Positions 1-64,000 of a stretch of 64,000 nt of DNA are shown in pieces; the stretch's first letter is position 1, and each line of letters starts with the position of its first letter. Source of the stretch: Flavobacterium cutihirudinis. Its GTDB lineage: Bacteria > Bacteroidota > Bacteroidia > Flavobacteriales > Flavobacteriaceae. Location: contig NZ_QRDQ01000008.1 in assembly GCF_003385895.1 (NCBI RefSeq), forward strand, positions 248,001-312,000, given 5' to 3'. A model generated the notes under the pieces. That model searched no databases and had not been told where the DNA came from. It worked only from the letters and a program-made list of their open reading frames with translations. The position numbers and the translations under genes were made by a program.

Positions 1-36
1 ATTTCCAACTACCGATTTTAACCAAAAATCTAAACC

Positions 37-1125
37 ATGTTGTACTTAACGGGCATCATAATTACCTTTTTTCTGGTTGTTATTCTGGCAAGCAAAAAAA
101 ATAAAAGCGAAGCGGATAAAATTCTGGCGTGTTGGCTGTTTTTTACCGGATTTCATTTGTTTTTGTACTATCTGCATTATAAAAATGATTTTGCTTCGTT
201 TCCATTTTTATTAGGTTTTGAACTTCCAATGCCTTTGCTCCAAGGACCATTTTTGTATTTGTACACTTCGGCATTGACCAGCCAAAATGAGCATAAAAAA
301 TACAATCTTTTTCATTTTTTGCCTTTTTTAATAGCCTGTTTAATTCTGATTCCGTTTTTTGAACTTTCCTTCGAAGAAAAATTGGAGGTTTTTAAGAATG
401 AAGGAAAAGGTTATGAAAACTTGATTCTAATTCTTTATACTGCAATTCTTATTTCGGGAATTGTTTATGCACTGCTTTCACTTCAAAAACTTTCAAAACA
501 TCGAAAAAACATTTCGGAAGCATTTTCTTCTACCGAAAAAATCAATCTTAGCTGGCTTCAATATTTAATTCTTGGCTCTAGTATTATCTGGATTGTTGTT
601 ATTTTTTTTAATGATGAATATATCTTTTCGGTCGTGGTTTTTTATTTGATGTTTATTGGTTATTTCGGAATAAAACAAGTTGGGATTTTTACGAATCAGA
701 CTATTTCTGAAAATAAAATTTCGATGATTTCCACTGTTGAGAATATTGAAACTGAAAAGATAAAATATGAAAAATCAAGTTTAAGCGATTCTGAACGTCA
801 ATCCATTCATCATAATTTAACTACGATTATGACGAATGAAAAATTGTACAAAAACCCGGATTTGACCTTATCGGAATTATCTCAAAAATTAAATATTCAT
901 CCGAATGTTCTTTCTCAAGTAATCAATTCTGCAGAAGGAAAAAACTTTTACGATTATATCAATTCGCAACGTGTAGCAGAATTTAAAAAATTGATTCTTT
1001 TACCCGAAAATCAAAAATTCACTTTGTTGTCTGTTGCTTTCGAATGCGGATTTAATTCGAAAACGGCTTTTAACCGAAACTTTAAAAAAGAAACGGGAAT
1101 TTCTCCTTCTGAATATTTAAAATAA
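37..1125 (+). CDS. Membrane-anchored AraC-family transcriptional regulator
   Basis: The first ~225 of 362 residues are strongly hydrophobic, with about seven predicted membrane helices. A linker follows, and then an AraC-type double helix-turn-helix in the last ~105 residues. The signature stretches LSELSQKLNIHPNVLSQVIN (first HTH) and FECGFNSKTAFNRNFKKETG (second HTH) are typical of the family. The ATG at 37 gives a natural membrane start. Membrane-embedded AraC regulators of this layout are common in Bacteroidota and are thought to sense a signal at the membrane, but the ligand cannot be read from sequence. It is co-oriented with the hydrolase at 1358, although the 232-bp gap makes a shared transcript uncertain. 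The family call is firm; the target genes are unknown. Confidence 0.88.
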   Translation: MLYLTGIIITFFLVVILASKKNKSEADKILACWLFFTGFHLFLYYLHYKNDFASFPFLLGFELPMPLLQGPFLYLYTSALTSQNEHKKYNLFHFLPFLIACLILIPFFELSFEEKLEVFKNEGKGYENLILILYTAILISGIVYALLSLQKLSKHRKNISEAFSSTEKINLSWLQYLILGSSIIWIVVIFFNDEYIFSVVVFYLMFIGYFGIKQVGIFTNQTISENKISMISTVENIETEKIKYEKSSLSDSERQSIHHNLTTIMTNEKLYKNPDLTLSELSQKLNIHPNVLSQVINSAEGKNFYDYINSQRVAEFKKLILLPENQKFTLLSVAFECGFNSKTAFNRNFKKETGISPSEYLK

Positions 1126-1241
1126 GTTTTTTTGTTTCTCGCAGATTCCGCAGATTTAAACAGATTTTTAAATCATTTTAATCCTATAATCTGTGGCAAA
1201 ATAACTTCACGCCTTTTCGAGCAAATTTCAATACAAAAAAG

Positions 1242-1277
1242 CTTAGCAACTTAGCGTCTTAGTAACTTAGCCGCTTA
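1242..1277. repeat. Octamer tandem repeat CTTAGnnn, about 4.5 copies
   Basis: Between the AraC gene and the hydrolase, CTTAG recurs every 8 bases (starts 1242, 1250, 1258, 1266, 1274) with the three following bases varying. The same 232-bp gap also holds a stretch near 1139-1200 with repeated CAGATT words. A similar word occurs near 17355-17428. No gene is visible in the gap. It looks like a flavobacterial dispersed intergenic repeat. Confidence 0.6.
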
Positions 1278-1357
1278 AAAAAAGAACCACCTTACAAGTT
1301 GGGGCGACTCATGTACTTCCGAAACACATCTTTGCATAAACTTTTAAAAACTATGCA

Positions 1358-2350
1358 ATGAAAACCAACTTACTTTATTCAGCAGCAATTGCTGTTTCGA
1401 TTTTCTTTTTTCTTGGATGTGAAAACGAAAATGATATTGACGGCATCGGGAATTTAGTTCCGAAAACGGTTGATCAAGATCCAACATTACCTTCAATTTC
1501 AGTTAATGGAACACAGCTTCATGCGGAGACTTTTGGAAATCCAAATAATCCAATGCTGATTTTTTTACACGGCGGCCCAGGTTCTGATTACCGTAATGGT
1601 TTAAATGTACAACAACTAGCAACCGACGGTTATTATGTTGTATTCTATGATCAGCGAGGTTCCGGATTGTCTAAAAGGCATGATAAAAACAGTTATTCCA
1701 TTCAACTTGTTTTAGACGATCTTACTGAGGTCATCAAATACTATCGAACGTCACCCCAGCAAAAAGTTTTTCTCCTCGGACATTCGTGGGGCGCGATGTT
1801 GGGAGCCGCTTATGTCAACTCTTATCCCGATAAAATAGACGGATTAATTCTCGCCGAACCGGGCGGACTTAATAAAAAACTCTTAGATGATTATGGCGAA
1901 ATGAGTCGAAAAATCAACATTTTTTCTGAAGTAACCAGCAATCTTTTATACGTCGATCAGTTCTTGACCGGTAAAGAAAATCAGCATGAAATTCTTGATT
2001 ATAAATATGGTATTTCTTCTAGTTTTTCTTATGCGAAAGGCAATAAAGAAGGCATTCCGGGGCCATCTCCGTTTTGGAGAATCGGGACAACGGTTTTAGA
2101 AAGTTTTACGGATATCGCCGAAAATGACGGTTTTGATTTCACGACAAATCTTGATCAATACACAACAAAAGTTTTGTTTTTGTACGGAGAACTGAATCAA
2201 TCATATGGTTTGAGTTTTGCTCAAAAGGAAGCGGCTTATTTTCCTGTTTCAGAAATTGAAGAAGTAAAAGGAACGGGACACGAAATGATTTATTTCAAAT
2301 GGGAAAATGTGCATCCGATTGTTCTGAATTATCTAAACCAATTAAAATAA
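1358..2350 (+). CDS. Alpha/beta-hydrolase lipoprotein (proline-iminopeptidase-like)
   Basis: This is a 330-residue protein with an N-terminal signal ending in a lipobox-like FFFLGC (Cys21), so it is probably an envelope lipoprotein. The alpha/beta-hydrolase fold shows the oxyanion motif HGGPG (~71-75), the nucleophile elbow GHSWG, an acidic candidate in the LYGELN strand and a final GTGHE histidine. HGGPG with GHSWG is characteristic of the proline iminopeptidase/S33-like group, but many unrelated esterases share it, so the substrate is open. The stop lies 5 bp before the next ATG at 2356, so the two genes are probably co-transcribed. The start is the ATG directly before the signal peptide. 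Confidence 0.85.
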   Translation: MKTNLLYSAAIAVSIFFFLGCENENDIDGIGNLVPKTVDQDPTLPSISVNGTQLHAETFGNPNNPMLIFLHGGPGSDYRNGLNVQQLATDGYYVVFYDQRGSGLSKRHDKNSYSIQLVLDDLTEVIKYYRTSPQQKVFLLGHSWGAMLGAAYVNSYPDKIDGLILAEPGGLNKKLLDDYGEMSRKINIFSEVTSNLLYVDQFLTGKENQHEILDYKYGISSSFSYAKGNKEGIPGPSPFWRIGTTVLESFTDIAENDGFDFTTNLDQYTTKVLFLYGELNQSYGLSFAQKEAAYFPVSEIEEVKGTGHEMIYFKWENVHPIVLNYLNQLK

Positions 2351-2355
2351 AAGCG

Positions 2356-3030
2356 ATGAAAGCAATAGTAGTATTTATCACATTTCTCCTTTCACTTTTT
2401 ACCACTAACTTTTTACAGGCACAAACCATCAATTGGGAAAACCTTAAAAGCGATGAAAAACATATTTTAAATATCAACGTTGGCTGGGAATACAGTTTTG
2501 TTTACGGCTTAAGTTATGGTTATCATTTAAAAACTGAAATTCCTATTATTCTCGAAGGCTCGTTTTCTTTTGCGTCAGGCGAAGTTATTTTTGATGATTT
2601 TAAAACCAAAATTGGCGGACAAATTAACTTTTATCAGATCGATAATTTTCGTTTTAATGCCGGAATTCATGGAATTTACAGACGTTATGGGAATCCACTT
2701 GTAACTTTGCAAAATTTTGGTGCCGATGCGTCAATAATAATTGGATATTATAAACCGAAATGGTTTGTAGCTGGTGAATTTGGTTATGATCAGGCCATTG
2801 TAACACATTTTAAACATACCAACATTTACAAAGAAGTTTATCCCGATGTCAAGAATGGCTGGTTTGAACCTACAACTGGCGGAAATGTCAACTTTGGAAT
2901 TCAGGGCGGTTATTCTTTTAAGCAAAGCGATCTGACTTTAAGAGCCGGAAAAGTTATGACACAGGATTTTCAAACGACACCTTTAATTCCATTTTATGTT
3001 CAATTGGGATATAGTTATAAATTGGATTGA
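2356..3030 (+). CDS. Predicted outer-membrane beta-barrel protein
   Basis: The 224-residue reading from the ATG at 2356 gives a clean signal peptide ending in LQAQ. An upstream in-frame ATG at 2299 lies inside the hydrolase gene and would put 19 polar residues ahead of the signal, so it was rejected. The mature part is a series of alternating polar/hydrophobic strands rich in aromatic residues and ends in a strand with an aromatic-rich C-terminus (QLGYSYKLD), as in outer-membrane barrels. No family motif was recognised. It follows the hydrolase by 5 bp, so the two probably form an operon. It could be a small porin or an OmpW/OmpA-barrel type protein; the function is unknown. Confidence 0.75.
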   Translation: MKAIVVFITFLLSLFTTNFLQAQTINWENLKSDEKHILNINVGWEYSFVYGLSYGYHLKTEIPIILEGSFSFASGEVIFDDFKTKIGGQINFYQIDNFRFNAGIHGIYRRYGNPLVTLQNFGADASIIIGYYKPKWFVAGEFGYDQAIVTHFKHTNIYKEVYPDVKNGWFEPTTGGNVNFGIQGGYSFKQSDLTLRAGKVMTQDFQTTPLIPFYVQLGYSYKLD

Positions 3031-3087
3031 TATTTAAAACTCCTGGGGGGTAAAATATTTATAGAATCAAATCGTGCAAATACAAAA

Positions 3088-3151
3088 AAGCTCCATCGGA
3101 GCGAAATATAATAGATTACTAATAAAATTATATTTCGCTCCGATGGAGCTT
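3088..3151. repeat. Perfect 25-bp inverted repeat (GGAGCGAAATAT type)
   Basis: Arms 3088-3112 and 3127-3151 are exact reverse complements around a 14-bp loop. The arm core reads CTCCATCGGAGCGAAATAT, itself containing a short palindrome. A partial related word (CTCCTCTGGAGC) follows near 3186. It lies between convergent genes (2356-3030 and 3261-5744). It lacks a clear T-tract at its base, so it resembles a REP-type mobile palindrome rather than a plain terminator. Confidence 0.75.
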
Positions 3152-3209
3152 GATTTCACGCGTATTAATTTGCTATAAATATCACGCTCCTCTGGAGCTT
3201 TTAAAAATT

Positions 3210-3253
3210 AAACCCGACAGGTTTTATCCAGAGGCTTCGGGACTGTCGGGTTT
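3210..3253 (-). terminator. Hairpin at the 3' end of the polysaccharide utilisation locus
   Basis: Arms AAACCCGACAG (3210-3220) and CTGTCGGGTTT (3243-3253) are exact complements, 8 bp beyond the stop of the last PUL gene. On the minus strand a T-rich run follows. The same arm sequence forms a hairpin at 15144-15176, so it may be a dispersed palindrome that serves as a terminator here. Confidence 0.5.
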
Positions 3254-3260
3254 AAATGCT

Positions 3261-5744
3261 CTATTTTTTCTCTTTAATCCAGAGTTGGATTGTTCTTTTT
3301 TCTCCTTTTTTCAACTCAACTTCTCGTTGAATATCTCCATAAATTAAATTCGTTTTTCCTCCTTTTTTAGAAGAAATAATCAATTTCTGAATTGTTTTAT
3401 TACTCCAATTCATTTCGATTTCAAAACCGCCACGAGCGCAGATTCCTTTAACGGCACCTTCTTCCCAGGCGTCTGGTAGTGCTGGAAGCAAACGAATTTC
3501 GTTTTCATCAGATTGAACGAGCATTTCGGCGACTGCTGCAGCACCTCCAAAATTTCCATCAATTTGAAATGGTGGATGCGCGTCGAATAAATTCGGATAC
3601 GTTCCTCCTCCTCTTCTTGGTGTTTCTGTTTTCTTTCCATCGGGATCTACGTAACGTAATAATTCGCGGTACATTTTATAAGCACGATTGCCATCCCAAA
3701 GTCTTGCCCAAAGATTGATTCTCCAACCTTTTGACCAACCGGTTGTTTCATCGCCTTTTATTTCAAGTGTTTTTCTCGAAGCTTCAGCCAAATCGGGAGT
3801 TTTTAATGGCGTAATATGATTCCCGGGAAAAAGCCCGAATAAATGCGATTGATGACGGTGTTTCGGATCATTGTCTTCCCAATCGAAATACCATTCTTGC
3901 AGATTTCCTTTTTTACCAATTTGATATGGATGCAATTTCGCTAAATCAGCTTCAAGCTCCGCTCTGAATTCAGCATCTATATTCAAAACTTTAGATGCTT
4001 TAATGGTTTTATCAAAACATTCGCGAATCATTGCCAAATCAGCCGTTCCGCCGTACATGGTTGCTCCTACAAAACCATCTGCCAGTTTATATTGATTTTC
4101 AGGAGAAGTCGACGGGCCTGTAATTAAATTTCCGTTTCTATCGGTTACCAGCCAACCGCGACAAAACTGCGCAGCGCCTTTCATCAAAGGATAACCTTCA
4201 TTTTTTAGATATTCTCTGTCTTCAGTAAAAATATAATGTTCCCAAATATGAGTACTCAGCCACGCTTCTGCCATTGGCCAACAAGCCCACATTGGTTCTT
4301 CTTTTCCAAATTGTCCAACTGGATTTGACATTGCCCAAATATCAGAATTGTGCGCGGCGGCCCACCCTTCGTTTACACCATAAAAACTCTCTGCTGTAAC
4401 TTTTCCTGTTACCGAAAGATTTTTTATAAAACTCAAAAGCGGCAAATGCATTTCGGAAAGATTGGTGTTTTCTGCCAACCAATAATTTTCCTCCAAATTG
4501 ATATTCATCGTATAGTTACTGCTCCACGGCGGATTCAAATGCGGATTCCAAATTCCTTGCAAATTCGCCGGAACACCAAGTGTTCTGGAGGAACTTATCA
4601 ATAAATAGCGTCCGAAATTGAAATACAGAATTTCCAGATTTTTATCTTCTTTTCCGTCAGCGTAACGCAATAAACGTTCGTCTGTTGGCAAATCCGGAGC
4701 GGTTGTTTTTCCTAAATCTAAAGTTACACGATTGAAGAATTTTTGGTAATCTGCGATATGTGCTGTTTTTAATTTATCATATGATTTTGAAAAAGCTTTC
4801 TTTAAGTCATTTTTTGCTAATGGTTCTGCCACTCCGTCAATTGATGGCGATTTATCAAATCCTGCAAAACTGGTTGCTACTGAAACATAAATTGTTGCTT
4901 CGGTTGCATTTCTTAAACCTAAAGTTTTATCTGTGTTTACAATTGTTCCATCGGTATTTTTAATTTTTAATAATGAAGTAAAACGGGTGCCTCTTATCTT
5001 ATTTTTTCTTTTTAAAGCTTCTTTTTCCATCTCTGCCTTTTGTGCTTCTGTTGGATATAGTGGTGAGAGATAAGTTTCTGAATACATAAAATATCCCGGA
5101 TTCTCATGAATTGGCGCTCTTCCATTAAGGGAAAGACTATTTTTCTTTGCTTCACTACTCGACTCTAACAAACTACTGTATTGCACATCAAAATTTAAAG
5201 CTCCTTTTTGACTGCTTTTCAATTTGATAATCATAATTTTATCCGGTGCCGAAACAAAATATTCTCTGGTAAATTGAACGCCGTCAATTTCATAACTTAC
5301 TTTTGAAATGGCCGTAGAAAGATCCAATTCTCTACGATAATTCGTAACTTTTCCTTTATTGTGATTCTTAATTTCTAATGTTCCGAGCGGTGCATAAGAT
5401 TCCGAATTTTTCCCCTGAATTTTTTTATTTAATTCCTCTGCCAACTTATAGTCTCCTTTTATAAGTGCTTCACGAATTGCGGGTAAGTTTTTGTAGGCAT
5501 CTCTATTCATAAGCGGGTAAACAGGTTCTCCGGACCAAAGCGTTGCATCATTCAAATAAATTTTATCTGAATCTACGCCTCCAAAAACGGTTGCTCCCAT
5601 TTTTCCATTTCCGAGAACTAAGCTTTCTTCAAAGAATTCGGCTGGTTTATCGTACCACAAAACATTTTTGGATTGTGCCGAAATGTTTATGGCGTAAGAT
5701 GTGAATAGTAAGATGAGAAATGTGTTTTTGAAGGTGGAATTCAT
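3261..5744 (-). CDS. GH95 exo-alpha-L-fucosidase / alpha-L-galactosidase
   Basis: This 827-residue secreted protein has the three GH95 parts: an N-terminal beta-sandwich opening with LWYDKPAEFFEESLVLGNGK, an (alpha/alpha)6 barrel, and a C-terminal beta domain. Active-site motifs visible are NYTMNINLEENYW (the two Asn), STSPENQ (catalytic Glu) and FQIDGNFGG (Asp). The family removes terminal alpha-1,2-L-fucose, or L-galactose, from glycans such as xyloglucan. The residue two before the first Asn is Thr412, where typical fucosidases have His, which may shift preference to L-galactose. The start is the ATG at 5744, which opens a signal peptide ending NISAQ; in-frame ATGs at 5774 and 5765 add polar residues and are disfavoured. 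It is the last PUL gene, 305 bp from its neighbour. Confidence 0.92.
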   Translation of the reverse strand: MNSTFKNTFLILLFTSYAINISAQSKNVLWYDKPAEFFEESLVLGNGKMGATVFGGVDSDKIYLNDATLWSGEPVYPLMNRDAYKNLPAIREALIKGDYKLAEELNKKIQGKNSESYAPLGTLEIKNHNKGKVTNYRRELDLSTAISKVSYEIDGVQFTREYFVSAPDKIMIIKLKSSQKGALNFDVQYSSLLESSSEAKKNSLSLNGRAPIHENPGYFMYSETYLSPLYPTEAQKAEMEKEALKRKNKIRGTRFTSLLKIKNTDGTIVNTDKTLGLRNATEATIYVSVATSFAGFDKSPSIDGVAEPLAKNDLKKAFSKSYDKLKTAHIADYQKFFNRVTLDLGKTTAPDLPTDERLLRYADGKEDKNLEILYFNFGRYLLISSSRTLGVPANLQGIWNPHLNPPWSSNYTMNINLEENYWLAENTNLSEMHLPLLSFIKNLSVTGKVTAESFYGVNEGWAAAHNSDIWAMSNPVGQFGKEEPMWACWPMAEAWLSTHIWEHYIFTEDREYLKNEGYPLMKGAAQFCRGWLVTDRNGNLITGPSTSPENQYKLADGFVGATMYGGTADLAMIRECFDKTIKASKVLNIDAEFRAELEADLAKLHPYQIGKKGNLQEWYFDWEDNDPKHRHQSHLFGLFPGNHITPLKTPDLAEASRKTLEIKGDETTGWSKGWRINLWARLWDGNRAYKMYRELLRYVDPDGKKTETPRRGGGTYPNLFDAHPPFQIDGNFGGAAAVAEMLVQSDENEIRLLPALPDAWEEGAVKGICARGGFEIEMNWSNKTIQKLIISSKKGGKTNLIYGDIQREVELKKGEKRTIQLWIKEKK

Positions 5745-5793
5745 AGGATTATTGTTTTGGATCATATCTAACAATTTGGTATTTCTGCAATCT

Positions 5794-5893
5794 TGTCATT
5801 TCGACGAAGGAGAAATCACACTCGCAAATCGACAAAGGTTGACAATTCTCTTTGCGGAATTACTAGTGTGATTTCTCCTTCCTCGGAATGACA
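5794..5893. repeat. 28-bp imperfect inverted repeat
   Basis: Arms 5794-5821 and 5866-5893 match as reverse complements except for two positions; the core is GAAGGAGAAATCACAC. It lies in the 305-bp gap between GH43 and GH95 (5745-6049), which holds no gene. The sequence type recurs in flavobacterial intergenic regions from memory; a genome-wide copy count would settle that. Confidence 0.65.
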
Positions 5894-5963
5894 AACGAAA
5901 CGTCATTAATGCTTTGTTCGCGTGAGGGATAGAAGCAAACTACCGAAGTAGTGCGGATAGCCC

Positions 5964-6028
5964 GACCCCATTGCAATAAGAGGGCGTATATGCGCAAAGT
6001 AAATTTGCCCTCTTATTGCAATGGGGTC
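5964..6028. repeat. Perfect 22-bp inverted repeat (GACCCCATTGCAATAAGAGG type)
   Basis: Arms 5964-5985 and 6007-6028 are exact reverse complements with a 21-bp loop. Upstream, 5930-5963 holds a GTGAGGGATAGAAGC...GGATAGCCC block of the kind seen in flavobacterial dispersed repeats. It sits 22 bp past the GH43 stop, so it could attenuate transcription of GH95 or protect the 3' end of the GH43 message. Confidence 0.65.
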
Positions 6029-6049
6029 ACGCCCTAATCATCAACGCAA

Positions 6050-7549
6050 TTAATTTGATTTGTAATTAAAATTTTTAAACGTAACCGTACCTTCACCAAC
6101 TGCGGAAAGTCCTAAACGAAGACTCATAAATCCGCTCAGGACATTGTGATGAAATGCTGATACCTCAGCCGAATTTTCAATTTTTGTCCATGTTTTTCCG
6201 TCGATGCTGTAGAACATATTTACAAGTTGTTCTTTCTTTTCTAAACGAAGAAATAAATGGATTTTGTTTACGCCTTTTTGCGTTGGAAACTGCCATGAGC
6301 GGAGGATTGCCAAAACGTTTTCTTTGTCGGCAGCAATTCCGGTGTATAACTTTGTGTCGTAAAAAAGTACCAATCCCGCTGTTGCGTTGCCTTCGATTTC
6401 TACTTCGACATCTGCCGTATAGGAATGATCTGGCGGCGTGCATAATAAAGGCGAGCTTTCTCCAACGCTTTTTCCTTTCGCTTTAAGCACTAATCCGTTT
6501 TTTGTGAGTTTGAATCTTTCCGCATCAAATTCGTTAAAAAATTGCCATTGCGGTTTCAATTCTGAACCTGAAAAATCATCAGATAAATTGAAATTACTTT
6601 TTATTGCTTTTCCTGCCGGCTTTTTTATTAAAGCATCGGTTTTAATGTTTTCTGGACTTTTATACCAACCGTCATTTGTCCATTCTATGGGTTCCAGAAG
6701 TGTCTGACGTCCCATGTTGTGATAGCCGTTTTCGTAACCGTGAAAAACCATCCACCATTTTCCGTTTACATCGTCTATAATTGTAGCGTGACCTTTTGAC
6801 CACCATTTTTCTGAACTGTCTTTTGTTCTGATAATTGGATTATAAGGTGAATTTTCCCAAGGTCCTAAAGGTGATTTTGATCGTGCCGAAATAACCATAT
6901 GACTTGTGGCCGGACCAGCGGTTCCGCCTTCTGCAACGGTTAAGTAATAATAATTGCCACGTTTCAAAACTTTTGGGCCTTCCATACAAAAACACTCGAT
7001 CGACCATTCTGCCGGAATTTTCCAGCCATCATATACTTGTTTTCCTTGGCCGGAAACTGCTAAACCATCTTTCGACAACGGAACATACGTACCGTTGCTG
7101 AAATACAAATATCGATTTCCTTTATCGTCTGTAAAATGTCCTGGATCTATATTTCCGATTTTTAGATCTATAGGATCACTCCAAGGTCCGTTTATTGAAT
7201 TTGCCCAAACGACATAGTTGGTTTCGTTTGCCGGAAAATAGATAAAAAACTTGTTGTCGTATTTCACTAAATCGGGCGCCCAAACGGAACCGACACTTTT
7301 CTTGAGCGCGTGTGTAACGGGTTTCCAATTCACTAAATCTTTTGAAGTCCAGATTAGCAATCCCGGATAATAATTGAAAGAAGAATGTACAATATAATAA
7401 TCCTCGCCATCTCTGATAATTGACGGATCTGCGTAATCTCCCGCAAATATTGGGTTTTGATAAAACGCTTCGTCTACATTTGCTTTTTGCTGCTGCGCAA
7501 AACTCACAAAAGAAATGAAAGCAATAAATAAGAAAACTATTTTTTTCAT
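6050..7549 (-). CDS. GH43 glycosidase (beta-xylosidase / alpha-L-arabinofuranosidase)
   Basis: This 499-residue protein has a signal peptide (MKKIVFLFIAFISFVSFAQ). A five-bladed beta-propeller of GH43 type follows: the catalytic base is Asp41 in YADPSIIRDG, and the general acid Glu lies in the FCMEGPKVLK stretch. From about residue 320 a C-terminal beta-sandwich begins (DDFSGSELKPQWQFF), as in GH43 beta-xylosidases. Known family activities include removal of beta-xylose and alpha-L-arabinofuranose. In a xyloglucan locus the expected job is trimming arabinofuranosyl or xylosyl side groups in the periplasm, but the subfamily cannot be fixed by eye. It starts 10 bp after the acetylesterase gene, so the two are probably co-transcribed. 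Confidence 0.88.
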   Translation of the reverse strand: MKKIVFLFIAFISFVSFAQQQKANVDEAFYQNPIFAGDYADPSIIRDGEDYYIVHSSFNYYPGLLIWTSKDLVNWKPVTHALKKSVGSVWAPDLVKYDNKFFIYFPANETNYVVWANSINGPWSDPIDLKIGNIDPGHFTDDKGNRYLYFSNGTYVPLSKDGLAVSGQGKQVYDGWKIPAEWSIECFCMEGPKVLKRGNYYYLTVAEGGTAGPATSHMVISARSKSPLGPWENSPYNPIIRTKDSSEKWWSKGHATIIDDVNGKWWMVFHGYENGYHNMGRQTLLEPIEWTNDGWYKSPENIKTDALIKKPAGKAIKSNFNLSDDFSGSELKPQWQFFNEFDAERFKLTKNGLVLKAKGKSVGESSPLLCTPPDHSYTADVEVEIEGNATAGLVLFYDTKLYTGIAADKENVLAILRSWQFPTQKGVNKIHLFLRLEKKEQLVNMFYSIDGKTWTKIENSAEVSAFHHNVLSGFMSLRLGLSAVGEGTVTFKNFNYKSN

Positions 7550-7559
7550 AACGCTGTAT

Positions 7560-9506
7560 TTATTTGCTTACGCTGTATTTTTCATTTGCTGTCATCAACT
7601 CCCAATTATCGGTTCTAAATGGTGATGCAGGGAATTTTTCTTTATTGAAAAGATTGATTTGCGTATCATCATCTGCCCAGCCGTAATGCACTGCAACCGG
7701 ATTTTGAACCTGATCACTTGAAACGATTACTTTGTTGTCTTTTATTATCGCTTTCGCGGAATGAAAAGCTTTGTCTGCGCCTGCGATTTCGAAACCTTTT
7801 AATTCATCATTATTTGGCGTTGATAATCCGCTGCCGATGTTATCGAAAGTCAAAATAATTTGATTGCCTTTTATTTCCTGAGATTTGTACGTTGGTCCGC
7901 TGTGAACTTGTTTTTTACCGTAAATATCATTCATCGCAATGGCTGCCAAACGCAAACCAATGTCTTGTTTGTTTGTTGGATGAATGTCTTTTGCGTTTCC
8001 AATGTCGGTTGTAACGGCCATTCCGGTATTTGGTAATTTTAACGTTTCCGATTGTGCTTCACGAAGTTCTGCCCAACGGCTTCCTTTTTGGCTGTTTCCG
8101 CCAGTTTCATCAAAAGTGGACAATTGAACAAAATAAAAAGGAAAATCGCCTTGTTTGAATTTGGTTCTCCAATCGTTAATCATTAACGGAAATGCCTTTT
8201 TATACTGTTTCGCTCTCCAAACATTGGCCTCGCCCTGATACCACAAAACACCTTCAATTGCATAAGGAACTAGTGGATTTACCATTGCATTGTACAATAA
8301 CGATGGATAACTATTTGGAGAAACCTCGATTCTTACTTTTATGACATTGAATTTCCAAAGTCCTTCAAGCGGAAGATTTGAATCTTTAAAATCGATTTTT
8401 AAATCGGCTGGATCGCCGTAAATTCCGCCACCGCCGCTGTAATCTGTAATTCTTACGGCGATTACATTTGTTCCTTCTTTTAGAACATTTGCCGGAATTT
8501 TGTAAACTCTTAGTTTGTCCCAAAGATTGTTGGTTCCTACTTCAATTCCGTTTACATAAGTTTTATCTTCGTCGTCTACTTTTGCTAAATGCAAAACGGC
8601 TTCTTTTTTAGCTTGTTCTGCAGTTAAAACAATTGTTTTACGCATCCAGACAATTCCGTCAATGTTTCCAATTTGCTGGTTTTCCCAAAGTGAAGGCACT
8701 TTGATTTCCGGCCATTTATTGTCCTGAAAATTTGCTTCTTTAAATTGTGCTTCATTTTCCATTGAAGCTTCAAAACCTTGCACTTTTTTGATATTCTCTA
8801 AAACCGATTTTTTATAATTTTCAAAAATGGCATTGATGTCTACCGTTGGCACATCGGCAATCATCGATTTGAATTCGTCGCTTTTTTCGAAAGCTTCGCG
8901 ACTTGTCCAGGTTTCTACATTGGTTCCACCCCAAGAAGTATTTATGATTCCGATTGGAATTTTTAATTCTGAATATAATTTTCTGGCAAAATAAAAACCA
9001 ACTGCCGTGAAATTACCAACCGTTTCTTTGCTTGAAACTTCCCATTTTCCTTGTTTTAAATCGTCTTTCGGAGTTCCGCTTAAATCTTGCGCAACGCCAA
9101 AATGACGAATCATAGGATAATCTGAATAGTTGATTTCTTTTTCGGCATTCATGGTTTTATACACCTGAAATTCCATATTCGATTGTCCACTGCAAATCCA
9201 TACTTCACCAACCAAAACATTTTTGATCGTAACTTTATTTTTTCCGATAATAATTAATTCAAAAGGTCCGCCGGCTTTTTCAGCGTTTAAATTTACCGTC
9301 CATTTTCCGTTTTTGTCTGCCTGCGTTTTTTTGATTTGTTTGTTAAAATGAATTTCGATGCTTTCATTCGCATCAGCAAAACCCCAAATCGGAATTTGCT
9401 TGTTTCTTTGCAACACCATTCCGTCTGAAAATATTAAAGGCATTCTCACATTGGCCATTGATATCGTGCTAAATATCAACAAAATAAAAACAATCGACTT
9501 TTTCAT
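7560..9506 (-). CDS. SASA-family (CE20-like) carbohydrate acetylesterase
   Basis: This 648-residue secreted esterase has a signal peptide ending ISMA, then a small beta domain (MPLIFSDGMVLQRNKQIPIW), then the SGNH/SASA catalytic fold with ICSGQSNMEF (nucleophile Ser106). The Asp-His pair is in KDIHPTNKQD. A galactose-binding-like beta-sandwich is inserted at ~255-390 (YVNGIEVGTNNLWDKLRVYK). It is usually annotated sialate O-acetylesterase. In plant-glycan PULs, however, this two-part architecture is known as CE20 and deacetylates xyloglucan-type oligosaccharides, which fits the neighbours better. It lies 114 bp after GH5 across a hairpin and 10 bp before GH43. Specificity is inferred from context. 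Confidence 0.88.
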   Translation of the reverse strand: MKKSIVFILLIFSTISMANVRMPLIFSDGMVLQRNKQIPIWGFADANESIEIHFNKQIKKTQADKNGKWTVNLNAEKAGGPFELIIIGKNKVTIKNVLVGEVWICSGQSNMEFQVYKTMNAEKEINYSDYPMIRHFGVAQDLSGTPKDDLKQGKWEVSSKETVGNFTAVGFYFARKLYSELKIPIGIINTSWGGTNVETWTSREAFEKSDEFKSMIADVPTVDINAIFENYKKSVLENIKKVQGFEASMENEAQFKEANFQDNKWPEIKVPSLWENQQIGNIDGIVWMRKTIVLTAEQAKKEAVLHLAKVDDEDKTYVNGIEVGTNNLWDKLRVYKIPANVLKEGTNVIAVRITDYSGGGGIYGDPADLKIDFKDSNLPLEGLWKFNVIKVRIEVSPNSYPSLLYNAMVNPLVPYAIEGVLWYQGEANVWRAKQYKKAFPLMINDWRTKFKQGDFPFYFVQLSTFDETGGNSQKGSRWAELREAQSETLKLPNTGMAVTTDIGNAKDIHPTNKQDIGLRLAAIAMNDIYGKKQVHSGPTYKSQEIKGNQIILTFDNIGSGLSTPNNDELKGFEIAGADKAFHSAKAIIKDNKVIVSSDQVQNPVAVHYGWADDDTQINLFNKEKFPASPFRTDNWELMTANEKYSVSK

Positions 9507-9529
9507 TTTTTTCTAATTTTAATAGTATA

Positions 9530-9608
9530 AAACCACATAAGTGATATAAGTAAATTTAATATCTTGACTAAACAAAAACTTAAATATCTTATATCACTTA
9601 TATGGTTT
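9530..9608. repeat. 21-bp inverted repeat between GH5 and acetylesterase genes
   Basis: Arms 9530-9550 and 9588-9608 (core ATAAGTGATATAAG) pair with a single mismatch, and the intervening bases are AT-rich. It lies 12 bp past the GH5 stop and fills most of the 114-bp gap. It could be a partial terminator or an mRNA-stabilising hairpin inside the operon. Confidence 0.6.
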
Positions 9609-9620
9609 GAGAGACTTTTT

Positions 9621-11132
9621 TTATTGTAATCCTTCTTTCAGAGCAGTTAATGCCTGGGCATCATAAACTGTATTATTGCTTCTGTCAAATAAAGACATTG
9701 TATTGACACCTAGATTTCCGGCATCCCAATAAAACGGAATTAATCCGTTAGCTTTAGATTGTTTTACAACATATTTCAGGAAATAAGCTCTTGATGCTAA
9801 ATGCAATGTCAAATTATCACCCGTTAAATCGCTACGTTTTATCGCTCCAAATTCCCCTAAAATTACAGGAATTCCTTTATCTACAAACTGCGTTTTCATC
9901 GAAAGGAAAAATTTATCTAAATCTGCCTCTTCTCCCCAGGTTGCATTACGCTCAGTATCTGTTGCCGAATGATAATCTTTTCCCCAATAATAAAACATTT
10001 TACCCCAATCTGCATCTTTGTCCATTAAGCAAAATTGATATGGCGTATAATAATGAACCTCAGCCATTATTCTGTCCGCAACTTTATCAGTTGGCATAGC
10101 CGTCATTAATTTGTTTGTTTTTTCGATGTCTGTTGATGGTCCTTGTACTATCAGATTACGGTATGCATTTTTTCCTCCCGTAGAACGAACTGCATCTACA
10201 AAAGTTTGATGGTACGAAGTCAAAACTGCCATTTGCTCTGCGTTTTCAACATTTGGTTCGTTGGCACTTGCAAAAAGCAAATGCTCATCAAAACCGCGTA
10301 ACGTTGTTGCAATTTGTTCCCAAAATGCTTTTTGCTTCGCATTATTTGCTTCTTTTTTAGCTGTTATAACATTATTTTCCAGCCAGCCGCCGTCCCAGTG
10401 AATATTGACAATTACATACATATCATTGTCAACACAATATTGTACCACTTCTTTAACTCTGTTTAGCCAAGTAGTTTGAATTTCTGCTTTATCGGCATTA
10501 GCCAAATATTGGTTCCATGAACATGGAATTCTTATTGCATTAAATCCATTTGCTTTTACCAAATCAATAAGTTGCTTGGTTACTTTTGGATTTCCCCAAG
10601 CCGTTTCACCGCCAGTTGCTTCCATAGTATTTCCAATGTTCCAGCCTAATTTCATTTTCGCTGCCAATTGTGCTGCCGTACTTCCCATTCCGGATGCATC
10701 AGCCGCGATCGGACTTGTATTATAATTTGGATATAAACCACTGCTTGTTTCCCCCAACGCTTGCGAAACAGAAATTGTTACCGTTTTTGCCTCTGTCGAA
10801 GTTAAAGTTAATACAGCTGTTCTAACTGCAGTTGTCTTGTTCTCTTCAGCTGTTAGTCGTACCAAAAAAGTTCCTTTTGTACCCGTTGTTACGCTAAGTT
10901 TCGCCCAAGTTTCTGAACTGCTTATTGCCCAAGATGCTGCTTCAGAAGTTATTGTAATATCAGCTCCATCTTCTGTGCCTTTTAAATCAATTTTAGTAGT
11001 GTTTGCCGAAAGTGATTTTACCGTCGTCTCTGTATCTGAAGGTGTATCTTTTTCAGAACTGCAAGCCAAAACACCTAAAAAACCAAAGCACAAAACAATG
11101 CTTAACAAATAATCTGTGATTTTCTTTTTCAT
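9621..11132 (-). CDS. Surface BACON-GH5 endo-xyloglucanase lipoprotein (GH5_4-like)
   Basis: The protein is 503 residues. The signal ends in a lipobox with Cys24, followed by acidic residues (SSEKD) that suit surface export in Bacteroidota. A BACON domain occupies ~40-125 and a GH5 (beta/alpha)8 barrel ~150-500. GH5_4 hallmarks are KLGWNIGNTMEA, RIPCSWNQY, IHWDGGW, the acid/base Glu292 in ANEPN and the nucleophile Glu427 in LGEFG. The BACON-GH5_4 lipoprotein architecture is that of the vanguard endo-xyloglucanase of the Bacteroides ovatus xyloglucan locus. Here it would cut the polymer at the cell surface for SusC/SusD uptake. It starts 1 bp after the GH3 stop, so the two are tightly co-transcribed. 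A mixed-linkage glucanase or cellulase activity is the main alternative. Confidence 0.92.
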   Translation of the reverse strand: MKKKITDYLLSIVLCFGFLGVLACSSEKDTPSDTETTVKSLSANTTKIDLKGTEDGADITITSEAASWAISSSETWAKLSVTTGTKGTFLVRLTAEENKTTAVRTAVLTLTSTEAKTVTISVSQALGETSSGLYPNYNTSPIAADASGMGSTAAQLAAKMKLGWNIGNTMEATGGETAWGNPKVTKQLIDLVKANGFNAIRIPCSWNQYLANADKAEIQTTWLNRVKEVVQYCVDNDMYVIVNIHWDGGWLENNVITAKKEANNAKQKAFWEQIATTLRGFDEHLLFASANEPNVENAEQMAVLTSYHQTFVDAVRSTGGKNAYRNLIVQGPSTDIEKTNKLMTAMPTDKVADRIMAEVHYYTPYQFCLMDKDADWGKMFYYWGKDYHSATDTERNATWGEEADLDKFFLSMKTQFVDKGIPVILGEFGAIKRSDLTGDNLTLHLASRAYFLKYVVKQSKANGLIPFYWDAGNLGVNTMSLFDRSNNTVYDAQALTALKEGLQ

Positions 11133-11133
11133 A

Positions 11134-13371
11134 TTATTTAATTGTTATGGCAATTTCTTTTTTAATATCTCTTGAAGAAGTTCCAACTTTAAGTGTGTAC
11201 TTTCCAGGTTCAATCGTCCATTTTTTAGACGCAACATCATAATAAGCCAATTCTTTTACCGGAACTTTGATTGTTACTTTCTCTGAACTTCCAGCTTTTA
11301 CAGCTACTTTTTTGAAGCCTTTCAACTCTTGTGCTGCACGTGTAATTTTAGAATCCGATTTAGAAGTGTATAATTGTATTACTTCTTTTCCATCTGCTTT
11401 TCCTGTATTTTTAACATCAACAGTAACTTCAATTACATCCGTTTGTGCGTAATCTGTTTTGTTTGATTTTGCATTTTCAAGCGCAAAAGTTGTGTATGAC
11501 AATCCGTAACCAAAAGGATATAATGGCGCTACATTTTTAGTATCAAACCAACGGTATCCGATCAAAATTCCTTCTGCATAATTTACCGTTTTGTCTCCAG
11601 GGAAACTGTTTGTTGCATGCGCAGGAGAATCTTTCAACTGTTTTGGCATTGTCCAAGGTAATTTTCCTGACGGATTTACTTTTCCTAAAATAACATCAGC
11701 CAAAGCGTTTCCTCCTTCAGAACCATTAAACCAACTCCAAACCAAAGCAGAAGATTTCTGACTTACTTCGTTAATATCAAACGGAGCTCCGGCAATCATA
11801 ACCACAATAGTTTTAGGGTTAACAGCCAATACCTGTTTTATTAACTCTTCTTGTCCGAAAGGCAAATGCAAATCTCTACGATCTGAAGCTTCTGTTTCGT
11901 AATCACGGTTTGAACCCGCAAAAATGATTGCAACATCTGAGTTTTTAGCCGCTTCTACTGCTTCTTTTACTTTTGCAGGATCTAATTTGTCAATTGTAAC
12001 TGGTCCTGTAGAAGTAATGTTTCCTAAGTTTCCTTTATTTTTTTCGTCGTAACGCTCTAAATATCCTTCCGCATAATTGATTTTAATTGAAGAAGGCAAT
12101 CTGTTTTTAAGACCTTCTAAAGGCGTAACTTCTCTTTTTGTTTTTACTCCGGCACCAAATCCGCCAAGAGCATTTTTCTTAGTTGCATTGTTTCCGATAA
12201 CGGCAATAGATTTAACTCCATCTAATTTTAATGGCAATGCATTGTTTTCATTTTTCAACAATACAATAGCTTCTGCTGCAATTTTGTAAGCATCTTGATA
12301 ATGTGCTTCGGTTGCGATGCTTCCTTTTGCACGCTCGCCTCCGCCCATTGCTTTAACTTGGAATAAAACTCTTAAAATACGTTTTACATGCAAGTCAATT
12401 TCTTTTTCTGAAACTTCACCTGATTTTACTGCAGCAATTAATTTATCAGCTAAGAAAAATTCGTTGAAAGGTTTTGGTGTTCCCATTTCAATGTCTAAAC
12501 CATTTTTCAAAGCTTTTCCTGTAGAATGCACCGCAGCCCAGTCTGAAACTACTACACCTTTAAATCCCCATTCATCACGAAGGATTTTATTCAACATATA
12601 ATCGTTTTCACATAAATATTCGCCTCTGAATTTGTTGTAGGCTCCCATTATACTGTAAGCTTTTGCTTCTTTTACAGTAGCTTCAAAAGCTGGAAGATAA
12701 ATTTCACGAAGTGTACGTTCGTCAATTTGTACATCGACAAAATCACGATTCGTTTCCTGATTGTTTGCTGCGAAATGTTTTACGCAAGCCATTACATCTT
12801 TTTCCTGTAAACCAACAACCAAAGGCACTGCGATTTTTTTATTCAAAAACGGATCTTCCGACATGTACTCGTAAGTTCTTCCTCCAAGTGGTGTTCTTAC
12901 CATATTTATGGCCGGCGAGAGCAACATATCTTTATCTCTTGCACGCAATTCTTCTCCTAAACTGGTTCCGAAAGTATGCGCCATTTCTGCATTCCAAGTT
13001 GCTGCCAAAGCTCCTCCTGCAGGATAATAAGTTGCAAAATCATTTGTCCATCCTGCTGGAGCCCAATTGTCTCTTGAGATTTCTTCACGAACTCCCAAAG
13101 GACCATCGGCCATTTTTAATTCCGGAATTCCTAAACGTTTTACGCCTGCGTTTGCAAACATACTGTTACCGTGAAGCATTCCGATTTTTTCCTCCAATGT
13201 CATTTGGGCAATCAGCTTGTCGATTTCTGCATCATGCTCCGTTCCAATTTCTTTTCCTTGATACTCTTCGGTTTGAACCGAAGCCGTGTCAGAACTTTGC
13301 GCTTCATTCTTGCATGATGTTACAAATGCAAAAGCCACCGCTGCTGAAAGGTATATCAATTTGTTTTTCAT
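11134..13371 (-). CDS. bglX: GH3 beta-glucosidase lipoprotein
   Basis: This 745-residue GH3 enzyme has a lipobox at FVTSC (Cys20). An N-terminal TIM barrel carries the nucleophile Asp277 in VVVSDWAAVHS and the substrate-binding KHFAANNQE. The alpha/beta sandwich domain and a C-terminal fibronectin-like domain (VDVKNTGKADGKEVIQLY) complete the usual three-domain form. GH3 beta-glucosidases hydrolyse terminal beta-glucose from cello- or xylogluco-oligosaccharides after side chains are removed, which fits the last step of backbone breakdown. The lipobox suggests anchoring in the outer membrane, facing either the periplasm or the surface. It lies 108 bp from GH39 and 1 bp from GH5. The gene symbol reflects family similarity only. 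Confidence 0.9.
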   Translation of the reverse strand: MKNKLIYLSAAVAFAFVTSCKNEAQSSDTASVQTEEYQGKEIGTEHDAEIDKLIAQMTLEEKIGMLHGNSMFANAGVKRLGIPELKMADGPLGVREEISRDNWAPAGWTNDFATYYPAGGALAATWNAEMAHTFGTSLGEELRARDKDMLLSPAINMVRTPLGGRTYEYMSEDPFLNKKIAVPLVVGLQEKDVMACVKHFAANNQETNRDFVDVQIDERTLREIYLPAFEATVKEAKAYSIMGAYNKFRGEYLCENDYMLNKILRDEWGFKGVVVSDWAAVHSTGKALKNGLDIEMGTPKPFNEFFLADKLIAAVKSGEVSEKEIDLHVKRILRVLFQVKAMGGGERAKGSIATEAHYQDAYKIAAEAIVLLKNENNALPLKLDGVKSIAVIGNNATKKNALGGFGAGVKTKREVTPLEGLKNRLPSSIKINYAEGYLERYDEKNKGNLGNITSTGPVTIDKLDPAKVKEAVEAAKNSDVAIIFAGSNRDYETEASDRRDLHLPFGQEELIKQVLAVNPKTIVVMIAGAPFDINEVSQKSSALVWSWFNGSEGGNALADVILGKVNPSGKLPWTMPKQLKDSPAHATNSFPGDKTVNYAEGILIGYRWFDTKNVAPLYPFGYGLSYTTFALENAKSNKTDYAQTDVIEVTVDVKNTGKADGKEVIQLYTSKSDSKITRAAQELKGFKKVAVKAGSSEKVTIKVPVKELAYYDVASKKWTIEPGKYTLKVGTSSRDIKKEIAITIK

Positions 13372-13479
13372 AGTTAGATAGTTAGATTTTCAGAACTTAA
13401 AGGTTAATATCCTCACCCTAACCTTTCATTCTATTTATTAATATTTATTTATGGTTCTTTTTATAATGATGCTTTAAGG

Positions 13480-15060
13480 TTACTTTTTAACAAAATTCAA
13501 CATCACCACATCATTTTCATTTATTTTAAGATCTCTGCTAAAAGTTCCTTTTGCATCTACCGTTATTTTTTCTGTCGAAATTGGCGCGCCAGTGTTTTTC
13601 TCTTTTATTGAATTAACCTGTTGACGTGTTAACTGATTTGGTTTATTAAAAGCTAAATAATCTGCGTAAGCATCATTTACTTTATAACCTACTTTGTAGA
13701 TTTCCAAAACATAGTTTCCTTTCTGCAAACCATCAACTTCAATTTTTACTTTTCCTTTTTCTTTAGATGGTAAATCCTGTACGTAATATGTTTGGTTCCA
13801 AACTTTATCGCCCGGATGTGTATTGGTAAAATCCCATAGTAATAACTGAACATCTCCTTTAGAATTTTTGGTTGCCCATGAAGCTTTATCGGTATTTTGA
13901 AGTTCGGTTTCTCCTAATTTATTCATTAAATAATAAGAGAAATAAGCCGGTTTTTTAATTCCTTGCGTATTCAATAATCCGAAACCTCCGTGGAAAGGTG
14001 TGAATCTAGGTCCTGCTTCTTCAAAAATATCGGTGAAAACCCAATATGACATTGAGTTTGCGGCATTTCCAACTTGTTTCAATTTCTGTAAAATATAAGC
14101 TGCCGAATGATAACTGTCGTGAATTGGATCTGCTGGCGTATACGATGAACTCCACTCTGTGTAATGCAACTCTAAATTAGGTTTAGCCGACTCGGTAATC
14201 AATTTTCTGGAATGAATAATTTCTCCGCTTACACTCCATTCGTCCTGATTTAAAACTGTCCCTGAAGTTCCGAATTCATCAAGATATCCTTGTTTTACTC
14301 CGTAAGTATGCGTTGATACAAAATCCATCGGAACATTATTTTTGGCGCAAAAATCAATTGTTTCCGAAACCCAAGCTGAACCAGCCGTTGCCGGCCCACC
14401 CACTCTGTAAGCCGGATTTACAGCTTTTACGCCTCGAGCTGCATAATCGTACAATTTGTAATATTCTTCCTGAGTGCTGCTCCAAAATCCTGGTGATAAA
14501 TTCGGTTCGTTCCACACTTCAAAATACCATGTTTTCACCTCTTCATCTCCGTAACGCTCTTTAAAATGTGCGGTTAGGTTTTTCACTAAATCTTCCCATT
14601 TTTTATAGTCTTTTGGAGGCGTTACATTTCCTTTCCACCAAAAAATAGTTTCTTTTCCGCTCGCTAAAGCATTTGGCATAAAACCTAATTCAACAAACGG
14701 TTTCATTTTCAGACTCACGATATAATCAAACAAAACATCTACATACTGATAATTGTATTCCGGATTTCCTTTTGAATCTTCGCGATAAACCGCCATATCA
14801 TCCGACAATAAACCATGAAAACGGATGTATTTAAAATCGCATTCTTTTTTCACCAATGCCAATTGCTGCTGCCAGTCGGCTCTCAAACCTTCGTTCGCTC
14901 TTCCAGCTCCAATGCATTCTTTAAACATGGTGTTTAATTTTCCTGCTTCTTTTTTGAAATCAACTTTTATGATTCGGTTTTCAGCATTATTGTTTTGTGC
15001 AAACGAAATACTGCTGCTTACGATTAAGGAAATAAATAGTATTGCTGAAAATTTTTTCAT
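13480..15060 (-). CDS. GH39 glycosidase (beta-xylosidase-like)
   Basis: This 526-residue secreted enzyme begins at the ATG at 15060, which opens a signal peptide ending SFAQ; the in-frame ATG at 15102 would add 14 polar residues and is rejected. The GH39 barrel shows YIRFHGLLSDDM, the acid/base Glu185 in VWNEPNLSPGFW and the nucleophile Glu302 in LHYTEWSSS. A small C-terminal beta domain follows. GH39 members are mainly beta-xylosidases, with some active on other sugars. GH39 is not a core member of the best-known xyloglucan loci. It could remove beta-xylosyl or related caps on unusual side chains, or the locus may also accept xylan fragments. It lies between GH97 and GH3 on the same strand. 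Confidence 0.9.
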   Translation of the reverse strand: MKKFSAILFISLIVSSSISFAQNNNAENRIIKVDFKKEAGKLNTMFKECIGAGRANEGLRADWQQQLALVKKECDFKYIRFHGLLSDDMAVYREDSKGNPEYNYQYVDVLFDYIVSLKMKPFVELGFMPNALASGKETIFWWKGNVTPPKDYKKWEDLVKNLTAHFKERYGDEEVKTWYFEVWNEPNLSPGFWSSTQEEYYKLYDYAARGVKAVNPAYRVGGPATAGSAWVSETIDFCAKNNVPMDFVSTHTYGVKQGYLDEFGTSGTVLNQDEWSVSGEIIHSRKLITESAKPNLELHYTEWSSSYTPADPIHDSYHSAAYILQKLKQVGNAANSMSYWVFTDIFEEAGPRFTPFHGGFGLLNTQGIKKPAYFSYYLMNKLGETELQNTDKASWATKNSKGDVQLLLWDFTNTHPGDKVWNQTYYVQDLPSKEKGKVKIEVDGLQKGNYVLEIYKVGYKVNDAYADYLAFNKPNQLTRQQVNSIKEKNTGAPISTEKITVDAKGTFSRDLKINENDVVMLNFVKK

Positions 15061-15092
15061 TTGATAATAAATATTTATTTGATTATTGGAAC

Positions 15093-15118
15093 GTAGACGC
15101 ATTGAAATGCGTCTCTAC
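15093..15118. repeat. GACGCATTGAAATGCGTC palindrome, copy 1
   Basis: A GTAGACGCATT/AATGCGTCTCTAC palindrome with a minimal loop lies 33 bp upstream of the GH39 start. Two close relatives occur at 35742-35766 and 35818-35842, more than 20 kb away, so this is a dispersed palindromic element rather than a gene-specific operator. Confidence 0.75.
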
Positions 15119-15143
15119 AAATATGCGTAATCGTTTCGTTACG

Positions 15144-15176
15144 AAACCCGACAGGTTTTTAAAACCTGTCGGGTTT
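15144..15176. repeat. AAACCCGACAGG hairpin between GH97 and GH39
   Basis: The run from 15144 to 15176 is a palindrome of arms AAACCCGACAGGTTTT and its complement, 14 bp past the GH97 stop. Its arm matches the hairpin at 3210-3253. It may slow transcription between GH97 and GH39 or protect the upstream message. Confidence 0.65.
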
Positions 15177-15189
15177 GAGAAATTAATAA

Positions 15190-17196
15190 TTACATCTTTT
15201 TGAATCTCACTGCTCCACCTCCGGCACCACCTAATTTCAATTGTAATTTATCCGAAGCTTTTACTGTTTTCTTAGAAATAGCTACTGCTTCCGGATTGTG
15301 TGTTTGGTCTGTTCCTTCAGCATCCACATAAATTTGTGCTTCGTAAGTCGCATTTGGATCTAAGAATGACAATGAAACTTCTACATTTCTTGGTTTTTCA
15401 TTTGTTAAAGTTCCCAAATACCAATCAGCGCTGTTTCTGTCTTTTCTTGCTGTTGTGATGTATTCACCAATTTTTCCTTCTAAGATTTTAGTATCTTCCC
15501 AATCTGTCGGAACATCTTTTAAGAACTGTAAAGCTGGTTTTCCTTCGTAGTTTTCAGGAAGATCGGCCAACATCTGAATTGGAGCATAAATCGTTACATA
15601 TAACGCTAATTGCTGACCAACTGTTCCCTGAACTCTTTTTCCAGGATATCCTTGTTTTACCTCAACATCAAAAATTCCAGGCGTAAAATCCATTGGTCCT
15701 GAAAGCAATCTTGTAAAAGGAATAATCGTTAAGTGGTTTGGCGGATTTCCTTCGCTCCAAGCGTTATATTCTTGTCCGCGTGCTGCTTCTCTTGAAACCA
15801 TGTTTGGAAAAGTTCTTCTTTCTCCTGTATCTTTAATTGATTCGTGATATAAAACCGCTAAATCGTATTGTGCTGCTTTTTCTAAAATGTATCTGAAATA
15901 ATTTACTCCAAACTGCCCGAAGTGCATTTGTTTCATATTCAATTTAGAACCTACGTGACCGATTTTCACGGTATGAATTCCTAATTTTTTGTATAAAGCA
16001 AAACCTTCGTCAACTTCTTTTAAGTAGTTAATTAAGTTAGAACCTGTTTCGTGATAACCAATTAATTCGATGTTCTTTTTCTTTCCGTATTCCACTACTT
16101 TTTCAAGGTCGAAATTATCAGCACTTTTCGTGAAACTGAACATGTGCATACGATTTTCATACCAACCTGGCGTCCAGCCTTTGTTCCAGCCTTCGATCAA
16201 TAAATGGTGGAAACCTTCTTTTGCTGTAAAATCGATATATTCTTCAGCGTGTTTAGTTGTTGCTCCTTGTTTGTCGCTTTCCCAGAAAGTATATTTCCCT
16301 ATGTGCATTCCCCACCAGATTCCTAAATATTTATACGGTCTGAAATAATTGTTTGTATTTTTTAATTTGTTTGGTTCGTTTAGGTTTAAAACCAAATAAG
16401 AAGTGATCAATTCTCCCGGATTTTCTCCAATTTGAAGCGTTCTCCAAGAAGAAGTAAAAGTATCTTTTACGCGAACTTTTACACCGTCAGGCCACGGCAC
16501 CAAATCCGATTTTAATTCTGTTCCTTTATTGTTCACCAAAGTCATACTTGCAAAATCAATCAAGTTTGCTTCGTGGAAACTTAAAGCTAATCCGCTTTTG
16601 CTTTCAATTGTTAGTGGCGTTAAAACGGTATCCAAAGTACTTACCGGTGCATCTTTAAAAAGATATTCGTCGCGATTTTCTCTGTTTGCCGGAATCCACC
16701 ACGCTTTTCCATCTTCTTTTAAGTTGAAAGTCGTTTTTTCATCCATAATGAAAATACTGTCTTTCACATTTTGTTTTGGATAAACATATCGAAATGCAAT
16801 TCCGTCATCGAAAGCGCGAAACTGAATTTGCAGTTTTCTTTTGTTTCCTGTTTTTTGCTGCAAATCAACTACAAGCTGATTATAGTGATTTCTAATGTTT
16901 TTCTTTTCTCCCCAAACTTGTTCCCAAGTCTCATCAAAAGAAGTCGTTTTTGCGCCTTTCATTTCAAAGTTAGAACTTAAGTCTTCATTTCCTTTTAGCA
17001 AAAATCCCATATCTGATGGAGAAATCACTTCCGTTTTTCCGTGAGAAACTGCATATTTTGGAGCATTTTTTACCAGCTCAAATTTGATTTTATTCGTTCC
17101 GTTTGGCGATGCCAATTCGTAAGCATTCTTAACTTTTTGGCTGTATCCAACTGAAATGGAAAGCAAAACAACTGGAAGAACTAGATACTTTTTCAT
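15190..17196 (-). CDS. GH97 alpha-glycosidase, probably inverting type
   Basis: This 668-residue secreted protein (signal peptide ending VGYSQ) has the GH97 layout: an N-terminal beta-super-sandwich beginning ELASPNGTNKIKFEL, a TIM barrel with YFRPYKYLGIWWGMHIGKYT, and a C-terminal beta domain. Glutamates in GYHETGS (Glu383) and LYHESIK (Glu452) are 69 residues apart, the same spacing I recall for the two calcium-linked base residues of SusB. A Glu in VSREAARG (Glu470) may be the acid. No nucleophilic Asp of the retaining alpha-galactosidase subgroup is visible, so the inverting alpha-glucosidase-type mechanism is favoured. Its substrate in a xyloglucan-like locus is not obvious. A 331-bp repeat-filled gap separates it from GH31. 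Confidence 0.88.
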   Translation of the reverse strand: MKKYLVLPVVLLSISVGYSQKVKNAYELASPNGTNKIKFELVKNAPKYAVSHGKTEVISPSDMGFLLKGNEDLSSNFEMKGAKTTSFDETWEQVWGEKKNIRNHYNQLVVDLQQKTGNKRKLQIQFRAFDDGIAFRYVYPKQNVKDSIFIMDEKTTFNLKEDGKAWWIPANRENRDEYLFKDAPVSTLDTVLTPLTIESKSGLALSFHEANLIDFASMTLVNNKGTELKSDLVPWPDGVKVRVKDTFTSSWRTLQIGENPGELITSYLVLNLNEPNKLKNTNNYFRPYKYLGIWWGMHIGKYTFWESDKQGATTKHAEEYIDFTAKEGFHHLLIEGWNKGWTPGWYENRMHMFSFTKSADNFDLEKVVEYGKKKNIELIGYHETGSNLINYLKEVDEGFALYKKLGIHTVKIGHVGSKLNMKQMHFGQFGVNYFRYILEKAAQYDLAVLYHESIKDTGERRTFPNMVSREAARGQEYNAWSEGNPPNHLTIIPFTRLLSGPMDFTPGIFDVEVKQGYPGKRVQGTVGQQLALYVTIYAPIQMLADLPENYEGKPALQFLKDVPTDWEDTKILEGKIGEYITTARKDRNSADWYLGTLTNEKPRNVEVSLSFLDPNATYEAQIYVDAEGTDQTHNPEAVAISKKTVKASDKLQLKLGGAGGGAVRFKKM

Positions 17197-17527
17197 AATC
17201 TTTTTTTAAACATTTTAATAAATCGGGCATTGCAAGCCGCTTTACCCGATTTAAAAACTAAACAAAAACTCAATTTTTAATTATAGGTATGCTTTTTTAA
17301 CACACAGAATTATAATTTATTAGAGACTTATAGTTTCTATGTGTTTGTTTTTTTCTCTCGCAGATTTGGCAGATTTAGCTGATTTTAAACATTAAAAAAA
17401 TCTGCATGATCTGCTAAATCTGCGAGAGTAATAATCCTTTTAATCTGTGACTATTTTTTCGCCACGAATTGCACCAATTATCACCAATTCAATTCGTGGA
17501 AATTCGTGCAATTAGTGGCTAACCTTT
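17197..17527. repeat. Repeat-filled gap between GH31 and GH97
   Basis: This 331-bp gap holds no gene but at least three inverted repeats. AAATCGGG (17220-17227) pairs with CCCGATTT (17245-17252). CTCTCGCAGATTTGGCAG (17355-17372) pairs with 17411-17428 apart from one mismatch. GCCACGAATTGCAC (17461-17474) pairs with 17506-17519 apart from one mismatch. The last lies 8 bp past the GH31 stop. The CAGATT and CGTGGAATTCGTG words are of the dispersed flavobacterial type. The gap could separate two transcription units inside the PUL, but no clear TAnnTTTG box was found for GH97. Confidence 0.65.
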
Positions 17528-19927
17528 TTATTTCGCCCACTCTGTTTTAAAAGTGGTTTTTCCGTTTAACGGATTTGCAGCTACATCAAAATTGTTTCCG
17601 CTTTTGTTCACTTTTATTTCCTGAACTGCATCACCTTCCGGTAAAAATACTTTGGCTGTCGCCGAAGTCGTTTTATCGCTTGCAAATACTTTTAATGTCA
17701 ATTTGCTCCAGTCCATATCTTTTGTAGACTGCGCTAAACCAATGTGCGGAATTGCAGTTCCATCTTTAACCAAAACGATAATTGGAATTTCACCTGCTTT
17801 GATTTTGTGCCATCCTGCTTGGTAAACTTTTTTAGTTTGGTAATCAATCCAAGTTCCTTCCGGAAGGTAAACGTCTCTTTCTTCAACTTCTTCAAAAAGT
17901 GGTGCAACCAACATACTTGAACCAAATAAATATTGATTATCAACCAACCAAGCTCCCGGATCGTTTGGATATTCTACAAATAAAGCACGCATCATTGGTA
18001 AACCTTTTTGAGAACTTTCTTTTGCCTGAGCGTAGATATATGGCATTAATTCGTAACGCATATTATCTGCTTTTCTAAATCCTTCTAAGAAATCTTTGCT
18101 ATACAACCAAGGCTCGCGAGGCGGTTCTCCGTGGCTTCTTACGTGTGAAGTCAACATTCCGAATGGTGTCCATCTTCTGTAAATATTCTCAGGAGATTTT
18201 GTTGCAAATCCTCCAACGTCATGACTCCAGAAACTGAATCCGCTTAGTCCTAATGAAAGTCCGCCGCGTAATTCTGCCGACATCGCTCCATTTGTAGTTT
18301 CAGAATCTCCTCCCCAATGTAACGGATAACGCTGAGATCCTGCCCAAGTACTTCTCGCCCAGATTAAAGTATATCCTTTTTCTTTCTGAGTGATTTCGGC
18401 AACAGCCTTATTATATCGCAACGGATATAAATTGTGTTCGTAGAAACCTGTTCTTCCAGAATGGTAAATTCCGTCTGGCGGAGCAGCTTCTCCAAAATCA
18501 ACTTTGAAAACCGCAACGCCTTCGTCAAATAATTTTTTCAATTTTCCTTGGTACCAAGTGATTGTTTCCGGGTTTGAGAAATCCAAAACGGCATCTTCGT
18601 AAGGAAGGTTTCCTTTTCTGTCTCTTACTGCTAAGTTTTTATCCATGATTTCAGGGAACAAAGTGTTCTTTGGCGTGAAATAAGGCAATTGCCAAAGACA
18701 AACCTGGAAACCATCTTTTTTCAAATCGGACATCATTTTTGTAGCGTCCGGGAAACGAGATTTTGCAAACTCGTAGTTGTTTCTCCAATCTACATCAAAC
18801 CAACCTGTATCAAAGTGAATAACATCGGTTGGGATTTTGTATTTACGTAAATCTCTTGCTACGTCGCGTCCTTCTTTTTCAGAGAAATAAGTGATTCTAC
18901 TCATCCAAAAACCGAAAGACCAAAGTGGTGGCATCGCTGCTTTTCCTGTCAAATCTGTATATTGATCTAAAATGTCTTTTGGTTCTCCGATGAAGAAAAA
19001 TAAATCGGCTTCGTCATCTCCAATGTACATTTCGTTTGCACTTCCAAAGTATTTTCCGAAATCTACTGTAATTGGAGTCGAATGGTGCATGAAAACTCCG
19101 TAACCACGGCTACTCATGTAAAACGGAATCGGTTTGTACATTGTTTCATTTTGGATTCCGTTTGCGTCATCCGTCCATAAAACAACTTTTTGTCCGCGCT
19201 TGTTGAATTGTGTGAAAGATTCTCCACATCCAAATATTTTTTCGTCTGGTTCTAAACTGAAAGCCGCGCCCATACTTCTTGAATAATCGCTATTTCTGCG
19301 AACATAAGAAAACGGAAGTGTTGGTGTATAGGTATTTTTAAAATCAGTATCGTGAAGTGTACTTGTCAGTAATTTTCCTTTTTCGTCGTAGATTTTTACG
19401 TGCCAAGGTTTTACTAATATTTCAACTCGTCCATGTTTACTTGTGTAACTATGACCGCCTTCGATTTTAGCATATTTCCATAATTCAGGATGATTTGGCG
19501 CAACGCCATTAACCAGCATTAAAGATGCTGCCTCTGGATGAAATTGTGGTCCTGAAGTAGTTTTAATACGAACCGTTCTATCTGAAACAAACTGAATTTC
19601 GAATGGCAATACTGGCGAAACCTCATATTCTGTAGTTGGAAATTCGTTTGGTTTCTCCGCATCCGGTTTCATCATCATATTGTTGAAAGCCTGACGCGTT
19701 TTATAATTGTATCTCAAATATTTTATAGTTCCTTTTCCTGTTGCAGGATCAAAAGAAGCCAGTTCATCTGCGAAATAAAAAGTGTTCAGATAATTCTGAA
19801 AATCTTTACTGATGTCTATTGGTGCGTTCAGTACGTCTGCATTTTGGATTTGAGCTGATGCTTTTGGTGTCAAAACAAATCCAAGCATAAAAGCTGAAAA
19901 CAATGTGGTTAGTGATGTGTTTTTCAT
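17528..19927 (-). CDS. GH31 alpha-xylosidase
   Basis: From the ATG at 19927 this is a 799-residue secreted enzyme with a signal peptide ending KASAQ; the ATG at 19966 adds 13 polar residues and lies in a hairpin, so it is rejected. The GH31 barrel carries the nucleophile Asp477 in VFKVDFGEAAP and the acid/base Asp541 in HWGGDSETT. The KxDFGE form is the one found in alpha-xylosidases such as YicI, rather than in alpha-glucosidases. Alpha-xylosidase is the diagnostic exo-enzyme of xyloglucan breakdown, removing xylose from the non-reducing glucosyl unit in the periplasm. It follows GH2 by 124 bp across a strong hairpin. Confidence 0.93.
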   Translation of the reverse strand: MKNTSLTTLFSAFMLGFVLTPKASAQIQNADVLNAPIDISKDFQNYLNTFYFADELASFDPATGKGTIKYLRYNYKTRQAFNNMMMKPDAEKPNEFPTTEYEVSPVLPFEIQFVSDRTVRIKTTSGPQFHPEAASLMLVNGVAPNHPELWKYAKIEGGHSYTSKHGRVEILVKPWHVKIYDEKGKLLTSTLHDTDFKNTYTPTLPFSYVRRNSDYSRSMGAAFSLEPDEKIFGCGESFTQFNKRGQKVVLWTDDANGIQNETMYKPIPFYMSSRGYGVFMHHSTPITVDFGKYFGSANEMYIGDDEADLFFFIGEPKDILDQYTDLTGKAAMPPLWSFGFWMSRITYFSEKEGRDVARDLRKYKIPTDVIHFDTGWFDVDWRNNYEFAKSRFPDATKMMSDLKKDGFQVCLWQLPYFTPKNTLFPEIMDKNLAVRDRKGNLPYEDAVLDFSNPETITWYQGKLKKLFDEGVAVFKVDFGEAAPPDGIYHSGRTGFYEHNLYPLRYNKAVAEITQKEKGYTLIWARSTWAGSQRYPLHWGGDSETTNGAMSAELRGGLSLGLSGFSFWSHDVGGFATKSPENIYRRWTPFGMLTSHVRSHGEPPREPWLYSKDFLEGFRKADNMRYELMPYIYAQAKESSQKGLPMMRALFVEYPNDPGAWLVDNQYLFGSSMLVAPLFEEVEERDVYLPEGTWIDYQTKKVYQAGWHKIKAGEIPIIVLVKDGTAIPHIGLAQSTKDMDWSKLTLKVFASDKTTSATAKVFLPEGDAVQEIKVNKSGNNFDVAANPLNGKTTFKTEWAK

Positions 19928-19949
19928 TAGTTTAGTTTTTGTATTTCCT

Positions 19950-20040
19950 TCCTGCAAGGTTTTCAAAACCTTGTAGGTCTGCTATTTTTTATTCTATACT
20001 TTACTATATATACCTACAAGGTTTTGAAAACCTTGCAGGA
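19950..20040. repeat. Perfect 29-bp inverted repeat between GH2 and GH31
   Basis: Arms 19950-19978 and 20012-20040 are exact reverse complements, and each arm contains its own palindrome (AAGGTTTTCAAAACCTT). It starts 11 bp past the GH2 stop and ends 22 bp before the GH31 start. Read as RNA it can fold as one long hairpin or two small ones, so it could lower expression of downstream enzymes relative to SusC/SusD/GH2 or stabilise the 3' end. Confidence 0.8.
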
Positions 20041-20051
20041 ACTACGTGTCA

Positions 20052-22535
20052 TTATTCTGCTGTAATTACAATTGTCGATTGTTTTAATCCGTTTGCTTTT
20101 GCAGTTAATTCTAATCTTCCTGATTTATCTCCAGACTGAACGATTACCAGACATTTTCCAGCCATAGCAGTATGTTTATTTCCTTTAAAAGATTCGTGAC
20201 TAACCGGATCTCCACTACTAACTCCAACAATTTTTCCATTTCCTTTTAAAGAGAAATTGATCTCGTTATTCGCATTTGGTGCTAAAATTCCTTTTTCATC
20301 TAAAATGTCAACAGTCACAAAAGACAAATCATTTTTATCCGCTTTTATCGTGCTTCTGTCTGCCGTTAATTTTAGTTTTGAAGGATTACCGGCTGTTTTA
20401 ATTTCTTTTTCTAAAACCACTTTTCCGTCTTTACGAGAAACTGCTTTTAAAGTTCCTGGCTGATATGGAATTCTCCACATTACATGTAAATCGTCTCCTT
20501 TTTTACTGCGAATACCAACTGATTTTCCGTTTAAGAAAAGTTCAACTTCATCAGCATTATTGTAATATGCCCAAATGTCAACGGTTTGTCCTGCTTTCCA
20601 GTTCCAATGTGGAAAAATATGAAGAACCGTTTTATTTGTCCATTCACTTTGGTACATGTAATAAACGTCTTTCGGGAAACCGGCCAAATCAACAATTCCA
20701 AAATACGAACTCACCGATGGCCATTCGTACGGCGTTGGTTCTCCGATATAATCGAAACCTGTCCAAACGTACATTCCGGCTAAGAAATCATGCTTTTTAA
20801 TGACTTTCCAAGTCGCTTCATGTGTTGATCCCCAAGGCGTTTGCACCTGATCATAAGCTGAAACCGTATTTCCAGGATTTCCTCCTTCAAATTTTTTATC
20901 CCAGCTTACCGGCCATTTTTTGATTGTATCTGAAACCGCATCGTAATATCCTCTTGTTTGTAAACCCGAAGTTGTTTCGGTTGCGATAAAAGGTGTATTT
21001 GGGAAATTTTTCAAATGATGTTCGAATGTCTGATGTGCATAATTGTATCCAATTAAATCTAAAACACCAGATCCGGCAAGCGGATTAATCGATACATTTT
21101 TTTTCTCAAATTGTAAAGTCACCGCATCAATATTCATATTTACCGGCGGATTCATTCCTGCAGTAATAGGTCTTGTCTTATCGTATTGACGTGTAATTGC
21201 AGCAAGTTCTTTGGCGATTTCAATTCCGGTTTCATTCCATTGTTCCGGAATTTCATTTCCGATACTCCACATAAAAATACTCGCATGATTTCGGTCGCGC
21301 AATAATTGATCGATTAAATCTTGTTTGTGCCATTTGTCCCAATCATTAGCATAATCATATTTACTTTTGGCTTGTTTCCACATGTCGAAAGCTTCATCCA
21401 TGACAATGAAACCCATTTTGTCGCAAAGTTGTAAAAGTTCCGGAGCAGGCGGATTGTGTGAAGTTCTTATTCCGTTTACACCCATTTCTTTCAGGATTTC
21501 CAACTGACGCTCAATTGCGCGTGTATTAATCGCAGAACCCAACGGACCTAAATCGTGGTGCATACAAACACCTTTAATCTTGACTTGTTTTCCATTCAAA
21601 ATAAAACCTTTGTTCAAATCGAATTTAAAATCTCTGATTCCGAAAGTGGTTTTGTATTGATCTATGATTTTATCGTCAAGCGAAATTTCGGTAACTGCAG
21701 TATACAATTCCGGTTTTTCATCCGACCATAAAACTGGATTTTCTACAACTGCCAATTGTTTGATGGTTTGATTGGCATTAGCATTTAATGTTATATTTTG
21801 AGTAACCGATGTTACTTTGGTGTCGTCTTTAAAAATGGTAGTAATTACAGTTGCTTTTTTTTCTGCTGAATATTGATTTTTAATTGTAGTTTCAATATTT
21901 ACTGAAGCATTTTCAGCTGTAACTTTTGGAGTTGTAATATACGTTCCCCATTGTCCCACGTGAAGTTTATCTGTGGTTTCGATCCAGACATTTCTAAAAA
22001 TTCCGGAACCCGAATACCAACGTGAATTTGGTTGTTTTGAATTGTCAACCTTAACAATTATTTCGTTGTTTTTTTCTCCGTAATTTAAATAGGGAGTAAT
22101 TTCATATTGAAAACCAATATATCCGTTTGGGCGTTTTCCTAAATAATGTCCGTTTACCCAAACTTCGCTGTTTCTATAAACTCCGTCAAAAGTTATAGAA
22201 GTTATTTTTGTGCTGTCTTCCGCAGCTACTTTGAATGTTTTTTTGTACCAGCCTAAACCTCCGTTTAGCGATCCTCCACCATATCCGGCAGGGCTTTTTT
22301 CATCAAACTTTCCTTCAATACTCCAATCGTGAGGCACATCTAAAATACGCCATTGCGTTGAAGCTCCAATTGTATCTTTATCTTTTAGACTGTCGTTTAA
22401 ATGAAAACTCCAATCTGAATTGAATGACACTTTTCGGTTTTTAAATTTCTGATCACTTGAAGATTTACAAGCCGTCATTACAGCCAAGCCTGCAAAAAGT
22501 AATCCGATTTTTTTTAATGAAGTAAGCTGAATCAT
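20052..22535 (-). CDS. GH2 beta-galactosidase-type lipoprotein
   Basis: This 827-residue GH2 enzyme has a lipobox at VMTAC (Cys23). Order of parts: sugar-binding jelly roll (SFNSDWSFHLND, DVPHDWSIEGKF), immunoglobulin-like sandwich, TIM barrel with KGVCMHHDLGPLG, acid/base Glu428 in SIGNEIPEQW and nucleophile Glu520 in FIATETTSG, then C-terminal beta domains including a DUF4982-like region (WNWKAGQTVDIWAYYNNADE) and a final Ig-like domain. GH2 beta-galactosidases in xyloglucan loci remove the beta-1,2-galactose of the L side chain. Beta-glucuronidase or beta-mannosidase activity cannot be excluded by eye. It is the first enzyme gene after SusC, SusD and the binding protein. Confidence 0.88.
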   Translation of the reverse strand: MIQLTSLKKIGLLFAGLAVMTACKSSSDQKFKNRKVSFNSDWSFHLNDSLKDKDTIGASTQWRILDVPHDWSIEGKFDEKSPAGYGGGSLNGGLGWYKKTFKVAAEDSTKITSITFDGVYRNSEVWVNGHYLGKRPNGYIGFQYEITPYLNYGEKNNEIIVKVDNSKQPNSRWYSGSGIFRNVWIETTDKLHVGQWGTYITTPKVTAENASVNIETTIKNQYSAEKKATVITTIFKDDTKVTSVTQNITLNANANQTIKQLAVVENPVLWSDEKPELYTAVTEISLDDKIIDQYKTTFGIRDFKFDLNKGFILNGKQVKIKGVCMHHDLGPLGSAINTRAIERQLEILKEMGVNGIRTSHNPPAPELLQLCDKMGFIVMDEAFDMWKQAKSKYDYANDWDKWHKQDLIDQLLRDRNHASIFMWSIGNEIPEQWNETGIEIAKELAAITRQYDKTRPITAGMNPPVNMNIDAVTLQFEKKNVSINPLAGSGVLDLIGYNYAHQTFEHHLKNFPNTPFIATETTSGLQTRGYYDAVSDTIKKWPVSWDKKFEGGNPGNTVSAYDQVQTPWGSTHEATWKVIKKHDFLAGMYVWTGFDYIGEPTPYEWPSVSSYFGIVDLAGFPKDVYYMYQSEWTNKTVLHIFPHWNWKAGQTVDIWAYYNNADEVELFLNGKSVGIRSKKGDDLHVMWRIPYQPGTLKAVSRKDGKVVLEKEIKTAGNPSKLKLTADRSTIKADKNDLSFVTVDILDEKGILAPNANNEINFSLKGNGKIVGVSSGDPVSHESFKGNKHTAMAGKCLVIVQSGDKSGRLELTAKANGLKQSTIVITAE

Positions 22536-22612
22536 AGTGTTTTTAAATTTTAATAACCTGAAAGCAGTGTTAAAACTGCTTTCAAGTTACTATTAAATTG
22601 TAATCTATTTTA

Positions 22613-23980
22613 TTAAGGAATTATATAATGGAAAACAAACCATTCATCCTTACCTGCATCATAAGATGTTCCAAACCAAATACCTTTCGTAAGATAGTCA
22701 TTATTGAATGCTTTCACTACCTTAATAGTATTAGTCGTTGGATTCATCCAGCTCGTTGGATTTTGAAGAAGGGTATTTGTTCCTAAATTAACTTCATTTT
22801 TCTCTTCATTAATAGTAAATACTCCTGTAGTTTCTACTCCATTTTGGCTTCTGGTATAATTTAGTTTTCCTCCAAATTGATCAAAACGAATCCATGAATT
22901 ACCAGCTGTCGCAGCCCAATCATCATTCCAACCCCAGTTGTATGAACTTGAAGCTCCAGTTGTCCAACCTTTTCCTTTTCCTAACCAGTCAACTGGATTT
23001 CCATTTCCGTCTAAAGCCCAAACTCTTCCTGTTCCAGCACCACCAGTAAGCATTTTTAACAATTCTCCCGGAGCAAAAGTTGGATTGAAACCTTCATCGT
23101 AAACCGGTGCTGTAACCGGCGGTACGTAATTGTCTGCATATTCTTTAGAAACAAAGTTCCAAATGTACCACCAAGGACCTTCACTATTGGTTCTCATGAT
23201 AGCAATTCGAAGTTGGTTTTCAGTAAGTTTTAAAACTTTGATATTATTAGTCCAGTTGCTTGCGTTTCCTACATAATTGTCTGCTCTTAAAATCGTTGCT
23301 CCTGTTGTAGTTAACGTATGCGTATTAATGTCTAAGAAATAAGTTCCGCTTTCTTTAAGTGTTCCGTCAGCTTCATAAACTTTCATAAATGGCCCACCTT
23401 CAAGACTGAATGTCATATATCTTCCCCAATGCATATCAGCCTCTGAACTTCCCGGAGGCATACCTTCAGGTTCCCAGTTTGGAGAAAAATTGTTCCATTC
23501 AACTGTTGTACTTGGATCTGCATAAGCCATTGCACCCATAGCCTGGCCATATTTACCATTATCTAATACCCAAGATTTTTGTTTTCCTACTCCACCTGAT
23601 AAAGCTGTCCAAAGAGGATCGTTAACATAATTTAAATTGTCTTGTGTTACTGTAACTGTCACGGGATCTAACTCCACAATTCCTGCATCTGTAACTGCCG
23701 AAACTTTTATAGTATAATTTCCTTTGAAAGCATATTTAACGGTTTGTACAGCCTTATCCGATTTTCCTGTAACATAATCCCAGTTTAAGATTACTCCCGG
23801 GGTTGTATTTTTCAGGATCACAGTATTTCCGCCCGCGTCTGCAGCTAAATCCTGAGTGATTTCAAAATGGATATCCGATTTATCAATCGGGCCATCCAAA
23901 GAATATGTTTCTGGTGAACAAGATGATACTAGCAATGCTAACATCAAAAATGAGCTCATTAATATTTTTATACTTTTCAT
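22613..23980 (-). CDS. Putative surface glycan-binding lipoprotein with duplicated C-terminal module
   Basis: This 455-residue lipoprotein (LLVSSC, Cys21; next residues SPETY) sits directly after SusD, the position of SusE/SGBP-B surface glycan-binding proteins. Residues ~35-115 resemble a PKD/Ig-like domain ending TVTVTQ. The rest shows two related modules, roughly 120-285 and 300-455. Each starts LWTALSGGVGKQKSWVLD or LLKMLTGGAGTGRVWALD, and later contains matching TxxxW...TNNIKVLKL / TNTIKVVKA segments. Trp and Tyr are abundant, as in carbohydrate-binding faces. No catalytic motif was recognised. The likely role is to hold xyloglucan chains at the cell surface. The ligand is inferred from context; the 23-bp gap to SusD supports one operon. 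Confidence 0.75.
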   Translation of the reverse strand: MKSIKILMSSFLMLALLVSSCSPETYSLDGPIDKSDIHFEITQDLAADAGGNTVILKNTTPGVILNWDYVTGKSDKAVQTVKYAFKGNYTIKVSAVTDAGIVELDPVTVTVTQDNLNYVNDPLWTALSGGVGKQKSWVLDNGKYGQAMGAMAYADPSTTVEWNNFSPNWEPEGMPPGSSEADMHWGRYMTFSLEGGPFMKVYEADGTLKESGTYFLDINTHTLTTTGATILRADNYVGNASNWTNNIKVLKLTENQLRIAIMRTNSEGPWWYIWNFVSKEYADNYVPPVTAPVYDEGFNPTFAPGELLKMLTGGAGTGRVWALDGNGNPVDWLGKGKGWTTGASSSYNWGWNDDWAATAGNSWIRFDQFGGKLNYTRSQNGVETTGVFTINEEKNEVNLGTNTLLQNPTSWMNPTTNTIKVVKAFNNDYLTKGIWFGTSYDAGKDEWFVFHYIIP

Positions 23981-24003
23981 TTTCTTTCTTTTTTAAGTTA
24001 AAA

Positions 24004-25575
24004 TTACCAACCGGTATTTTGTTTTAAAACTCCACCTGACAATGTAATTTGCGTGTTAGGAATTTGTTGCAGACCTTTTGTATTTTGGATATTTGCTGCC
24101 GAAATTGTTTTTGTAGTTGGAACTCCTCCATTTAACAACGATGTAGTTTCAGCAATAGTAGTAGAAGCTTTCCCAACTCCCTGACGTAATAAATCCCAAT
24201 ATCTAACTCCTTCAAGCGCAAATTCTAAATGTCTTTCATTCATAATATTATCCTGATTTACAGCAAGTGGTGTGTAAGCCGTTTTATAAGCTCTTTTTCT
24301 CACTTCATCAAAATAAGCCTGCGCATTTCCGCTGCCTAATTCAGCTGCCATCAATAAAACATCAGCATATCTTAAGACTACATAATCCTGAAACTGGCTA
24401 ATATCCCAGAATTGGCTACCCATTGTAAGCGGAAGATCTTTTCCGTCTTTATCCACCATTGGTGTATATTTTTTGTTGTAGTAACCTGTATATTCTCTTT
24501 GATTGTTGATTTTATCAAAATTGATTTTTTCTTCAGTAATTCCAATTACAGTTGCTGTACGTCTAGTATCATTAGCGCTGTATGCATTGTACAATTTAGA
24601 ATTAACTGTAACTCCCCAACCACGTCCATAAGGATAAGATGAATACTCTCTCATTCCGAACATTACTAACCAGTGGTTACCATCTGTATTTCCGTTATAG
24701 TCACTTGTATACGTATATTTTATAGAAAACACATTTTCTCTGTTATTTTCACCTGCATATTTATCTACAGAAGCAGCTGGCCAAAGTGTTGAGAAATCCT
24801 CAAGTAAACCATGTCCGCTAGAAGTAACTACATCTTCCAAATGTGCCAAAGCTTGCGCTTTAGTTACAACTCCCGCTAAATCAGTTTTTCCATAATATCC
24901 TGTGTAGTATAAATAAACACGACCTAATAAAGATTTTGCTGCCCATTTTGTAACACGTCCGCTAGTTGTAGCGTTGTAAGCTACTGAAGGCAAATTATCA
25001 GCTGCGAAAACTAAATCTTCTGCAATTACTTTATACACTTCATCAGGATTTGCCTGAGGAATATTTTCAGAAGATGGTACCGTTAATAATGGAATATTTC
25101 CCCAAAGACGAACCATTTCAAAATAAAGATACGCTCTGATAAATCTTGTTTCAGAAATATACATATTTTTTGAAGCCGTATCACCTTGCCAATCAATTTG
25201 ATCCATTTTACTCAAGAAAATGTTGCAACGATAAAGTGCTTTATAGTAAGCAATCCAGTTTCCATTTAACATGTCAACATCTGATGGTGAACGTTTGATA
25301 TCAAACTCATCAACAGCTGCATAATTGTATCCATCTGAGTTTCCTGTTCCTCCAAAACAATCGTCAGACATTACCTCACTTATCACTGGCACTCCCATTC
25401 CTGCAGCTCCTGTTGCAACCTGCATTCCATCATAACATCCTACTAATGCAGAATAAGCATCGTCTGTAGTTTTGTAAAAGTTTGTATCTGTTTGCGTCAT
25501 AGGTTCTGTTTCTAAACTACAAGAGCCCAAAGACAATAAACTAAAACAGAAAATATATAAATATGTATTTTTCAT
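24004..25575 (-). CDS. susD: SusD/RagB-family glycan-binding lipoprotein
   Basis: This 523-residue lipoprotein has a lipobox at LSLGSC (Cys19), followed by SLETEP. The typical SusD opening TDTNFYKTTDDAYSALVGCYDGM is followed by TPR helices (ETRFIRAYLYFEMVRLWGNIPL), and the C-terminal half holds NERHLEFALEGVRYWDLLRQG, a near-universal SusD signature. SusD proteins cap the SusC barrel at the cell surface and bind the oligosaccharide to be imported. It lies 11 bp after susC and 23 bp before the binding protein, so the three are surely one transcript. The symbol marks family membership; the ligand is inferred to be xyloglucan oligosaccharide from the enzymes downstream. Confidence 0.95.
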   Translation of the reverse strand: MKNTYLYIFCFSLLSLGSCSLETEPMTQTDTNFYKTTDDAYSALVGCYDGMQVATGAAGMGVPVISEVMSDDCFGGTGNSDGYNYAAVDEFDIKRSPSDVDMLNGNWIAYYKALYRCNIFLSKMDQIDWQGDTASKNMYISETRFIRAYLYFEMVRLWGNIPLLTVPSSENIPQANPDEVYKVIAEDLVFAADNLPSVAYNATTSGRVTKWAAKSLLGRVYLYYTGYYGKTDLAGVVTKAQALAHLEDVVTSSGHGLLEDFSTLWPAASVDKYAGENNRENVFSIKYTYTSDYNGNTDGNHWLVMFGMREYSSYPYGRGWGVTVNSKLYNAYSANDTRRTATVIGITEEKINFDKINNQREYTGYYNKKYTPMVDKDGKDLPLTMGSQFWDISQFQDYVVLRYADVLLMAAELGSGNAQAYFDEVRKRAYKTAYTPLAVNQDNIMNERHLEFALEGVRYWDLLRQGVGKASTTIAETTSLLNGGVPTTKTISAANIQNTKGLQQIPNTQITLSGGVLKQNTGW

Positions 25576-25586
25576 CTTTTTATTTA

Positions 25587-28500
25587 TTAAAGTTTAATAT
25601 TTAATCCCATCATGAATGTTCTTGGTCTTGGGTAGTAACCTACGTCAACACCTGAAGAAAACTTTTGGTCATCATTTGAAGAACCAAATCCAATCTCTGG
25701 ATCCATACCATCATATTTTGTGAAAGTATAAAGGTTCAATACTGAGAAATAAACTCTGAATTGACTTGCAAAAAATGGTTTAGATTGTTTCATTTTTGCT
25801 AAATCAAATCCTAATGTTACAGTATTAATTCTTAAAAAGTCTCCTTTTTGAATATACAAATCTGAGAATTGAGTAAAGTTTCTGTTGTCTTCTGTTACTC
25901 TAGGAACTGTATTCGAAGAACCTTCACCATGCCAACGGTCTAAAATAGCAGTCGTATAATTTCCGTACGCACCAGATTGGTTTCTGTACGATTGTACGAT
26001 TTCATTTCCTGCAACACCATTCGCGTTAAGCGAGAAGTCGAAAGCTTTATAACTAGCTGACACAGAAAAACCGTAAGTAAAATCAGGATTTGGTTTTCCG
26101 ATGCTTGTTTTATCAGTAGCATCAATTTTATCATCGCCATTTGTATTTACATAAATGATGTCTCCAGGCGCTGCATTTGGTTGTAAAACCACTCCATTTG
26201 CAGATTTGTAATTATCGATTTGCTCTTGATTTTGGAAAACTCCTCCTGTTTTATATCCCCAGAAATAACCTAAAGGAAATCCGTTTTGTGCTCTGTAGAA
26301 TTCACCTGCATTATCATAAAGTTCATTATTCAATCCGTGAATAATACCGTCCTGAGAAGGTATTTGTCCCACTTTATTTTCATTATATGCACCATTTGCA
26401 CTAATACTATAATTGAAATCGCCAATTTTATTCTGATAAGATAAAGACAACTCAACACCTTTATTCACTACATCTCCACCATTTGTATAAGCTGGATCAG
26501 CACCTGCTGTTGCTAAAACCGGAGCTAAAATTAACCAGTCTTTGTTCGTTTTCTTATAAACATCGAAAGTAACGTTCAATGCATTTTTCAAGAACCTTGC
26601 ATCAAAACCAAAGTCAACTTGTTCTGAAGTTTCCCATTTTAAATCAGGATTTGATAATCTGTTAGGATATGCTCCTGGAGTTAATTCGCCTTCTGCATTA
26701 CCAAAAATATAGTTTGTATAATCTGTTTTTATCGGTGATAAGTATTGGAAAGCTCTTGCATTTTGATTTCCAACTTGTCCCCAGCTTCCTCTTAATTTTA
26801 AGAAATCAATCCAGCTTGCATCTCTCAGGAATTCTTCATTTGTTACAATCCATCCTGCAGAAACTGATGGGAAATAACCCCATTGATTTTCTTTAGAAAA
26901 AATAGAAGATCCATCCATTCTAAAAGTCGCATTTAATAAATACGTTTCTTTGTAGTTGTAATTTAATCTTCCAAAATAAGACATTCTTTTTGTCTCTTGC
27001 TTGATACCTTTGATAGCAATTTTAGCACCGGCTTTGTTTGTAGTGTTGTCGATCCAAGCATGCTCCAAATCATTAAAAACAGAATCTGCATTGGTAACTG
27101 ATACTGAAGTACCATCATAATTGATAGATGATGTACCTAACATTGTTTCAAAATGGTGATCATCTGCAACGTTAAATTTGTATGTCAATAAGTTATCCCA
27201 AGTAAGAGTTTTACCTTTATTCATGTTTTGATTCACAGTATCAAAATCATTATTTGCATACGTTGACAAGTGATATACAGGTTTATAAGAATGACCTTCG
27301 CCTGCATAATAATCAAGTCCTAAAGTTGTTTTGAATGTCAAATTCTTGATAGGCTCAATTTGTAAATAAACGTTTCCTAATAATTTCTGATTGTTGTTCT
27401 CATTTTGATTGTTATAAACCATCATAGCATAAGGATTTGCTACACCAGCCAACCATGGTTCAGAGTTTTTTGTAGTATCGTAGTAATTTCCTTCAGCATC
27501 ATACATTGGCAACAATGGATTAGTCTGAAATGCACTTCTTAAAGAGTTGTTGTATTGATTACCAACTCCAATTCCGTTTTTATTGATATAAGCGAAACTT
27601 AAATTCTGTCCAAAAGTTACAACATCTTTGTAAAGTTTGTGCTCTGAGTTGAATCTGAAATTGTAACGCTCATAGTTAGATAAATCTGCTCCACCAACAA
27701 CTCCTTCTTGACCTAAGTAAGATAATGAAGATGAGTAAACTGAAGTTTCAGAACCTCCCGATGCACCAAAAGCGAAATTTTTAGTCGCTGCGTTATCAGT
27801 AATCATTTTATCTACCCAGTTTGTTCCTGCACCTAACTGAGCGATTTGAGCATTTGTAAAATAAGGGTTCTTCCCTGAGTTTACAGCCGCTTCGTTTAAT
27901 ATTGTAGCATATTCTGTTGCATCAAGCATATCCATTTTTCTTGCTACAGATTGTACTCCGTAATATTGATCAAATGTAATTTGGCCAGATGCTCCGCGTT
28001 TTCCTTTTTTAGTTGTTACCAAGATAACCCCGTTTGAAGCCTGAGATCCGTAGATTGCAGCAGAAGCAGCATCTTTTAAAACAGAAATAGATTCAATATC
28101 CGAGTTGCTTAAATAAGAAATATCGCCTGTCAATATTCCGTCTACAACATATAAAGGTGACGTACCCGCTATCGAACCAGCCCCTCTGATTACTACATTC
28201 AGACCTTCTCCCGGTTGTCCTGAAGTTGATGTAACCTGAAGACCAGCTGCCTGCCCCTGAAGTGCCTGAAGTGCATTTGTAGTATTGGTTTTTACAAGGC
28301 TCTCTCCGCTAACCTGAGTAACAGCATTGGTTACAAGGGTTTTCTTTTGTGAGCCGTATCCAACTACTACAACTTCTTTAAGTTCTGCAGTTTCTTCTTC
28401 TAGTTTAACATTTACTGTTTTTTGAGTTCCTACAGTAATTCTTTGTTTTTTGTACCCGATAAAAGTAAAAACAAGCACATCACCGGTTTTTGCTTCTATT

Positions 28501-28715
28501 TTATAATTCCCGTCAAAATCGGTTGCAGCGCCAATTTTTGTTCCTTCTACAGCAACTGATGCTCCGGGAATTCCCATTCCGTCTGTACCCGATGTTACAG
28601 TTCCGCTTACAGATCGGGATTGTGCCTGAGCAAAACCTGACTGTATCATAAATAAGCTAAAAAACAGAGCCGTAAAAAACGGAAGCAATGTTTTAATACA
28701 ATATTTGCTTTTCAT
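25587..28715 (-). CDS. susC: SusC/RagA-family TonB-dependent outer-membrane transporter
   Basis: This 1042-residue protein has a signal peptide (ending SGFAQ) and a carboxypeptidase-D-like regulatory domain at ~35-115 (VSGTVTSGTDGMGIPGASV, IGYKKQRITVG). A TonB-box-like ELKEVVVVGYGSQKK follows, then a plug domain (VVIRGAGSI, SIYGSQASNGVILVTTKKG-type segment) and a long beta-barrel ending MMGLNIKL. It imports oligosaccharides across the outer membrane together with SusD, using TonB energy. It is the first gene of the 12-gene minus-strand locus, with a 506-bp divergent region upstream. No N-terminal STN signalling domain is visible, which argues against control by a FecI/FecR sigma pair. Confidence 0.95.
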   Translation of the reverse strand: MKSKYCIKTLLPFFTALFFSLFMIQSGFAQAQSRSVSGTVTSGTDGMGIPGASVAVEGTKIGAATDFDGNYKIEAKTGDVLVFTFIGYKKQRITVGTQKTVNVKLEEETAELKEVVVVGYGSQKKTLVTNAVTQVSGESLVKTNTTNALQALQGQAAGLQVTSTSGQPGEGLNVVIRGAGSIAGTSPLYVVDGILTGDISYLSNSDIESISVLKDAASAAIYGSQASNGVILVTTKKGKRGASGQITFDQYYGVQSVARKMDMLDATEYATILNEAAVNSGKNPYFTNAQIAQLGAGTNWVDKMITDNAATKNFAFGASGGSETSVYSSSLSYLGQEGVVGGADLSNYERYNFRFNSEHKLYKDVVTFGQNLSFAYINKNGIGVGNQYNNSLRSAFQTNPLLPMYDAEGNYYDTTKNSEPWLAGVANPYAMMVYNNQNENNNQKLLGNVYLQIEPIKNLTFKTTLGLDYYAGEGHSYKPVYHLSTYANNDFDTVNQNMNKGKTLTWDNLLTYKFNVADDHHFETMLGTSSINYDGTSVSVTNADSVFNDLEHAWIDNTTNKAGAKIAIKGIKQETKRMSYFGRLNYNYKETYLLNATFRMDGSSIFSKENQWGYFPSVSAGWIVTNEEFLRDASWIDFLKLRGSWGQVGNQNARAFQYLSPIKTDYTNYIFGNAEGELTPGAYPNRLSNPDLKWETSEQVDFGFDARFLKNALNVTFDVYKKTNKDWLILAPVLATAGADPAYTNGGDVVNKGVELSLSYQNKIGDFNYSISANGAYNENKVGQIPSQDGIIHGLNNELYDNAGEFYRAQNGFPLGYFWGYKTGGVFQNQEQIDNYKSANGVVLQPNAAPGDIIYVNTNGDDKIDATDKTSIGKPNPDFTYGFSVSASYKAFDFSLNANGVAGNEIVQSYRNQSGAYGNYTTAILDRWHGEGSSNTVPRVTEDNRNFTQFSDLYIQKGDFLRINTVTLGFDLAKMKQSKPFFASQFRVYFSVLNLYTFTKYDGMDPEIGFGSSNDDQKFSSGVDVGYYPRPRTFMMGLNIKL

Positions 28716-28853
28716 AATAAATAAGAGTTGGTTAAATTAAGTTAGTTACGTTTATAATTGTCTATGTGATAAGTTTCTGCTTTAATGGATTTTCAAAAAA
28801 TCATTGAAGTACGATTTTTTCAAAACCTTCTTTTTTTACCTTTTTTGGATTTA

Positions 28854-28885
28854 AAAAATTATTCATAAATAAACTTATAGTCAAA
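28854..28885 (-). promoter_or_regulatory. Candidate susC promoter
   Basis: On the minus strand a TTTG (-33; plus 28882-28885) is followed after 20 bp by TAATTTTT (-7; plus 28854-28861), one base off the Bacteroidota TAnnTTTG consensus. It would give a 5' leader of about 130 bases ahead of the SusC ATG. Its -33 element lies inside the left arm of an inverted repeat, as expected for a regulated promoter. Confidence 0.4.
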
Positions 28886-28914
28886 TTGAAAATATCTTAT
28901 GGTAAATTTGACTA
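28878..28914. promoter_or_regulatory. Inverted repeat, candidate operator in the susC/Nudix divergent region
   Basis: TAGTCAAATT (28878-28887) and AATTTGACTA (28905-28914) are exact 10-bp complements separated by 17 bp. The site overlaps the predicted -33 element of susC. The divergent gap (28716-29221, 506 bp) shows no gene; related TTTGAC/GTCAAA words recur near 29060 and 29202. A dimeric regulator such as the adjacent Nudix/winged-helix proteins could bind here. Confidence 0.45.
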
Positions 28915-29221
28915 CAAGTGTAAAACTTTTTTTCTATATTAGCAAAATATTAAGGTTATTTTTTTTTTATTCTAATTTAAATCCAACCATTTTTATCAAT
29001 ACAACAAGGATTAAAAGAAAATTGAAATAAAAAATGATGAAAAAATAACGAAGTATGATTTTGACAATCAACTATTTAAAGAAAACAAAATCTTTGAGGC
29101 TGTTTTTTAACGATTCTAAAGCACTGAACGTCAATTTCATTAGTTGTTAAAAAAATATTAATTAATCAACAAAGACAGTTATGCATTTTATTTGTTTAAT
29201 TTGTCAAAATTTATTTCGCAT

Positions 29222-29938
29222 ATGGTTAGAAAAGTAGATGCCGACTCTGTTGCAATTAGCGAACAAAATGCGATGAACGCAATCACCATTGACTGCGTTG
29301 TATTTGGATTTGACGAAGGAAGTCTTGAAGTACTTTTAGTACAACATGGCGAAGGTATCAGCAAAGGAAAATGGGGACTTCCCGGCGGATGGATTTACAA
29401 GAAAGAAAGCACAGACAATGCAGCTCACCGATTGTTGAATGAACTTACCGGACTTGACAATATATATCTGGAACAATTGAAAGCATTTGGCGATCCGGAT
29501 CGTTTTCCGCTTCGCCGTGTTATTACTATAGGCTACTATGCTCTCGTAAAAAGAGAAGATTATAATATTAAAGCCGGTTTTACGGCCGCTGATGCCAAGT
29601 GGTATAAAATCAACAGCATTCCTGATCTTATTTATGATCATAATGAAATCTTATCCTACAGTTTACAGCACCTTCGCAACAGGGTTCGTCAGGCTCCAAT
29701 TGGATTTAATCTCCTTCCGGAAAAATTCACTTTATTACAACTAATGCATTTATACGAAGAAATTTTAGGCATTGAAATGGACAAATCGAACTTTCGCCGA
29801 AAAATTCTTCACATGAAACTTTTAGCTGCTTTAGACGAAAAACAACAAGATGTTTCGCATCGAGCCGCAAAATTGTATAAGTTTGATCCTGAAATTTACA
29901 ATAAGCTAACTGAAAAAGGATTTAATTTTGAATTTTAA
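29222..29938 (+). CDS. Nudix-winged-helix transcriptional regulator (NrtR/AraR-like), copy 1
   Basis: The 238-residue reading from the ATG at 29222 is preferred over a TTG at 29192. Residues ~20-150 form a Nudix fold (ITIDCVVFGFDEGSLEVLLV, GKWGLPGGW) and ~165-238 a winged-helix DNA-binding domain (EKFTLLQLMHLYEEILG, KSNFRRKILHMKLL). The Nudix box after GGW has lost the REXXEE glutamates (it reads HRLLNELTG), so catalysis is unlikely and the fold probably senses a ligand. In Bacteroides a regulator of this type (AraR) controls L-arabinose use. It is divergent from susC and followed 6 bp later by a paralogue, so control of the PUL by pentose or a sugar derivative is a reasonable inference. Confidence 0.85.
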   Translation: MVRKVDADSVAISEQNAMNAITIDCVVFGFDEGSLEVLLVQHGEGISKGKWGLPGGWIYKKESTDNAAHRLLNELTGLDNIYLEQLKAFGDPDRFPLRRVITIGYYALVKREDYNIKAGFTAADAKWYKINSIPDLIYDHNEILSYSLQHLRNRVRQAPIGFNLLPEKFTLLQLMHLYEEILGIEMDKSNFRRKILHMKLLAALDEKQQDVSHRAAKLYKFDPEIYNKLTEKGFNFEF

Positions 29939-29944
29939 ACCATA

Positions 29945-30652
29945 ATGACCTCTCAAATTAATACACAAACAACAAACACTCCAGCCGTAGACGGTATAAC
30001 AATTGACTGTGCCATTTTCGGATTTAATAAAGCAAGTCTTGAAGTACTTTTGGTGCAACACGCAGAAGGAGAAAGTATCGGAAAATGGGGATTACTGGGA
30101 GGATATCTCAAAAAAGAAGAAAGTGCAGACGAAGCAGCACAAAGAATTGTATACGAATTAACAACACTAGATAATATTTATCTGGAGCAACTTAAAGCTT
30201 TTACCGATCCAAAAAGGGTCAGCGACAGACGAGTTGTTACAATTGGTTATTACACGCTCGTGAATCGTGAAGACTATAATATAAAAGCAAGTCAAACAGT
30301 TATCGAAGCAAAATGGTACAAAATAAAAGATCTTCCGAAATTAATATTTGATCATAACGAAATTTTCGATTTCAGTCTGAAGCAACTTCAAAACCGTGTG
30401 CGTCAGGCACCAATTGGTTTTAATTTACTACCAGAAAAATTTACTTTATTGCAATTGATGCATCTATATGAAGAGATTCTCGGAATTGAATTGGACAAAT
30501 CGAATTTCAGACGAAAAATTCTTCATATGAAACTATTAGTTGCCTTAGATGAAAAGCAACAGGATGTTTCGCATCGAGCGGCTAAACTCTATAAATTTGA
30601 TCCAGAGATCTACAAAAAATTAACAGAAAAAGGATTTAATTTTGAATTTTAA
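29945..30652 (+). CDS. Nudix-winged-helix transcriptional regulator (NrtR/AraR-like), copy 2
   Basis: This 235-residue paralogue of the preceding gene has the same Nudix-plus-winged-helix order. The last ~70 residues are nearly identical in both (for example RVRQAPIGFNLLPEKF and DVSHRAAKLYKFDPEIY), while the Nudix halves have diverged. Its Nudix box reads GGYLKKEESADEAAQRIVYE, again without the full catalytic set. The near-identical DNA-binding halves and differing sensor halves suggest two regulators reading the same operator in response to different ligands, or heterodimers. The 6-bp gap indicates co-transcription. The ligand is unknown; arabinose, xylose or their phosphates are guesses from the locus content. 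Confidence 0.85.
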   Translation: MTSQINTQTTNTPAVDGITIDCAIFGFNKASLEVLLVQHAEGESIGKWGLLGGYLKKEESADEAAQRIVYELTTLDNIYLEQLKAFTDPKRVSDRRVVTIGYYTLVNREDYNIKASQTVIEAKWYKIKDLPKLIFDHNEIFDFSLKQLQNRVRQAPIGFNLLPEKFTLLQLMHLYEEILGIELDKSNFRRKILHMKLLVALDEKQQDVSHRAAKLYKFDPEIYKKLTEKGFNFEF

Positions 30653-30717
30653 GTCCGAATTTAAATTTCATATTTAACTATCGGCTGCTGAGCATTCCAG
30701 AATCCAAAACTTTGCGC

Positions 30718-30725
30718 TATCTTTG
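30718..30725 (+). promoter_or_regulatory. -7 box of the lepA promoter
   Basis: TATCTTTG matches the TAnnTTTG consensus and lies 89 bp before the lepA ATG. No convincing TTG was found at the usual -33 distance. Confidence 0.5.
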
Positions 30726-30814
30726 CGCCTTAATAACTGCCCTAAAGTAATTGCCGGAGCGGTGTTTATACCCACAAAAAGACTAAAACTCAATTAGAGA
30801 ATTGATATATTAAA

Positions 30815-32611
30815 ATGAAGAAGATACGTAACTTTTGCATTATTGCACACATTGACCACGGTAAAAGTACACTGGCAGACCGTTTATTGGGCGCTACACA
30901 AACCGTTACAGCTCGTGAAGAAAAAGCACAATTGCTTGACAACATGGATCTGGAGCGTGAGCGTGGAATCACCATTAAAAGTCACGCCATTCAAATGGAA
31001 TATACTTATAAAGGAGAAGAATATATTTTAAATCTAATTGACACTCCTGGTCACGTTGACTTTTCATACGAAGTTTCAAGATCGATTGCTGCCTGCGAAG
31101 GTGCACTTTTGATTGTTGATGCTGCACAAAGTATTCAGGCGCAAACTATTTCGAACTTATATTTGGCTTTAGAAAATGATCTGGAAATTATTCCGGTTTT
31201 GAATAAAGTTGATTTACCAAGTGCTAATCCTGAAGAAGTAAGTGACGATATTATTGATTTACTTGGTTGTAAATTAGAAGATATTATTCATGCTTCGGGA
31301 AAAACAGGTTTTGGTGTTGAAAATATTTTGGCGGCTATTATCGAAAAAATTCCAGCTCCGAAAGGAAATCCTGATGAGCCATTACAAGCTTTGATTTTTG
31401 ACTCGGTTTATAATCCGTTTCGTGGAATCGAAGTAATTTTTAGAGTTGTAAACGGTGAAATTAAAAAAGGTCAGAAAATTAAATTCATGGCTACAGACAA
31501 TGAATATTTTGCTGACGAAATTGGAACTTTAAAATTAAACCAAGTTCCTAAAAATGTCGTTTCTGCCGGAGATGTTGGATATTTAATTTCAGGAATTAAA
31601 GAAGCACGCGAAGTAAAAGTAGGTGATACAATTACAGATGCAAAAGTGCCGACAACTAATATGATTACAGGTTTTGAGGACGTAAAACCAATGGTATTTG
31701 CCGGAATTTATCCTGTTGATACTGAAGATTACGAAGATTTACGTTCTTCAATGGAAAAATTACAATTGAATGATGCTTCATTAGTTTTCACTCCTGAAAG
31801 TTCTGCTGCATTAGGATTTGGTTTCCGTTGCGGATTCTTAGGAATGCTTCACATGGAAATCATCCAGGAACGTTTAGAGCGTGAGTTCGACATGACTGTA
31901 ATTACTACAGTTCCTAACGTTTCGTATTTGGCTTACACCAAAAAAGAGCCTGAAAAAGCATTAATTGTAAACAACCCTTCTGATTTACCGGAACCTTCAA
32001 AACTGGACAGAGTTGAAGAGCCGTTTATCAAAGCTACGATCATTACAAAATCTGACTTTGTTGGAAACGTAATGAGTTTATGTATCGAAAAACGTGGTTT
32101 AATTACCAACCAAACATACTTAACAACTGAAAGAGTTGAGTTGAATTTTGACATGCCTTTGGCGGAAATTGTATTCGATTTTTACGATCGTTTAAAAACT
32201 GTTTCTAAAGGTTATGCTTCTTTCGATTATTCTCCTATCGGAATGAGAACTTCTAAATTAGTGAAATTGGACGTTCTTTTGAATGCTCAAACCGTTGATG
32301 CACTTTCTGCATTGATTCACGAAGATAACGCGTACAACATCGGTAAAAAAATGACCGAAAAATTACGAGAATTGATCCCAAGACAGCAATTCGATATTCC
32401 GATTCAGGCTGCAATTGGAGCAAAAATTATCGCTCGTGAAACGATTAAAGCACTTCGTAAAGACGTTACCGCAAAATGTTATGGTGGAGATATTTCGCGT
32501 AAGCGTAAACTTCTTGAAAAACAGAAAAAAGGTAAAAAACGTATGCGCCAGGTAGGAAATGTTGAGATTCCGCAAGAAGCATTTATGGCTGTTTTGAAAT
32601 TGAATGACTAG
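30815..32611 (+). CDS. lepA: Elongation factor 4 (LepA), back-translocating GTPase
   Basis: At 598 residues this matches the usual LepA length. The GTPase motifs are G1 [10 protein letters not shown]2 RGITIKS, G3 DTPGHVDF and G4 NKVDLP. The EF-G-like domains II, III and V follow, then the LepA-specific C-terminal domain with the signature [19 protein letters not shown] and GKKRMRQVG. LepA acts on stalled or mis-translocated ribosomes and aids 30S maturation, in the cytoplasm or near the membrane. It is monocistronic here, with its own -7 box and a strong terminator. No oddities were seen. Confidence 0.98.
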
Positions 32612-32657
32612 ATTTTTTTTATTTAGAAGAAAGAATAAAGAAACAAGATTATAGATT

Positions 32658-32690
32658 AAACCCAATGACGAAAGTTATTGGGTTTTTTGT
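32658..32690 (+). terminator. Intrinsic terminator of lepA
   Basis: A perfect 12-bp stem, AAACCCAATGAC (32658-32669) with GTTATTGGGTTT (32674-32685), has a GAAA tetraloop and is followed by a T-run. It begins 47 bp past the lepA stop. Confidence 0.9.
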
Positions 32691-32873
32691 TTATTTCCAA
32701 CTTGTTCCTGATTATCAAATAGTTAAAAATATAGATTTTTTAAGTAAGATTAATCTTATTTACACTAAAAAAACCACATAAATACCTGATTTTTAACACA
32801 GTTCATCGAACTTAAAGTTAATTTTACACTAAAATTTGTATTTTTAATCCTACAACTTTAAAACTGTAAGATT

Positions 32874-33491
32874 ATGAAAACCAAATTTTCAATTATTCTA
32901 GGCTTATTTACATTTTACTTTGCCAGTGCACAACAGGAAGATCAAGTTAATTCTGAAATGAATTCTGCAAAAGGAATTACTTTTGCTCACGGTGATATGT
33001 TTGTCGAAGGTGCTTTGCAAATTGCTACTGGCGGCGACCGCGATTTTTATGCTTTTAATCCCAAATTTGGATATTTCCTTAATGACAAATTTGCCGTTGG
33101 TGGACAAATTAGTTTTTCAAGTGACAAATATGAATCTACTGACACTAAAACTAATATTTTCGGTATTGGAGGGTTTGCAAGATACTACGTCTTAGAATTA
33201 GACAAAAAACGTTTCAAAGCGTATGGCGAAGCTGGATTAGGCTATGGCCGAAACAAAGTAGAAGACCCAACAGGCTCTGATGACAGCAACAGTCTTACTG
33301 CAAATATTAATGTCGGTCTAAACTATTTTGTAACTAAAAACATCGCGGTAACTTTCGTACTGGCTAACTTACTATCGTACAACAGTGTTTCTCCAGAAAA
33401 TGGTCCATCTTCAAACACATTCGAATTAAACATCAATTTGTTTAATAATATCTTTACACAACCTAAGTTTGGGCTTTTGTACAAATTTTAA
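32874..33491 (+). CDS. Small outer-membrane beta-barrel protein
   Basis: This 205-residue protein has a signal peptide ending FASAQQ. The mature part alternates short amphipathic strands (FAVGGQISFSSD, FGIGGFARYYV, FKAYGEAGLGYGRN, LTANINVGLNYFV) and ends in a strand closing with FGLLYKF. A final aromatic residue is the outer-membrane-barrel sorting signal. This is the OmpW/OMP_b-brl-type eight-stranded barrel frequent in Flavobacteria. No substrate can be deduced. It stands alone, with a 262-bp gap after lepA (holding only the lepA terminator) and its own terminator 22 bp downstream. Confidence 0.8.
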   Translation: MKTKFSIILGLFTFYFASAQQEDQVNSEMNSAKGITFAHGDMFVEGALQIATGGDRDFYAFNPKFGYFLNDKFAVGGQISFSSDKYESTDTKTNIFGIGGFARYYVLELDKKRFKAYGEAGLGYGRNKVEDPTGSDDSNSLTANINVGLNYFVTKNIAVTFVLANLLSYNSVSPENGPSSNTFELNINLFNNIFTQPKFGLLYKF

Positions 33492-33512
33492 TTTCTTCAG
33501 AAATTTACATAC

Positions 33513-33546
33513 AAAGCTGTCTCAATTTGGGACAGCTTTTTTATTT
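33513..33546 (+). terminator. Intrinsic terminator after the small barrel gene
   Basis: AAAGCTGTCTC pairs with GGGACAGCTTT (one G-T pair) across an AATTT loop, followed by a T-rich tail. It begins 22 bp past the stop at 33491. Confidence 0.85.
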
Positions 33547-33566
33547 CTAAAAAGCTTTAACCTTTG

Positions 33567-33574
33567 TAACTTTG
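33567..33574 (+). promoter_or_regulatory. -7 box upstream of the WYL regulator
   Basis: TAACTTTG matches TAnnTTTG and lies 28 bp before the ATG at 33603. A TTG codon at 33588 falls in the expected short leader and would extend the protein by only five residues, so the ATG is preferred. Confidence 0.5.
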
Positions 33575-33602
33575 ATCCTCCAAACCTTTGAACCCTAAAA
33601 AA

Positions 33603-34565
33603 ATGGATGAAACTCCAAAACGATTTGACCGAATTGTCGCTATTCTGATTCAATTACAATCTAAAAAAATTGTAAGAGCGCAGGAATTGGCAGATCGTTT
33701 TGATTGTAGCTTAAGAACAATCTATCGAGACATTCGAACACTGGAAGCTTCCGGAGTGCCTATTTATAGTGAAGCCGGAGTTGGCTATGCTTTAATGGAA
33801 GGTTACAGGTTACCTCCCGTAATGTTTACCCGTGAAGAAGTGAGCAGTTTTATTGCCGCTGAAAAATTAATGCAAAAATTTACTGATCCCTCACTTGGAA
33901 GCCATTATGCATCGGCGATGTATAAACTGAAATCGGTTTTGAGAAGCGGTGACAAAGATTATCTTTCAAATATCGAATCCAGGGTTTTGATGCAAACCGC
34001 AACTACCGAACCAATGTTCAATGATAATTCACCAAATACACTGGCTGTTTTGTTTGAAGGTATTGCGGAGAAAAAACAGATTCTATTAACCTATAAAACG
34101 TTTGACAAAGACGAAACTACGCAACGGAATTTAGAACCCGTTGGTGTATTTCACGATCATAACAATTGGTATTTTCTTGGTTATTGTCATTTGCGGAAAG
34201 ATTACCGCCAATTTCGAACGGACCGTATTCAGGAAATTAAAAAAACAGAACTTGATTTTACAATCGAACATAATTCTCTGGAAACCTATTTATCGCAAAC
34301 CGAAACCATTCCGACTACAAAAGTCAGACTTTTGATTGACAAAAAAATCGCAAGATATTTGGCAACGGAAAGAAAATATCACGGTTATATTTCGGAGAAA
34401 GAAGTTGACGAAAAAATCGAAATGACTTTTATGTGCCGTGACATAGAAAACGCTTTTCCAAGGTGGTTTTTAATGTTTGGAGATTATGCCACAATTCTTG
34501 AACCGGAAATATTGAAAACAAATACTTTAAAATTAATAGAAGTCAACAAACAAAGGCTTTTATAA
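33603..34565 (+). CDS. YafY-type HTH-WYL transcriptional regulator
   Basis: The protein is 320 residues from the ATG at 33603. Residues ~5-60 form a winged HTH_11 domain (ILIQLQSKKIVRAQELADRF, SLRTIYRDIRTLEASGVPIY). Residues ~140-215 form the WYL ligand-sensing domain (RNLEPVGVFHDHNNWYFLGY, DYRQFRTDRIQEIK), followed by the WCX C-terminal extension (IARYLATERKYHGYISEKE). WYL regulators bind nucleotides or nucleic-acid-derived ligands and often regulate nearby genes. Two DinB-like proteins lie convergently downstream. In Flavobacteria such regulators often sit beside DinB or glyoxalase-like proteins; whether it controls them is untested. Confidence 0.9.
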   Translation: MDETPKRFDRIVAILIQLQSKKIVRAQELADRFDCSLRTIYRDIRTLEASGVPIYSEAGVGYALMEGYRLPPVMFTREEVSSFIAAEKLMQKFTDPSLGSHYASAMYKLKSVLRSGDKDYLSNIESRVLMQTATTEPMFNDNSPNTLAVLFEGIAEKKQILLTYKTFDKDETTQRNLEPVGVFHDHNNWYFLGYCHLRKDYRQFRTDRIQEIKKTELDFTIEHNSLETYLSQTETIPTTKVRLLIDKKIARYLATERKYHGYISEKEVDEKIEMTFMCRDIENAFPRWFLMFGDYATILEPEILKTNTLKLIEVNKQRLL

Positions 34566-34570
34566 GAAAA

Positions 34571-34605
34571 AAACCTCTAATGCAATATAATTGCATTAGA
34601 GGTTT
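34571..34605. terminator. Bidirectional terminator between WYL and DinB genes
   Basis: A perfect 15-bp stem, AAACCTCTAATGCAA (34571-34585) with its complement at 34591-34605, is flanked by an A-run on the left and a T-run on the right. It can therefore end transcripts from both convergent genes. Confidence 0.92.
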
Positions 34606-34612
34606 TTAATTT

Positions 34613-35113
34613 CTATTGTTGTTGTTTTACAACATTATAAAAATTATAATCGGTATTTGATGCATCGGTTATGCCAATATTTCGACCCATCGTCACAATT
34701 TGCCCTCGATGATAAGTGCCGTGATTTATTACCTGAATCAAGTAATCGGCGATTGGTAATTCACATTCAAACCACGGATTTACGATTTTAACTTCTTTAC
34801 TTAAATCTTCTTCTGACAATGAATTTATAAAATGCTTCAATTTTGCCGATGAATTTAATAAACCCGAAAAGATTTCTTCTTTTGACATTTCATTTTCCGG
34901 TTTCTTTACAAATAAATCACTTTCTGAAATTACAGAAAACCAATATTCTTCTGTTGACCAGATATGATCCAATGTTTTTATAATGGTAGAAAAACTTGAA
35001 GGCACTTCTGTATAAAGCAATTCGGAAGATTTCGGCGAAAGCCAATTCACAAATTGCTGATTTACCCATAAATTATAATCTGCATAATTTGACATTATCT
35101 TTTTCAAACTCAT
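34613..35113 (-). CDS. DinB-family metal-binding protein, copy 1
   Basis: This 166-residue protein has the four-helix DinB/YfiT-like fold. The metal-binding histidines expected in the family are visible in LDHIWSTEEYWF (first His) and NHGTYHRGQIVTMGR (last pair). DinB-like proteins include thiol-dependent transferases and damage-induced proteins of unknown substrate. It ends 8 bp from the shared terminator and is preceded on the same strand by a second DinB gene 43 bp away, so the two are probably an operon. No signal peptide is present, so it is cytoplasmic. The biochemical role is unknown. Confidence 0.85.
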   Translation of the reverse strand: MSLKKIMSNYADYNLWVNQQFVNWLSPKSSELLYTEVPSSFSTIIKTLDHIWSTEEYWFSVISESDLFVKKPENEMSKEEIFSGLLNSSAKLKHFINSLSEEDLSKEVKIVNPWFECELPIADYLIQVINHGTYHRGQIVTMGRNIGITDASNTDYNFYNVVKQQQ

Positions 35114-35156
35114 AGTCGTTAATTTTTTAGATTTTAAATAAAGTTACAACAAACGT

Positions 35157-35639
35157 TTATTGTCTTTCCCAAAAAAATGGTGGTTCGATGTTTAAAGCTC
35201 TCAAATACACATACGCCTGACCGCGGTGATGCACTTCATTATCAATAAAATACAAAATATTCTGAATGATTGGGAATTCGTACTGTCCAAACAAATTAAA
35301 ATTTTCGCTAAAATCTTCTACAGATAACTGCTCCCAGTATTTATTGATTTCAGATGTAGATTGATCCCATTTTTCAAGATATTGCGCTTTAAAAATCAGT
35401 TTTTCTTCTCCTTCAGTATACGGCTTGCTGTCGCGATTTACAATTCCTTTTAATGCCGGAGCAGCAATTGCTAAAAGCTCATCAACCAATTTTGCAAAAG
35501 GACGCATACCTCCTATCGAAAATTCAAAGAAATCTTTTTCAGGAAAAATCTCGATCAAGCGACGTGTTAGTGCGCGATGTCCTTGCCAGTGTTTCAATAA
35601 ATCTTCTGAAGTAATTACTTGTGCTTCTAATGTTTTCAT
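35157..35639 (-). CDS. DinB-family metal-binding protein, copy 2
   Basis: This 160-residue protein has the same fold but is clearly diverged from copy 1. It contains WQGHRALTRRLIEIFPEKDF near the N-terminus and the family motif NEVHHRGQAYVYLRAL near the C-terminus, giving the His pair for metal binding. The central part FSIGGMRPFAKLVDELLAIA supplies another helix. It is the first gene of the two-gene minus-strand unit and has a consensus -7 box 30 bp upstream. It is predicted to be cytoplasmic. No substrate can be assigned. A role in detoxification or thiol chemistry is only a family-level guess. Confidence 0.85.
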   Translation of the reverse strand: MKTLEAQVITSEDLLKHWQGHRALTRRLIEIFPEKDFFEFSIGGMRPFAKLVDELLAIAAPALKGIVNRDSKPYTEGEEKLIFKAQYLEKWDQSTSEINKYWEQLSVEDFSENFNLFGQYEFPIIQNILYFIDNEVHHRGQAYVYLRALNIEPPFFWERQ

Positions 35640-35668
35640 GATTTTAAGGTTTTAAAGTTTTGATATTT

Positions 35669-35676
35669 CAAAGGTA
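35669..35676 (-). promoter_or_regulatory. -7 box upstream of the DinB pair
   Basis: On the minus strand this reads TACCTTTG, an exact TAnnTTTG match, 29 bp before the ATG at 35639. A minus-strand TTG at plus 35691-35693 is closer (14 bp) than the usual -33 spacing. Confidence 0.5.
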
Positions 35677-35703
35677 AAATGGGTCGGTGACAACAGTTTG
35701 TCA

Positions 35704-35842
35704 GCAGGAAAAAAAATATTTTAAAAATTTTTTTTCCTGCCGTAGAGACGCATTTCAATGCGTCTCACGCCCTTTATGACATCCAGTATTTCCATTATTA
35801 ATTTCCTCCCGTTGTGTTAGACGCATTAAAATGCGTCTCTAC
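35704..35842. repeat. Cluster of dispersed palindromes (GACGCATT...AATGCGTC, copies 2 and 3)
   Basis: GCAGGAAAAAAAAT and its complement form a hairpin at 35704-35740. Next to it is GTAGAGACGCATT/AATGCGTCTC at 35742-35766, and a related copy lies at 35818-35842. The two copies and the one at 15093-15118 share the GACGCATT core. The cluster fills the divergent gap between the DinB pair and thiL, ending 15 bp before the thiL -7 box. Confidence 0.75.
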
Positions 35843-35856
35843 AGGAAAATCCTTTG

Positions 35857-35864
35857 TACCTTTG
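35857..35864 (+). promoter_or_regulatory. -7 box of the thiL promoter
   Basis: TACCTTTG matches TAnnTTTG exactly and lies 31 bp before the chosen ATG at 35896. An upstream in-frame start at 35854 would overlap this box and is therefore unlikely. Confidence 0.6.
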
Positions 35865-35895
35865 CACCTTAATAACTTTGGAACTCAGAAAGAAA

Positions 35896-36942
35896 ATGAT
35901 TGAAGATAAAAATCCGCAGCGTACCAGTATAGCACAATTAGGCGAATTTGGCCTTATTGACCATTTAACCCGAAACTTTGATATCACTCAGGAATCCACT
36001 TTAAAAAGTATTGGCGACGATGCAGCAATTTTAGATTTTAAGGATAAAAAAGTTGTTGTTTCTACCGATTTATTGATTGAAGGCGTACATTTTGACCTGG
36101 CTTATATGCCATTAAAACATTTAGGCTACAAAGCAGTTGTAGTCAATTTGTCTGATATATGTGCGATGAATGCGAAACCAACTCAAATAACGGTTTCTGT
36201 TGCTGTTTCGAATCGTTTTCCGTTGGAAGCTTTAGAAGAATTATTTGACGGAATTACGCATGCTGCAAAAGAATATAAAGTAGATGTTATTGGCGGAGAC
36301 ACAACCTCATCTCAAAAAGGATTAATTATCAGCATTACAGCAATTGGCGAAGCTGATGAAAATGAAATCGCTTATAGAAACGGAGCCAAACAAACCGATC
36401 TACTGGTTGTGACCGGAGATATTGGTGCAGCTTATATGGGATTACAAGTTTTAGAGCGCGAAAAACAAGTTTTTCAGGTAAACCCAAACAGTCAGCCTGA
36501 TTTAGATATGTACAGCTATTTAATCGAGCGTCAGCTAAAACCGGAAGCACGTACAGATGTTCGTACGCTTTTGCACGCTTTAGAAATAAAACCAACTTCG
36601 ATGATTGATATTTCGGACGGATTATCTTCTGAAATTATTCATATCTGTAAACAATCAAAAGTAGGATGTAATTTGTATGAAGATAAACTACCATTGGATC
36701 CGCAGTTTATTTCGACTTGCGAAGAATTCAATATTGACAGTACTACAGTTGCAATTAATGGTGGTGAAGATTACGAACTTTTGTTTACAATCGACATCAA
36801 CGATTTTGACAAAATAAAAGGAAATCCAAATTTCTCCATTATAGGCCATATGGCAGACGAAAGTGAAGGAATTCACCTTGTAACCCGTGCAAACACGAAA
36901 ATTGCTTTAAAAGCGCGTGGCTGGGATGCTTTGAGCGAATAA
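35896..36942 (+). CDS. thiL: Thiamine-monophosphate kinase
   Basis: The protein is 348 residues from the ATG at 35896; an open frame from 35854 begins inside the promoter and is rejected. The AIR-synthase-like fold shows IGDDAAIL and STDLLIEGVHFDLAYM (Mg-ATP binding), VVNLSDICAMNA, DVIGGDTTSS, VTGDIGAAYMGL and IDISDGLSSEI, and near the C-terminus NGGEDYELLFT. These are the standard ThiL motifs. The enzyme phosphorylates thiamine monophosphate to the active diphosphate in the cytoplasm. It stands apart from other thi genes here and ends at a bidirectional terminator. Confidence 0.96.
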   Translation: MIEDKNPQRTSIAQLGEFGLIDHLTRNFDITQESTLKSIGDDAAILDFKDKKVVVSTDLLIEGVHFDLAYMPLKHLGYKAVVVNLSDICAMNAKPTQITVSVAVSNRFPLEALEELFDGITHAAKEYKVDVIGGDTTSSQKGLIISITAIGEADENEIAYRNGAKQTDLLVVTGDIGAAYMGLQVLEREKQVFQVNPNSQPDLDMYSYLIERQLKPEARTDVRTLLHALEIKPTSMIDISDGLSSEIIHICKQSKVGCNLYEDKLPLDPQFISTCEEFNIDSTTVAINGGEDYELLFTIDINDFDKIKGNPNFSIIGHMADESEGIHLVTRANTKIALKARGWDALSE

Positions 36943-36964
36943 ATTCTAAAAAATTCCAAATAAA

Positions 36965-37009
36965 AAATTCCAAATTCCAATGGCATAACGCATTTGGAAT
37001 TTGGAATTT
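36965..37009. terminator. Bidirectional hairpin between thiL and the response regulator
   Basis: AAATTCCAAATTCCA (36965-36979) and its complement (36995-37009) form a 15-bp stem between convergent genes. The same arms form the hairpin at 45438-45480, so this is a dispersed hairpin family used as a terminator. Confidence 0.75.
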
Positions 37010-37031
37010 AATTTTTATTGGATTTTTTATT

Positions 37032-37727
37032 CTAAAAGAGCCCTTTACTTTTTGCTTCTTTTACCAATTCTTCATCTGAACCGGTTCTTATTTTAAGCAA
37101 ATCTTTCAAGTTTACTTTTCGTTTTTCAATAGCCACGGCCGAAATCGGAATATAATGTGACATTTCTTCTACACGTGTTCCTTTTGAAAGGTGAAACAAA
37201 ATCTGTTTGTCAAACTGATCAATTTCGATCGAATTATGAGTCGACTGATTCAACATTTTCACTACCGACTGGCTGTAGTACTTTTCATTTTTCATCACTC
37301 TGTCGAAAGCAAAAAGCAATTCGTCAAAAGTAAGATCGTTTTTTATAATTAAACCATTCGGGTTTATTGCTCGTATAATGGTTTTTATCTTAAGCAATTC
37401 CGTATACATCGTAAGAAGGATAATCTTGCAATGCGGCATTTTATGCATAATTAGTTTTGCCAGATCTTCTCCGGAAAAAAGCTCTTTTTCTTCATAAGCG
37501 GGCATACTGATATCTAGAAAAGCGATATCAAAATTTGGTGTAGCTTCTCCATCCAATAAATCATAAGCCGATTTACAGTCGTAAGCCTGAGCAATTACAA
37601 ACTCATAATCTTTTGGATTATATCGTGTTATTGCATTTTTGTATCCTTCAATTATAAAAGGATGATCGTCGACAATTAAGATATTTCGCTTGAGTGCAGG
37701 CGAAAAAGGGGCTGTGTCAAATGTCAT
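37032..37727 (-). CDS. NarL/LuxR-type response regulator
   Basis: This 231-residue protein has a receiver domain (~14-140) with NILIVDDHPF (acid pocket), the phospho-acceptor Asp in IAFLDISMP, the switch Thr in IILLTMYTE and the conserved Lys in LIIKND. The C-terminal part (~165-231; QILFHLSKGTRVEEMSHYIP, AIEKRKVNLKDLLKI) is a LuxR-like HTH. Its start codon overlaps the last 11 bases of the histidine kinase gene, giving translational coupling and a near-certain cognate pair. Target genes are not evident from the sequence. Bacteroidota regulators of this TPR-kinase/LuxR pair type often control stress or envelope functions. Confidence 0.93.
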   Translation of the reverse strand: MTFDTAPFSPALKRNILIVDDHPFIIEGYKNAITRYNPKDYEFVIAQAYDCKSAYDLLDGEATPNFDIAFLDISMPAYEEKELFSGEDLAKLIMHKMPHCKIILLTMYTELLKIKTIIRAINPNGLIIKNDLTFDELLFAFDRVMKNEKYYSQSVVKMLNQSTHNSIEIDQFDKQILFHLSKGTRVEEMSHYIPISAVAIEKRKVNLKDLLKIRTGSDEELVKEAKSKGLF

Positions 37728-39774
37728 TATTATGTAGGTTAATTTTTTGCTCGATTGGGATTTTAACTATGAGAACCGTTCCTTCTCCTTTGGCCGATTT
37801 TATTGTGGCTGTGCCTTTACATTCTGCCGCTCTGTACATAATGTTATGTAAACCTATTCCGTTCTTCCTTCTTTTTGTGTTAAAGCCAACTCCATCATCA
37901 AAAACAGTTAAAACCAAATGATTTACTTCACTTTTAAATTCTACTCTAATGATATCAGCTTCTGCATATTTATTACAATTTTGAAGCGCTTCCTGAATAA
38001 TTCTGTATAAATTGATCTTTACAGTATTGCTTACCAAATCCCAATTTATATGAGAATCAAATGTCGTAATTAATTTTGAAAAATATGTGTTACGCTGATT
38101 TTCAAATAGTTTCTTAAGAATCGCGACAAAATTATTAATTAATTCTGATTTTTCTCTATTTAAATCATGCGAAATTTCACGGATGTCTTCTTCAATATGT
38201 TTCAACTCCGTTAAATACTTTTTTCGCTTCGTTGTTGCAAGTGCTTCATCAATTTTGTCCAAACTGTCAAGACTTATTCTCACACCAAACATTCGGCCCA
38301 AAACACCATCATGAAGTTCTTGTGCAACCTTTTGTTTTTCCTTAATTCGGGTTCTCTCAATCTCGTTTTGCTGAGAAATCATTAAATTATAAATATCTTC
38401 ATTGGCAATTTGCTGTTGCTGTTTAAAAAGCAGTTCCCTGTTTTTGGCTTGTTGGGTTTTATAAACATAAAAAAACAGTCCCAACAATGTACAAATACTA
38501 AAAACATATACTAATGTTTTGTTCTTTTCCTGAAGATTTGAGTTTTGATCTTTTATTTCATTTGTTTCATATTCAATTCGAGAAAATTTCTCCCCCATAT
38601 TTCGCTCTGCTTTCTGCAATCTTTCATTGATTCGAATGTACTGTTCCGAATACAATGATGCATTTCGCGGATCTACAACTGCAATTTGCTTTAAAGCCTC
38701 AAGCGTATTTCTTAATTTATTTGAACTTCGGGACAAAATCAAAGCCTGTCTCGAAAACTGAATCGCTCTGAAAGTATCTTTCTGAACAGCATAATATTCA
38801 GACAAATGGATTTTATTCAAAATAATACCCGAAGTCTGTTTTAAACTATCTCTTATTTGTAAAGCATCAAAGAATTGCTTCGGAAGATCTTCAAATTCGT
38901 TCAGTTTAAACTTGGAATATGCCAGATTATCCAAAAGCATTGCATAAAGTGTGGTACTTTCTTTAAATAGATTTTCCTGTTCGAGTCCTTTTTGGAAACT
39001 TGTTTTTGCTTTCGCATAATCCTTCATACTTAAATAAACAAAACCTATGTTATTAAGCGAAGTTGCTGTCAATTGCAATTCTGCGGCAATAGACTTGTCT
39101 TTCAGTATTTTTAAAGCCTTATTATGATATTCTAAAGCTTTGGCATAATCTTCTCTTTCATTATACAAAATACCTAAAAGATTATAGCACTGATATAATA
39201 AATTACTGACATTTTCTTTTTGCTTAAGAATTTTTAATGCTTTAAAAACAGTAAGTTCGCTCTCAAACAAATCACTTTCATTAAACTGAAGATTGGCTTT
39301 GCTCAAGTACGTTTTTGCCAAATTGATGTCATCATTTATGCGCAAGTATACTTTTTCTGCTTTAAAATAAACCAAAAATGCACTGTCAGAAATAGTTTGG
39401 GAGCTATAATAATCCCCCAAATAGGTATAGGCTTTTGCCAAATTTAATGAATCTTTGGTCTTTTTAGAACGCTCTACAATAAGCCTTGAGATATTACCAT
39501 ATGATTTTAAATCATTCATATTGTAATAACGGTTGGCAACCTTAAACAAATTTACTTTATTGAGAGAATCATCTTCTTCACTTAAAATGATCGTTAAAGC
39601 CTTTTTATTGTATTTCTGCTTAAAATCATACGGAAGATTAATGTCATTCGCGAGTGTGAGGTAAGTTGAAAGACTGTCTTTTGAAGAAACAATACTTTTA
39701 TCTGTGCTGTTTTTTTTGGTACAACCAAATAATGCGAGAAATAAAAGCAATAATATTTGACAATGTTTTTTCAA
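37717..39774 (-). CDS. TPR sensor histidine kinase (HisKA_3 type)
   Basis: Order of parts: a signal with a lipobox-like LALFGC, a long TPR region (~50-390, including LGILYNEREDYAKALEYHNK and NNIGFVYLSMKDYAKAKTSF), a membrane helix (TLVYVFSICTLLGLFFYVYK), a coiled coil, a HisKA_3 domain with the phospho-His in VAQELHDGVLGR, and an HATPase domain (DDGVGFN, GIGLHNI). The TPRs would be periplasmic sensors. The frame opens with a TTG at 39795, but that TTG is part of a TAnnTTTG box. The in-frame TTG at 39774, giving MKKHCQILLLL, is therefore preferred (685 residues). It overlaps the response-regulator gene by 11 bp. Confidence 0.9.
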   Translation of the reverse strand: MKKHCQILLLLFLALFGCTKKNSTDKSIVSSKDSLSTYLTLANDINLPYDFKQKYNKKALTIILSEEDDSLNKVNLFKVANRYYNMNDLKSYGNISRLIVERSKKTKDSLNLAKAYTYLGDYYSSQTISDSAFLVYFKAEKVYLRINDDINLAKTYLSKANLQFNESDLFESELTVFKALKILKQKENVSNLLYQCYNLLGILYNEREDYAKALEYHNKALKILKDKSIAAELQLTATSLNNIGFVYLSMKDYAKAKTSFQKGLEQENLFKESTTLYAMLLDNLAYSKFKLNEFEDLPKQFFDALQIRDSLKQTSGIILNKIHLSEYYAVQKDTFRAIQFSRQALILSRSSNKLRNTLEALKQIAVVDPRNASLYSEQYIRINERLQKAERNMGEKFSRIEYETNEIKDQNSNLQEKNKTLVYVFSICTLLGLFFYVYKTQQAKNRELLFKQQQQIANEDIYNLMISQQNEIERTRIKEKQKVAQELHDGVLGRMFGVRISLDSLDKIDEALATTKRKKYLTELKHIEEDIREISHDLNREKSELINNFVAILKKLFENQRNTYFSKLITTFDSHINWDLVSNTVKINLYRIIQEALQNCNKYAEADIIRVEFKSEVNHLVLTVFDDGVGFNTKRRKNGIGLHNIMYRAAECKGTATIKSAKGEGTVLIVKIPIEQKINLHNNDI

Positions 39775-39792
39775 TATGTACCTGATTTTTAC

Positions 39793-39800
39793 CAAAAATA
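39793..39800 (-). promoter_or_regulatory. -7 box of the kinase/response-regulator operon
   Basis: On the minus strand this reads TATTTTTG (TAnnTTTG). It lies 18 bp before the TTG at 39774 and contains the upstream TTG at 39795, which is therefore unlikely to be the start codon. It sits just beyond the terminator of the small-protein gene, so the operon has its own promoter. Confidence 0.5.
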
Positions 39801-39818
39801 GTAAAACTATAGATACAA

Positions 39819-39849
39819 AAAAAGGCTATCAAAAAATGATAGCCTTTTT
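39819..39849 (-). terminator. Terminator of the small repeat-protein gene
   Basis: AAAAAGGCTATC (39819-39830) pairs exactly with GATAGCCTTTTT (39838-39849) around a short A-rich loop. On the minus strand it ends in a T-run. It lies 24 bp past the stop at 39874 and separates that gene from the kinase operon. Confidence 0.9.
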
Positions 39850-39873
39850 ATTATATTTTTGAAACTAAATAAA

Positions 39874-40149
39874 TTAGTCGATTTTTCTGTTTGCTGTAGC
39901 TGATTGAGAATCAGATCCAAAACCACCAACATTAGCGAAATCAAGTTTTCTATCCTGACCTGTTTTTTGTCCACCATCGATAGGAGCCATAACATCAAGT
40001 TTTCTATCTTGTCCAGTTTTTTGTCCACCATCAATATCAACAGATGTATTCATTGCATATGTAGAAGATTTTACATTTTCAGGAGCAGAAAAAGAAGTTG
40101 CTACTACTACTAAAGAGAATAATCCGAATGTTAAAGCTGTTTTTTTCAT
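39874..40149 (-). CDS. Small secreted protein with two identical 14-residue repeats
   Basis: This 91-residue protein has a clear signal peptide (MKKTALTFGLFSLVVVATSF, cut near SFSA). The mature part contains IDGGQKTGQDRKLD twice, at residues 39-52 and 57-70, in an 18-residue period, and ends with a related ANRKID. Charged and polar, with no Cys and no membrane segment, it should be soluble in the periplasm or outside the cell. It has its own terminator and lies between a TPR-kinase operon and a LytTR regulator on the same strand. No known family was recognised. A structural role, a processed signal peptide precursor or an adhesin-like role are all possible; none is shown. Confidence 0.75.
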   Translation of the reverse strand: MKKTALTFGLFSLVVVATSFSAPENVKSSTYAMNTSVDIDGGQKTGQDRKLDVMAPIDGGQKTGQDRKLDFANVGGFGSDSQSATANRKID

Positions 40150-40324
40150 AATTTGAGGTATTTAAATGTTCGTTTGTTTTGTTTTTGGAGGAACCGCTCT
40201 CTGCGATTCGTTGGTGTAAAATTATACCCAGGAACAAAAAAAATTTACATGAAAAAACCAGTTTATGGTGAATCATGCCCAAATGATAGTCATTGGACGT
40301 CAAATCAATGTAAACGCTTCACAT

Positions 40325-41200
40325 TTAGACTTCTAAATAATTACCATCAGCGATATCTGTGATAATTGCGTCTACGTTTGCTTTGTAAGTTTTGGAAAAA
40401 GGAATCTTTTTAGGAGAGTTTTTGATGTAACAAACTGAGTTTCCGTTATGAATTCTCGCAATATAATTTTGATTGATTATATAACTGTTGTGAATTCGCA
40501 CAAACGGATGCGTCAAAACGCTCTCAAAATGTTTTAAAGTCTTAAATGCGGTCACCATTTCGCCAGATGCGAGAAATATATCTGTCGAGTTATTATCGGC
40601 TTGAAAATAGCAAATATCAGATGCATTCATATAACGGTAATCTCCATATGATTTTACGCAGATTACGAGTGGTTTTTCTGTCTCAAGAATAATTCGTTGA
40701 TTTTCTATAATCCCAGGCTTATTATCTTCAATTACGTCCGGAATTTCGATAATAGACTCAACTTCTTTTAAATCAATAACTTGCGCGGGAGTTTCGACAA
40801 AACGTGTCTCTTTTGGCTCAGAAAGGGTCTTTTCCTGCTTTAAAAGGGTCTTTATCAGATCAATATGCGTTAAAGGTTTTAAAATATAATCAAAAACGCC
40901 GTACTGAATCGCATCAAAAGCCAGCTCTTTTGTTGACGTTGTAATGATGATTTTCGGTATAATAGATAAATACCGATACAATTCGCCGATGAAAGCCAGA
41001 GAAAGGTTACTTTGTGAATCTTCGGGATTGATTTCTAAAAAAATAAAGGCCGGACGATGCTCTAAAACTAAATTCAAACCCTGATGGTAATTCGTAGCAG
41101 AGGCTATAAAAGTTAATTCTGAAAAACCTTCAGTAACAATTCTGGTTTTCAAAACACTTTCAGCGTCATTGTCAATAATGATATACGAATATTTTTTCAA
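40325..41200 (-). CDS. LytTR-type response regulator with Glu at the phospho-acceptor site
   Basis: This 291-residue protein has a receiver domain at ~1-125 (IIIDNDAE, IIITTSTKEL, FDYILKPL) and a LytTR DNA-binding domain at ~185-285 (VKSYGDYRYMNASDICYFQA, FVRIHNSYIINQNYI). The position expected to hold the phospho-accepting Asp is Glu56, in FIFLEINPE, so normal phosphorylation should be impossible. The start is a TTG at 41200: the only upstream codons run to a stop without an ATG, and the next ATG is deep inside the gene. No kinase gene is adjacent in an operon. An active-state mimic or phosphorylation-independent control is inferred. Confidence 0.88.
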   Translation of the reverse strand: MKKYSYIIIDNDAESVLKTRIVTEGFSELTFIASATNYHQGLNLVLEHRPAFIFLEINPEDSQSNLSLAFIGELYRYLSIIPKIIITTSTKELAFDAIQYGVFDYILKPLTHIDLIKTLLKQEKTLSEPKETRFVETPAQVIDLKEVESIIEIPDVIEDNKPGIIENQRIILETEKPLVICVKSYGDYRYMNASDICYFQADNNSTDIFLASGEMVTAFKTLKHFESVLTHPFVRIHNSYIINQNYIARIHNGNSVCYIKNSPKKIPFSKTYKANVDAIITDIADGNYLEV

Positions 41201-41396
41201 TTTTAGTTTTAATTCATTTTATGATCCGATGAAAACAACATCAGAACCATATTTTTGACTTTAGGGTAAAATGCGCAATTAAATTTAGTTATTTCAATTT
41301 TCTAAACATTTCATTGTTAACACATTACGCTAAAATGTTAATACATAAGGACGAAATGCAAAAATGTTCGACGAAATGCACTTTTCAAAATTAAAA

Positions 41397-41429
41397 AAAT
41401 CCCAAACTCCTGCGAGGAATTTGGGATTT
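41397..41429 (-). terminator. Terminator of glyS
   Basis: AAATCCCAAACTCC (41397-41410) pairs with GGAATTTGGGATTT (41416-41429), with one mismatch, 22 bp past the glyS stop. The A-run to its left gives the T-tract on the minus strand. Confidence 0.85.
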
Positions 41430-41451
41430 ATATCGTGTTAATTAAGAAAAA

Positions 41452-42993
41452 TTACATTTTCATCAACCAGTTTTTCATTGAAACCTCATTTTCGATAATA
41501 CTTCTTAACTCAGAAATTTTAACGCGATCTTGTTTCATTGTATCTCTATGACGAATTGTTACTGTTTCGTCTTCTAAAGTTTGGTGATCAACAGTAATAC
41601 AGAATGGCGTTCCAAGAGCATCTTGTCTTCTGTAACGACGTCCTACTGCATCTTTTTCGTCATAAGCTACATTGAAATCCCATTTCAAATCTTCGATGAT
41701 TTTTCTTGAAATTTCCGGCAAACCGTCTTTTTTAACCAATGGTAATACCGCTGCTTTTGTTGGCGCTAAAACTGCTGGCAATTTAAGCACTGTTCTTGAT
41801 GATCCATCCTCTAAAACCTCTTCTTGCAACGATGTTGCAAAAACAGCTAAAAACATACGATCAAGACCCACAGACGTTTCTACTACGTATGGCACGTAGT
41901 TTTCGTTCAATTCAGGATCAAAATATTGTAGTTTTCTTCCAGAGTATTGTTCGTGTGCTTTTAAGTCAAAATCAGTACGAGAGTGAATTCCTTCTAATTC
42001 TTTGAAACCGAATGGGAAGTTAAATTCAATATCAGCAGCCGCATTTGCATAGTGCGCTAATTTTTCGTGATCATGAAAACGGTAATTTTCTTTTCCTAAA
42101 CCTAAAGATAAATGCCAGTTTAAACGAGTTGTTTTCCAGTGTTCGTACCATTGCATTTCTTCTCCCGGACGCACAAAAAATTGCATTTCCATTTGTTCGA
42201 ATTCACGCATACGGAAAATAAACTGTCTTGCAACAATTTCATTTCTGAATGCTTTACCCGTTTGAGCAATTCCGAAAGGAACTTTCATACGACCTGATTT
42301 CTGAACGTTTAAGAAGTTTACGAAAATACCTTGTGCTGTTTCCGGACGTAAATAAAGATCCATTGCATTTTCTGCAGAAGCACCTAATTTTGTCCCGAAC
42401 ATCAAGTTGAATTGTTTTACATCAGTCCAGTTTCTTGAACCCGTTTCAGGATCAGCGATTTCAAGCTCTTCAATCAAAGCTTTTACATCTTCAAGATCTC
42501 CGTTTCCTAAAGAACGTCCTAAACGCTCTCTAATTTCTCTTTCTTTAGCCAAATATTCAACAACACGAGCATTTGTAGTTACAAATTCTTCTTCGTTGAA
42601 TGCATCGCCAAAACGAGCTTTTGCTTTTTCGATTTCTTTTTTAGCTTTCAGATTGATTTTTTCAGCAAAATCTTCTACTAAAACGTCAGCTCTATATCTT
42701 TTTTTGGAATCTTTGTTGTCAATTAACGGATCATTGAACGCATCAACGTGGCCTGAAGCTTTCCAGGTTGTTGGGTGCATTAATATTGCCGCATCAAGGC
42801 CAACAATATTTTCATTCATCTGAACCATTGATTTCCACCAATATTCACGTATATTCTTTTTTAACTCGACACCATTTTGTGCATAATCATACACTGCACT
42901 CAATCCATCGTATACTTCGCTCGACGGAAAAATAAATCCGTACTCTTTTGCGTGCGAAACCACATTCTTAAATAAATCTTCTTGTTTTGCCAT
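41452..42993 (-). CDS. glyS: Glycyl-tRNA synthetase (dimeric class II)
   Basis: This 513-residue single-chain enzyme is of the alpha2 bacterial/eukaryotic-like type. Class II motifs are visible: motif 1-like EYWWKSMVQMNENIVGLDA, motif 2 RNEIVARQFIFRMREFEQME, and motif 3 ETSVGLDRMFLAVFA. The C-terminal anticodon-binding domain includes LPAVLAPTKAAVLPLVKKDG and RRYRRQDALGTPFCITVD. It charges tRNA-Gly in the cytoplasm. It is a single-gene unit with its own terminator. In this type of organism the gene is called glyS or glyQS; the single-chain form is normal for Bacteroidota. Confidence 0.97.
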   Translation of the reverse strand: MAKQEDLFKNVVSHAKEYGFIFPSSEVYDGLSAVYDYAQNGVELKKNIREYWWKSMVQMNENIVGLDAAILMHPTTWKASGHVDAFNDPLIDNKDSKKRYRADVLVEDFAEKINLKAKKEIEKAKARFGDAFNEEEFVTTNARVVEYLAKEREIRERLGRSLGNGDLEDVKALIEELEIADPETGSRNWTDVKQFNLMFGTKLGASAENAMDLYLRPETAQGIFVNFLNVQKSGRMKVPFGIAQTGKAFRNEIVARQFIFRMREFEQMEMQFFVRPGEEMQWYEHWKTTRLNWHLSLGLGKENYRFHDHEKLAHYANAAADIEFNFPFGFKELEGIHSRTDFDLKAHEQYSGRKLQYFDPELNENYVPYVVETSVGLDRMFLAVFATSLQEEVLEDGSSRTVLKLPAVLAPTKAAVLPLVKKDGLPEISRKIIEDLKWDFNVAYDEKDAVGRRYRRQDALGTPFCITVDHQTLEDETVTIRHRDTMKQDRVKISELRSIIENEVSMKNWLMKM

Positions 42994-43000
42994 AGTGATG

Positions 43001-43008
43001 CAAAAATA
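43001..43008 (-). promoter_or_regulatory. Possible -7 box immediately upstream of glyS
   Basis: The minus strand reads TATTTTTG, only 7 bp before the glyS ATG. If real, the message would be leaderless or nearly so. No -33 TTG is evident at 19-21 bp, so the call is tentative. Confidence 0.3.
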
Positions 43009-43150
43009 TAAAAAGTGAATTTAAAAAAAAGAAAAATAGCTGAAGATTCCCCGTTGTTTAGTAATTTTTAGAAATAAATCCGCTATTTTCTATTTCAAAA
43101 TAGAAAATCATAATTTTTTCTATAAATCAGAACAATAAGTAGCTCACTTT

Positions 43151-44569
43151 CTATTTCTTAATCAGTTTAAAAGTTTCCGATTTACCTTGATTCGTAATCG
43201 TTAGAATATAAAAACCTGTTGGCAACCCCAAAAGTTCTATCGTTTTATTATTTGAAACTCCATGACGTAATTTTTGAGATTGTGCATTATGTATTTCATA
43301 ATTAAAATCGGAATACGGATAATTAAAAACCTCAACACTGTTTTCTGCAGGATTTGGCGCTATAAAAGGTAAATCTTTTGGTGCAATACTGGCAATTTTG
43401 CTTTGATCTGCATTACAAGCTTTCTTTATAAAACTTTCCAGTTCCTTGTTAGCGTATTTTTTTTCATAACCTAAATCTCTCGCTTTCTTAAAATAATCGC
43501 AGGCTTTTTGAGATTGCCCTAAATCATCATATACTATTCCAAGATATTTATTTGCTACCGAATTCTTATTATTAATTCTCAAAGCTTCATTTAAATCTGC
43601 AATTCCTAAGTCGGTTTTTCCTGATTTATGATACGCGAGTCCTCTTATTGTTCTTAAATCACTCTCTTCGGTTCCGTATCCATTTTCATAGAGATTTGCT
43701 TCATTTTGAAAAGCAATATTTATATTTTCTATTGCTTTATCATACTGTTCCAGTTCCAAATACGTATAACCCAAAACCCAGTGTGCAAAATTATGATTTG
43801 GAAATCTGCGCTCTACTTCATCCAAATAGTAAATTGCCAATCGATAATCGTGTATTTCTGTAGCCAAATAAGCTCCGAGATTAAAGTAATGTCTTGTTTC
43901 TTGCGGATCAATCTGGATTGCCTTTAATTTGAAATCAACACTAAGATTATCGTTCTCAAATCTGGAATAAAGAGTAGAAAGTCTGCTATAAATTTCAGCT
44001 AAATCCTGATTTAATCTAGGAAATTGACCCGCATTCGGACTTGCTTTAAGACTTTCTAAATGTGCTTTAAATCCTAAAAAATCAAACTCTGCCAATATAT
44101 TATCTTCCAGATATATCCGACTTGCCGCTCTGCCATAAAGTAGTCCGTAATTACTGGGATCCGTTTTTAACAATTCATTGTTTTTGACAATAATAGCATA
44201 GTTTTCTTCGACTTTCGCTTTATTTTTAAGATTATCTTCTTTAAAGAAATCGGTTCTTTTAATCAAAATGCCTTTTTTAAATAGCCAGATCGTTTTTAGC
44301 TTTCCATTACTTGAAAACTTTTGGCAAATACCATTCATCAAACCATTTTCATCAAAACTGAATCTTTCATCCAGTCCTCCAACAATATGATAGGTTCTAA
44401 TGCTGTCCAACATTTGATCTGCTCCCAAATAAATCTCTTTTGCAATAAGTCCGTTTTTGAAAAAGGTTTTATTGACCATTCCGCGTTTTTGAGCCACAAG
44501 CTGATTTTCAAAAACAAAAAAAAGAAGTACTGCTAAAATTACATAGCTGCTTTGGTAGTTGTTTTTCAT
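43151..44569 (-). CDS. TPR protein with T9SS type A sorting tail
   Basis: From the ATG at 44569 the protein is 472 residues with a signal peptide ending NQLVAQ; an in-frame ATG at 44587 adds six residues and is less likely. Residues ~25-110 contain MORN-like text (RFSFDENGLMNGICQKFSSN, GKLKTIWLFKKGILI). TPR repeats follow (~180-390; AHWVLGYTYLELEQYDKAIE, SVANKYLGIVYDDLGQSQKA). The final ~75 residues are a T9SS type A sorting domain (FIAPNPAENSVEVFNY, LPTGFYILTITNQGKSETFK). It is therefore exported and released or attached at the cell surface. The function is unknown; it has no operon partner. Confidence 0.85.
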   Translation of the reverse strand: MKNNYQSSYVILAVLLFFVFENQLVAQKRGMVNKTFFKNGLIAKEIYLGADQMLDSIRTYHIVGGLDERFSFDENGLMNGICQKFSSNGKLKTIWLFKKGILIKRTDFFKEDNLKNKAKVEENYAIIVKNNELLKTDPSNYGLLYGRAASRIYLEDNILAEFDFLGFKAHLESLKASPNAGQFPRLNQDLAEIYSRLSTLYSRFENDNLSVDFKLKAIQIDPQETRHYFNLGAYLATEIHDYRLAIYYLDEVERRFPNHNFAHWVLGYTYLELEQYDKAIENINIAFQNEANLYENGYGTEESDLRTIRGLAYHKSGKTDLGIADLNEALRINNKNSVANKYLGIVYDDLGQSQKACDYFKKARDLGYEKKYANKELESFIKKACNADQSKIASIAPKDLPFIAPNPAENSVEVFNYPYSDFNYEIHNAQSQKLRHGVSNNKTIELLGLPTGFYILTITNQGKSETFKLIKK

Positions 44570-44711
44570 AGTAAAGTATTGGTTCACCGCTTTTATTTTC
44601 TATCAAGTAATTCTTTAAACCGAAAACATGATTGTATTGTAAAAATATTATGATTAAAATCAATATTTTAATTATATTTATTCAAAAGACGATAGTATTT
44701 TATCGTTACTA

Positions 44712-45416
44712 TTGAAACTAAATTATTCAACTGTGCTCAATTATCTTATCAACTTGTTTTTCCCGAAAGTTTGCTCCGGATGTCGTTCTGTTTTAATGAC
44801 AAACGAAACTGTTTTATGCACGAGTTGCAGACATGAAATGCCGCTGACACAATATCATTTGGATGCTAAAAATGAAGCTGTTAAGAAATTTTATGGTAAA
44901 ATTGAAATTGAGCATGCATCGGCATTTTTATATTTTAATAAAAAGGGAATTGTTCAGGAACTGATTCATAATTTAAAATATAAAGGGCATGAAGAAATAG
45001 GAACTGTTTTAGGCCACTGGTATGCCGAAGATTTAAAAGAATTGAAACTGAACAATTCGTTCGAAGTTGTAATTCCGGTACCACTACATCCCAAAAAATT
45101 CAAAGAACGTGGTTATAATCAGGTTACTGCCTTTGGAAAAGCACTTTCAGAAAGTTTGAATCTTACTTTTGATGAAACCGTTCTTTTCAGAAAAAAGTAT
45201 TCTAAAACACAATCCAAAAAGAATCTCCTTGGTCGCTCTGAAAACATTGAAAGTATTTTTGATGTTCATTTTTCGGAAAGAAATCATAACAAACATTTCT
45301 TAATTGTTGACGATGTTCTTACAACAGGTTCAACACTTGAAGCCTGCTCAAAAGCTTTATTAAAAATTCCGGGAGCTAAAATCAGTATTGTTTGTATGGC
45401 GATGGCGAACTCCTAG
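44712..45416 (+). CDS. comF: ComF-family phosphoribosyltransferase-like protein
   Basis: This 234-residue protein has a double zinc-knuckle at the N-terminus (KVCSGCRS and VLCTSCRHEM), then VIPVPLHPKKFKERGYNQV and the PRPP-binding loop FLIVDDVLTTGSTLEAC, the two hallmarks of ComF. ComF proteins aid uptake or processing of single-stranded DNA during natural transformation. The start is a TTG at 44712, giving MKLNYSTVLNYLINLFFPKV; the next Met lies inside the zinc-binding region, so the TTG start is needed for a complete protein. It ends at a dispersed hairpin. No other competence gene is nearby. Confidence 0.92.
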   Translation: MKLNYSTVLNYLINLFFPKVCSGCRSVLMTNETVLCTSCRHEMPLTQYHLDAKNEAVKKFYGKIEIEHASAFLYFNKKGIVQELIHNLKYKGHEEIGTVLGHWYAEDLKELKLNNSFEVVIPVPLHPKKFKERGYNQVTAFGKALSESLNLTFDETVLFRKKYSKTQSKKNLLGRSENIESIFDVHFSERNHNKHFLIVDDVLTTGSTLEACSKALLKIPGAKISIVCMAMANS

Positions 45417-45437
45417 CGGAGTTAAATTCCAAATAAA

Positions 45438-45480
45438 AAATTCCAAATTCCAATTGATTAGTTTTTGGAATTTGGAATTT
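45438..45480. terminator. Hairpin between comF and the metalloprotease gene
   Basis: AAATTCCAAATTCCA (45438-45452) and its complement (45466-45480) repeat the hairpin at 36965-37009. It lies between convergent stops and probably terminates both transcripts. Confidence 0.75.
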
Positions 45481-45501
45481 CTTTATTGGAATTTTAAATC
45501 G

Positions 45502-48186
45502 TTAGTTCACAATAATTTTCTTCACAGTTCGTCTGTTTCCGTCGATAACCGTCACGAAATACATTCCGGACACAACGTTTGAAAGCTGAATGTTGTGATT
45601 AAAGTGAGTCGTATTCTCAAAAGTTTTAGAATAAACAGTTCTTCCCAAAACATCATGCACAAAAATCTTTGCTCCCGAACCTGAATTACTTTCAAACTCA
45701 ACCGCAAAACTTCCTTTGTTTGGATTTGGATAAAGACTAAAATCAATATTTTCAAAATCTTCATTTCCAAGTGTGAAAACCTGACCGCAAATAGTAATCG
45801 AAGCCGAATTTACAGTTCCAAAACTTCCGACAACTGCATCTCTTATCCTGAATGTCCAAGTTCCTGCAGGATTTTCACCATTAAAAGCGCTCAAAAGATC
45901 TACCGGAACAACAATTTGCTCTGTCGTTTTTGAACAATCTATTTCAGCTCCTGCATCATCAAACTGAAATACCTTAGTTCCACTTGAACCGCCACAGCTT
46001 TTATTAAACAATCGCACAACGGTTCCTTGTGGGCTTACCATTTGAATTTCTAAATCGGAAAAATTTTCATGTGTTATGTTAACCGAAACATTCACATCAG
46101 AAACCACCGCATCTGATGCCGGAACAGTTACCGATTTGGTAAAAAATGTTGTGGTATTTGGAATTGAAAATGCACTTTCGAAGCTATACGGATCACAAGT
46201 TATAGACGACCTATATCCTACAGCAAAAGCTTTTTTATTTAATGCATAATAAATATTATCGGTCGGCTGAATTAAGATTCTGCAATATTTCGCATCTGGC
46301 ACACTTGACGGAAGTGTAATCACTTCAGAGCCATCATTTGGCGTATTTGCAGCTAACGTTATCGGAAAATTTGCTCCGCCATCTGTAGACAATTTGATAT
46401 TAACTGCAGAAGACCCTGGAAGCGTATTTGTATTTGTAACATTCCAAGTTACCGTTTGCGCTACATCTTGACGCCAACTTACATTTTCAGATGCATGTGA
46501 TGTAACTTCAAAAGGCCCTGCAGAAGCAGAAACGGTTACCATCATTTCATCAGTATTCGTTTGTCCTGAACCTAAAGCAGCATTATCTCTTCCTGTTAAA
46601 GTAAAATGCAACGTTCTTGCAATAGACGAAACAGACTCCCACTTAGTGGTTAAAATATTTTGAAGAACTGAACTAAAGTCAGGCATATAGCGCACTGACG
46701 AGCTTCCTGGCTTAACTGATCTAAATAACGGTCCATCTGGTTTTGTGGGATATGCAATACTTTTATCTTCGGTTGTTGTTATTGAATTATCATTTTGCTC
46801 CCAATTATATGTTATGGTATCGCCTTCTGGATCTGAACCGGAACCAGTCAAAACAAAAGGAGTACTAATTGGGATTACGTAATCGTTTCCTGCAATAATT
46901 GCGGGAGGATTATTAGTTAAAGATGTGTCTACCGGACAAGTTTTTCTCGCAAGATTCTCCTGAATTTGAAGAATACTGGCGTAAGCGAAATAATCATCTG
47001 AATTATCCTGGACGTCATACTTTGTTATACCGGCGTACCCCATAATAGTAGAACCACTTCCTGGCTCGATATTTACACTGCTACGTTCACCTGAATCAAA
47101 AGAAAATGTATGATTTGCACCTAATTGATGTCCCATTTCATGCGCCACAAAATCGATATCAAAAGTATCTCCTTCAGGTCTACCATCAGATGGGGAAGTA
47201 TACGCGCTTCCTTTTGCTAAATCTTCATTATCAACTGGACTTACGCAAACACAACCTATGCAACCTGCGTTCCCTCCACCTCCTGAAGCACCAAATAAGT
47301 GGCCCATATCGTAATTACCATCTCCGATAACTGTAGTCAGTGTTTTCTGGACTGCCTTTGGCCATGTTGCGCCAGGATCTGCAGTTCCTTGCGCCGGAGG
47401 ATCATAAGGATCGGTTTCTGCATCTATATAAATTACCTGATCTGTATTTGCTATCAAAATCAATTTAACGGCAAGATCTTTATTAAAAACTCCATTTACT
47501 CGTGTCAGTGTTGCATTCATTCCTGCCAATGCTAATGGTTTTGTCCCACCAAAATAGGTGGTATACTCAGCCGTGCAGGATAATGCTAAACGTAGTGTTT
47601 TAAAAACTTTCGAATTTGATGCTGTCTTTGCTGTTTTTGCAGTCGCACTTTTATTCAGAGCCGAATCAATTGTAGTACATAAAAGCTTATCAGACAGCAA
47701 TGATTTTTTTGCAAAGAGTACGTATTCGGTTTTATTTTCAGGATTCTCTTCTATAAATTCGGTTGCTTTATCTGCACGAAATACCATTGTCTGCAAACCT
47801 AAAGGCGAAACACTAAAATGAATTTTTGCTGTTTTATCATCCAAACCAGAACCTTCATAAGATCTAATTTCAGGATATTTCGCCTGTAATTCAGGTTCAA
47901 AATTCGAAGATTCCCAAACAATAAATCGCTCCAGTTTTCCATCACTATTCGGAATGCTAATTTCAGCCGTATTACTTTTTGAAGTTATGCTTGTTACAGG
48001 TGCAAGTTTCGTTTGCAGCCGTTCAGTATTTAATCGATAATATAACTTGCCTGAGTCTGAAACCGAAGCATTTGTGCTTTTGCTCAAGACAGAAACGGCA
48101 TTAGATTTTTGCCATAAATCATCACTTTGCTGCGCTAAACCGGCAACGCTCCAAAAGATAAATAAAAAAAGTAAAAGTTTTTTCAT
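45502..48186 (-). CDS. Secreted zinc metalloprotease with P-domain and T9SS tail
   Basis: From the ATG at 48186 the protein is 894 residues (signal peptide ending AGLAQQ); the earlier frame start at 48240 adds 18 residues ahead of the signal and is rejected. After a propeptide-like region, the reprolysin-type catalytic domain carries HEMGHQLGANH (HExxHxxGxxH) and a downstream Met-turn candidate SGSTIMGYAG. An Ig-like region follows, then a proprotein-convertase P-domain (VSVNITHENFSDLEIQMVSP, PAGTWTFRIRDAVVG). A T9SS type A sorting tail ends the protein (LYPNPNKGSFAVEF, NVVSGMYFVTVIDGNR). It should be a secreted or surface protease used for nutrition or processing. It is monocistronic. Confidence 0.92.
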   Translation of the reverse strand: MKKLLLFLFIFWSVAGLAQQSDDLWQKSNAVSVLSKSTNASVSDSGKLYYRLNTERLQTKLAPVTSITSKSNTAEISIPNSDGKLERFIVWESSNFEPELQAKYPEIRSYEGSGLDDKTAKIHFSVSPLGLQTMVFRADKATEFIEENPENKTEYVLFAKKSLLSDKLLCTTIDSALNKSATAKTAKTASNSKVFKTLRLALSCTAEYTTYFGGTKPLALAGMNATLTRVNGVFNKDLAVKLILIANTDQVIYIDAETDPYDPPAQGTADPGATWPKAVQKTLTTVIGDGNYDMGHLFGASGGGGNAGCIGCVCVSPVDNEDLAKGSAYTSPSDGRPEGDTFDIDFVAHEMGHQLGANHTFSFDSGERSSVNIEPGSGSTIMGYAGITKYDVQDNSDDYFAYASILQIQENLARKTCPVDTSLTNNPPAIIAGNDYVIPISTPFVLTGSGSDPEGDTITYNWEQNDNSITTTEDKSIAYPTKPDGPLFRSVKPGSSSVRYMPDFSSVLQNILTTKWESVSSIARTLHFTLTGRDNAALGSGQTNTDEMMVTVSASAGPFEVTSHASENVSWRQDVAQTVTWNVTNTNTLPGSSAVNIKLSTDGGANFPITLAANTPNDGSEVITLPSSVPDAKYCRILIQPTDNIYYALNKKAFAVGYRSSITCDPYSFESAFSIPNTTTFFTKSVTVPASDAVVSDVNVSVNITHENFSDLEIQMVSPQGTVVRLFNKSCGGSSGTKVFQFDDAGAEIDCSKTTEQIVVPVDLLSAFNGENPAGTWTFRIRDAVVGSFGTVNSASITICGQVFTLGNEDFENIDFSLYPNPNKGSFAVEFESNSGSGAKIFVHDVLGRTVYSKTFENTTHFNHNIQLSNVVSGMYFVTVIDGNRRTVKKIIVN

Positions 48187-48207
48187 AAGTCGCGGCGATT
48201 GATAATT

Positions 48208-48215
48208 CAAAATTA
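48208..48215 (-). promoter_or_regulatory. -7 box upstream of the metalloprotease gene
   Basis: On the minus strand this reads TAATTTTG (TAnnTTTG), 21 bp before the ATG at 48186. This supports the shorter start, since the ATG at 48240 lies upstream of the box. Confidence 0.5.
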
Positions 48216-48353
48216 AAGGAATTAAACCGAATTCTCCCATATAAACGACATTTAATACTTTTTACTCGACGAGTTGGTTCTTTTTCACAAAAAGAAACAT
48301 CCAGATACTAAAAAAATCAATTCACGTTGGTATCAAATTCAAAATAGATAGTA

Positions 48354-48361
48354 TAAATTTG
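48354..48361 (+). promoter_or_regulatory. -7 box of the ribF promoter
   Basis: TAAATTTG matches the consensus, with a TTG at 48327-48329 upstream (24-bp spacer, slightly long). The box includes the TTG at 48359 that opens the reading frame, so translation must begin later, at the TTG at 48383. Confidence 0.55.
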
Positions 48362-48382
48362 CAGCATCTTAAAATATTTGTT

Positions 48383-49315
48383 TTGAAGCTCTTTCATTCT
48401 ATAAACGATTTCCAGTCGACCAAGAAAACAATTTTAACTCTTGGTACCTTTGATGGCGTGCATTTTGGTCATAAAAAAATTCTTGAACGAATTACACAAA
48501 ATACTGAAGATGGTAAATACGAAAGTTTAGTACTTACTTTTTTTCCGCATCCAAGAATGGTTTTGCAGGAAAAATCAGAAATAAAACTTCTGAATACAAT
48601 TGCTGAAAAAACAAAACTTCTAGAGAAAACCGGAATTGAAAATCTGATCATTCATCCTTTTGACGAAAGCTTTTCAAGATTAACTGCCGAGGAATTCGTG
48701 CATTCTATTTTAGTGGATCAATTTCATATTCAAAAAATAATAATTGGACACGATCACCGATTTGGAAGAAACAGAACTGCTGATATTAATGATTTAATTG
48801 CTTTTGGAGCAGAATATGGTTTCGAAGTAGAACAAATTTCTGCACAGGAAATTCAGGATGTTTCTGTAAGTTCAACGAAAATCAGAAAAGCATTAAACGA
48901 AGGAAATATGGCTTTAGCCAATGATTATCTGGGTTATAATTACTTTTTATCGGGCGAAGTTGTGAAAGGAAAACAATTGGGAAGAACAATTGGTTTTCCA
49001 ACTGCAAACATCAAAATTGAGGAAGATTATAAATTAATTCCGAAAACGGGTGTTTATGCCGTAAAAGCAATTGTAGACCAAAAAGAAGTTTTTGGAATGA
49101 TGAATATTGGTTTCAATCCAACTGTCAATGGGCAACAACAAACTATTGAAGTCCACTTATTTGATTTTGATCAAGATATTTACGGTCTACAAATCGAAGT
49201 TTCATTATTAAAATATCTTCGCGAGGAACAAAAATTTGGTTCGATTGATTTATTGAAAGAACAATTAAATCAGGATAAATTGAATGCTTTGGATTTTGTG
49301 AGCAAACTTCAATAG
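48383..49315 (+). CDS. ribF: Bifunctional riboflavin kinase / FAD synthetase
   Basis: From the TTG at 48383 the protein is 310 residues, beginning MKLFHSINDFQ. The frame is open from a TTG at 48359, but that codon is inside the promoter -7 box. The N-terminal FAD synthetase domain shows LTLGTFDGVHFGHKKIL and IIGHDHRFGRNR; the C-terminal riboflavin kinase domain shows KGKQLGRTIGFPTANI and GVYAVKAIV, MMNIGFNPTVNG. It makes FMN and FAD from riboflavin in the cytoplasm. Its last ~18 bases are copied in the tandem repeat that follows. Confidence 0.95.
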   Translation: MKLFHSINDFQSTKKTILTLGTFDGVHFGHKKILERITQNTEDGKYESLVLTFFPHPRMVLQEKSEIKLLNTIAEKTKLLEKTGIENLIIHPFDESFSRLTAEEFVHSILVDQFHIQKIIIGHDHRFGRNRTADINDLIAFGAEYGFEVEQISAQEIQDVSVSSTKIRKALNEGNMALANDYLGYNYFLSGEVVKGKQLGRTIGFPTANIKIEEDYKLIPKTGVYAVKAIVDQKEVFGMMNIGFNPTVNGQQQTIEVHLFDFDQDIYGLQIEVSLLKYLREEQKFGSIDLLKEQLNQDKLNALDFVSKLQ

Positions 49316-49880
49316 TTCCTTTCAGATATATAGTCCCTACGGGACAAAACGGAATGGTTTATAATACATTTCTACCGATATAAAATCTCTACGAGATATA
49401 CGCTTCGTTAACAGCTACTCCGTTAGGAGTTAAATATCGGTAGCAAAAAAAATATTACACCTGCATTACTGTCCTGTAAGGACTTCAGATTTTCTGAGCA
49501 AACTTCAGAAATTACTTCTAGATATATAGTCCCTACAGGACAAAACGGAATGGTTTATAATACATTTCTACCGATATAAAATCTCTACGAGATATGTTCT
49601 TCATTAACAACTACTCCCGTTAGGAGTTAAATATCGGTAGCAAAAAAAAATATCACACTGCATGAATGTCCTGTAAGGACTTTAGATTCTCTGAGCAAAC
49701 TTCAATAGTTACTTCCAGATATTATAGTCCCTACAGGACAAAATGGAATGGTTTATAAAACATTTCTACCGATATAAAATCTCTACGAGATATGTTCTTC
49801 ATTAACAACTACTCCGTTAGGAGTTAAATATCGGTAGCAAAAAAAATATCGCACCTGCATGAATGTCCTGTAAGGACTTT
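49298..49880. repeat. Three tandem ~197-bp repeats that begin in the 3' end of ribF
   Basis: Copies start at 49298, 49494 and 49691 (periods 196 and 197). Each begins TGAGCAAACTTCA, which in copy 1 is the end of ribF including its stop. The copies then share a GTCCCTAC-GGGAC-type hairpin, CTACCGATAT paired with ATATCGGTAG around a CTCCGTTAGGAG palindrome, and GTCCTGTAAGGAC. Together they fill most of the 699-bp gap 49316-50014. No ORF is conserved in them. Copies are ~90% alike by eye. They may be REP-like or encode a structured RNA. Confidence 0.9.
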
Positions 49881-49951
49881 ACTTATTTCGGGGCATTATC
49901 ACCTCTATACAAATTTTACCCATTTTAAATCATTGTCGTTATTTTTTTTAG

Positions 49952-49959
49952 TAAATTTG
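49952..49959 (+). promoter_or_regulatory. -7 box of the small membrane protein gene
   Basis: TAAATTTG matches TAnnTTTG. A TTG at 49933-49935 lies 16 bp upstream, slightly closer than usual. The leader to the ATG at 50015 would be about 50 bases. Confidence 0.45.
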
Positions 49960-50014
49960 ATATAGAACTCTGTTCTTCAAACATTTACTATTAACTTCTT
50001 TAAAAATAACCACT

Positions 50015-50452
50015 ATGAAATTACCTAAAGAAATAACCAACGGGTTTCTCATTTTCCTCGGAATAGGCATTTATTTTTTATTGATGAATGTACTAGGTTT
50101 AGCAGACTTGTTTTATTTACGTACCCTAAACGTGTTTTTTATTTTTTATGGCGTAAACCGAACTATGCAAATGAACCTTCATGAAGGAGAAAACAATTTT
50201 GTATCGAATGCAGTTTCGGCAATGGCAACCTCTGTGGTTGGTGTGTCGATGAGCGTATTCGGATTATTGGTATATAGTTATGCAAGAGGTGGAGATGCTT
50301 ATGTAAAAACATTATCTGAAACGTTTATGTTTGGAGGAGATCCATCAGTGCCAACGTATTGCATTTGTTTATTATTTGAAGGAATCGCTTCTTCAGTAAT
50401 TGTGACCTTAATGATGATGTTATATTGGAACAATAAATATGTAGCCGATTAA
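50015..50452 (+). CDS. Small membrane protein, unknown function
   Basis: This 145-residue protein has four predicted membrane helices (around FLIFLGIGIYFLLMNVLGLA, FYLRTLNVFFIFYG, SVVGVSMSVFGLLVYSY and IASSVIVTLMMMLYW). Short polar loops include TMQMNLHEGENNF and ARGGDAYVKTLSE. It has no known motif that I recognise, but its clean start, own -7 box and own terminator make it a real gene. It is monocistronic, between ribF repeats and bioB. It is probably in the inner membrane; the function is unknown. Confidence 0.8.
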   Translation: MKLPKEITNGFLIFLGIGIYFLLMNVLGLADLFYLRTLNVFFIFYGVNRTMQMNLHEGENNFVSNAVSAMATSVVGVSMSVFGLLVYSYARGGDAYVKTLSETFMFGGDPSVPTYCICLLFEGIASSVIVTLMMMLYWNNKYVAD

Positions 50453-50479
50453 TATTTCAAAATAAATCTTAACATTTAG

Positions 50480-50523
50480 CACTCTAAAATCATAAAAAAG
50501 TACAATTCTATGATTTTAGAGTG
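50480..50523 (+). terminator. Terminator after the small membrane protein gene
   Basis: CACTCTAAAATCATA (50480-50494) pairs exactly with 50509-50523, followed by a T-rich stretch. It begins 28 bp past the stop. Confidence 0.88.
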
Positions 50524-50571
50524 TTTCTTTTTTGAAAATAGCTGACAAATATTCATTTACAAAATTCGGCA

Positions 50572-50602
50572 TTGGTTGATTAGAACAATTTGACTATTTT
50601 TG
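50572..50602 (+). promoter_or_regulatory. bioB promoter
   Basis: TTG at 50572-50574, a 20-bp spacer and TATTTTTG at 50595-50602 give the best full match to the Bacteroidota -33/-7 promoter in the window. The ATG follows 22 bp after the -7 box. Confidence 0.7.
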
Positions 50603-50624
50603 AGGCTTCAAAAACAATGTATCG

Positions 50625-51713
50625 ATGAGCATTACAAAACACAATTGGACAAAAGACGAAATAATCGCCATATATAACAAGCCTTTAATGGACCTTCTTT
50701 ATGAAGCGGCAAGCATTCACAGGCAAAAACACGATCCGAACGTAGTTCAGGTATCTACATTATTATCTATCAAAACCGGAGGATGTCCTGAAGACTGCGG
50801 CTACTGCCCACAAGCAGCACGCTATAACACAGGAGTTGAAGGAAATGATTTAATGAGTGTAAGTCAGGTAAAAGCTCAGGCATTGCGTGCAAAATCAAGC
50901 GGATCTTCCCGTGTTTGTATGGGAGCTGCATGGAGAAACGTAAAAGACGGAGAAGAATTTGATCAGGTTTTAGAAATGGTTCGTACCATTAATAAACTGG
51001 ATATGGAAGTTTGTTGTACTCTTGGTATGATTACCGAAAACCAAGCGCAGCGTTTGGCCGAAGCTGGTTTATACGCTTACAATCATAATTTAGATACTTC
51101 TGAAGATTATTATAAAGATGTTATTTCGACACGTGCTTTTGAAGACCGTTTAGAAACAATCGAAAACGTTCGTAAAACCAATGTAACGGTTTGTAGCGGC
51201 GGAATTATTGGAATGGGAGAAAGTATTGAAGACAGAGCAGGAATGCTTGTTGCACTTTCTACTTTAAATCCACAACCGGAATCAGTGCCAATTAACGCTT
51301 TGGTTGCTGTTGAAGGAACTCCAATGGAAGATGAAAAACCAGTTGAAATCTGGGAAATGATCAGAATGGTGGCTACAACAAGAATTGTAATGCCGGAAAC
51401 ACAAGTTCGTTTATCTGCAGGAAGAACAAATATGAGCCGCGAAGGACAAGCAATGTGCTTTTTCGCAGGAGCAAATTCAATTTTTGCCGGAGATAAATTG
51501 CTAACAACTCCAAATCCTGATGTTCACGAAGACATGAAAATGTTCGAACTTTTAGGATTGAATCCGCAAAAGCCATTTACTAAAGTTTCGCAACCAAAAA
51601 CAGTTGAAGCAGAAGATTCTCAGTTTGCTCCTCTTGGTGAAAAACCAAAATGGACAAGACCAGGACATACAATTGAAAGAAATGTTGAACATTCGATTAA
51701 ATCAAAAATTTAG
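50625..51713 (+). CDS. bioB: Biotin synthase (radical SAM)
   Basis: This 362-residue enzyme carries the radical-SAM cluster CxxxCxxC in GGCPEDCGYCPQAARY. Other BioB hallmarks are HRQKHDPNVVQVSTLLSIKT, the downstream Cys of the [2Fe-2S] site in SRVCMGAAWRN and VCCTLGM, YNHNLDTSEDYY, CSGGIIGMGE and RLSAGRTNMSREGQAMCFFA. It inserts sulphur into dethiobiotin in the last step of biotin synthesis. Other bio genes are not next to it. A terminator follows, just ahead of the cupin gene. It matches typical family length with no anomalies. Confidence 0.97.
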   Translation: MSITKHNWTKDEIIAIYNKPLMDLLYEAASIHRQKHDPNVVQVSTLLSIKTGGCPEDCGYCPQAARYNTGVEGNDLMSVSQVKAQALRAKSSGSSRVCMGAAWRNVKDGEEFDQVLEMVRTINKLDMEVCCTLGMITENQAQRLAEAGLYAYNHNLDTSEDYYKDVISTRAFEDRLETIENVRKTNVTVCSGGIIGMGESIEDRAGMLVALSTLNPQPESVPINALVAVEGTPMEDEKPVEIWEMIRMVATTRIVMPETQVRLSAGRTNMSREGQAMCFFAGANSIFAGDKLLTTPNPDVHEDMKMFELLGLNPQKPFTKVSQPKTVEAEDSQFAPLGEKPKWTRPGHTIERNVEHSIKSKI

Positions 51714-51747
51714 TCAAAAGAGTTAATACATCTCAATAAAATTTTTT

Positions 51748-51787
51748 AAATTGCTTGTAACACAGAGTTATAAGCAATTTTTTTATT
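51748..51787 (+). terminator. Terminator after bioB
   Basis: AAATTGCTTGTAA (51748-51760) pairs with TTATAAGCAATTT (51768-51780) with one mismatch, followed by a T-run to 51787. It ends only 6 bp before the next start codon. Confidence 0.85.
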
Positions 51788-51793
51788 TTTAAG

Positions 51794-52660
51794 ATGAAGT
51801 TAAAGCAAATTGAAAGGGTAAAAAAAATCTCAAAAGCTGATTTTATTTCCCAATATGTTAAAAAACAAATTCCAGTAGTAATTGAAGAACTGACCGAAGA
51901 CTGGCCAGCTTATCATAAATGGAAATTGTCCTATATAAACGAAATCGCAGGCAACATTACAGTTCCTTTGTATGATGACAGACCTGTAAATCACGAAGAC
52001 GGATTTAATGAAGCTCATACCAAAATGAAAATGAGCGATTATATCTCCCTTTTAGAATCAAAACCAACCAACTACCGCATCTTTCTTTATAATTTAATGA
52101 AAGATGTTCCGGCTTTAAATAATGATTTTAAATGGCCGGAAATTGGACTGAAGTTGGTAAAGCAAATGCCGATGCTTTTTTTTGGTGGAGAAAACTCGAA
52201 AGTCTTTATGCATTTTGATATCGATTACTCGAACATTCTTCATTTTCATTTTCATGGAGAAAAGCAATGTATGATTTTCCCTCCGGATCAGTCAAAGTAT
52301 ATGTATAAAGTTCCGCATGCGCTTATTTCGCGGGAAGATATTGATTTTGATAATCCTGATTATGAGAAATTCCCTGCCCTGAAAAATGCCGAAGGTTACA
52401 TCACCAAACTTAAACATGGAGAAATGCTTTATATGCCGGAAGGTTATTGGCATTATATGAAGTATCTGACGCCAGGATTTTCGATGAGTTTGCGATCTTT
52501 CCCTAAAAGCATTAGCAATCTTTCAAAAGCAGCTTATAATGTCTTTATTATGCGTTATTTTGATATTATGATGCGAAAGTTTAAAGGCCAAAAATGGATT
52601 GATTATAAGAATGAAAAAGCGATTCAGAATACGCATGAGAATTTGAGGAGGAGTGCGTGA
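51794..52660 (+). CDS. Cupin-like JmjC-domain protein (Cupin_8)
   Basis: This 288-residue protein opens with a region typical of JmjC/cupin_8 proteins (KKQIPVVIEELTEDWPAYHKW). The iron-binding motif HxD...H is visible as FMHFDIDYSNILHFHFHGEK with the third ligand in MPEGYWHYMKYL. Such proteins are 2-oxoglutarate- and Fe(II)-dependent hydroxylases, some acting on proteins or ribosomal targets. No signal peptide is present, so it is cytoplasmic. Substrate is unknown. The gene starts 6 bp after the bioB terminator T-run, with no room for a separate promoter between them. Confidence 0.85.
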   Translation: MKLKQIERVKKISKADFISQYVKKQIPVVIEELTEDWPAYHKWKLSYINEIAGNITVPLYDDRPVNHEDGFNEAHTKMKMSDYISLLESKPTNYRIFLYNLMKDVPALNNDFKWPEIGLKLVKQMPMLFFGGENSKVFMHFDIDYSNILHFHFHGEKQCMIFPPDQSKYMYKVPHALISREDIDFDNPDYEKFPALKNAEGYITKLKHGEMLYMPEGYWHYMKYLTPGFSMSLRSFPKSISNLSKAAYNVFIMRYFDIMMRKFKGQKWIDYKNEKAIQNTHENLRRSA

Positions 52661-52696
52661 TAATAGGATTTAATAGTTTTATTTATAAAATAACAT

Positions 52697-52732
52697 AAAA
52701 GCCATTTTTGTATTACGCAAAAGTGGCTTTTT
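52697..52732 (+). terminator. Terminator after the cupin gene
   Basis: AAAAGCCATTTTTG (52697-52710) pairs with CAAAAGTGGCTTTT (starting at 52718) with one mismatch, followed by a T-run. It lies 37 bp past the stop. Confidence 0.85.
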
Positions 52733-52794
52733 TGTTGTTTTGGATTGCGAGCGTAAAATCAGGAGACATTTGTGTAGTTTTTTATATTGACCTT

Positions 52795-53352
52795 CTAATA
52801 TATTAAAAACCAATATATCAAATTTGATGATTTTTTAAAATAATAGAGACCAATAGAATAATTATAAATCTGTTTATTTTGATCAATATAAATGTTCTCT
52901 AAATTTCCTTCTTCAATAAGATAAATATCTACTTGTTTATTATCGGTTAAATTAATTGATGATCTTTCTCCAAATTCTTCACTTAACTCTGGAATCTGTA
53001 TGTTTTTCCCATTATTATCAGAATAATTATATACGTAACTCGAATCTTTACGCGCTACTAAATTATTTTTTAGATGTTCATATTTTTTCAATTTATAAAT
53101 AACTTCTTTTTCTGTTTCTTTATTAAGATTAAATTGAACACAAACTCCAGAGTTTCTAAATAGTTCATAATAATTAAAATATTTGTAACTTGACATTACG
53201 CCACTTGATAAAGGAAATGGAGAATTGTTTATAATTTTTTCTAAAGTCTTCTCACTTACTTCTTTTTTGAAATTTTCTCTTTGAGAATTTTGAGAGTTTG
53301 ATTCACAAGAACAAAGCAAAACTACTGCTAAAAAAGACAAAAGATTTCTCAT
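52795..53352 (-). CDS. Small lipoprotein of unknown function
   Basis: This 185-residue protein has a signal ending in LLCSC (lipobox Cys16) followed by a Ser/Asn/Gln-rich linker (ESNSQNSQRE). The rest is a mix of polar strands and helices, rich in Tyr and Lys, ending with hydrophobic SNLIYWFLIY. No domain was recognised. It is unlikely to be spurious given the lipobox and its own intergenic space on both sides. The upstream gap to the T9SS gene (53353-53586, 234 bp) contains only a terminator for that gene. It is encoded on the same strand as the three T9SS proteins upstream but is probably separate from them. Confidence 0.7.
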   Translation of the reverse strand: MRNLLSFLAVVLLCSCESNSQNSQRENFKKEVSEKTLEKIINNSPFPLSSGVMSSYKYFNYYELFRNSGVCVQFNLNKETEKEVIYKLKKYEHLKNNLVARKDSSYVYNYSDNNGKNIQIPELSEEFGERSSINLTDNKQVDIYLIEEGNLENIYIDQNKQIYNYSIGLYYFKKSSNLIYWFLIY

Positions 53353-53533
53353 TTCTTATTATTTATTTTTATAAAGATAAATATTATCTTCATTAAATAT
53401 TTCATCGCGACTGAACGAAAAAAGTCAGGAGACTTTTAAACGTTCACAATTTCTAAGAAATAAAAAATTACACAAAGTCAGAGAAATTTGCGCAGCTTTT
53501 CAGTTGAACTCTCTATGAAACACTAAAACAAAA

Positions 53534-53560
53534 AAACCATTCCGTTTTACGGAATGGTTT
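53534..53560 (-). terminator. Terminator after the 1710-residue T9SS protein gene
   Basis: AAACCATTCCG (53534-53544) and its complement (53550-53560) form an 11-bp stem. The A-run to the left gives the T-tract on the minus strand, 26 bp past the stop. Confidence 0.88.
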
Positions 53561-53586
53561 CTCAAACAACCAAATATTGAACTGCA

Positions 53587-56500
53587 TCAAAAAATTACTT
53601 TCTGGGTTTGTGAGGATCCATCATCAAGGACCACTCTGATCATTAAGACCTGGTTTGCTGATTGTAAGTTAGAGATTTGCAGTTCTGTTTCTCCAATTTT
53701 ATTTTTCTTGTAAAGCATTTTTCCTGAAACATCAAAAATATACACGTCTTTTAATGTCTCTTTGCTTGATTTTACACGTACGATTTTATCCTTAACAGTG
53801 CACAAAACATAATTTAAAAGATTTGTTATGTCATCTGTACCCAAGGTTTTGCCTGTATAACGTAGTACGAAGCGATCATTGAAAGTACCTGTTTCAGTAG
53901 AAAACTTATAATTACTCTCACGTAAATTATGCACAACATTGTTTTTCTTGTCTTCCAGATAAATATTCTGCGTATTAAAAAGACCATCGACATGATCTAT
54001 AGAAATAGAAAACTCGCCCGCAATTGTTGATTTATAACCCAACGGAATTAACTCTGTTTCATTGAAAGGCAAAGCTTTACCCTGAATACTATAATTCAGA
54101 GATTCATTGTTGCTGTAAAAATCAATGTATTTGTTTGAATCCATAGTTTTAGTATCAAAATTATCATCCCAGCTGTTGGTTGCTCCTTCGACATAAGCAA
54201 CTAAGAGTTGTTTGAATGCGCCTTCTGTATTTCTCAAATTAAGCCAAATACGGTGTTTTTCGCGTTCTGCTAATTTTTTAAATTTTGGATCCTGTTTAAA
54301 AAAATGATCATTATTTCCAACTACGCGCATTGCATTATTAAAAAAAGCATCTCCAACTGTTTTCGACTCAACAAAAATGGACTGACCAGAAGCGATATAG
54401 CCAATTGGAGCATATGTATTACTTCCTGGAGATTCAGCTTCTTCTCCGGTAAGAGTTCCTGCTAAAACACTCCCTGACAAATTATAAATTGCGTAATCAT
54501 CTGATGTATACTTGTATGTTGTATCTTCAGGCGCCATCTTACGTGGAGAACTATTATGCGTCCAGTAATATAAAGTTCCATAAAGAACATTCTGATTGTC
54601 TACAATAAACTGATCAGCGTACACTGCTGAAGGATATGGATTTCCAACAAGATACCATTTCGCTGCTGTCGAAATGGGAACAGTAACAAGCCCGTTATTC
54701 GGAACTCCATTGAACGTACCATTAAAAACTGCCGGGACATCAATATCATAATTCTGAGGCGATCTGATAATATATCCTACTCCTTTGATCCAAGCGTCAG
54801 TTCCATTGTAAATAATGACCCATCCATTGTTAGGATCATACTTATAATATTTGTCAGCTAATGTATTTGGCGATAAATCGTGCAATGTAAAAGCTGGTGT
54901 TCGTGTTACCGGACATCCCCAGTGTGTAAAATCGTAGCGGCGAACCGGAGTTGTTGTACGTTTATAGTTGATATTTCCTGTATTGACTGCATTATCATCT
55001 TCTTGAACCAAACTTGCATTATTTTCGAATGTTAAAATTGCTCCTGCTCCGGAATTGACCGTAAGTCCATGTTTAATTTTTAAAGTATTTCCCGAGTTAA
55101 TAGTCACATTTCTGCCATCATTAACTTTACAAGAACATCCTTCCAAATCGCTTGTCGACACAAAATCTCCATTAAATTCGATCGCATCAGTATCAATTGG
55201 CGGACTTCCTGTAGACCAGACAGTTCCGTTCCAAACATTGGTTACCGGCGCGTCAATAATAACGTTTAAAGTCGGTAAAGAAGGACAATTGCTTCCTACC
55301 TGAACCGTAAAGGAATAATTTCCGGGAATCAATCCTGAAATTGTATAATTAGATCCAGATGATGAATAAGTTTGAGATACTGTACCACTTTGAGCAATAG
55401 ACCAATTTCCTGAAGGAAGCCCTGTTAATTCTACTTTACCTTGTGAATTTACGCAGGTTGGGAGTTCTACTGTTCCAATAGTAGGACTTGCTGTTAAGGC
55501 ATTCACGGTTATGGTTCCTGTTGCGTTCAATGTACCACATCCACCCGTCAATGGTATTGAATAATTAAATATACCTGCTTCTGTCGGAGTACCACTAATT
55601 ATAATCGTATTAGTAGCCCAAGTCGCAGTAACTCCAGCTGGTAAGTCTACGGGAGTGCCAATTCCTAACGCACCATCTGTTACGTGAGTAACGTCTGTTA
55701 TAGGAGTATTAATACATACGACAGGAGAGGAAGAAGCTGCTCCAACTGTATTATTTGCAAACACCACAACAGGGTAAACATCACTTACTGCATAGGTTGT
55801 TGAGCAAGCAGGTGAAGCTGTTACAGTCATGGTTAATGTAACTTGTTTACCAGCATCAGCTGCGACAGAAGTATAAGTAGGAGTTAAAGTTGTTCCGTTT
55901 GCAATTGTACCACTTCCATCGTGACCCCACAAAATTGTACCATTAGTCGCGTTTGCTTCACCAGCGAGAACCGTAATTGCTCCACCGGGACAAGTACTTT
56001 TAGCTCCAGAAATAGAAACTGTTGGTGCTGCCTGAATATTTATGGTATATTTTGCGGTAGCAATCTGTGGCATACAACTATTTGTGCTTGTTACAGTCAT
56101 TGTCAAAACTACTGTTCTCGCAGGGCCACCCAAAGCAGGCGTATAGGTAGGAGTAAGCGAAGTTGAATTAGCCAAGGTACCAGCACCCCCAGAAAACGTC
56201 CATTGTATTGATCCATTGGATGCAGAAGCTCCAGAAACTGTTGCCGATTGGTTTGAACAGATTGTTTGTGAACCACCGGCAGAGGCTGTTGGCAAATTCT
56301 CAACTACGACTACTTGGGCTACAGATGCAGGGCTATTGCACCCACCCGCTCTGGAAAACTGAACCGTATAACTTCCTGGTGCCGTAACAAAAATTGAATT
56401 TGAAGTTGAACCTGTTGACCAAAGATAACCATAACCAGTTGGCGCGGCACTAGATGTGAGTCTTACTCCGTCTGTCTGACAAATTGTTAATGATCCATTC

Positions 56501-58719
56501 GCAGTTACTGTTGGTGCTGCTGCTGGGCTTATTGTACCTGTTGTAACAATACTAGAAACGGTTCCATCACCCACTGAACATCCATTTTTTGCATAAACTC
56601 GAACATAATATGTCTGGCCTGACGGCAAACCAGTAAAAGTATAATTATTAGTTGTTAATCCTGTTATAGTCTGTGTTGTAGAACCAATCGGAAAAGTATT
56701 TGATGTGGACATTTGAACAGTATAGCTCAAACTTCCTGTCGGAGTGGTCCACGATATACTTATTTGATTACATAACGCGGAAGAAATTGTTACTGTTGGC
56801 GTTCCAGGTGCAGCGGTTGACGTTATTGGAGACTGAACTGTTGAATAATTAGCACTCACACCGCAACCATTTTTTGCTTTAACTCTATAATAATATTGAG
56901 TACCTCCGGTTAACCCTGTAACTACGTAGCCGTTAACATTATCAACATCTAAAGATTGATATCCTGGTAAGAAACTTGCAAAAGTGGATGAAGTCGAAAC
57001 ATCCAGTAAATAACTTGTCGTCGCTGATGATGAATTCCATCTAGCATTAAAAGAATTACAGAATATACTATTAGCAGTAAGAGATGTCACAGTTCCTGGA
57101 ATAGCATTCGTTGTTGTAACAGTCTGAACTGCTGAATAATTTACACTGATTCCACAGCCACTTTTTCCTTTTAACCTATAATAATATTGAGTATTAGGAT
57201 TTAAACCCGTAACATCATAATTTGTTACATTACCTACATCCAAAGCATTATAACCAGCAACAAACGTTCCGGCATTAAAAGTAGATGTCGTCGATACATC
57301 TAACAAATAGCTTGTTGCGCTTGTTAATGTATTCCAACGTGCAATAAATTCAGTACAAATCCCAGCTGTTCCAGTCATAGATGTTACTGTTCCCGGAATA
57401 ACTGCAGTTGCATAAGTAATAGTATTAGAATTAGCACTAATACAATTTCCATTATATGCTCTAACACGATAATAATAAGTAGCATTTGCTAAACCGGTGA
57501 TATTATAAGTTAATACATTACCAACATTCAAAGCACTATATCCTGTCACAAAACTAGCAAAAGTGTTTACTGTCGAAACATCAAGCTCATAATAAACTGC
57601 TCCCGCAACTGCTTGCCAATTTGCCGTAATTTGATTACATGTTGCACCAGTCCCCGCAGTTGCTACAGGTGCTGTTCCTGAAGAATTTACAACAACAGGA
57701 ACTAAAAGAGGAACGGGAAGCTGCGAAGTACAATTTTCTGAAGCCACAGTACTCGATCCTGAAGTTAAAGCTGTAATTTTAACATATACAGTTCCTACGG
57801 TTGTAAAACCAGTTGCAATAAAAGTTCCTGTTCCTGCAGTTGTCACTTGCATTGCTGCAGGTGTTTGTGCTATACCTTGAATTTCATATGAAACGGAGTA
57901 AAGTCCAACTGGCAAAGTTCCAGTTAATGTGATTTCTGAAGAAGTCCCGGAGCAGACGTTTACATTAGAGCCTGTAGCACTATCTGCAGTATAAGTGGGG
58001 CAAGTATAACCAATGATAACTTTTCCGTCACCACCATCACCACCTTTTCTGGCAGGAAAAAGAAAAGAAGATCGTCCTCCACTACCTCCTCCACCTGGTG
58101 CATTTCCGTTATTTCCAACACTGCTGGCAAAAGGAGTGTTAAGTCTTGCACCTCCAGTTCCTCCACCATTTGCAGCATTTCCACCTGCTCCTGCTCTAAC
58201 AATAACGGGTTGTCCATTCTCATCTTCTTCGGTAAAACCAGATTGTCCCGATTCACCCGGTGCTCCAGGCATTATAGTAGTACCTGTAGAACCTGCAACT
58301 GATCCTCCAAGACCTCCCGCAGGAGTATTATTTGTATTTTGAAGACCGCCTCTTCCTCCTTCTGCACTAATTGGGAAACCGGTAATTCCAGAGAATCCTC
58401 CAGAAAATACTGTCGCACCGACAGCACCCTTACCTCCTGCACCAACAACTACGGACAATGTCGTGCCTGAAGTAACTGTTATAGCAGCACTGGCAAAAGC
58501 ACCACCACCACCACCTGAACCTCCTCTAGCACCATTTAACCCCGGATTTGTAGAAGCTCCACCTGCCCCACCTGCTCCCCATGCCTGCACGTTTAAAGTG
58601 GTGATCCCTGCTGGTGTTACAAATGTCTGGGTTCCCGCAAGTGTAAAGGTTGTAGTTGTTTGGGCATTAAGAAAAAATGGCAGGCAGCTAATTATTGCTA
58701 TAAGTAAAGATTTTTTCAT
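53587..58719 (-). CDS. Large T9SS surface protein with glycine-rich, FN3-like and Ig-like regions
   Basis: The protein is 1710 residues from the ATG at 58719 (signal ending FFLNAQ); an earlier ATG at 58740 adds seven residues. Residues ~45-230 are glycine-rich (GAGGAGGA-type runs). From ~350 to ~740 four FN3-like repeats appear, each with SYLLDVSTSSTF or a similar strand and a YYYRVKAKNGC-type end. Ig-like domains rich in SxxxCPGGAITVLAG-like strands follow to ~1180. A module with NVTINSGNTLKIKHGL and RRYDFTHWGCPV then leads to a T9SS sorting tail (DVYIFDVSGKMLYKKNKIGE). It should be displayed on or released from the cell surface, probably for adhesion. It shares its C-terminal third with the next gene. 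Confidence 0.85.
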   Translation of the reverse strand: MKKSLLIAIISCLPFFLNAQTTTTFTLAGTQTFVTPAGITTLNVQAWGAGGAGGASTNPGLNGARGGSGGGGGAFASAAITVTSGTTLSVVVGAGGKGAVGATVFSGGFSGITGFPISAEGGRGGLQNTNNTPAGGLGGSVAGSTGTTIMPGAPGESGQSGFTEEDENGQPVIVRAGAGGNAANGGGTGGARLNTPFASSVGNNGNAPGGGGSGGRSSFLFPARKGGDGGDGKVIIGYTCPTYTADSATGSNVNVCSGTSSEITLTGTLPVGLYSVSYEIQGIAQTPAAMQVTTAGTGTFIATGFTTVGTVYVKITALTSGSSTVASENCTSQLPVPLLVPVVVNSSGTAPVATAGTGATCNQITANWQAVAGAVYYELDVSTVNTFASFVTGYSALNVGNVLTYNITGLANATYYYRVRAYNGNCISANSNTITYATAVIPGTVTSMTGTAGICTEFIARWNTLTSATSYLLDVSTTSTFNAGTFVAGYNALDVGNVTNYDVTGLNPNTQYYYRLKGKSGCGISVNYSAVQTVTTTNAIPGTVTSLTANSIFCNSFNARWNSSSATTSYLLDVSTSSTFASFLPGYQSLDVDNVNGYVVTGLTGGTQYYYRVKAKNGCGVSANYSTVQSPITSTAAPGTPTVTISSALCNQISISWTTPTGSLSYTVQMSTSNTFPIGSTTQTITGLTTNNYTFTGLPSGQTYYVRVYAKNGCSVGDGTVSSIVTTGTISPAAAPTVTANGSLTICQTDGVRLTSSAAPTGYGYLWSTGSTSNSIFVTAPGSYTVQFSRAGGCNSPASVAQVVVVENLPTASAGGSQTICSNQSATVSGASASNGSIQWTFSGGAGTLANSTSLTPTYTPALGGPARTVVLTMTVTSTNSCMPQIATAKYTINIQAAPTVSISGAKSTCPGGAITVLAGEANATNGTILWGHDGSGTIANGTTLTPTYTSVAADAGKQVTLTMTVTASPACSTTYAVSDVYPVVVFANNTVGAASSSPVVCINTPITDVTHVTDGALGIGTPVDLPAGVTATWATNTIIISGTPTEAGIFNYSIPLTGGCGTLNATGTITVNALTASPTIGTVELPTCVNSQGKVELTGLPSGNWSIAQSGTVSQTYSSSGSNYTISGLIPGNYSFTVQVGSNCPSLPTLNVIIDAPVTNVWNGTVWSTGSPPIDTDAIEFNGDFVSTSDLEGCSCKVNDGRNVTINSGNTLKIKHGLTVNSGAGAILTFENNASLVQEDDNAVNTGNINYKRTTTPVRRYDFTHWGCPVTRTPAFTLHDLSPNTLADKYYKYDPNNGWVIIYNGTDAWIKGVGYIIRSPQNYDIDVPAVFNGTFNGVPNNGLVTVPISTAAKWYLVGNPYPSAVYADQFIVDNQNVLYGTLYYWTHNSSPRKMAPEDTTYKYTSDDYAIYNLSGSVLAGTLTGEEAESPGSNTYAPIGYIASGQSIFVESKTVGDAFFNNAMRVVGNNDHFFKQDPKFKKLAEREKHRIWLNLRNTEGAFKQLLVAYVEGATNSWDDNFDTKTMDSNKYIDFYSNNESLNYSIQGKALPFNETELIPLGYKSTIAGEFSISIDHVDGLFNTQNIYLEDKKNNVVHNLRESNYKFSTETGTFNDRFVLRYTGKTLGTDDITNLLNYVLCTVKDKIVRVKSSKETLKDVYIFDVSGKMLYKKNKIGETELQISNLQSANQVLMIRVVLDDGSSQTQKVIF

Positions 58720-59292
58720 ACGGCTATATTTTAAAATCATTAAAAATTAAATCCAAACTCTTATGAAAATCATTTTAAAATTTTAAATACCGCGAGCTCA
58801 CATTGGCAGAGAAAAAGAAAATACAAATCTTAAAAAACGAAAAATAGTGGTATTTAAATTTACCATTTAGATACGTTAAGCAGATAATTGGGGTGGGTGA
58901 AAAAAGATTTTTTTGCCTTAAAATTTAATATAAAAGTGAAGTGTGTATAGGTATAAATAATGGCACAAATTAGTTAACAAAATCCTAATAACAATTTACA
59001 AATTTTAACTAATTATTTAAAAAACAGAGACTTATAATTTAAAAATAAATTCTTTTAAAGTAATTTCTCATGATTTTTACTTTTTCATGCAGTTCATCAT
59101 TTGATTTCTGTTTCTGGTCTAGTAATTTGAAAAACGTCTTTTTTGTAATTTTAACAAAATGAACTTTTATTGATGCTCTTTTAAAATTATTCACGAAAAA
59201 AACGTCGTGTAAAAGATAATTCCTAACAAAAAAATGAAATAAAAAAACCATTTTTCAATTCGAAAATGGTTTTAAAATATTTCTAAAAAAAT
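58720..59292. other. 573-bp gap between two T9SS genes, one terminator and no convincing gene
   Basis: The gap is AT-rich. The only clear structure is the hairpin at 59244-59273. An open frame at 59039-59251 (minus strand, 70 codons) has no recognisable motif and is Lys/Phe-rich as expected by chance in AT-rich DNA. No consensus -7 box was confidently placed for the gene starting at 58719. Confidence 0.6.
59244..59273 (-). terminator. Terminator after the delta-60 repeat protein gene
   Basis: AAAACCATTTT (59244-59254) pairs exactly with AAAATGGTTTT (59263-59273). The A-run to the left supplies the T-tract on the minus strand, 19 bp beyond the stop at 59293. Confidence 0.88.
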
Positions 59293-62200
59293 TTATACAA
59301 TAATTTTCCGGGTTTCTGTTTTACCGTTTTCTAATTTTATTTTCAAAAGTAAAATCTGATGTGCAAATTGAAGTTTTGAAGTCGAAAAGTTACTAGATTG
59401 AACTTTGTCTTTTCGATACACTAATCTGCCCGAAATATCAAAAACTTCAATTTCCTTTATTATTTCTTCACAAGCGTCTATCTTTATAATTTGATCTTTT
59501 ACCGAAACCGAAATTTGACAATTATTATCCTTTATATCAATCACACTTAAGGTTGCATTGTTATATTTTAAAACAAAACGCTTATCAAAATTCCCTTTTT
59601 GTGTTTTAAAGGCATAGGGTTCCGTTTTCAAATCATGAATCTTGTTTAATTCTGTATCTTCTATAAAAATATCCGATGTAATAAGATAACCGTCCTCATG
59701 ATCAATGCTTATAGTAAAATCGCCTTCAATTGAGCTCCTATAACCAAGAGCAACTTCATCCGACTTTTCAAAAGGCAACGCACGTCCCTGAATCACTAAC
59801 TTTTTATCTTCAATACTACTGAAGAAATCCCCAAACGTGTTTCCTTCCATAGACTCTGCATCAAAATCATTATCAAAACTGTTTGTTGCACCCTCTGTAT
59901 AACCAATTAATATTTGTTTAAAAAAGCCTTCTTTATTTTCAAAGTTCAGCCAAACTCTATGCTTTTCTAGAACTGATTGAGAAATTACCTCTTCTTTCTT
60001 TGCTGGCTTAAAGAAAAATGAATTGTTTTCTATCTGACGCATACTGTTGTTAAACTCAATTTCTCCTCTCGCAGTGCTAAAAACAAAAAATGCTTCGCCT
60101 GTGGCAATTTTTCCATCCGGAATTTGATCAACCTTTCCTACAGATAGGGATTTTCTTGTTCCCACTCCGCCAAGTAAATTATAAACCGCATAATCATCTG
60201 CTGTATATTTTAGGTTTGTTACAGGCGTATTATGAGTCCAAAAATAGAGTCCGCCTTTTAATAAAGATGAATTTTTGCGTAAAAAAGCGTCTGCATTTAG
60301 TGTTGACGGATACGGATTTCCTATTAAAGTCGCACTATCTAATGGTCCTACTCTTGTTGTTATTTTTCCATTATTGGGAATTCCTTTAAAAACCGCTTCA
60401 TATTCTAATCGATCGGTAATCGAATAATACTGAGGTGCTCTAATGATATAGCCTATACCCGGAACCATCTCGTTTGAAGGGCTTTCCAGTTTCCAGTTTT
60501 TTACATTATAATCATATGAAAAATACTTGTCGGCTAAAGTATTCGGAGAAACATCTACTAATTTTTGATGATCAACGGGAGATGACCAATGCGTAAAATC
60601 ATAGCGCGACATGGGAGTTGTAATTCGTTTAAGCTGAATAATTCCTGTGTTCACCATATCGTCATCCGTTTGATAGAGGCATGCTGAATTCTCCAAAGTT
60701 AAAATTCCTGATCCCGAATAACCAAATTCAATACTTAAAGTGTTTCCGCTTAGTAAGTTTACATTTTTGCCTTCGTCAATAGTACAGCTACAGACATTTG
60801 TCCCCGTCAAACCTAAATAATCTTCTTTAAAGAAAGCTTCTTTTCCGCCTGACGGAAAACCATTTGACCAGTTAGTTCCATCCCAAGATGTAGACCCGAG
60901 GCAGAGTTTCAATCTGGCAATTCGATGTTTGGAAATTCCTGAAACAGAATTAAAATCACCTCCAATAATTAATCGATAATCAGAAGTTATGCCCATCGTA
61001 AATAATTTATTATTGAGACGGGCATCAAAAGAATTATCAAAACCACCCGATTTCAGCAAACGAACTAATCGCAGAGAAGAATTGTTTTTGAAAGTTCCGG
61101 AAAAAGTTCCGCCAACTAAAATACGATCATCGGGCTGTATCAAAATACTACGAACATCACCTTTACTAAAACCAGTTCCCGAATCAAAAGTTGTGTCTAA
61201 TGAGCCATTAGCATTCAATCGAACTATACGTTTTTGCGAAGATCTATTAAAACTCAAAAAATTTCCTCCAACAATTATTTTTCCATCAGATTGGAGTGCG
61301 AGAGCATAGACATTTTTATCAAAACCATCTCCAATCGCAAAATTGGAATCTGTACTACCATCCGGATTCAGTCGGACCAAATGAGAAACCGGAGCTCCGT
61401 TAAAATTGGTAAAACGCCCGCCAATAAGAATTTTTCCGTCTGGCTGAATTAATAGTACTTCAATAACCGCATCAGTTCCGGAGCTATTAAAAGTCAAATC
61501 GCGGGAACCATCAGGAAGCAATCGAATTATACGGCCTGCCGGTAAATCATTAAACCGTGTAAAATTTCCGGCTATAATTACTTTTTGATCTGGCTGAATA
61601 CTCAAAGCATAAATCTGACTGTTTGCACCGTTACCAATATTAAATGTTGGATCAATACTTCCGTCTGACTGAATACGGAGAATGCGATTAAGAGCAGTAT
61701 CATTATATCTGGTAAAATTTCCGCCTATTATAATTTTCCTATCCAATTGAATATCGGCCGTTTTAATCAGATTATTGGCTCCAAATTGTGCCATGTTAAA
61801 AGTAGCATCTACAGTTCCGTCTTCTGAAAGTTTAGTAATTCGGGAAACCATTTCACCATTGAATTTCTTAAAGTTGCCGCATACAATCATTTTTCTGTTG
61901 TCTAACGGAATTACTTTGTAAACAGAATTATCAAAACCAATTCCTGACGATAAATAACCGGTATCGTACTCATGATCCGCATTAATTTTAGCCAACCTTC
62001 CCTGATTTAATCCATCAAAAACCAAAAATGAACCGCCTATATACCACGATCCTTCCACATCATTTTCTAAAGCGTAAACAGAAGCTGTAGCAGGTCCAGC
62101 TCCAAAATCAATATCATTTAAAAGTCGTCCGTTTGAATTTAGCAAACAAACTCTATTAACACCTTCTCCGTTGTAGGACCCTGTAAAAGACCCGCCTACC

Positions 62201-63147
62201 ATTAGATTTCCTGCGATATCTTGTTTTAATGCAACAACGGCTCCATCAGTAAAACCTGAACCCGCAAAAAAAGTTGTATCAACTGAACCATCATTATTAA
62301 TTCTGATTATTCTATTCGCCAAAGTTCCGTTGTAAGAAGTAAATTTTCCTCCTAAAAGAATTTTACCATCTGGTTGAATTATCGCCACACTTACATCATC
62401 ATTGAAACCAGAACCCGCCAAAAAGTTCGTATCGACTTGACCATCTGCACCTAAACAAATAATCCTATTTGCCGAAATACCATTAAACTTATCAAAATTG
62501 CCGACTAAAAGAATTCTTCCCTCTGAAAGAATCTTAGCACTCATAATATTAGAAGTCGATCCTATACCTATTGCAAAAGAAGTGTCTAATGAACCGTTCG
62601 GTAAAAGACGTGCAACCCGATTTACGGTAGAATTATTATACTTGGTAAAGCTTCCGACAATTAAAATTTTTCCATCAGGTTGAGATGTAATATCATAGAT
62701 AATTCCTGTTGTTGCGCCTATTGTCGTATTGAAAGAAGAGTCATAGGAACCATCTGAGTTTAGCCGAATAATTCTTCCCGCATTAATTCCATTAAAAAGA
62801 GTGAAACTGCCTGCAACTATGATTTTTCCGTCTGCTTGTAGGCATGATGCATAGATTTTACCATTAAAACCTGCTCCGATATGAAAAGTTTCATCAGTTG
62901 TACCATCAGGTTTTAAACGTGTGAGATAAGGAGCTGGTATTCCGTTCAGATTTAAAAATTCCCCTCCAACAATTAAATTTTGATCAGGTTGCATTGACAA
63001 CGTTCGTACCGAAAGATCAAATCCGTCACCTATTATACCATCATCCAGCGTATTGAAAGTAACATCTACTTTTCCTTGTTGCGCAATACACATATTAGGG
63101 TAAAAAATGAAAGCAAAAATGAAAGTGGAGAATAAATTTCTAATCAA
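59293..63147 (-). CDS. Delta-60 repeat T9SS surface protein
   Basis: This 1284-residue protein has a signal peptide (ending MCIAQ), then about 14 tandem ~51-residue delta-60 repeats across ~25-760. Most follow the pattern QPDGKILIGGxFTxFNGxxxxRIxRLNxDGSxDxxF. From ~770 a C-terminal module matches that of the previous T9SS protein: SWDGTNWSNGFPSGGK, NVNLLSGNTLSIEFGY, SRYDFTHWSSPV and DVSPNTLADKYFSYD. The last ~70 residues are a T9SS sorting tail (EIEVFDISGRLVYRKDKVQS). Delta-60 repeats are thought to form a beta-propeller or stacked beta structure; ligand and function are unknown. It should be secreted through the type IX system. Confidence 0.88.
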   Translation of the reverse strand: MIRNLFSTFIFAFIFYPNMCIAQQGKVDVTFNTLDDGIIGDGFDLSVRTLSMQPDQNLIVGGEFLNLNGIPAPYLTRLKPDGTTDETFHIGAGFNGKIYASCLQADGKIIVAGSFTLFNGINAGRIIRLNSDGSYDSSFNTTIGATTGIIYDITSQPDGKILIVGSFTKYNNSTVNRVARLLPNGSLDTSFAIGIGSTSNIMSAKILSEGRILLVGNFDKFNGISANRIICLGADGQVDTNFLAGSGFNDDVSVAIIQPDGKILLGGKFTSYNGTLANRIIRINNDGSVDTTFFAGSGFTDGAVVALKQDIAGNLMVGGSFTGSYNGEGVNRVCLLNSNGRLLNDIDFGAGPATASVYALENDVEGSWYIGGSFLVFDGLNQGRLAKINADHEYDTGYLSSGIGFDNSVYKVIPLDNRKMIVCGNFKKFNGEMVSRITKLSEDGTVDATFNMAQFGANNLIKTADIQLDRKIIIGGNFTRYNDTALNRILRIQSDGSIDPTFNIGNGANSQIYALSIQPDQKVIIAGNFTRFNDLPAGRIIRLLPDGSRDLTFNSSGTDAVIEVLLIQPDGKILIGGRFTNFNGAPVSHLVRLNPDGSTDSNFAIGDGFDKNVYALALQSDGKIIVGGNFLSFNRSSQKRIVRLNANGSLDTTFDSGTGFSKGDVRSILIQPDDRILVGGTFSGTFKNNSSLRLVRLLKSGGFDNSFDARLNNKLFTMGITSDYRLIIGGDFNSVSGISKHRIARLKLCLGSTSWDGTNWSNGFPSGGKEAFFKEDYLGLTGTNVCSCTIDEGKNVNLLSGNTLSIEFGYSGSGILTLENSACLYQTDDDMVNTGIIQLKRITTPMSRYDFTHWSSPVDHQKLVDVSPNTLADKYFSYDYNVKNWKLESPSNEMVPGIGYIIRAPQYYSITDRLEYEAVFKGIPNNGKITTRVGPLDSATLIGNPYPSTLNADAFLRKNSSLLKGGLYFWTHNTPVTNLKYTADDYAVYNLLGGVGTRKSLSVGKVDQIPDGKIATGEAFFVFSTARGEIEFNNSMRQIENNSFFFKPAKKEEVISQSVLEKHRVWLNFENKEGFFKQILIGYTEGATNSFDNDFDAESMEGNTFGDFFSSIEDKKLVIQGRALPFEKSDEVALGYRSSIEGDFTISIDHEDGYLITSDIFIEDTELNKIHDLKTEPYAFKTQKGNFDKRFVLKYNNATLSVIDIKDNNCQISVSVKDQIIKIDACEEIIKEIEVFDISGRLVYRKDKVQSSNFSTSKLQFAHQILLLKIKLENGKTETRKIIV

Positions 63148-63246
63148 AATTCGAAAAATCAGGTTATTAAAAGAATAGCACCTAATTTAGAAACCCTATT
63201 TCTACACTACAATACCCACTTTTAGTGATATTTACAAAACAAAAAA

Positions 63247-63273
63247 AAATCCATTTGCTGAGCAAATGGATTT
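63247..63273. terminator. Terminator after the third T9SS gene
   Basis: AAATCCATTTGCT (63247-63259) pairs exactly with AGCAAATGGATTT (63261-63273). The A-run at its left serves the minus-strand gene ending at 63316. Confidence 0.88.
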
Positions 63274-63315
63274 TTTATAAAACTTAGTTTTTGATTTATT
63301 TACATTTCAATTTAT

Positions 63316-64000
63316 CTACTGAAAGATAACTTTTTTAGCTGTTGAAAATCCGTTTTCCAAAGTCACTTTTACCAGTAAAACTTCGTTTGAAGCATTTAAG
63401 TTTGGTATTTGTAATTCTGTTGAAGACACTTTCTTTTTAGTATAAAGCAGTTTACCTGTGATATCGAAAATCGTAACTTCTTTGATTGGTTCTTTAGAAG
63501 ACTGTACCTTAATTACTTTATCTTTTACGGAAACAAAAATGCCGTTTTCAAGATTTTCAAAATCGCCAGTTCCAAGTGTTTTACTTGTATAACGAAGTAC
63601 AAAACGATCTGTAAAAGTACCGATTGCGGTTGTGAAAGTATAATTTCCGGCACGAAGATCTATCTCTTTTCCGGTTACTTTATCTTCAAGATAAATCTCC
63701 TGTTCTGTAAACAAACCATCAACTTCATCAATAGAGATAGTAAAATCACCCGCAATAGTAGTAACATATCCTAAAGGAACCTCATCAGTATTTGCAAATG
63801 GTATTGCACGACTCTGAATGGCAAGATTATTAGATTCATTAATACTATAAAAATCAACATAAGCATTACTACTCATAGTTCCTGCATCGTACTTAAGATC
63901 CCAGCCATTCGTAGCACCTTCAATATAACCAACTAAAAGCTGTTTGAAGGCTCCTTTTGTATTGGTTAAATTCAGCCAAATACGATTTTTCTCTATTTGG
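63316..64000 (-). CDS. Third T9SS protein, C-terminal part only (runs off the window)
   Basis: The frame stays open from the stop at 63316 to the window end; an internal Met at 63876 is not the real start, because upstream codons to 63999 read QIEKNRIWLNLTNTKGAFKQ, matching the equivalent stretch in both preceding T9SS proteins (HRIWLNLRNTEGAFKQ; HRVWLNFENKEGFFKQ). The visible 228 residues are the last part of the shared C-terminal module plus a T9SS sorting tail (EVTIFDITGKLLYTKKKVSS, VLLVKVTLENGFSTAKKVIF). The N-terminal domains lie beyond the window. It is a third paralogue of the surface protein family. Confidence 0.88.
   Translation of the reverse strand, partial: QIEKNRIWLNLTNTKGAFKQLLVGYIEGATNGWDLKYDAGTMSSNAYVDFYSINESNNLAIQSRAIPFANTDEVPLGYVTTIAGDFTISIDEVDGLFTEQEIYLEDKVTGKEIDLRAGNYTFTTAIGTFTDRFVLRYTSKTLGTGDFENLENGIFVSVKDKVIKVQSSKEPIKEVTIFDITGKLLYTKKKVSSTELQIPNLNASNEVLLVKVTLENGFSTAKKVIFQ

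Follow-up and report, generated by a model that had tools for sequence, protein, structure and literature searches.

What does a small exported protein with two identical 14-residue units do beside a histidine kinase whose sensor domain is made of TPR repeats? The question is raised by a locus in the window, by which we mean the whole stretch of 64,000 nucleotides that was analysed, taken from a 4.9 Mb genome whose relatives, by a search with the precursor, are Flavobacterium species. A sequence-only reading had suggested that the repeats might be processed and sensed. Our analysis supports processing and sensing by the TPR kinase, though processing, secretion past the outer membrane and binding are inference, and the locus is built like a peptide-signal precursor paired with its own sensor kinase. 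Read along the minus strand, it consists of a LytTR regulator, a 91-aa exported protein, a terminator-like hairpin, a TPR histidine kinase and a response regulator, in that order, with the following features.

37032..37727, minus strand: response regulator with a receiver Asp.
37717..39795, minus strand: histidine kinase with a TTG start, a TPR superhelix at about residues 38-410, and sub-threshold HisKA_3 and HATPase_c matches.
39819..39849, minus strand: terminator-like hairpin (inverted repeat) between the propeptide gene and the kinase gene.
39874..40149, minus strand: 91-aa propeptide with an ATG start, consisting of a Sec-type leader MKKTALTFGLFSLVVVATSF (assigned by eye), a linker and the units.
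39877..39939, minus strand: C-terminal element FANVGGFGSDSQSATANRKID of the propeptide, with counterparts in near relatives.
39940..39981, minus strand: second 14-residue unit IDGGQKTGQDRKLD, residues 57-70, identical to the first.
39994..40035, minus strand: first 14-residue unit IDGGQKTGQDRKLD, residues 39-52.
40216..40227, minus strand: promoter-like block GTATAATTTTAC, conserved among 25 aligned loci chosen from the 107.
40268..40314, minus strand: LytTR-type operator of direct repeats TTTAC, ATGAC and TTCAC with an exact 21-bp period.
40325..41200, minus strand: LytTR regulator with Glu replacing the receiver Asp.

The exported protein with its two identical units is as the sequence-only reading described it, the ORF carrying IDGGQKTGQDRKLD from residues 39 and 57, and the gene coordinates agree with a position between the TPR kinase and the LytTR regulator on one strand. 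The two copies lie 54 nt apart, and their 42-nt sequences differ at four bases, all synonymous. A third, partial unit with an RKID end had also been proposed; the residues ANRKID are present, but they are part of the separate C-terminal element and not of a partial 14-mer. The LytTR-type repeats, the terminator and the family-wide spread of the arrangement were absent from that reading. The −7 element of Bacteroidota promoters is TAnnTTTG. The kinase frame opens at TTG, not ATG, and several orthologues also have no ATG near the start.

Among the nearest genes in the window, Pfam recognizes a WYL regulator, two DinB proteins, a thiL-type protein, a glycyl-tRNA synthetase, a TPR protein, a ComF-type protein and a metalloprotease. 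A large metalloprotease of the M12B type, which has a P-domain and a tail for type IX secretion (window 45505-48240, minus strand), stays near the locus in many close relatives; it is conceivable as a processing enzyme. Further on, at 49287-49881, a 197-bp unit occurs in three head-to-tail copies with 91% matches.

A search with the window's protein matched 103 of 199 same-genus genomes at E<=0.1, and a profile built from 22 precursors matched 119 of the 199 at E<=0.01 (best E of 1.5e-9 or better in 114, weak in the other five). From the 103 genomes, G070 and G145 were left out, and G000 is the window's own; 100 loci remained, to which 12 more were added. The script found no precursor in L059, L075 and L116, L129 has none, L058 and L130 were added by hand, and L253 and L257 were excluded from the further 12, which left 107 precursors, the window's among them. 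Adding the named Flavobacterium loci brought the set to 186 precursors, of which 166 are distinct; we refer to these as type I. A precursor and a kinase are also present in Flavobacterium johnsoniae strain CI04 (L197). Outside the genus, the profile matched 18 of 397 genomes at E<=0.01, three of these being of the genus itself; the matches in the other 15 are weak (E 8.5e-4 to 0.01), and homology beyond the genus was not accepted from this search. ORFs were extracted by script from only two of those 15 loci, and both were unrelated exported proteins. Precursors of other genera do not match the family profile, and of 187 stretches of viral contigs that fit a pattern, none was confirmed.

The type I precursors share a conserved leader (MKKxxLTxGLFSLVMVLTSF-like), and after it comes a species-dependent unit in one to six exact copies; examples include LTGNQSVGGNQKVD, AAGSGSTGGNVRLD in five copies, IGGRSSQGE in six and EIGGGNADRRS in six. 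Copy number thus varies, an outcome in favour of the sequence-only reading, which had proposed comparing it among orthologues. Exact repeats of >=6 aa are present in 112 of the 166 distinct precursors and in only 2 of 830 shuffled sequences, which excludes chance; the remaining 54 have no exact repeat of this length. Up to 105 distinct unit strings were counted in the 112 repeat-bearing precursors, an upper bound since a script decided where units begin and end. In 86 of these 112, no more than three residues separate the end of the last exact copy from the C-terminus, which suggests that the C-terminus of the precursor is the natural end of a unit. A basic-acidic end ([KR], at most one residue, then D/E) closes 121 of the 166 type I precursors and 19 of 51 diverged ones.

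Comparison of the copies within genes shows strong purifying selection for units identical in protein. Between copies in 73 genes, pS is 0.326 and pN 0.0068, and in 57 of the 70 genes having any difference the differences are synonymous only. The unit was picked by protein identity, which favours a low pN. A shift-based count over the whole repeat region, spacers included, gives a pS of 0.325 and a pN of 0.104, pN being the lower of the two in 55 of 56 genes, and a pN/pS of 0.32, against 0.02 for the units only. From these values one infers that the copies are old and kept alike in protein, and that from one species to the next all copies in a gene change together. In F. hydrophilum, for instance, both units are IDGNQSVGQSRKVD; F. 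limi, F. ajazii, F. pectinovorum, F. hibisci and F. salmonis have IDGNQSAGQSRKVD twice.

Conservation of the neighbourhood had been put forward as the other check, and it too came out in favour, the precursor immediately preceding the TPR kinase in 102 of the 103 loci whose contig extends far enough. In the sole exception (L119), the kinase start lies beside the precursor, but its frame is interrupted. A response regulator follows the kinase in 99 of the 102 loci, and the LytTR gene is directly upstream of the precursor in 86; in the remaining 16, it is 0.8-4.7 kb off or absent from the locus. Adjacency alone is weak evidence, because the block from glyS to thiL is syntenic in many of the 100 loci. 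Of the 16 loci without LytTR directly upstream, 15 keep the precursor-kinase pair and 14 the strict operator triple.

Diverged TPR kinases (mostly 33-46% identical) are found in genomes lacking this type of precursor, or as second copies. By eye, a small exported ORF lies upstream of the diverged kinase in 25 of 28 loci of the genus, picked from a list, and in 27 of the 28 best-matching loci from other genera of the family; three of the former and one of the latter have none. Further kinases in the same loci are often without such an ORF, as with seven in L233, the fourth in L234 and the second in L235. In a scripted control with stop-to-stop ORFs, 153 of 161 TPR kinases had a small exported ORF before them, compared with 38 of 393 other long ORFs. 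The same control restricted to ATG starts gave 68 of 147 and 25 of 336, a low yield since many kinases have no upstream ATG. Most of the control loci (L031-L130 and L248-L259) were found via the precursor, and a few genuine precursor-kinase pairs are counted among the control hits; for these reasons, the counts from loci found by their kinase (25/28 and 27/28) are the fairer ones.

Many diverged precursors have a lipobox-like Cys (by eye), and several carry tandem units (three in L239, six in L282, five in L285, six in L290, seven in L296). The L317 precursor has six ETLACDDCAHDSDDR-like units; each bears cysteines (CDDCAHDSDDR), which suggests disulfide or metal-bound peptides. Two to four precursor genes with different leaders and similar, PIIIVKKD-like C-termini occur in L240, L243, L244, L261, L264, L298 and L301. 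In three of these loci (L240, L298 and L301), the kinase is preceded by a run of three to four small precursor genes, whose products end in PIIIPKKD or PVIIPKKD, or in NPILIIKND or SPILIIKND. The number of kinases can vary as well. In L233 (G111:C39:33000-52500), one precursor is followed by eight TPR-kinase matches, with response regulator genes after the seventh and eighth, and this string is a sensor expansion. L234 (G073:C1:709000-725000) has three tandem precursor-kinase pairs, whose precursors differ in their C-termini (SGKRP, GGTKKQD and TGTKKPD).

With a profile built from 21 kinases, matches at E<=1e-60 were obtained in 39 of 196 genomes of the order. These comprise 29 of the family itself, one of another family (G608, where two matches are nearly full-length), and nine of a third family, whose matches start only at position 51 of the profile or later.

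If the units are ligands of the kinase, one might expect unit and sensor domain to diverge together. Over 102 loci, the distance between the last 14 residues of the precursors correlates with TPR distance when the kinase domain is controlled for (partial r 0.373, p 0.001), and hardly with kinase-domain distance when the TPR domain is controlled for (0.052, p 0.076). The leader gives the opposite pattern (TPR given kinase 0.057, p 0.128; kinase given TPR 0.414, p 0.001), and the whole post-leader region is unspecific (0.212 and 0.161, respectively, both p 0.001). With thiL, LytTR and the response regulator added to the kinase domain as controls (59 loci), the last unit still follows the TPR domain (partial r 0.267, permutation p 0.001); for last unit and kinase domain the value is 0.080 (p 0.057), and for leader and TPR domain −0.021 (p 0.617). 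A site-level scan did not single out the TPR domain, its top 30 comprising 14 TPR sites (388 eligible) and 14 kinase-domain sites (196 eligible). The Mantel permutations ignore phylogeny. Because of these two points, the co-divergence of unit and TPR domain counts as moderate support; that the two change together between species fits a self-recognition (pheromone-like) system.

An AlphaFold2 model of the kinase, for which 62 sequences of the window and the named loci were aligned, has a mean pLDDT of 81 and a confident TPR superhelix at about residues 38-410. Judged by eye, this domain lies between an N-terminal signal or lipobox-like stretch and a hydrophobic stretch (transmembrane at about 428-446), so it is not a stand-alone cytoplasmic receptor. 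Cys25, which closes the N-terminal hydrophobic stretch, is lipobox-like and invariant in the 62 sequences. The best VIA matches to the TPR domain are eukaryotic LGN chains, and every chain of prokaryotic origin among the first 30 rows belongs to an NprR or Rap receptor (Z 23-26, rmsd 3.2-6.7, 13-20% identity, residues ~34-413); the TPR sequence also matches RapF weakly (E 3e-6). The modelling thus shows that the predicted TPR fold resembles that of pheromone receptors. This is a weak criterion, because TPR folds are common and resemble many unrelated proteins, and a predicted fold in common with Rap and NprR does not establish a common function.

The control region of the precursor gene is conserved too. 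Upstream of the precursor, three [TA][TC]NAC repeats spaced at exactly 21 bp are found in 85 of 107 loci by a strict pattern and in 97 by a loose one, against means of 0.0 and 6.1 in ten shuffles; other precursor types have the strict triple in 5 of 51 cases. LytTR proteins bind direct repeats of about 21-bp period, according to the available parts of two papers (PMC6193735, PMC11347149). Direct repeats with the period expected of a LytTR-regulated promoter are therefore present near the precursor promoter, though there are no binding data. In its own genome, the pattern of the first two repeats has one match, which is the precursor promoter, and a reversed control pattern has three, so that this uniqueness carries no statistical weight. 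A hairpin with a T-run follows the precursor stop in 106 of 107 genes, and in one after shuffling.

In 97 of 98 type I orthologues, the LytTR protein has Glu at the position of the receiver Asp, as do only 20 of 44 proteins outside type I; the response regulator keeps its Asp in 100 of 100 aligned proteins. From these residues, one may infer that the response regulator is the likely phosphate acceptor and that the LytTR protein may act without phosphorylation.

Several known systems offer comparisons. In the accessible portion of PMC11343458, the RRNPPA systems are described as having a Sec-exported propeptide of 50-120 aa encoded beside a TPR receptor gene, the peptide being usually C-terminal and sometimes present in one to four copies. 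As in Rap-Phr and other RRNPPA pairs of Bacillota, the exported propeptide gene here adjoins the gene for a TPR receptor with a similar superhelix. However, RRNPPA receptors stand alone in the cytoplasm and need peptide import, whereas the TPR domain of this Bacteroidota system is predicted to be periplasmic and is joined to a histidine kinase, and the precursor promoter has LytTR-type repeats.

A peptide precursor beside a kinase and a regulator is also the layout of agr, ComCDE and ComP, and AgrA and ComE are LytTR regulators; an AgrA model gave a weak match. Here, however, the sensor domain is a TPR superhelix and not a polytopic membrane domain as in agr-type systems, the LytTR protein has Glu at the receiver Asp, and a separate response regulator follows the kinase. 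No AgrB-like processing or export gene was found among the eight window neighbours scanned. The yeast alpha-factor precursor likewise carries several identical peptide copies in one exported protein, but organism, protease signals and receptor differ. LytTR regulatory systems and the triple-repeat operators of RcoM1 and CoxC offer a further parallel, with direct repeats about two helical turns apart, three of them in RcoM1 and CoxC (PMC6193735, PMC11347149, as far as their available sections go), but no inhibitory membrane protein or MHYT domain was seen at the locus. The system would work like RRNPPA and agr-type signalling, yet fails a defining feature of each.

The literature searches listed no account of this system and no such peptide quorum sensing for Bacteroidota. 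A survey (PMC8895600, seen in part) credits Bacteroidota only with homologues of parts of known pathways, and the accessible text of a transcriptome paper on F. psychrophilum (PMC9723704) returned no passage on the system for the terms tried.

We consider it probable that the 91-aa protein is a multicopy precursor of a peptide signal that the adjacent kinase senses in the periplasm; processing, binding and transfer from cell to cell are inferred. The Sec pathway would export the precursor, and cleavage would release units of about 9-16 residues, which would be ligands of the superhelical TPR domain displayed in the periplasm by the kinase, which would signal on via the response regulator encoded after it. 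The LytTR protein would act on the three 21-bp-spaced repeats and so control transcription of the precursor gene, which would stop at its own terminator. Comparison of genomes is enough to establish the precursor anatomy, the purifying selection on units, the gene pairing, the operator-like repeats and the terminator-like hairpin. Export, cleavage, binding, the direction of the response, binding by LytTR and travel of the peptide between cells are inferred.

The alternative that should be kept in mind most is a private periplasmic ligand, in which the precursor and its fragments never leave the periplasm and report on export or envelope proteolysis without any signal between cells. It coincides with the signalling explanation up to the sensing step, and we regard it as possible, if doubtful. 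One would expect to find sensor and precursor alike in the periplasm, and the lipobox-like Cys of many diverged precursors (by eye) together with Cys25 of the kinase would keep both in the envelope. A stress gauge, however, needs no species-specific units, of which there are up to 105, and these distinct units and their co-divergence with the TPR domain fit recognition specificity better.

That the repeat protein is never processed, serving some structural, metal-binding or ligand-binding role beside the kinase by happenstance, is improbable. Its units are rich in Gly, Ser and Asn, and the glyS-to-thiL synteny weakens adjacency as evidence; yet the pair holds together in nearly all loci without LytTR directly upstream, unalignable precursors recur before diverged kinases, and the units tend to finish where the precursor does and diverge in step with the TPR domain. 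Little credence can be given to a secreted antimicrobial or modified (RiPP-like) peptide with the kinase as its regulator, even though the precursors are small, repeated, hypervariable, exported and LytTR-linked and streptococcal bacteriocin genes are controlled by LytTR regulators (PMC6193735, in the part available). Pfam identifies no known modification enzyme among the eight window neighbours (other loci were checked only for these neighbours), the precursors have no Pfam or NCBIfam family, and an NCBIfam RiPP model gave one noise-level match only, to a diverged precursor.

Returning to the peptide signal sensed by the TPR kinase, the evidence points to a so far undescribed signalling system that is widespread in flavobacteria. 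A wider claim, for which we see even chances, is that of a pheromone system spanning the Flavobacteriaceae, with species-coded tandem-unit precursors and periplasmic TPR kinases as a receptor class outside agr and RRNPPA, kinase and code co-evolving and expanding; the expansions would take the form of one precursor before a string of kinases or of several precursor-kinase pairs in a row. If true, a large and common bacterial family would have readable peptide codes with the receptor gene next door, and synthetic peptides would allow direct tests of self-recognition, crosstalk and the evolution of signals. The many TPR sensor kinases that are still orphans would also gain a likely class of ligand.
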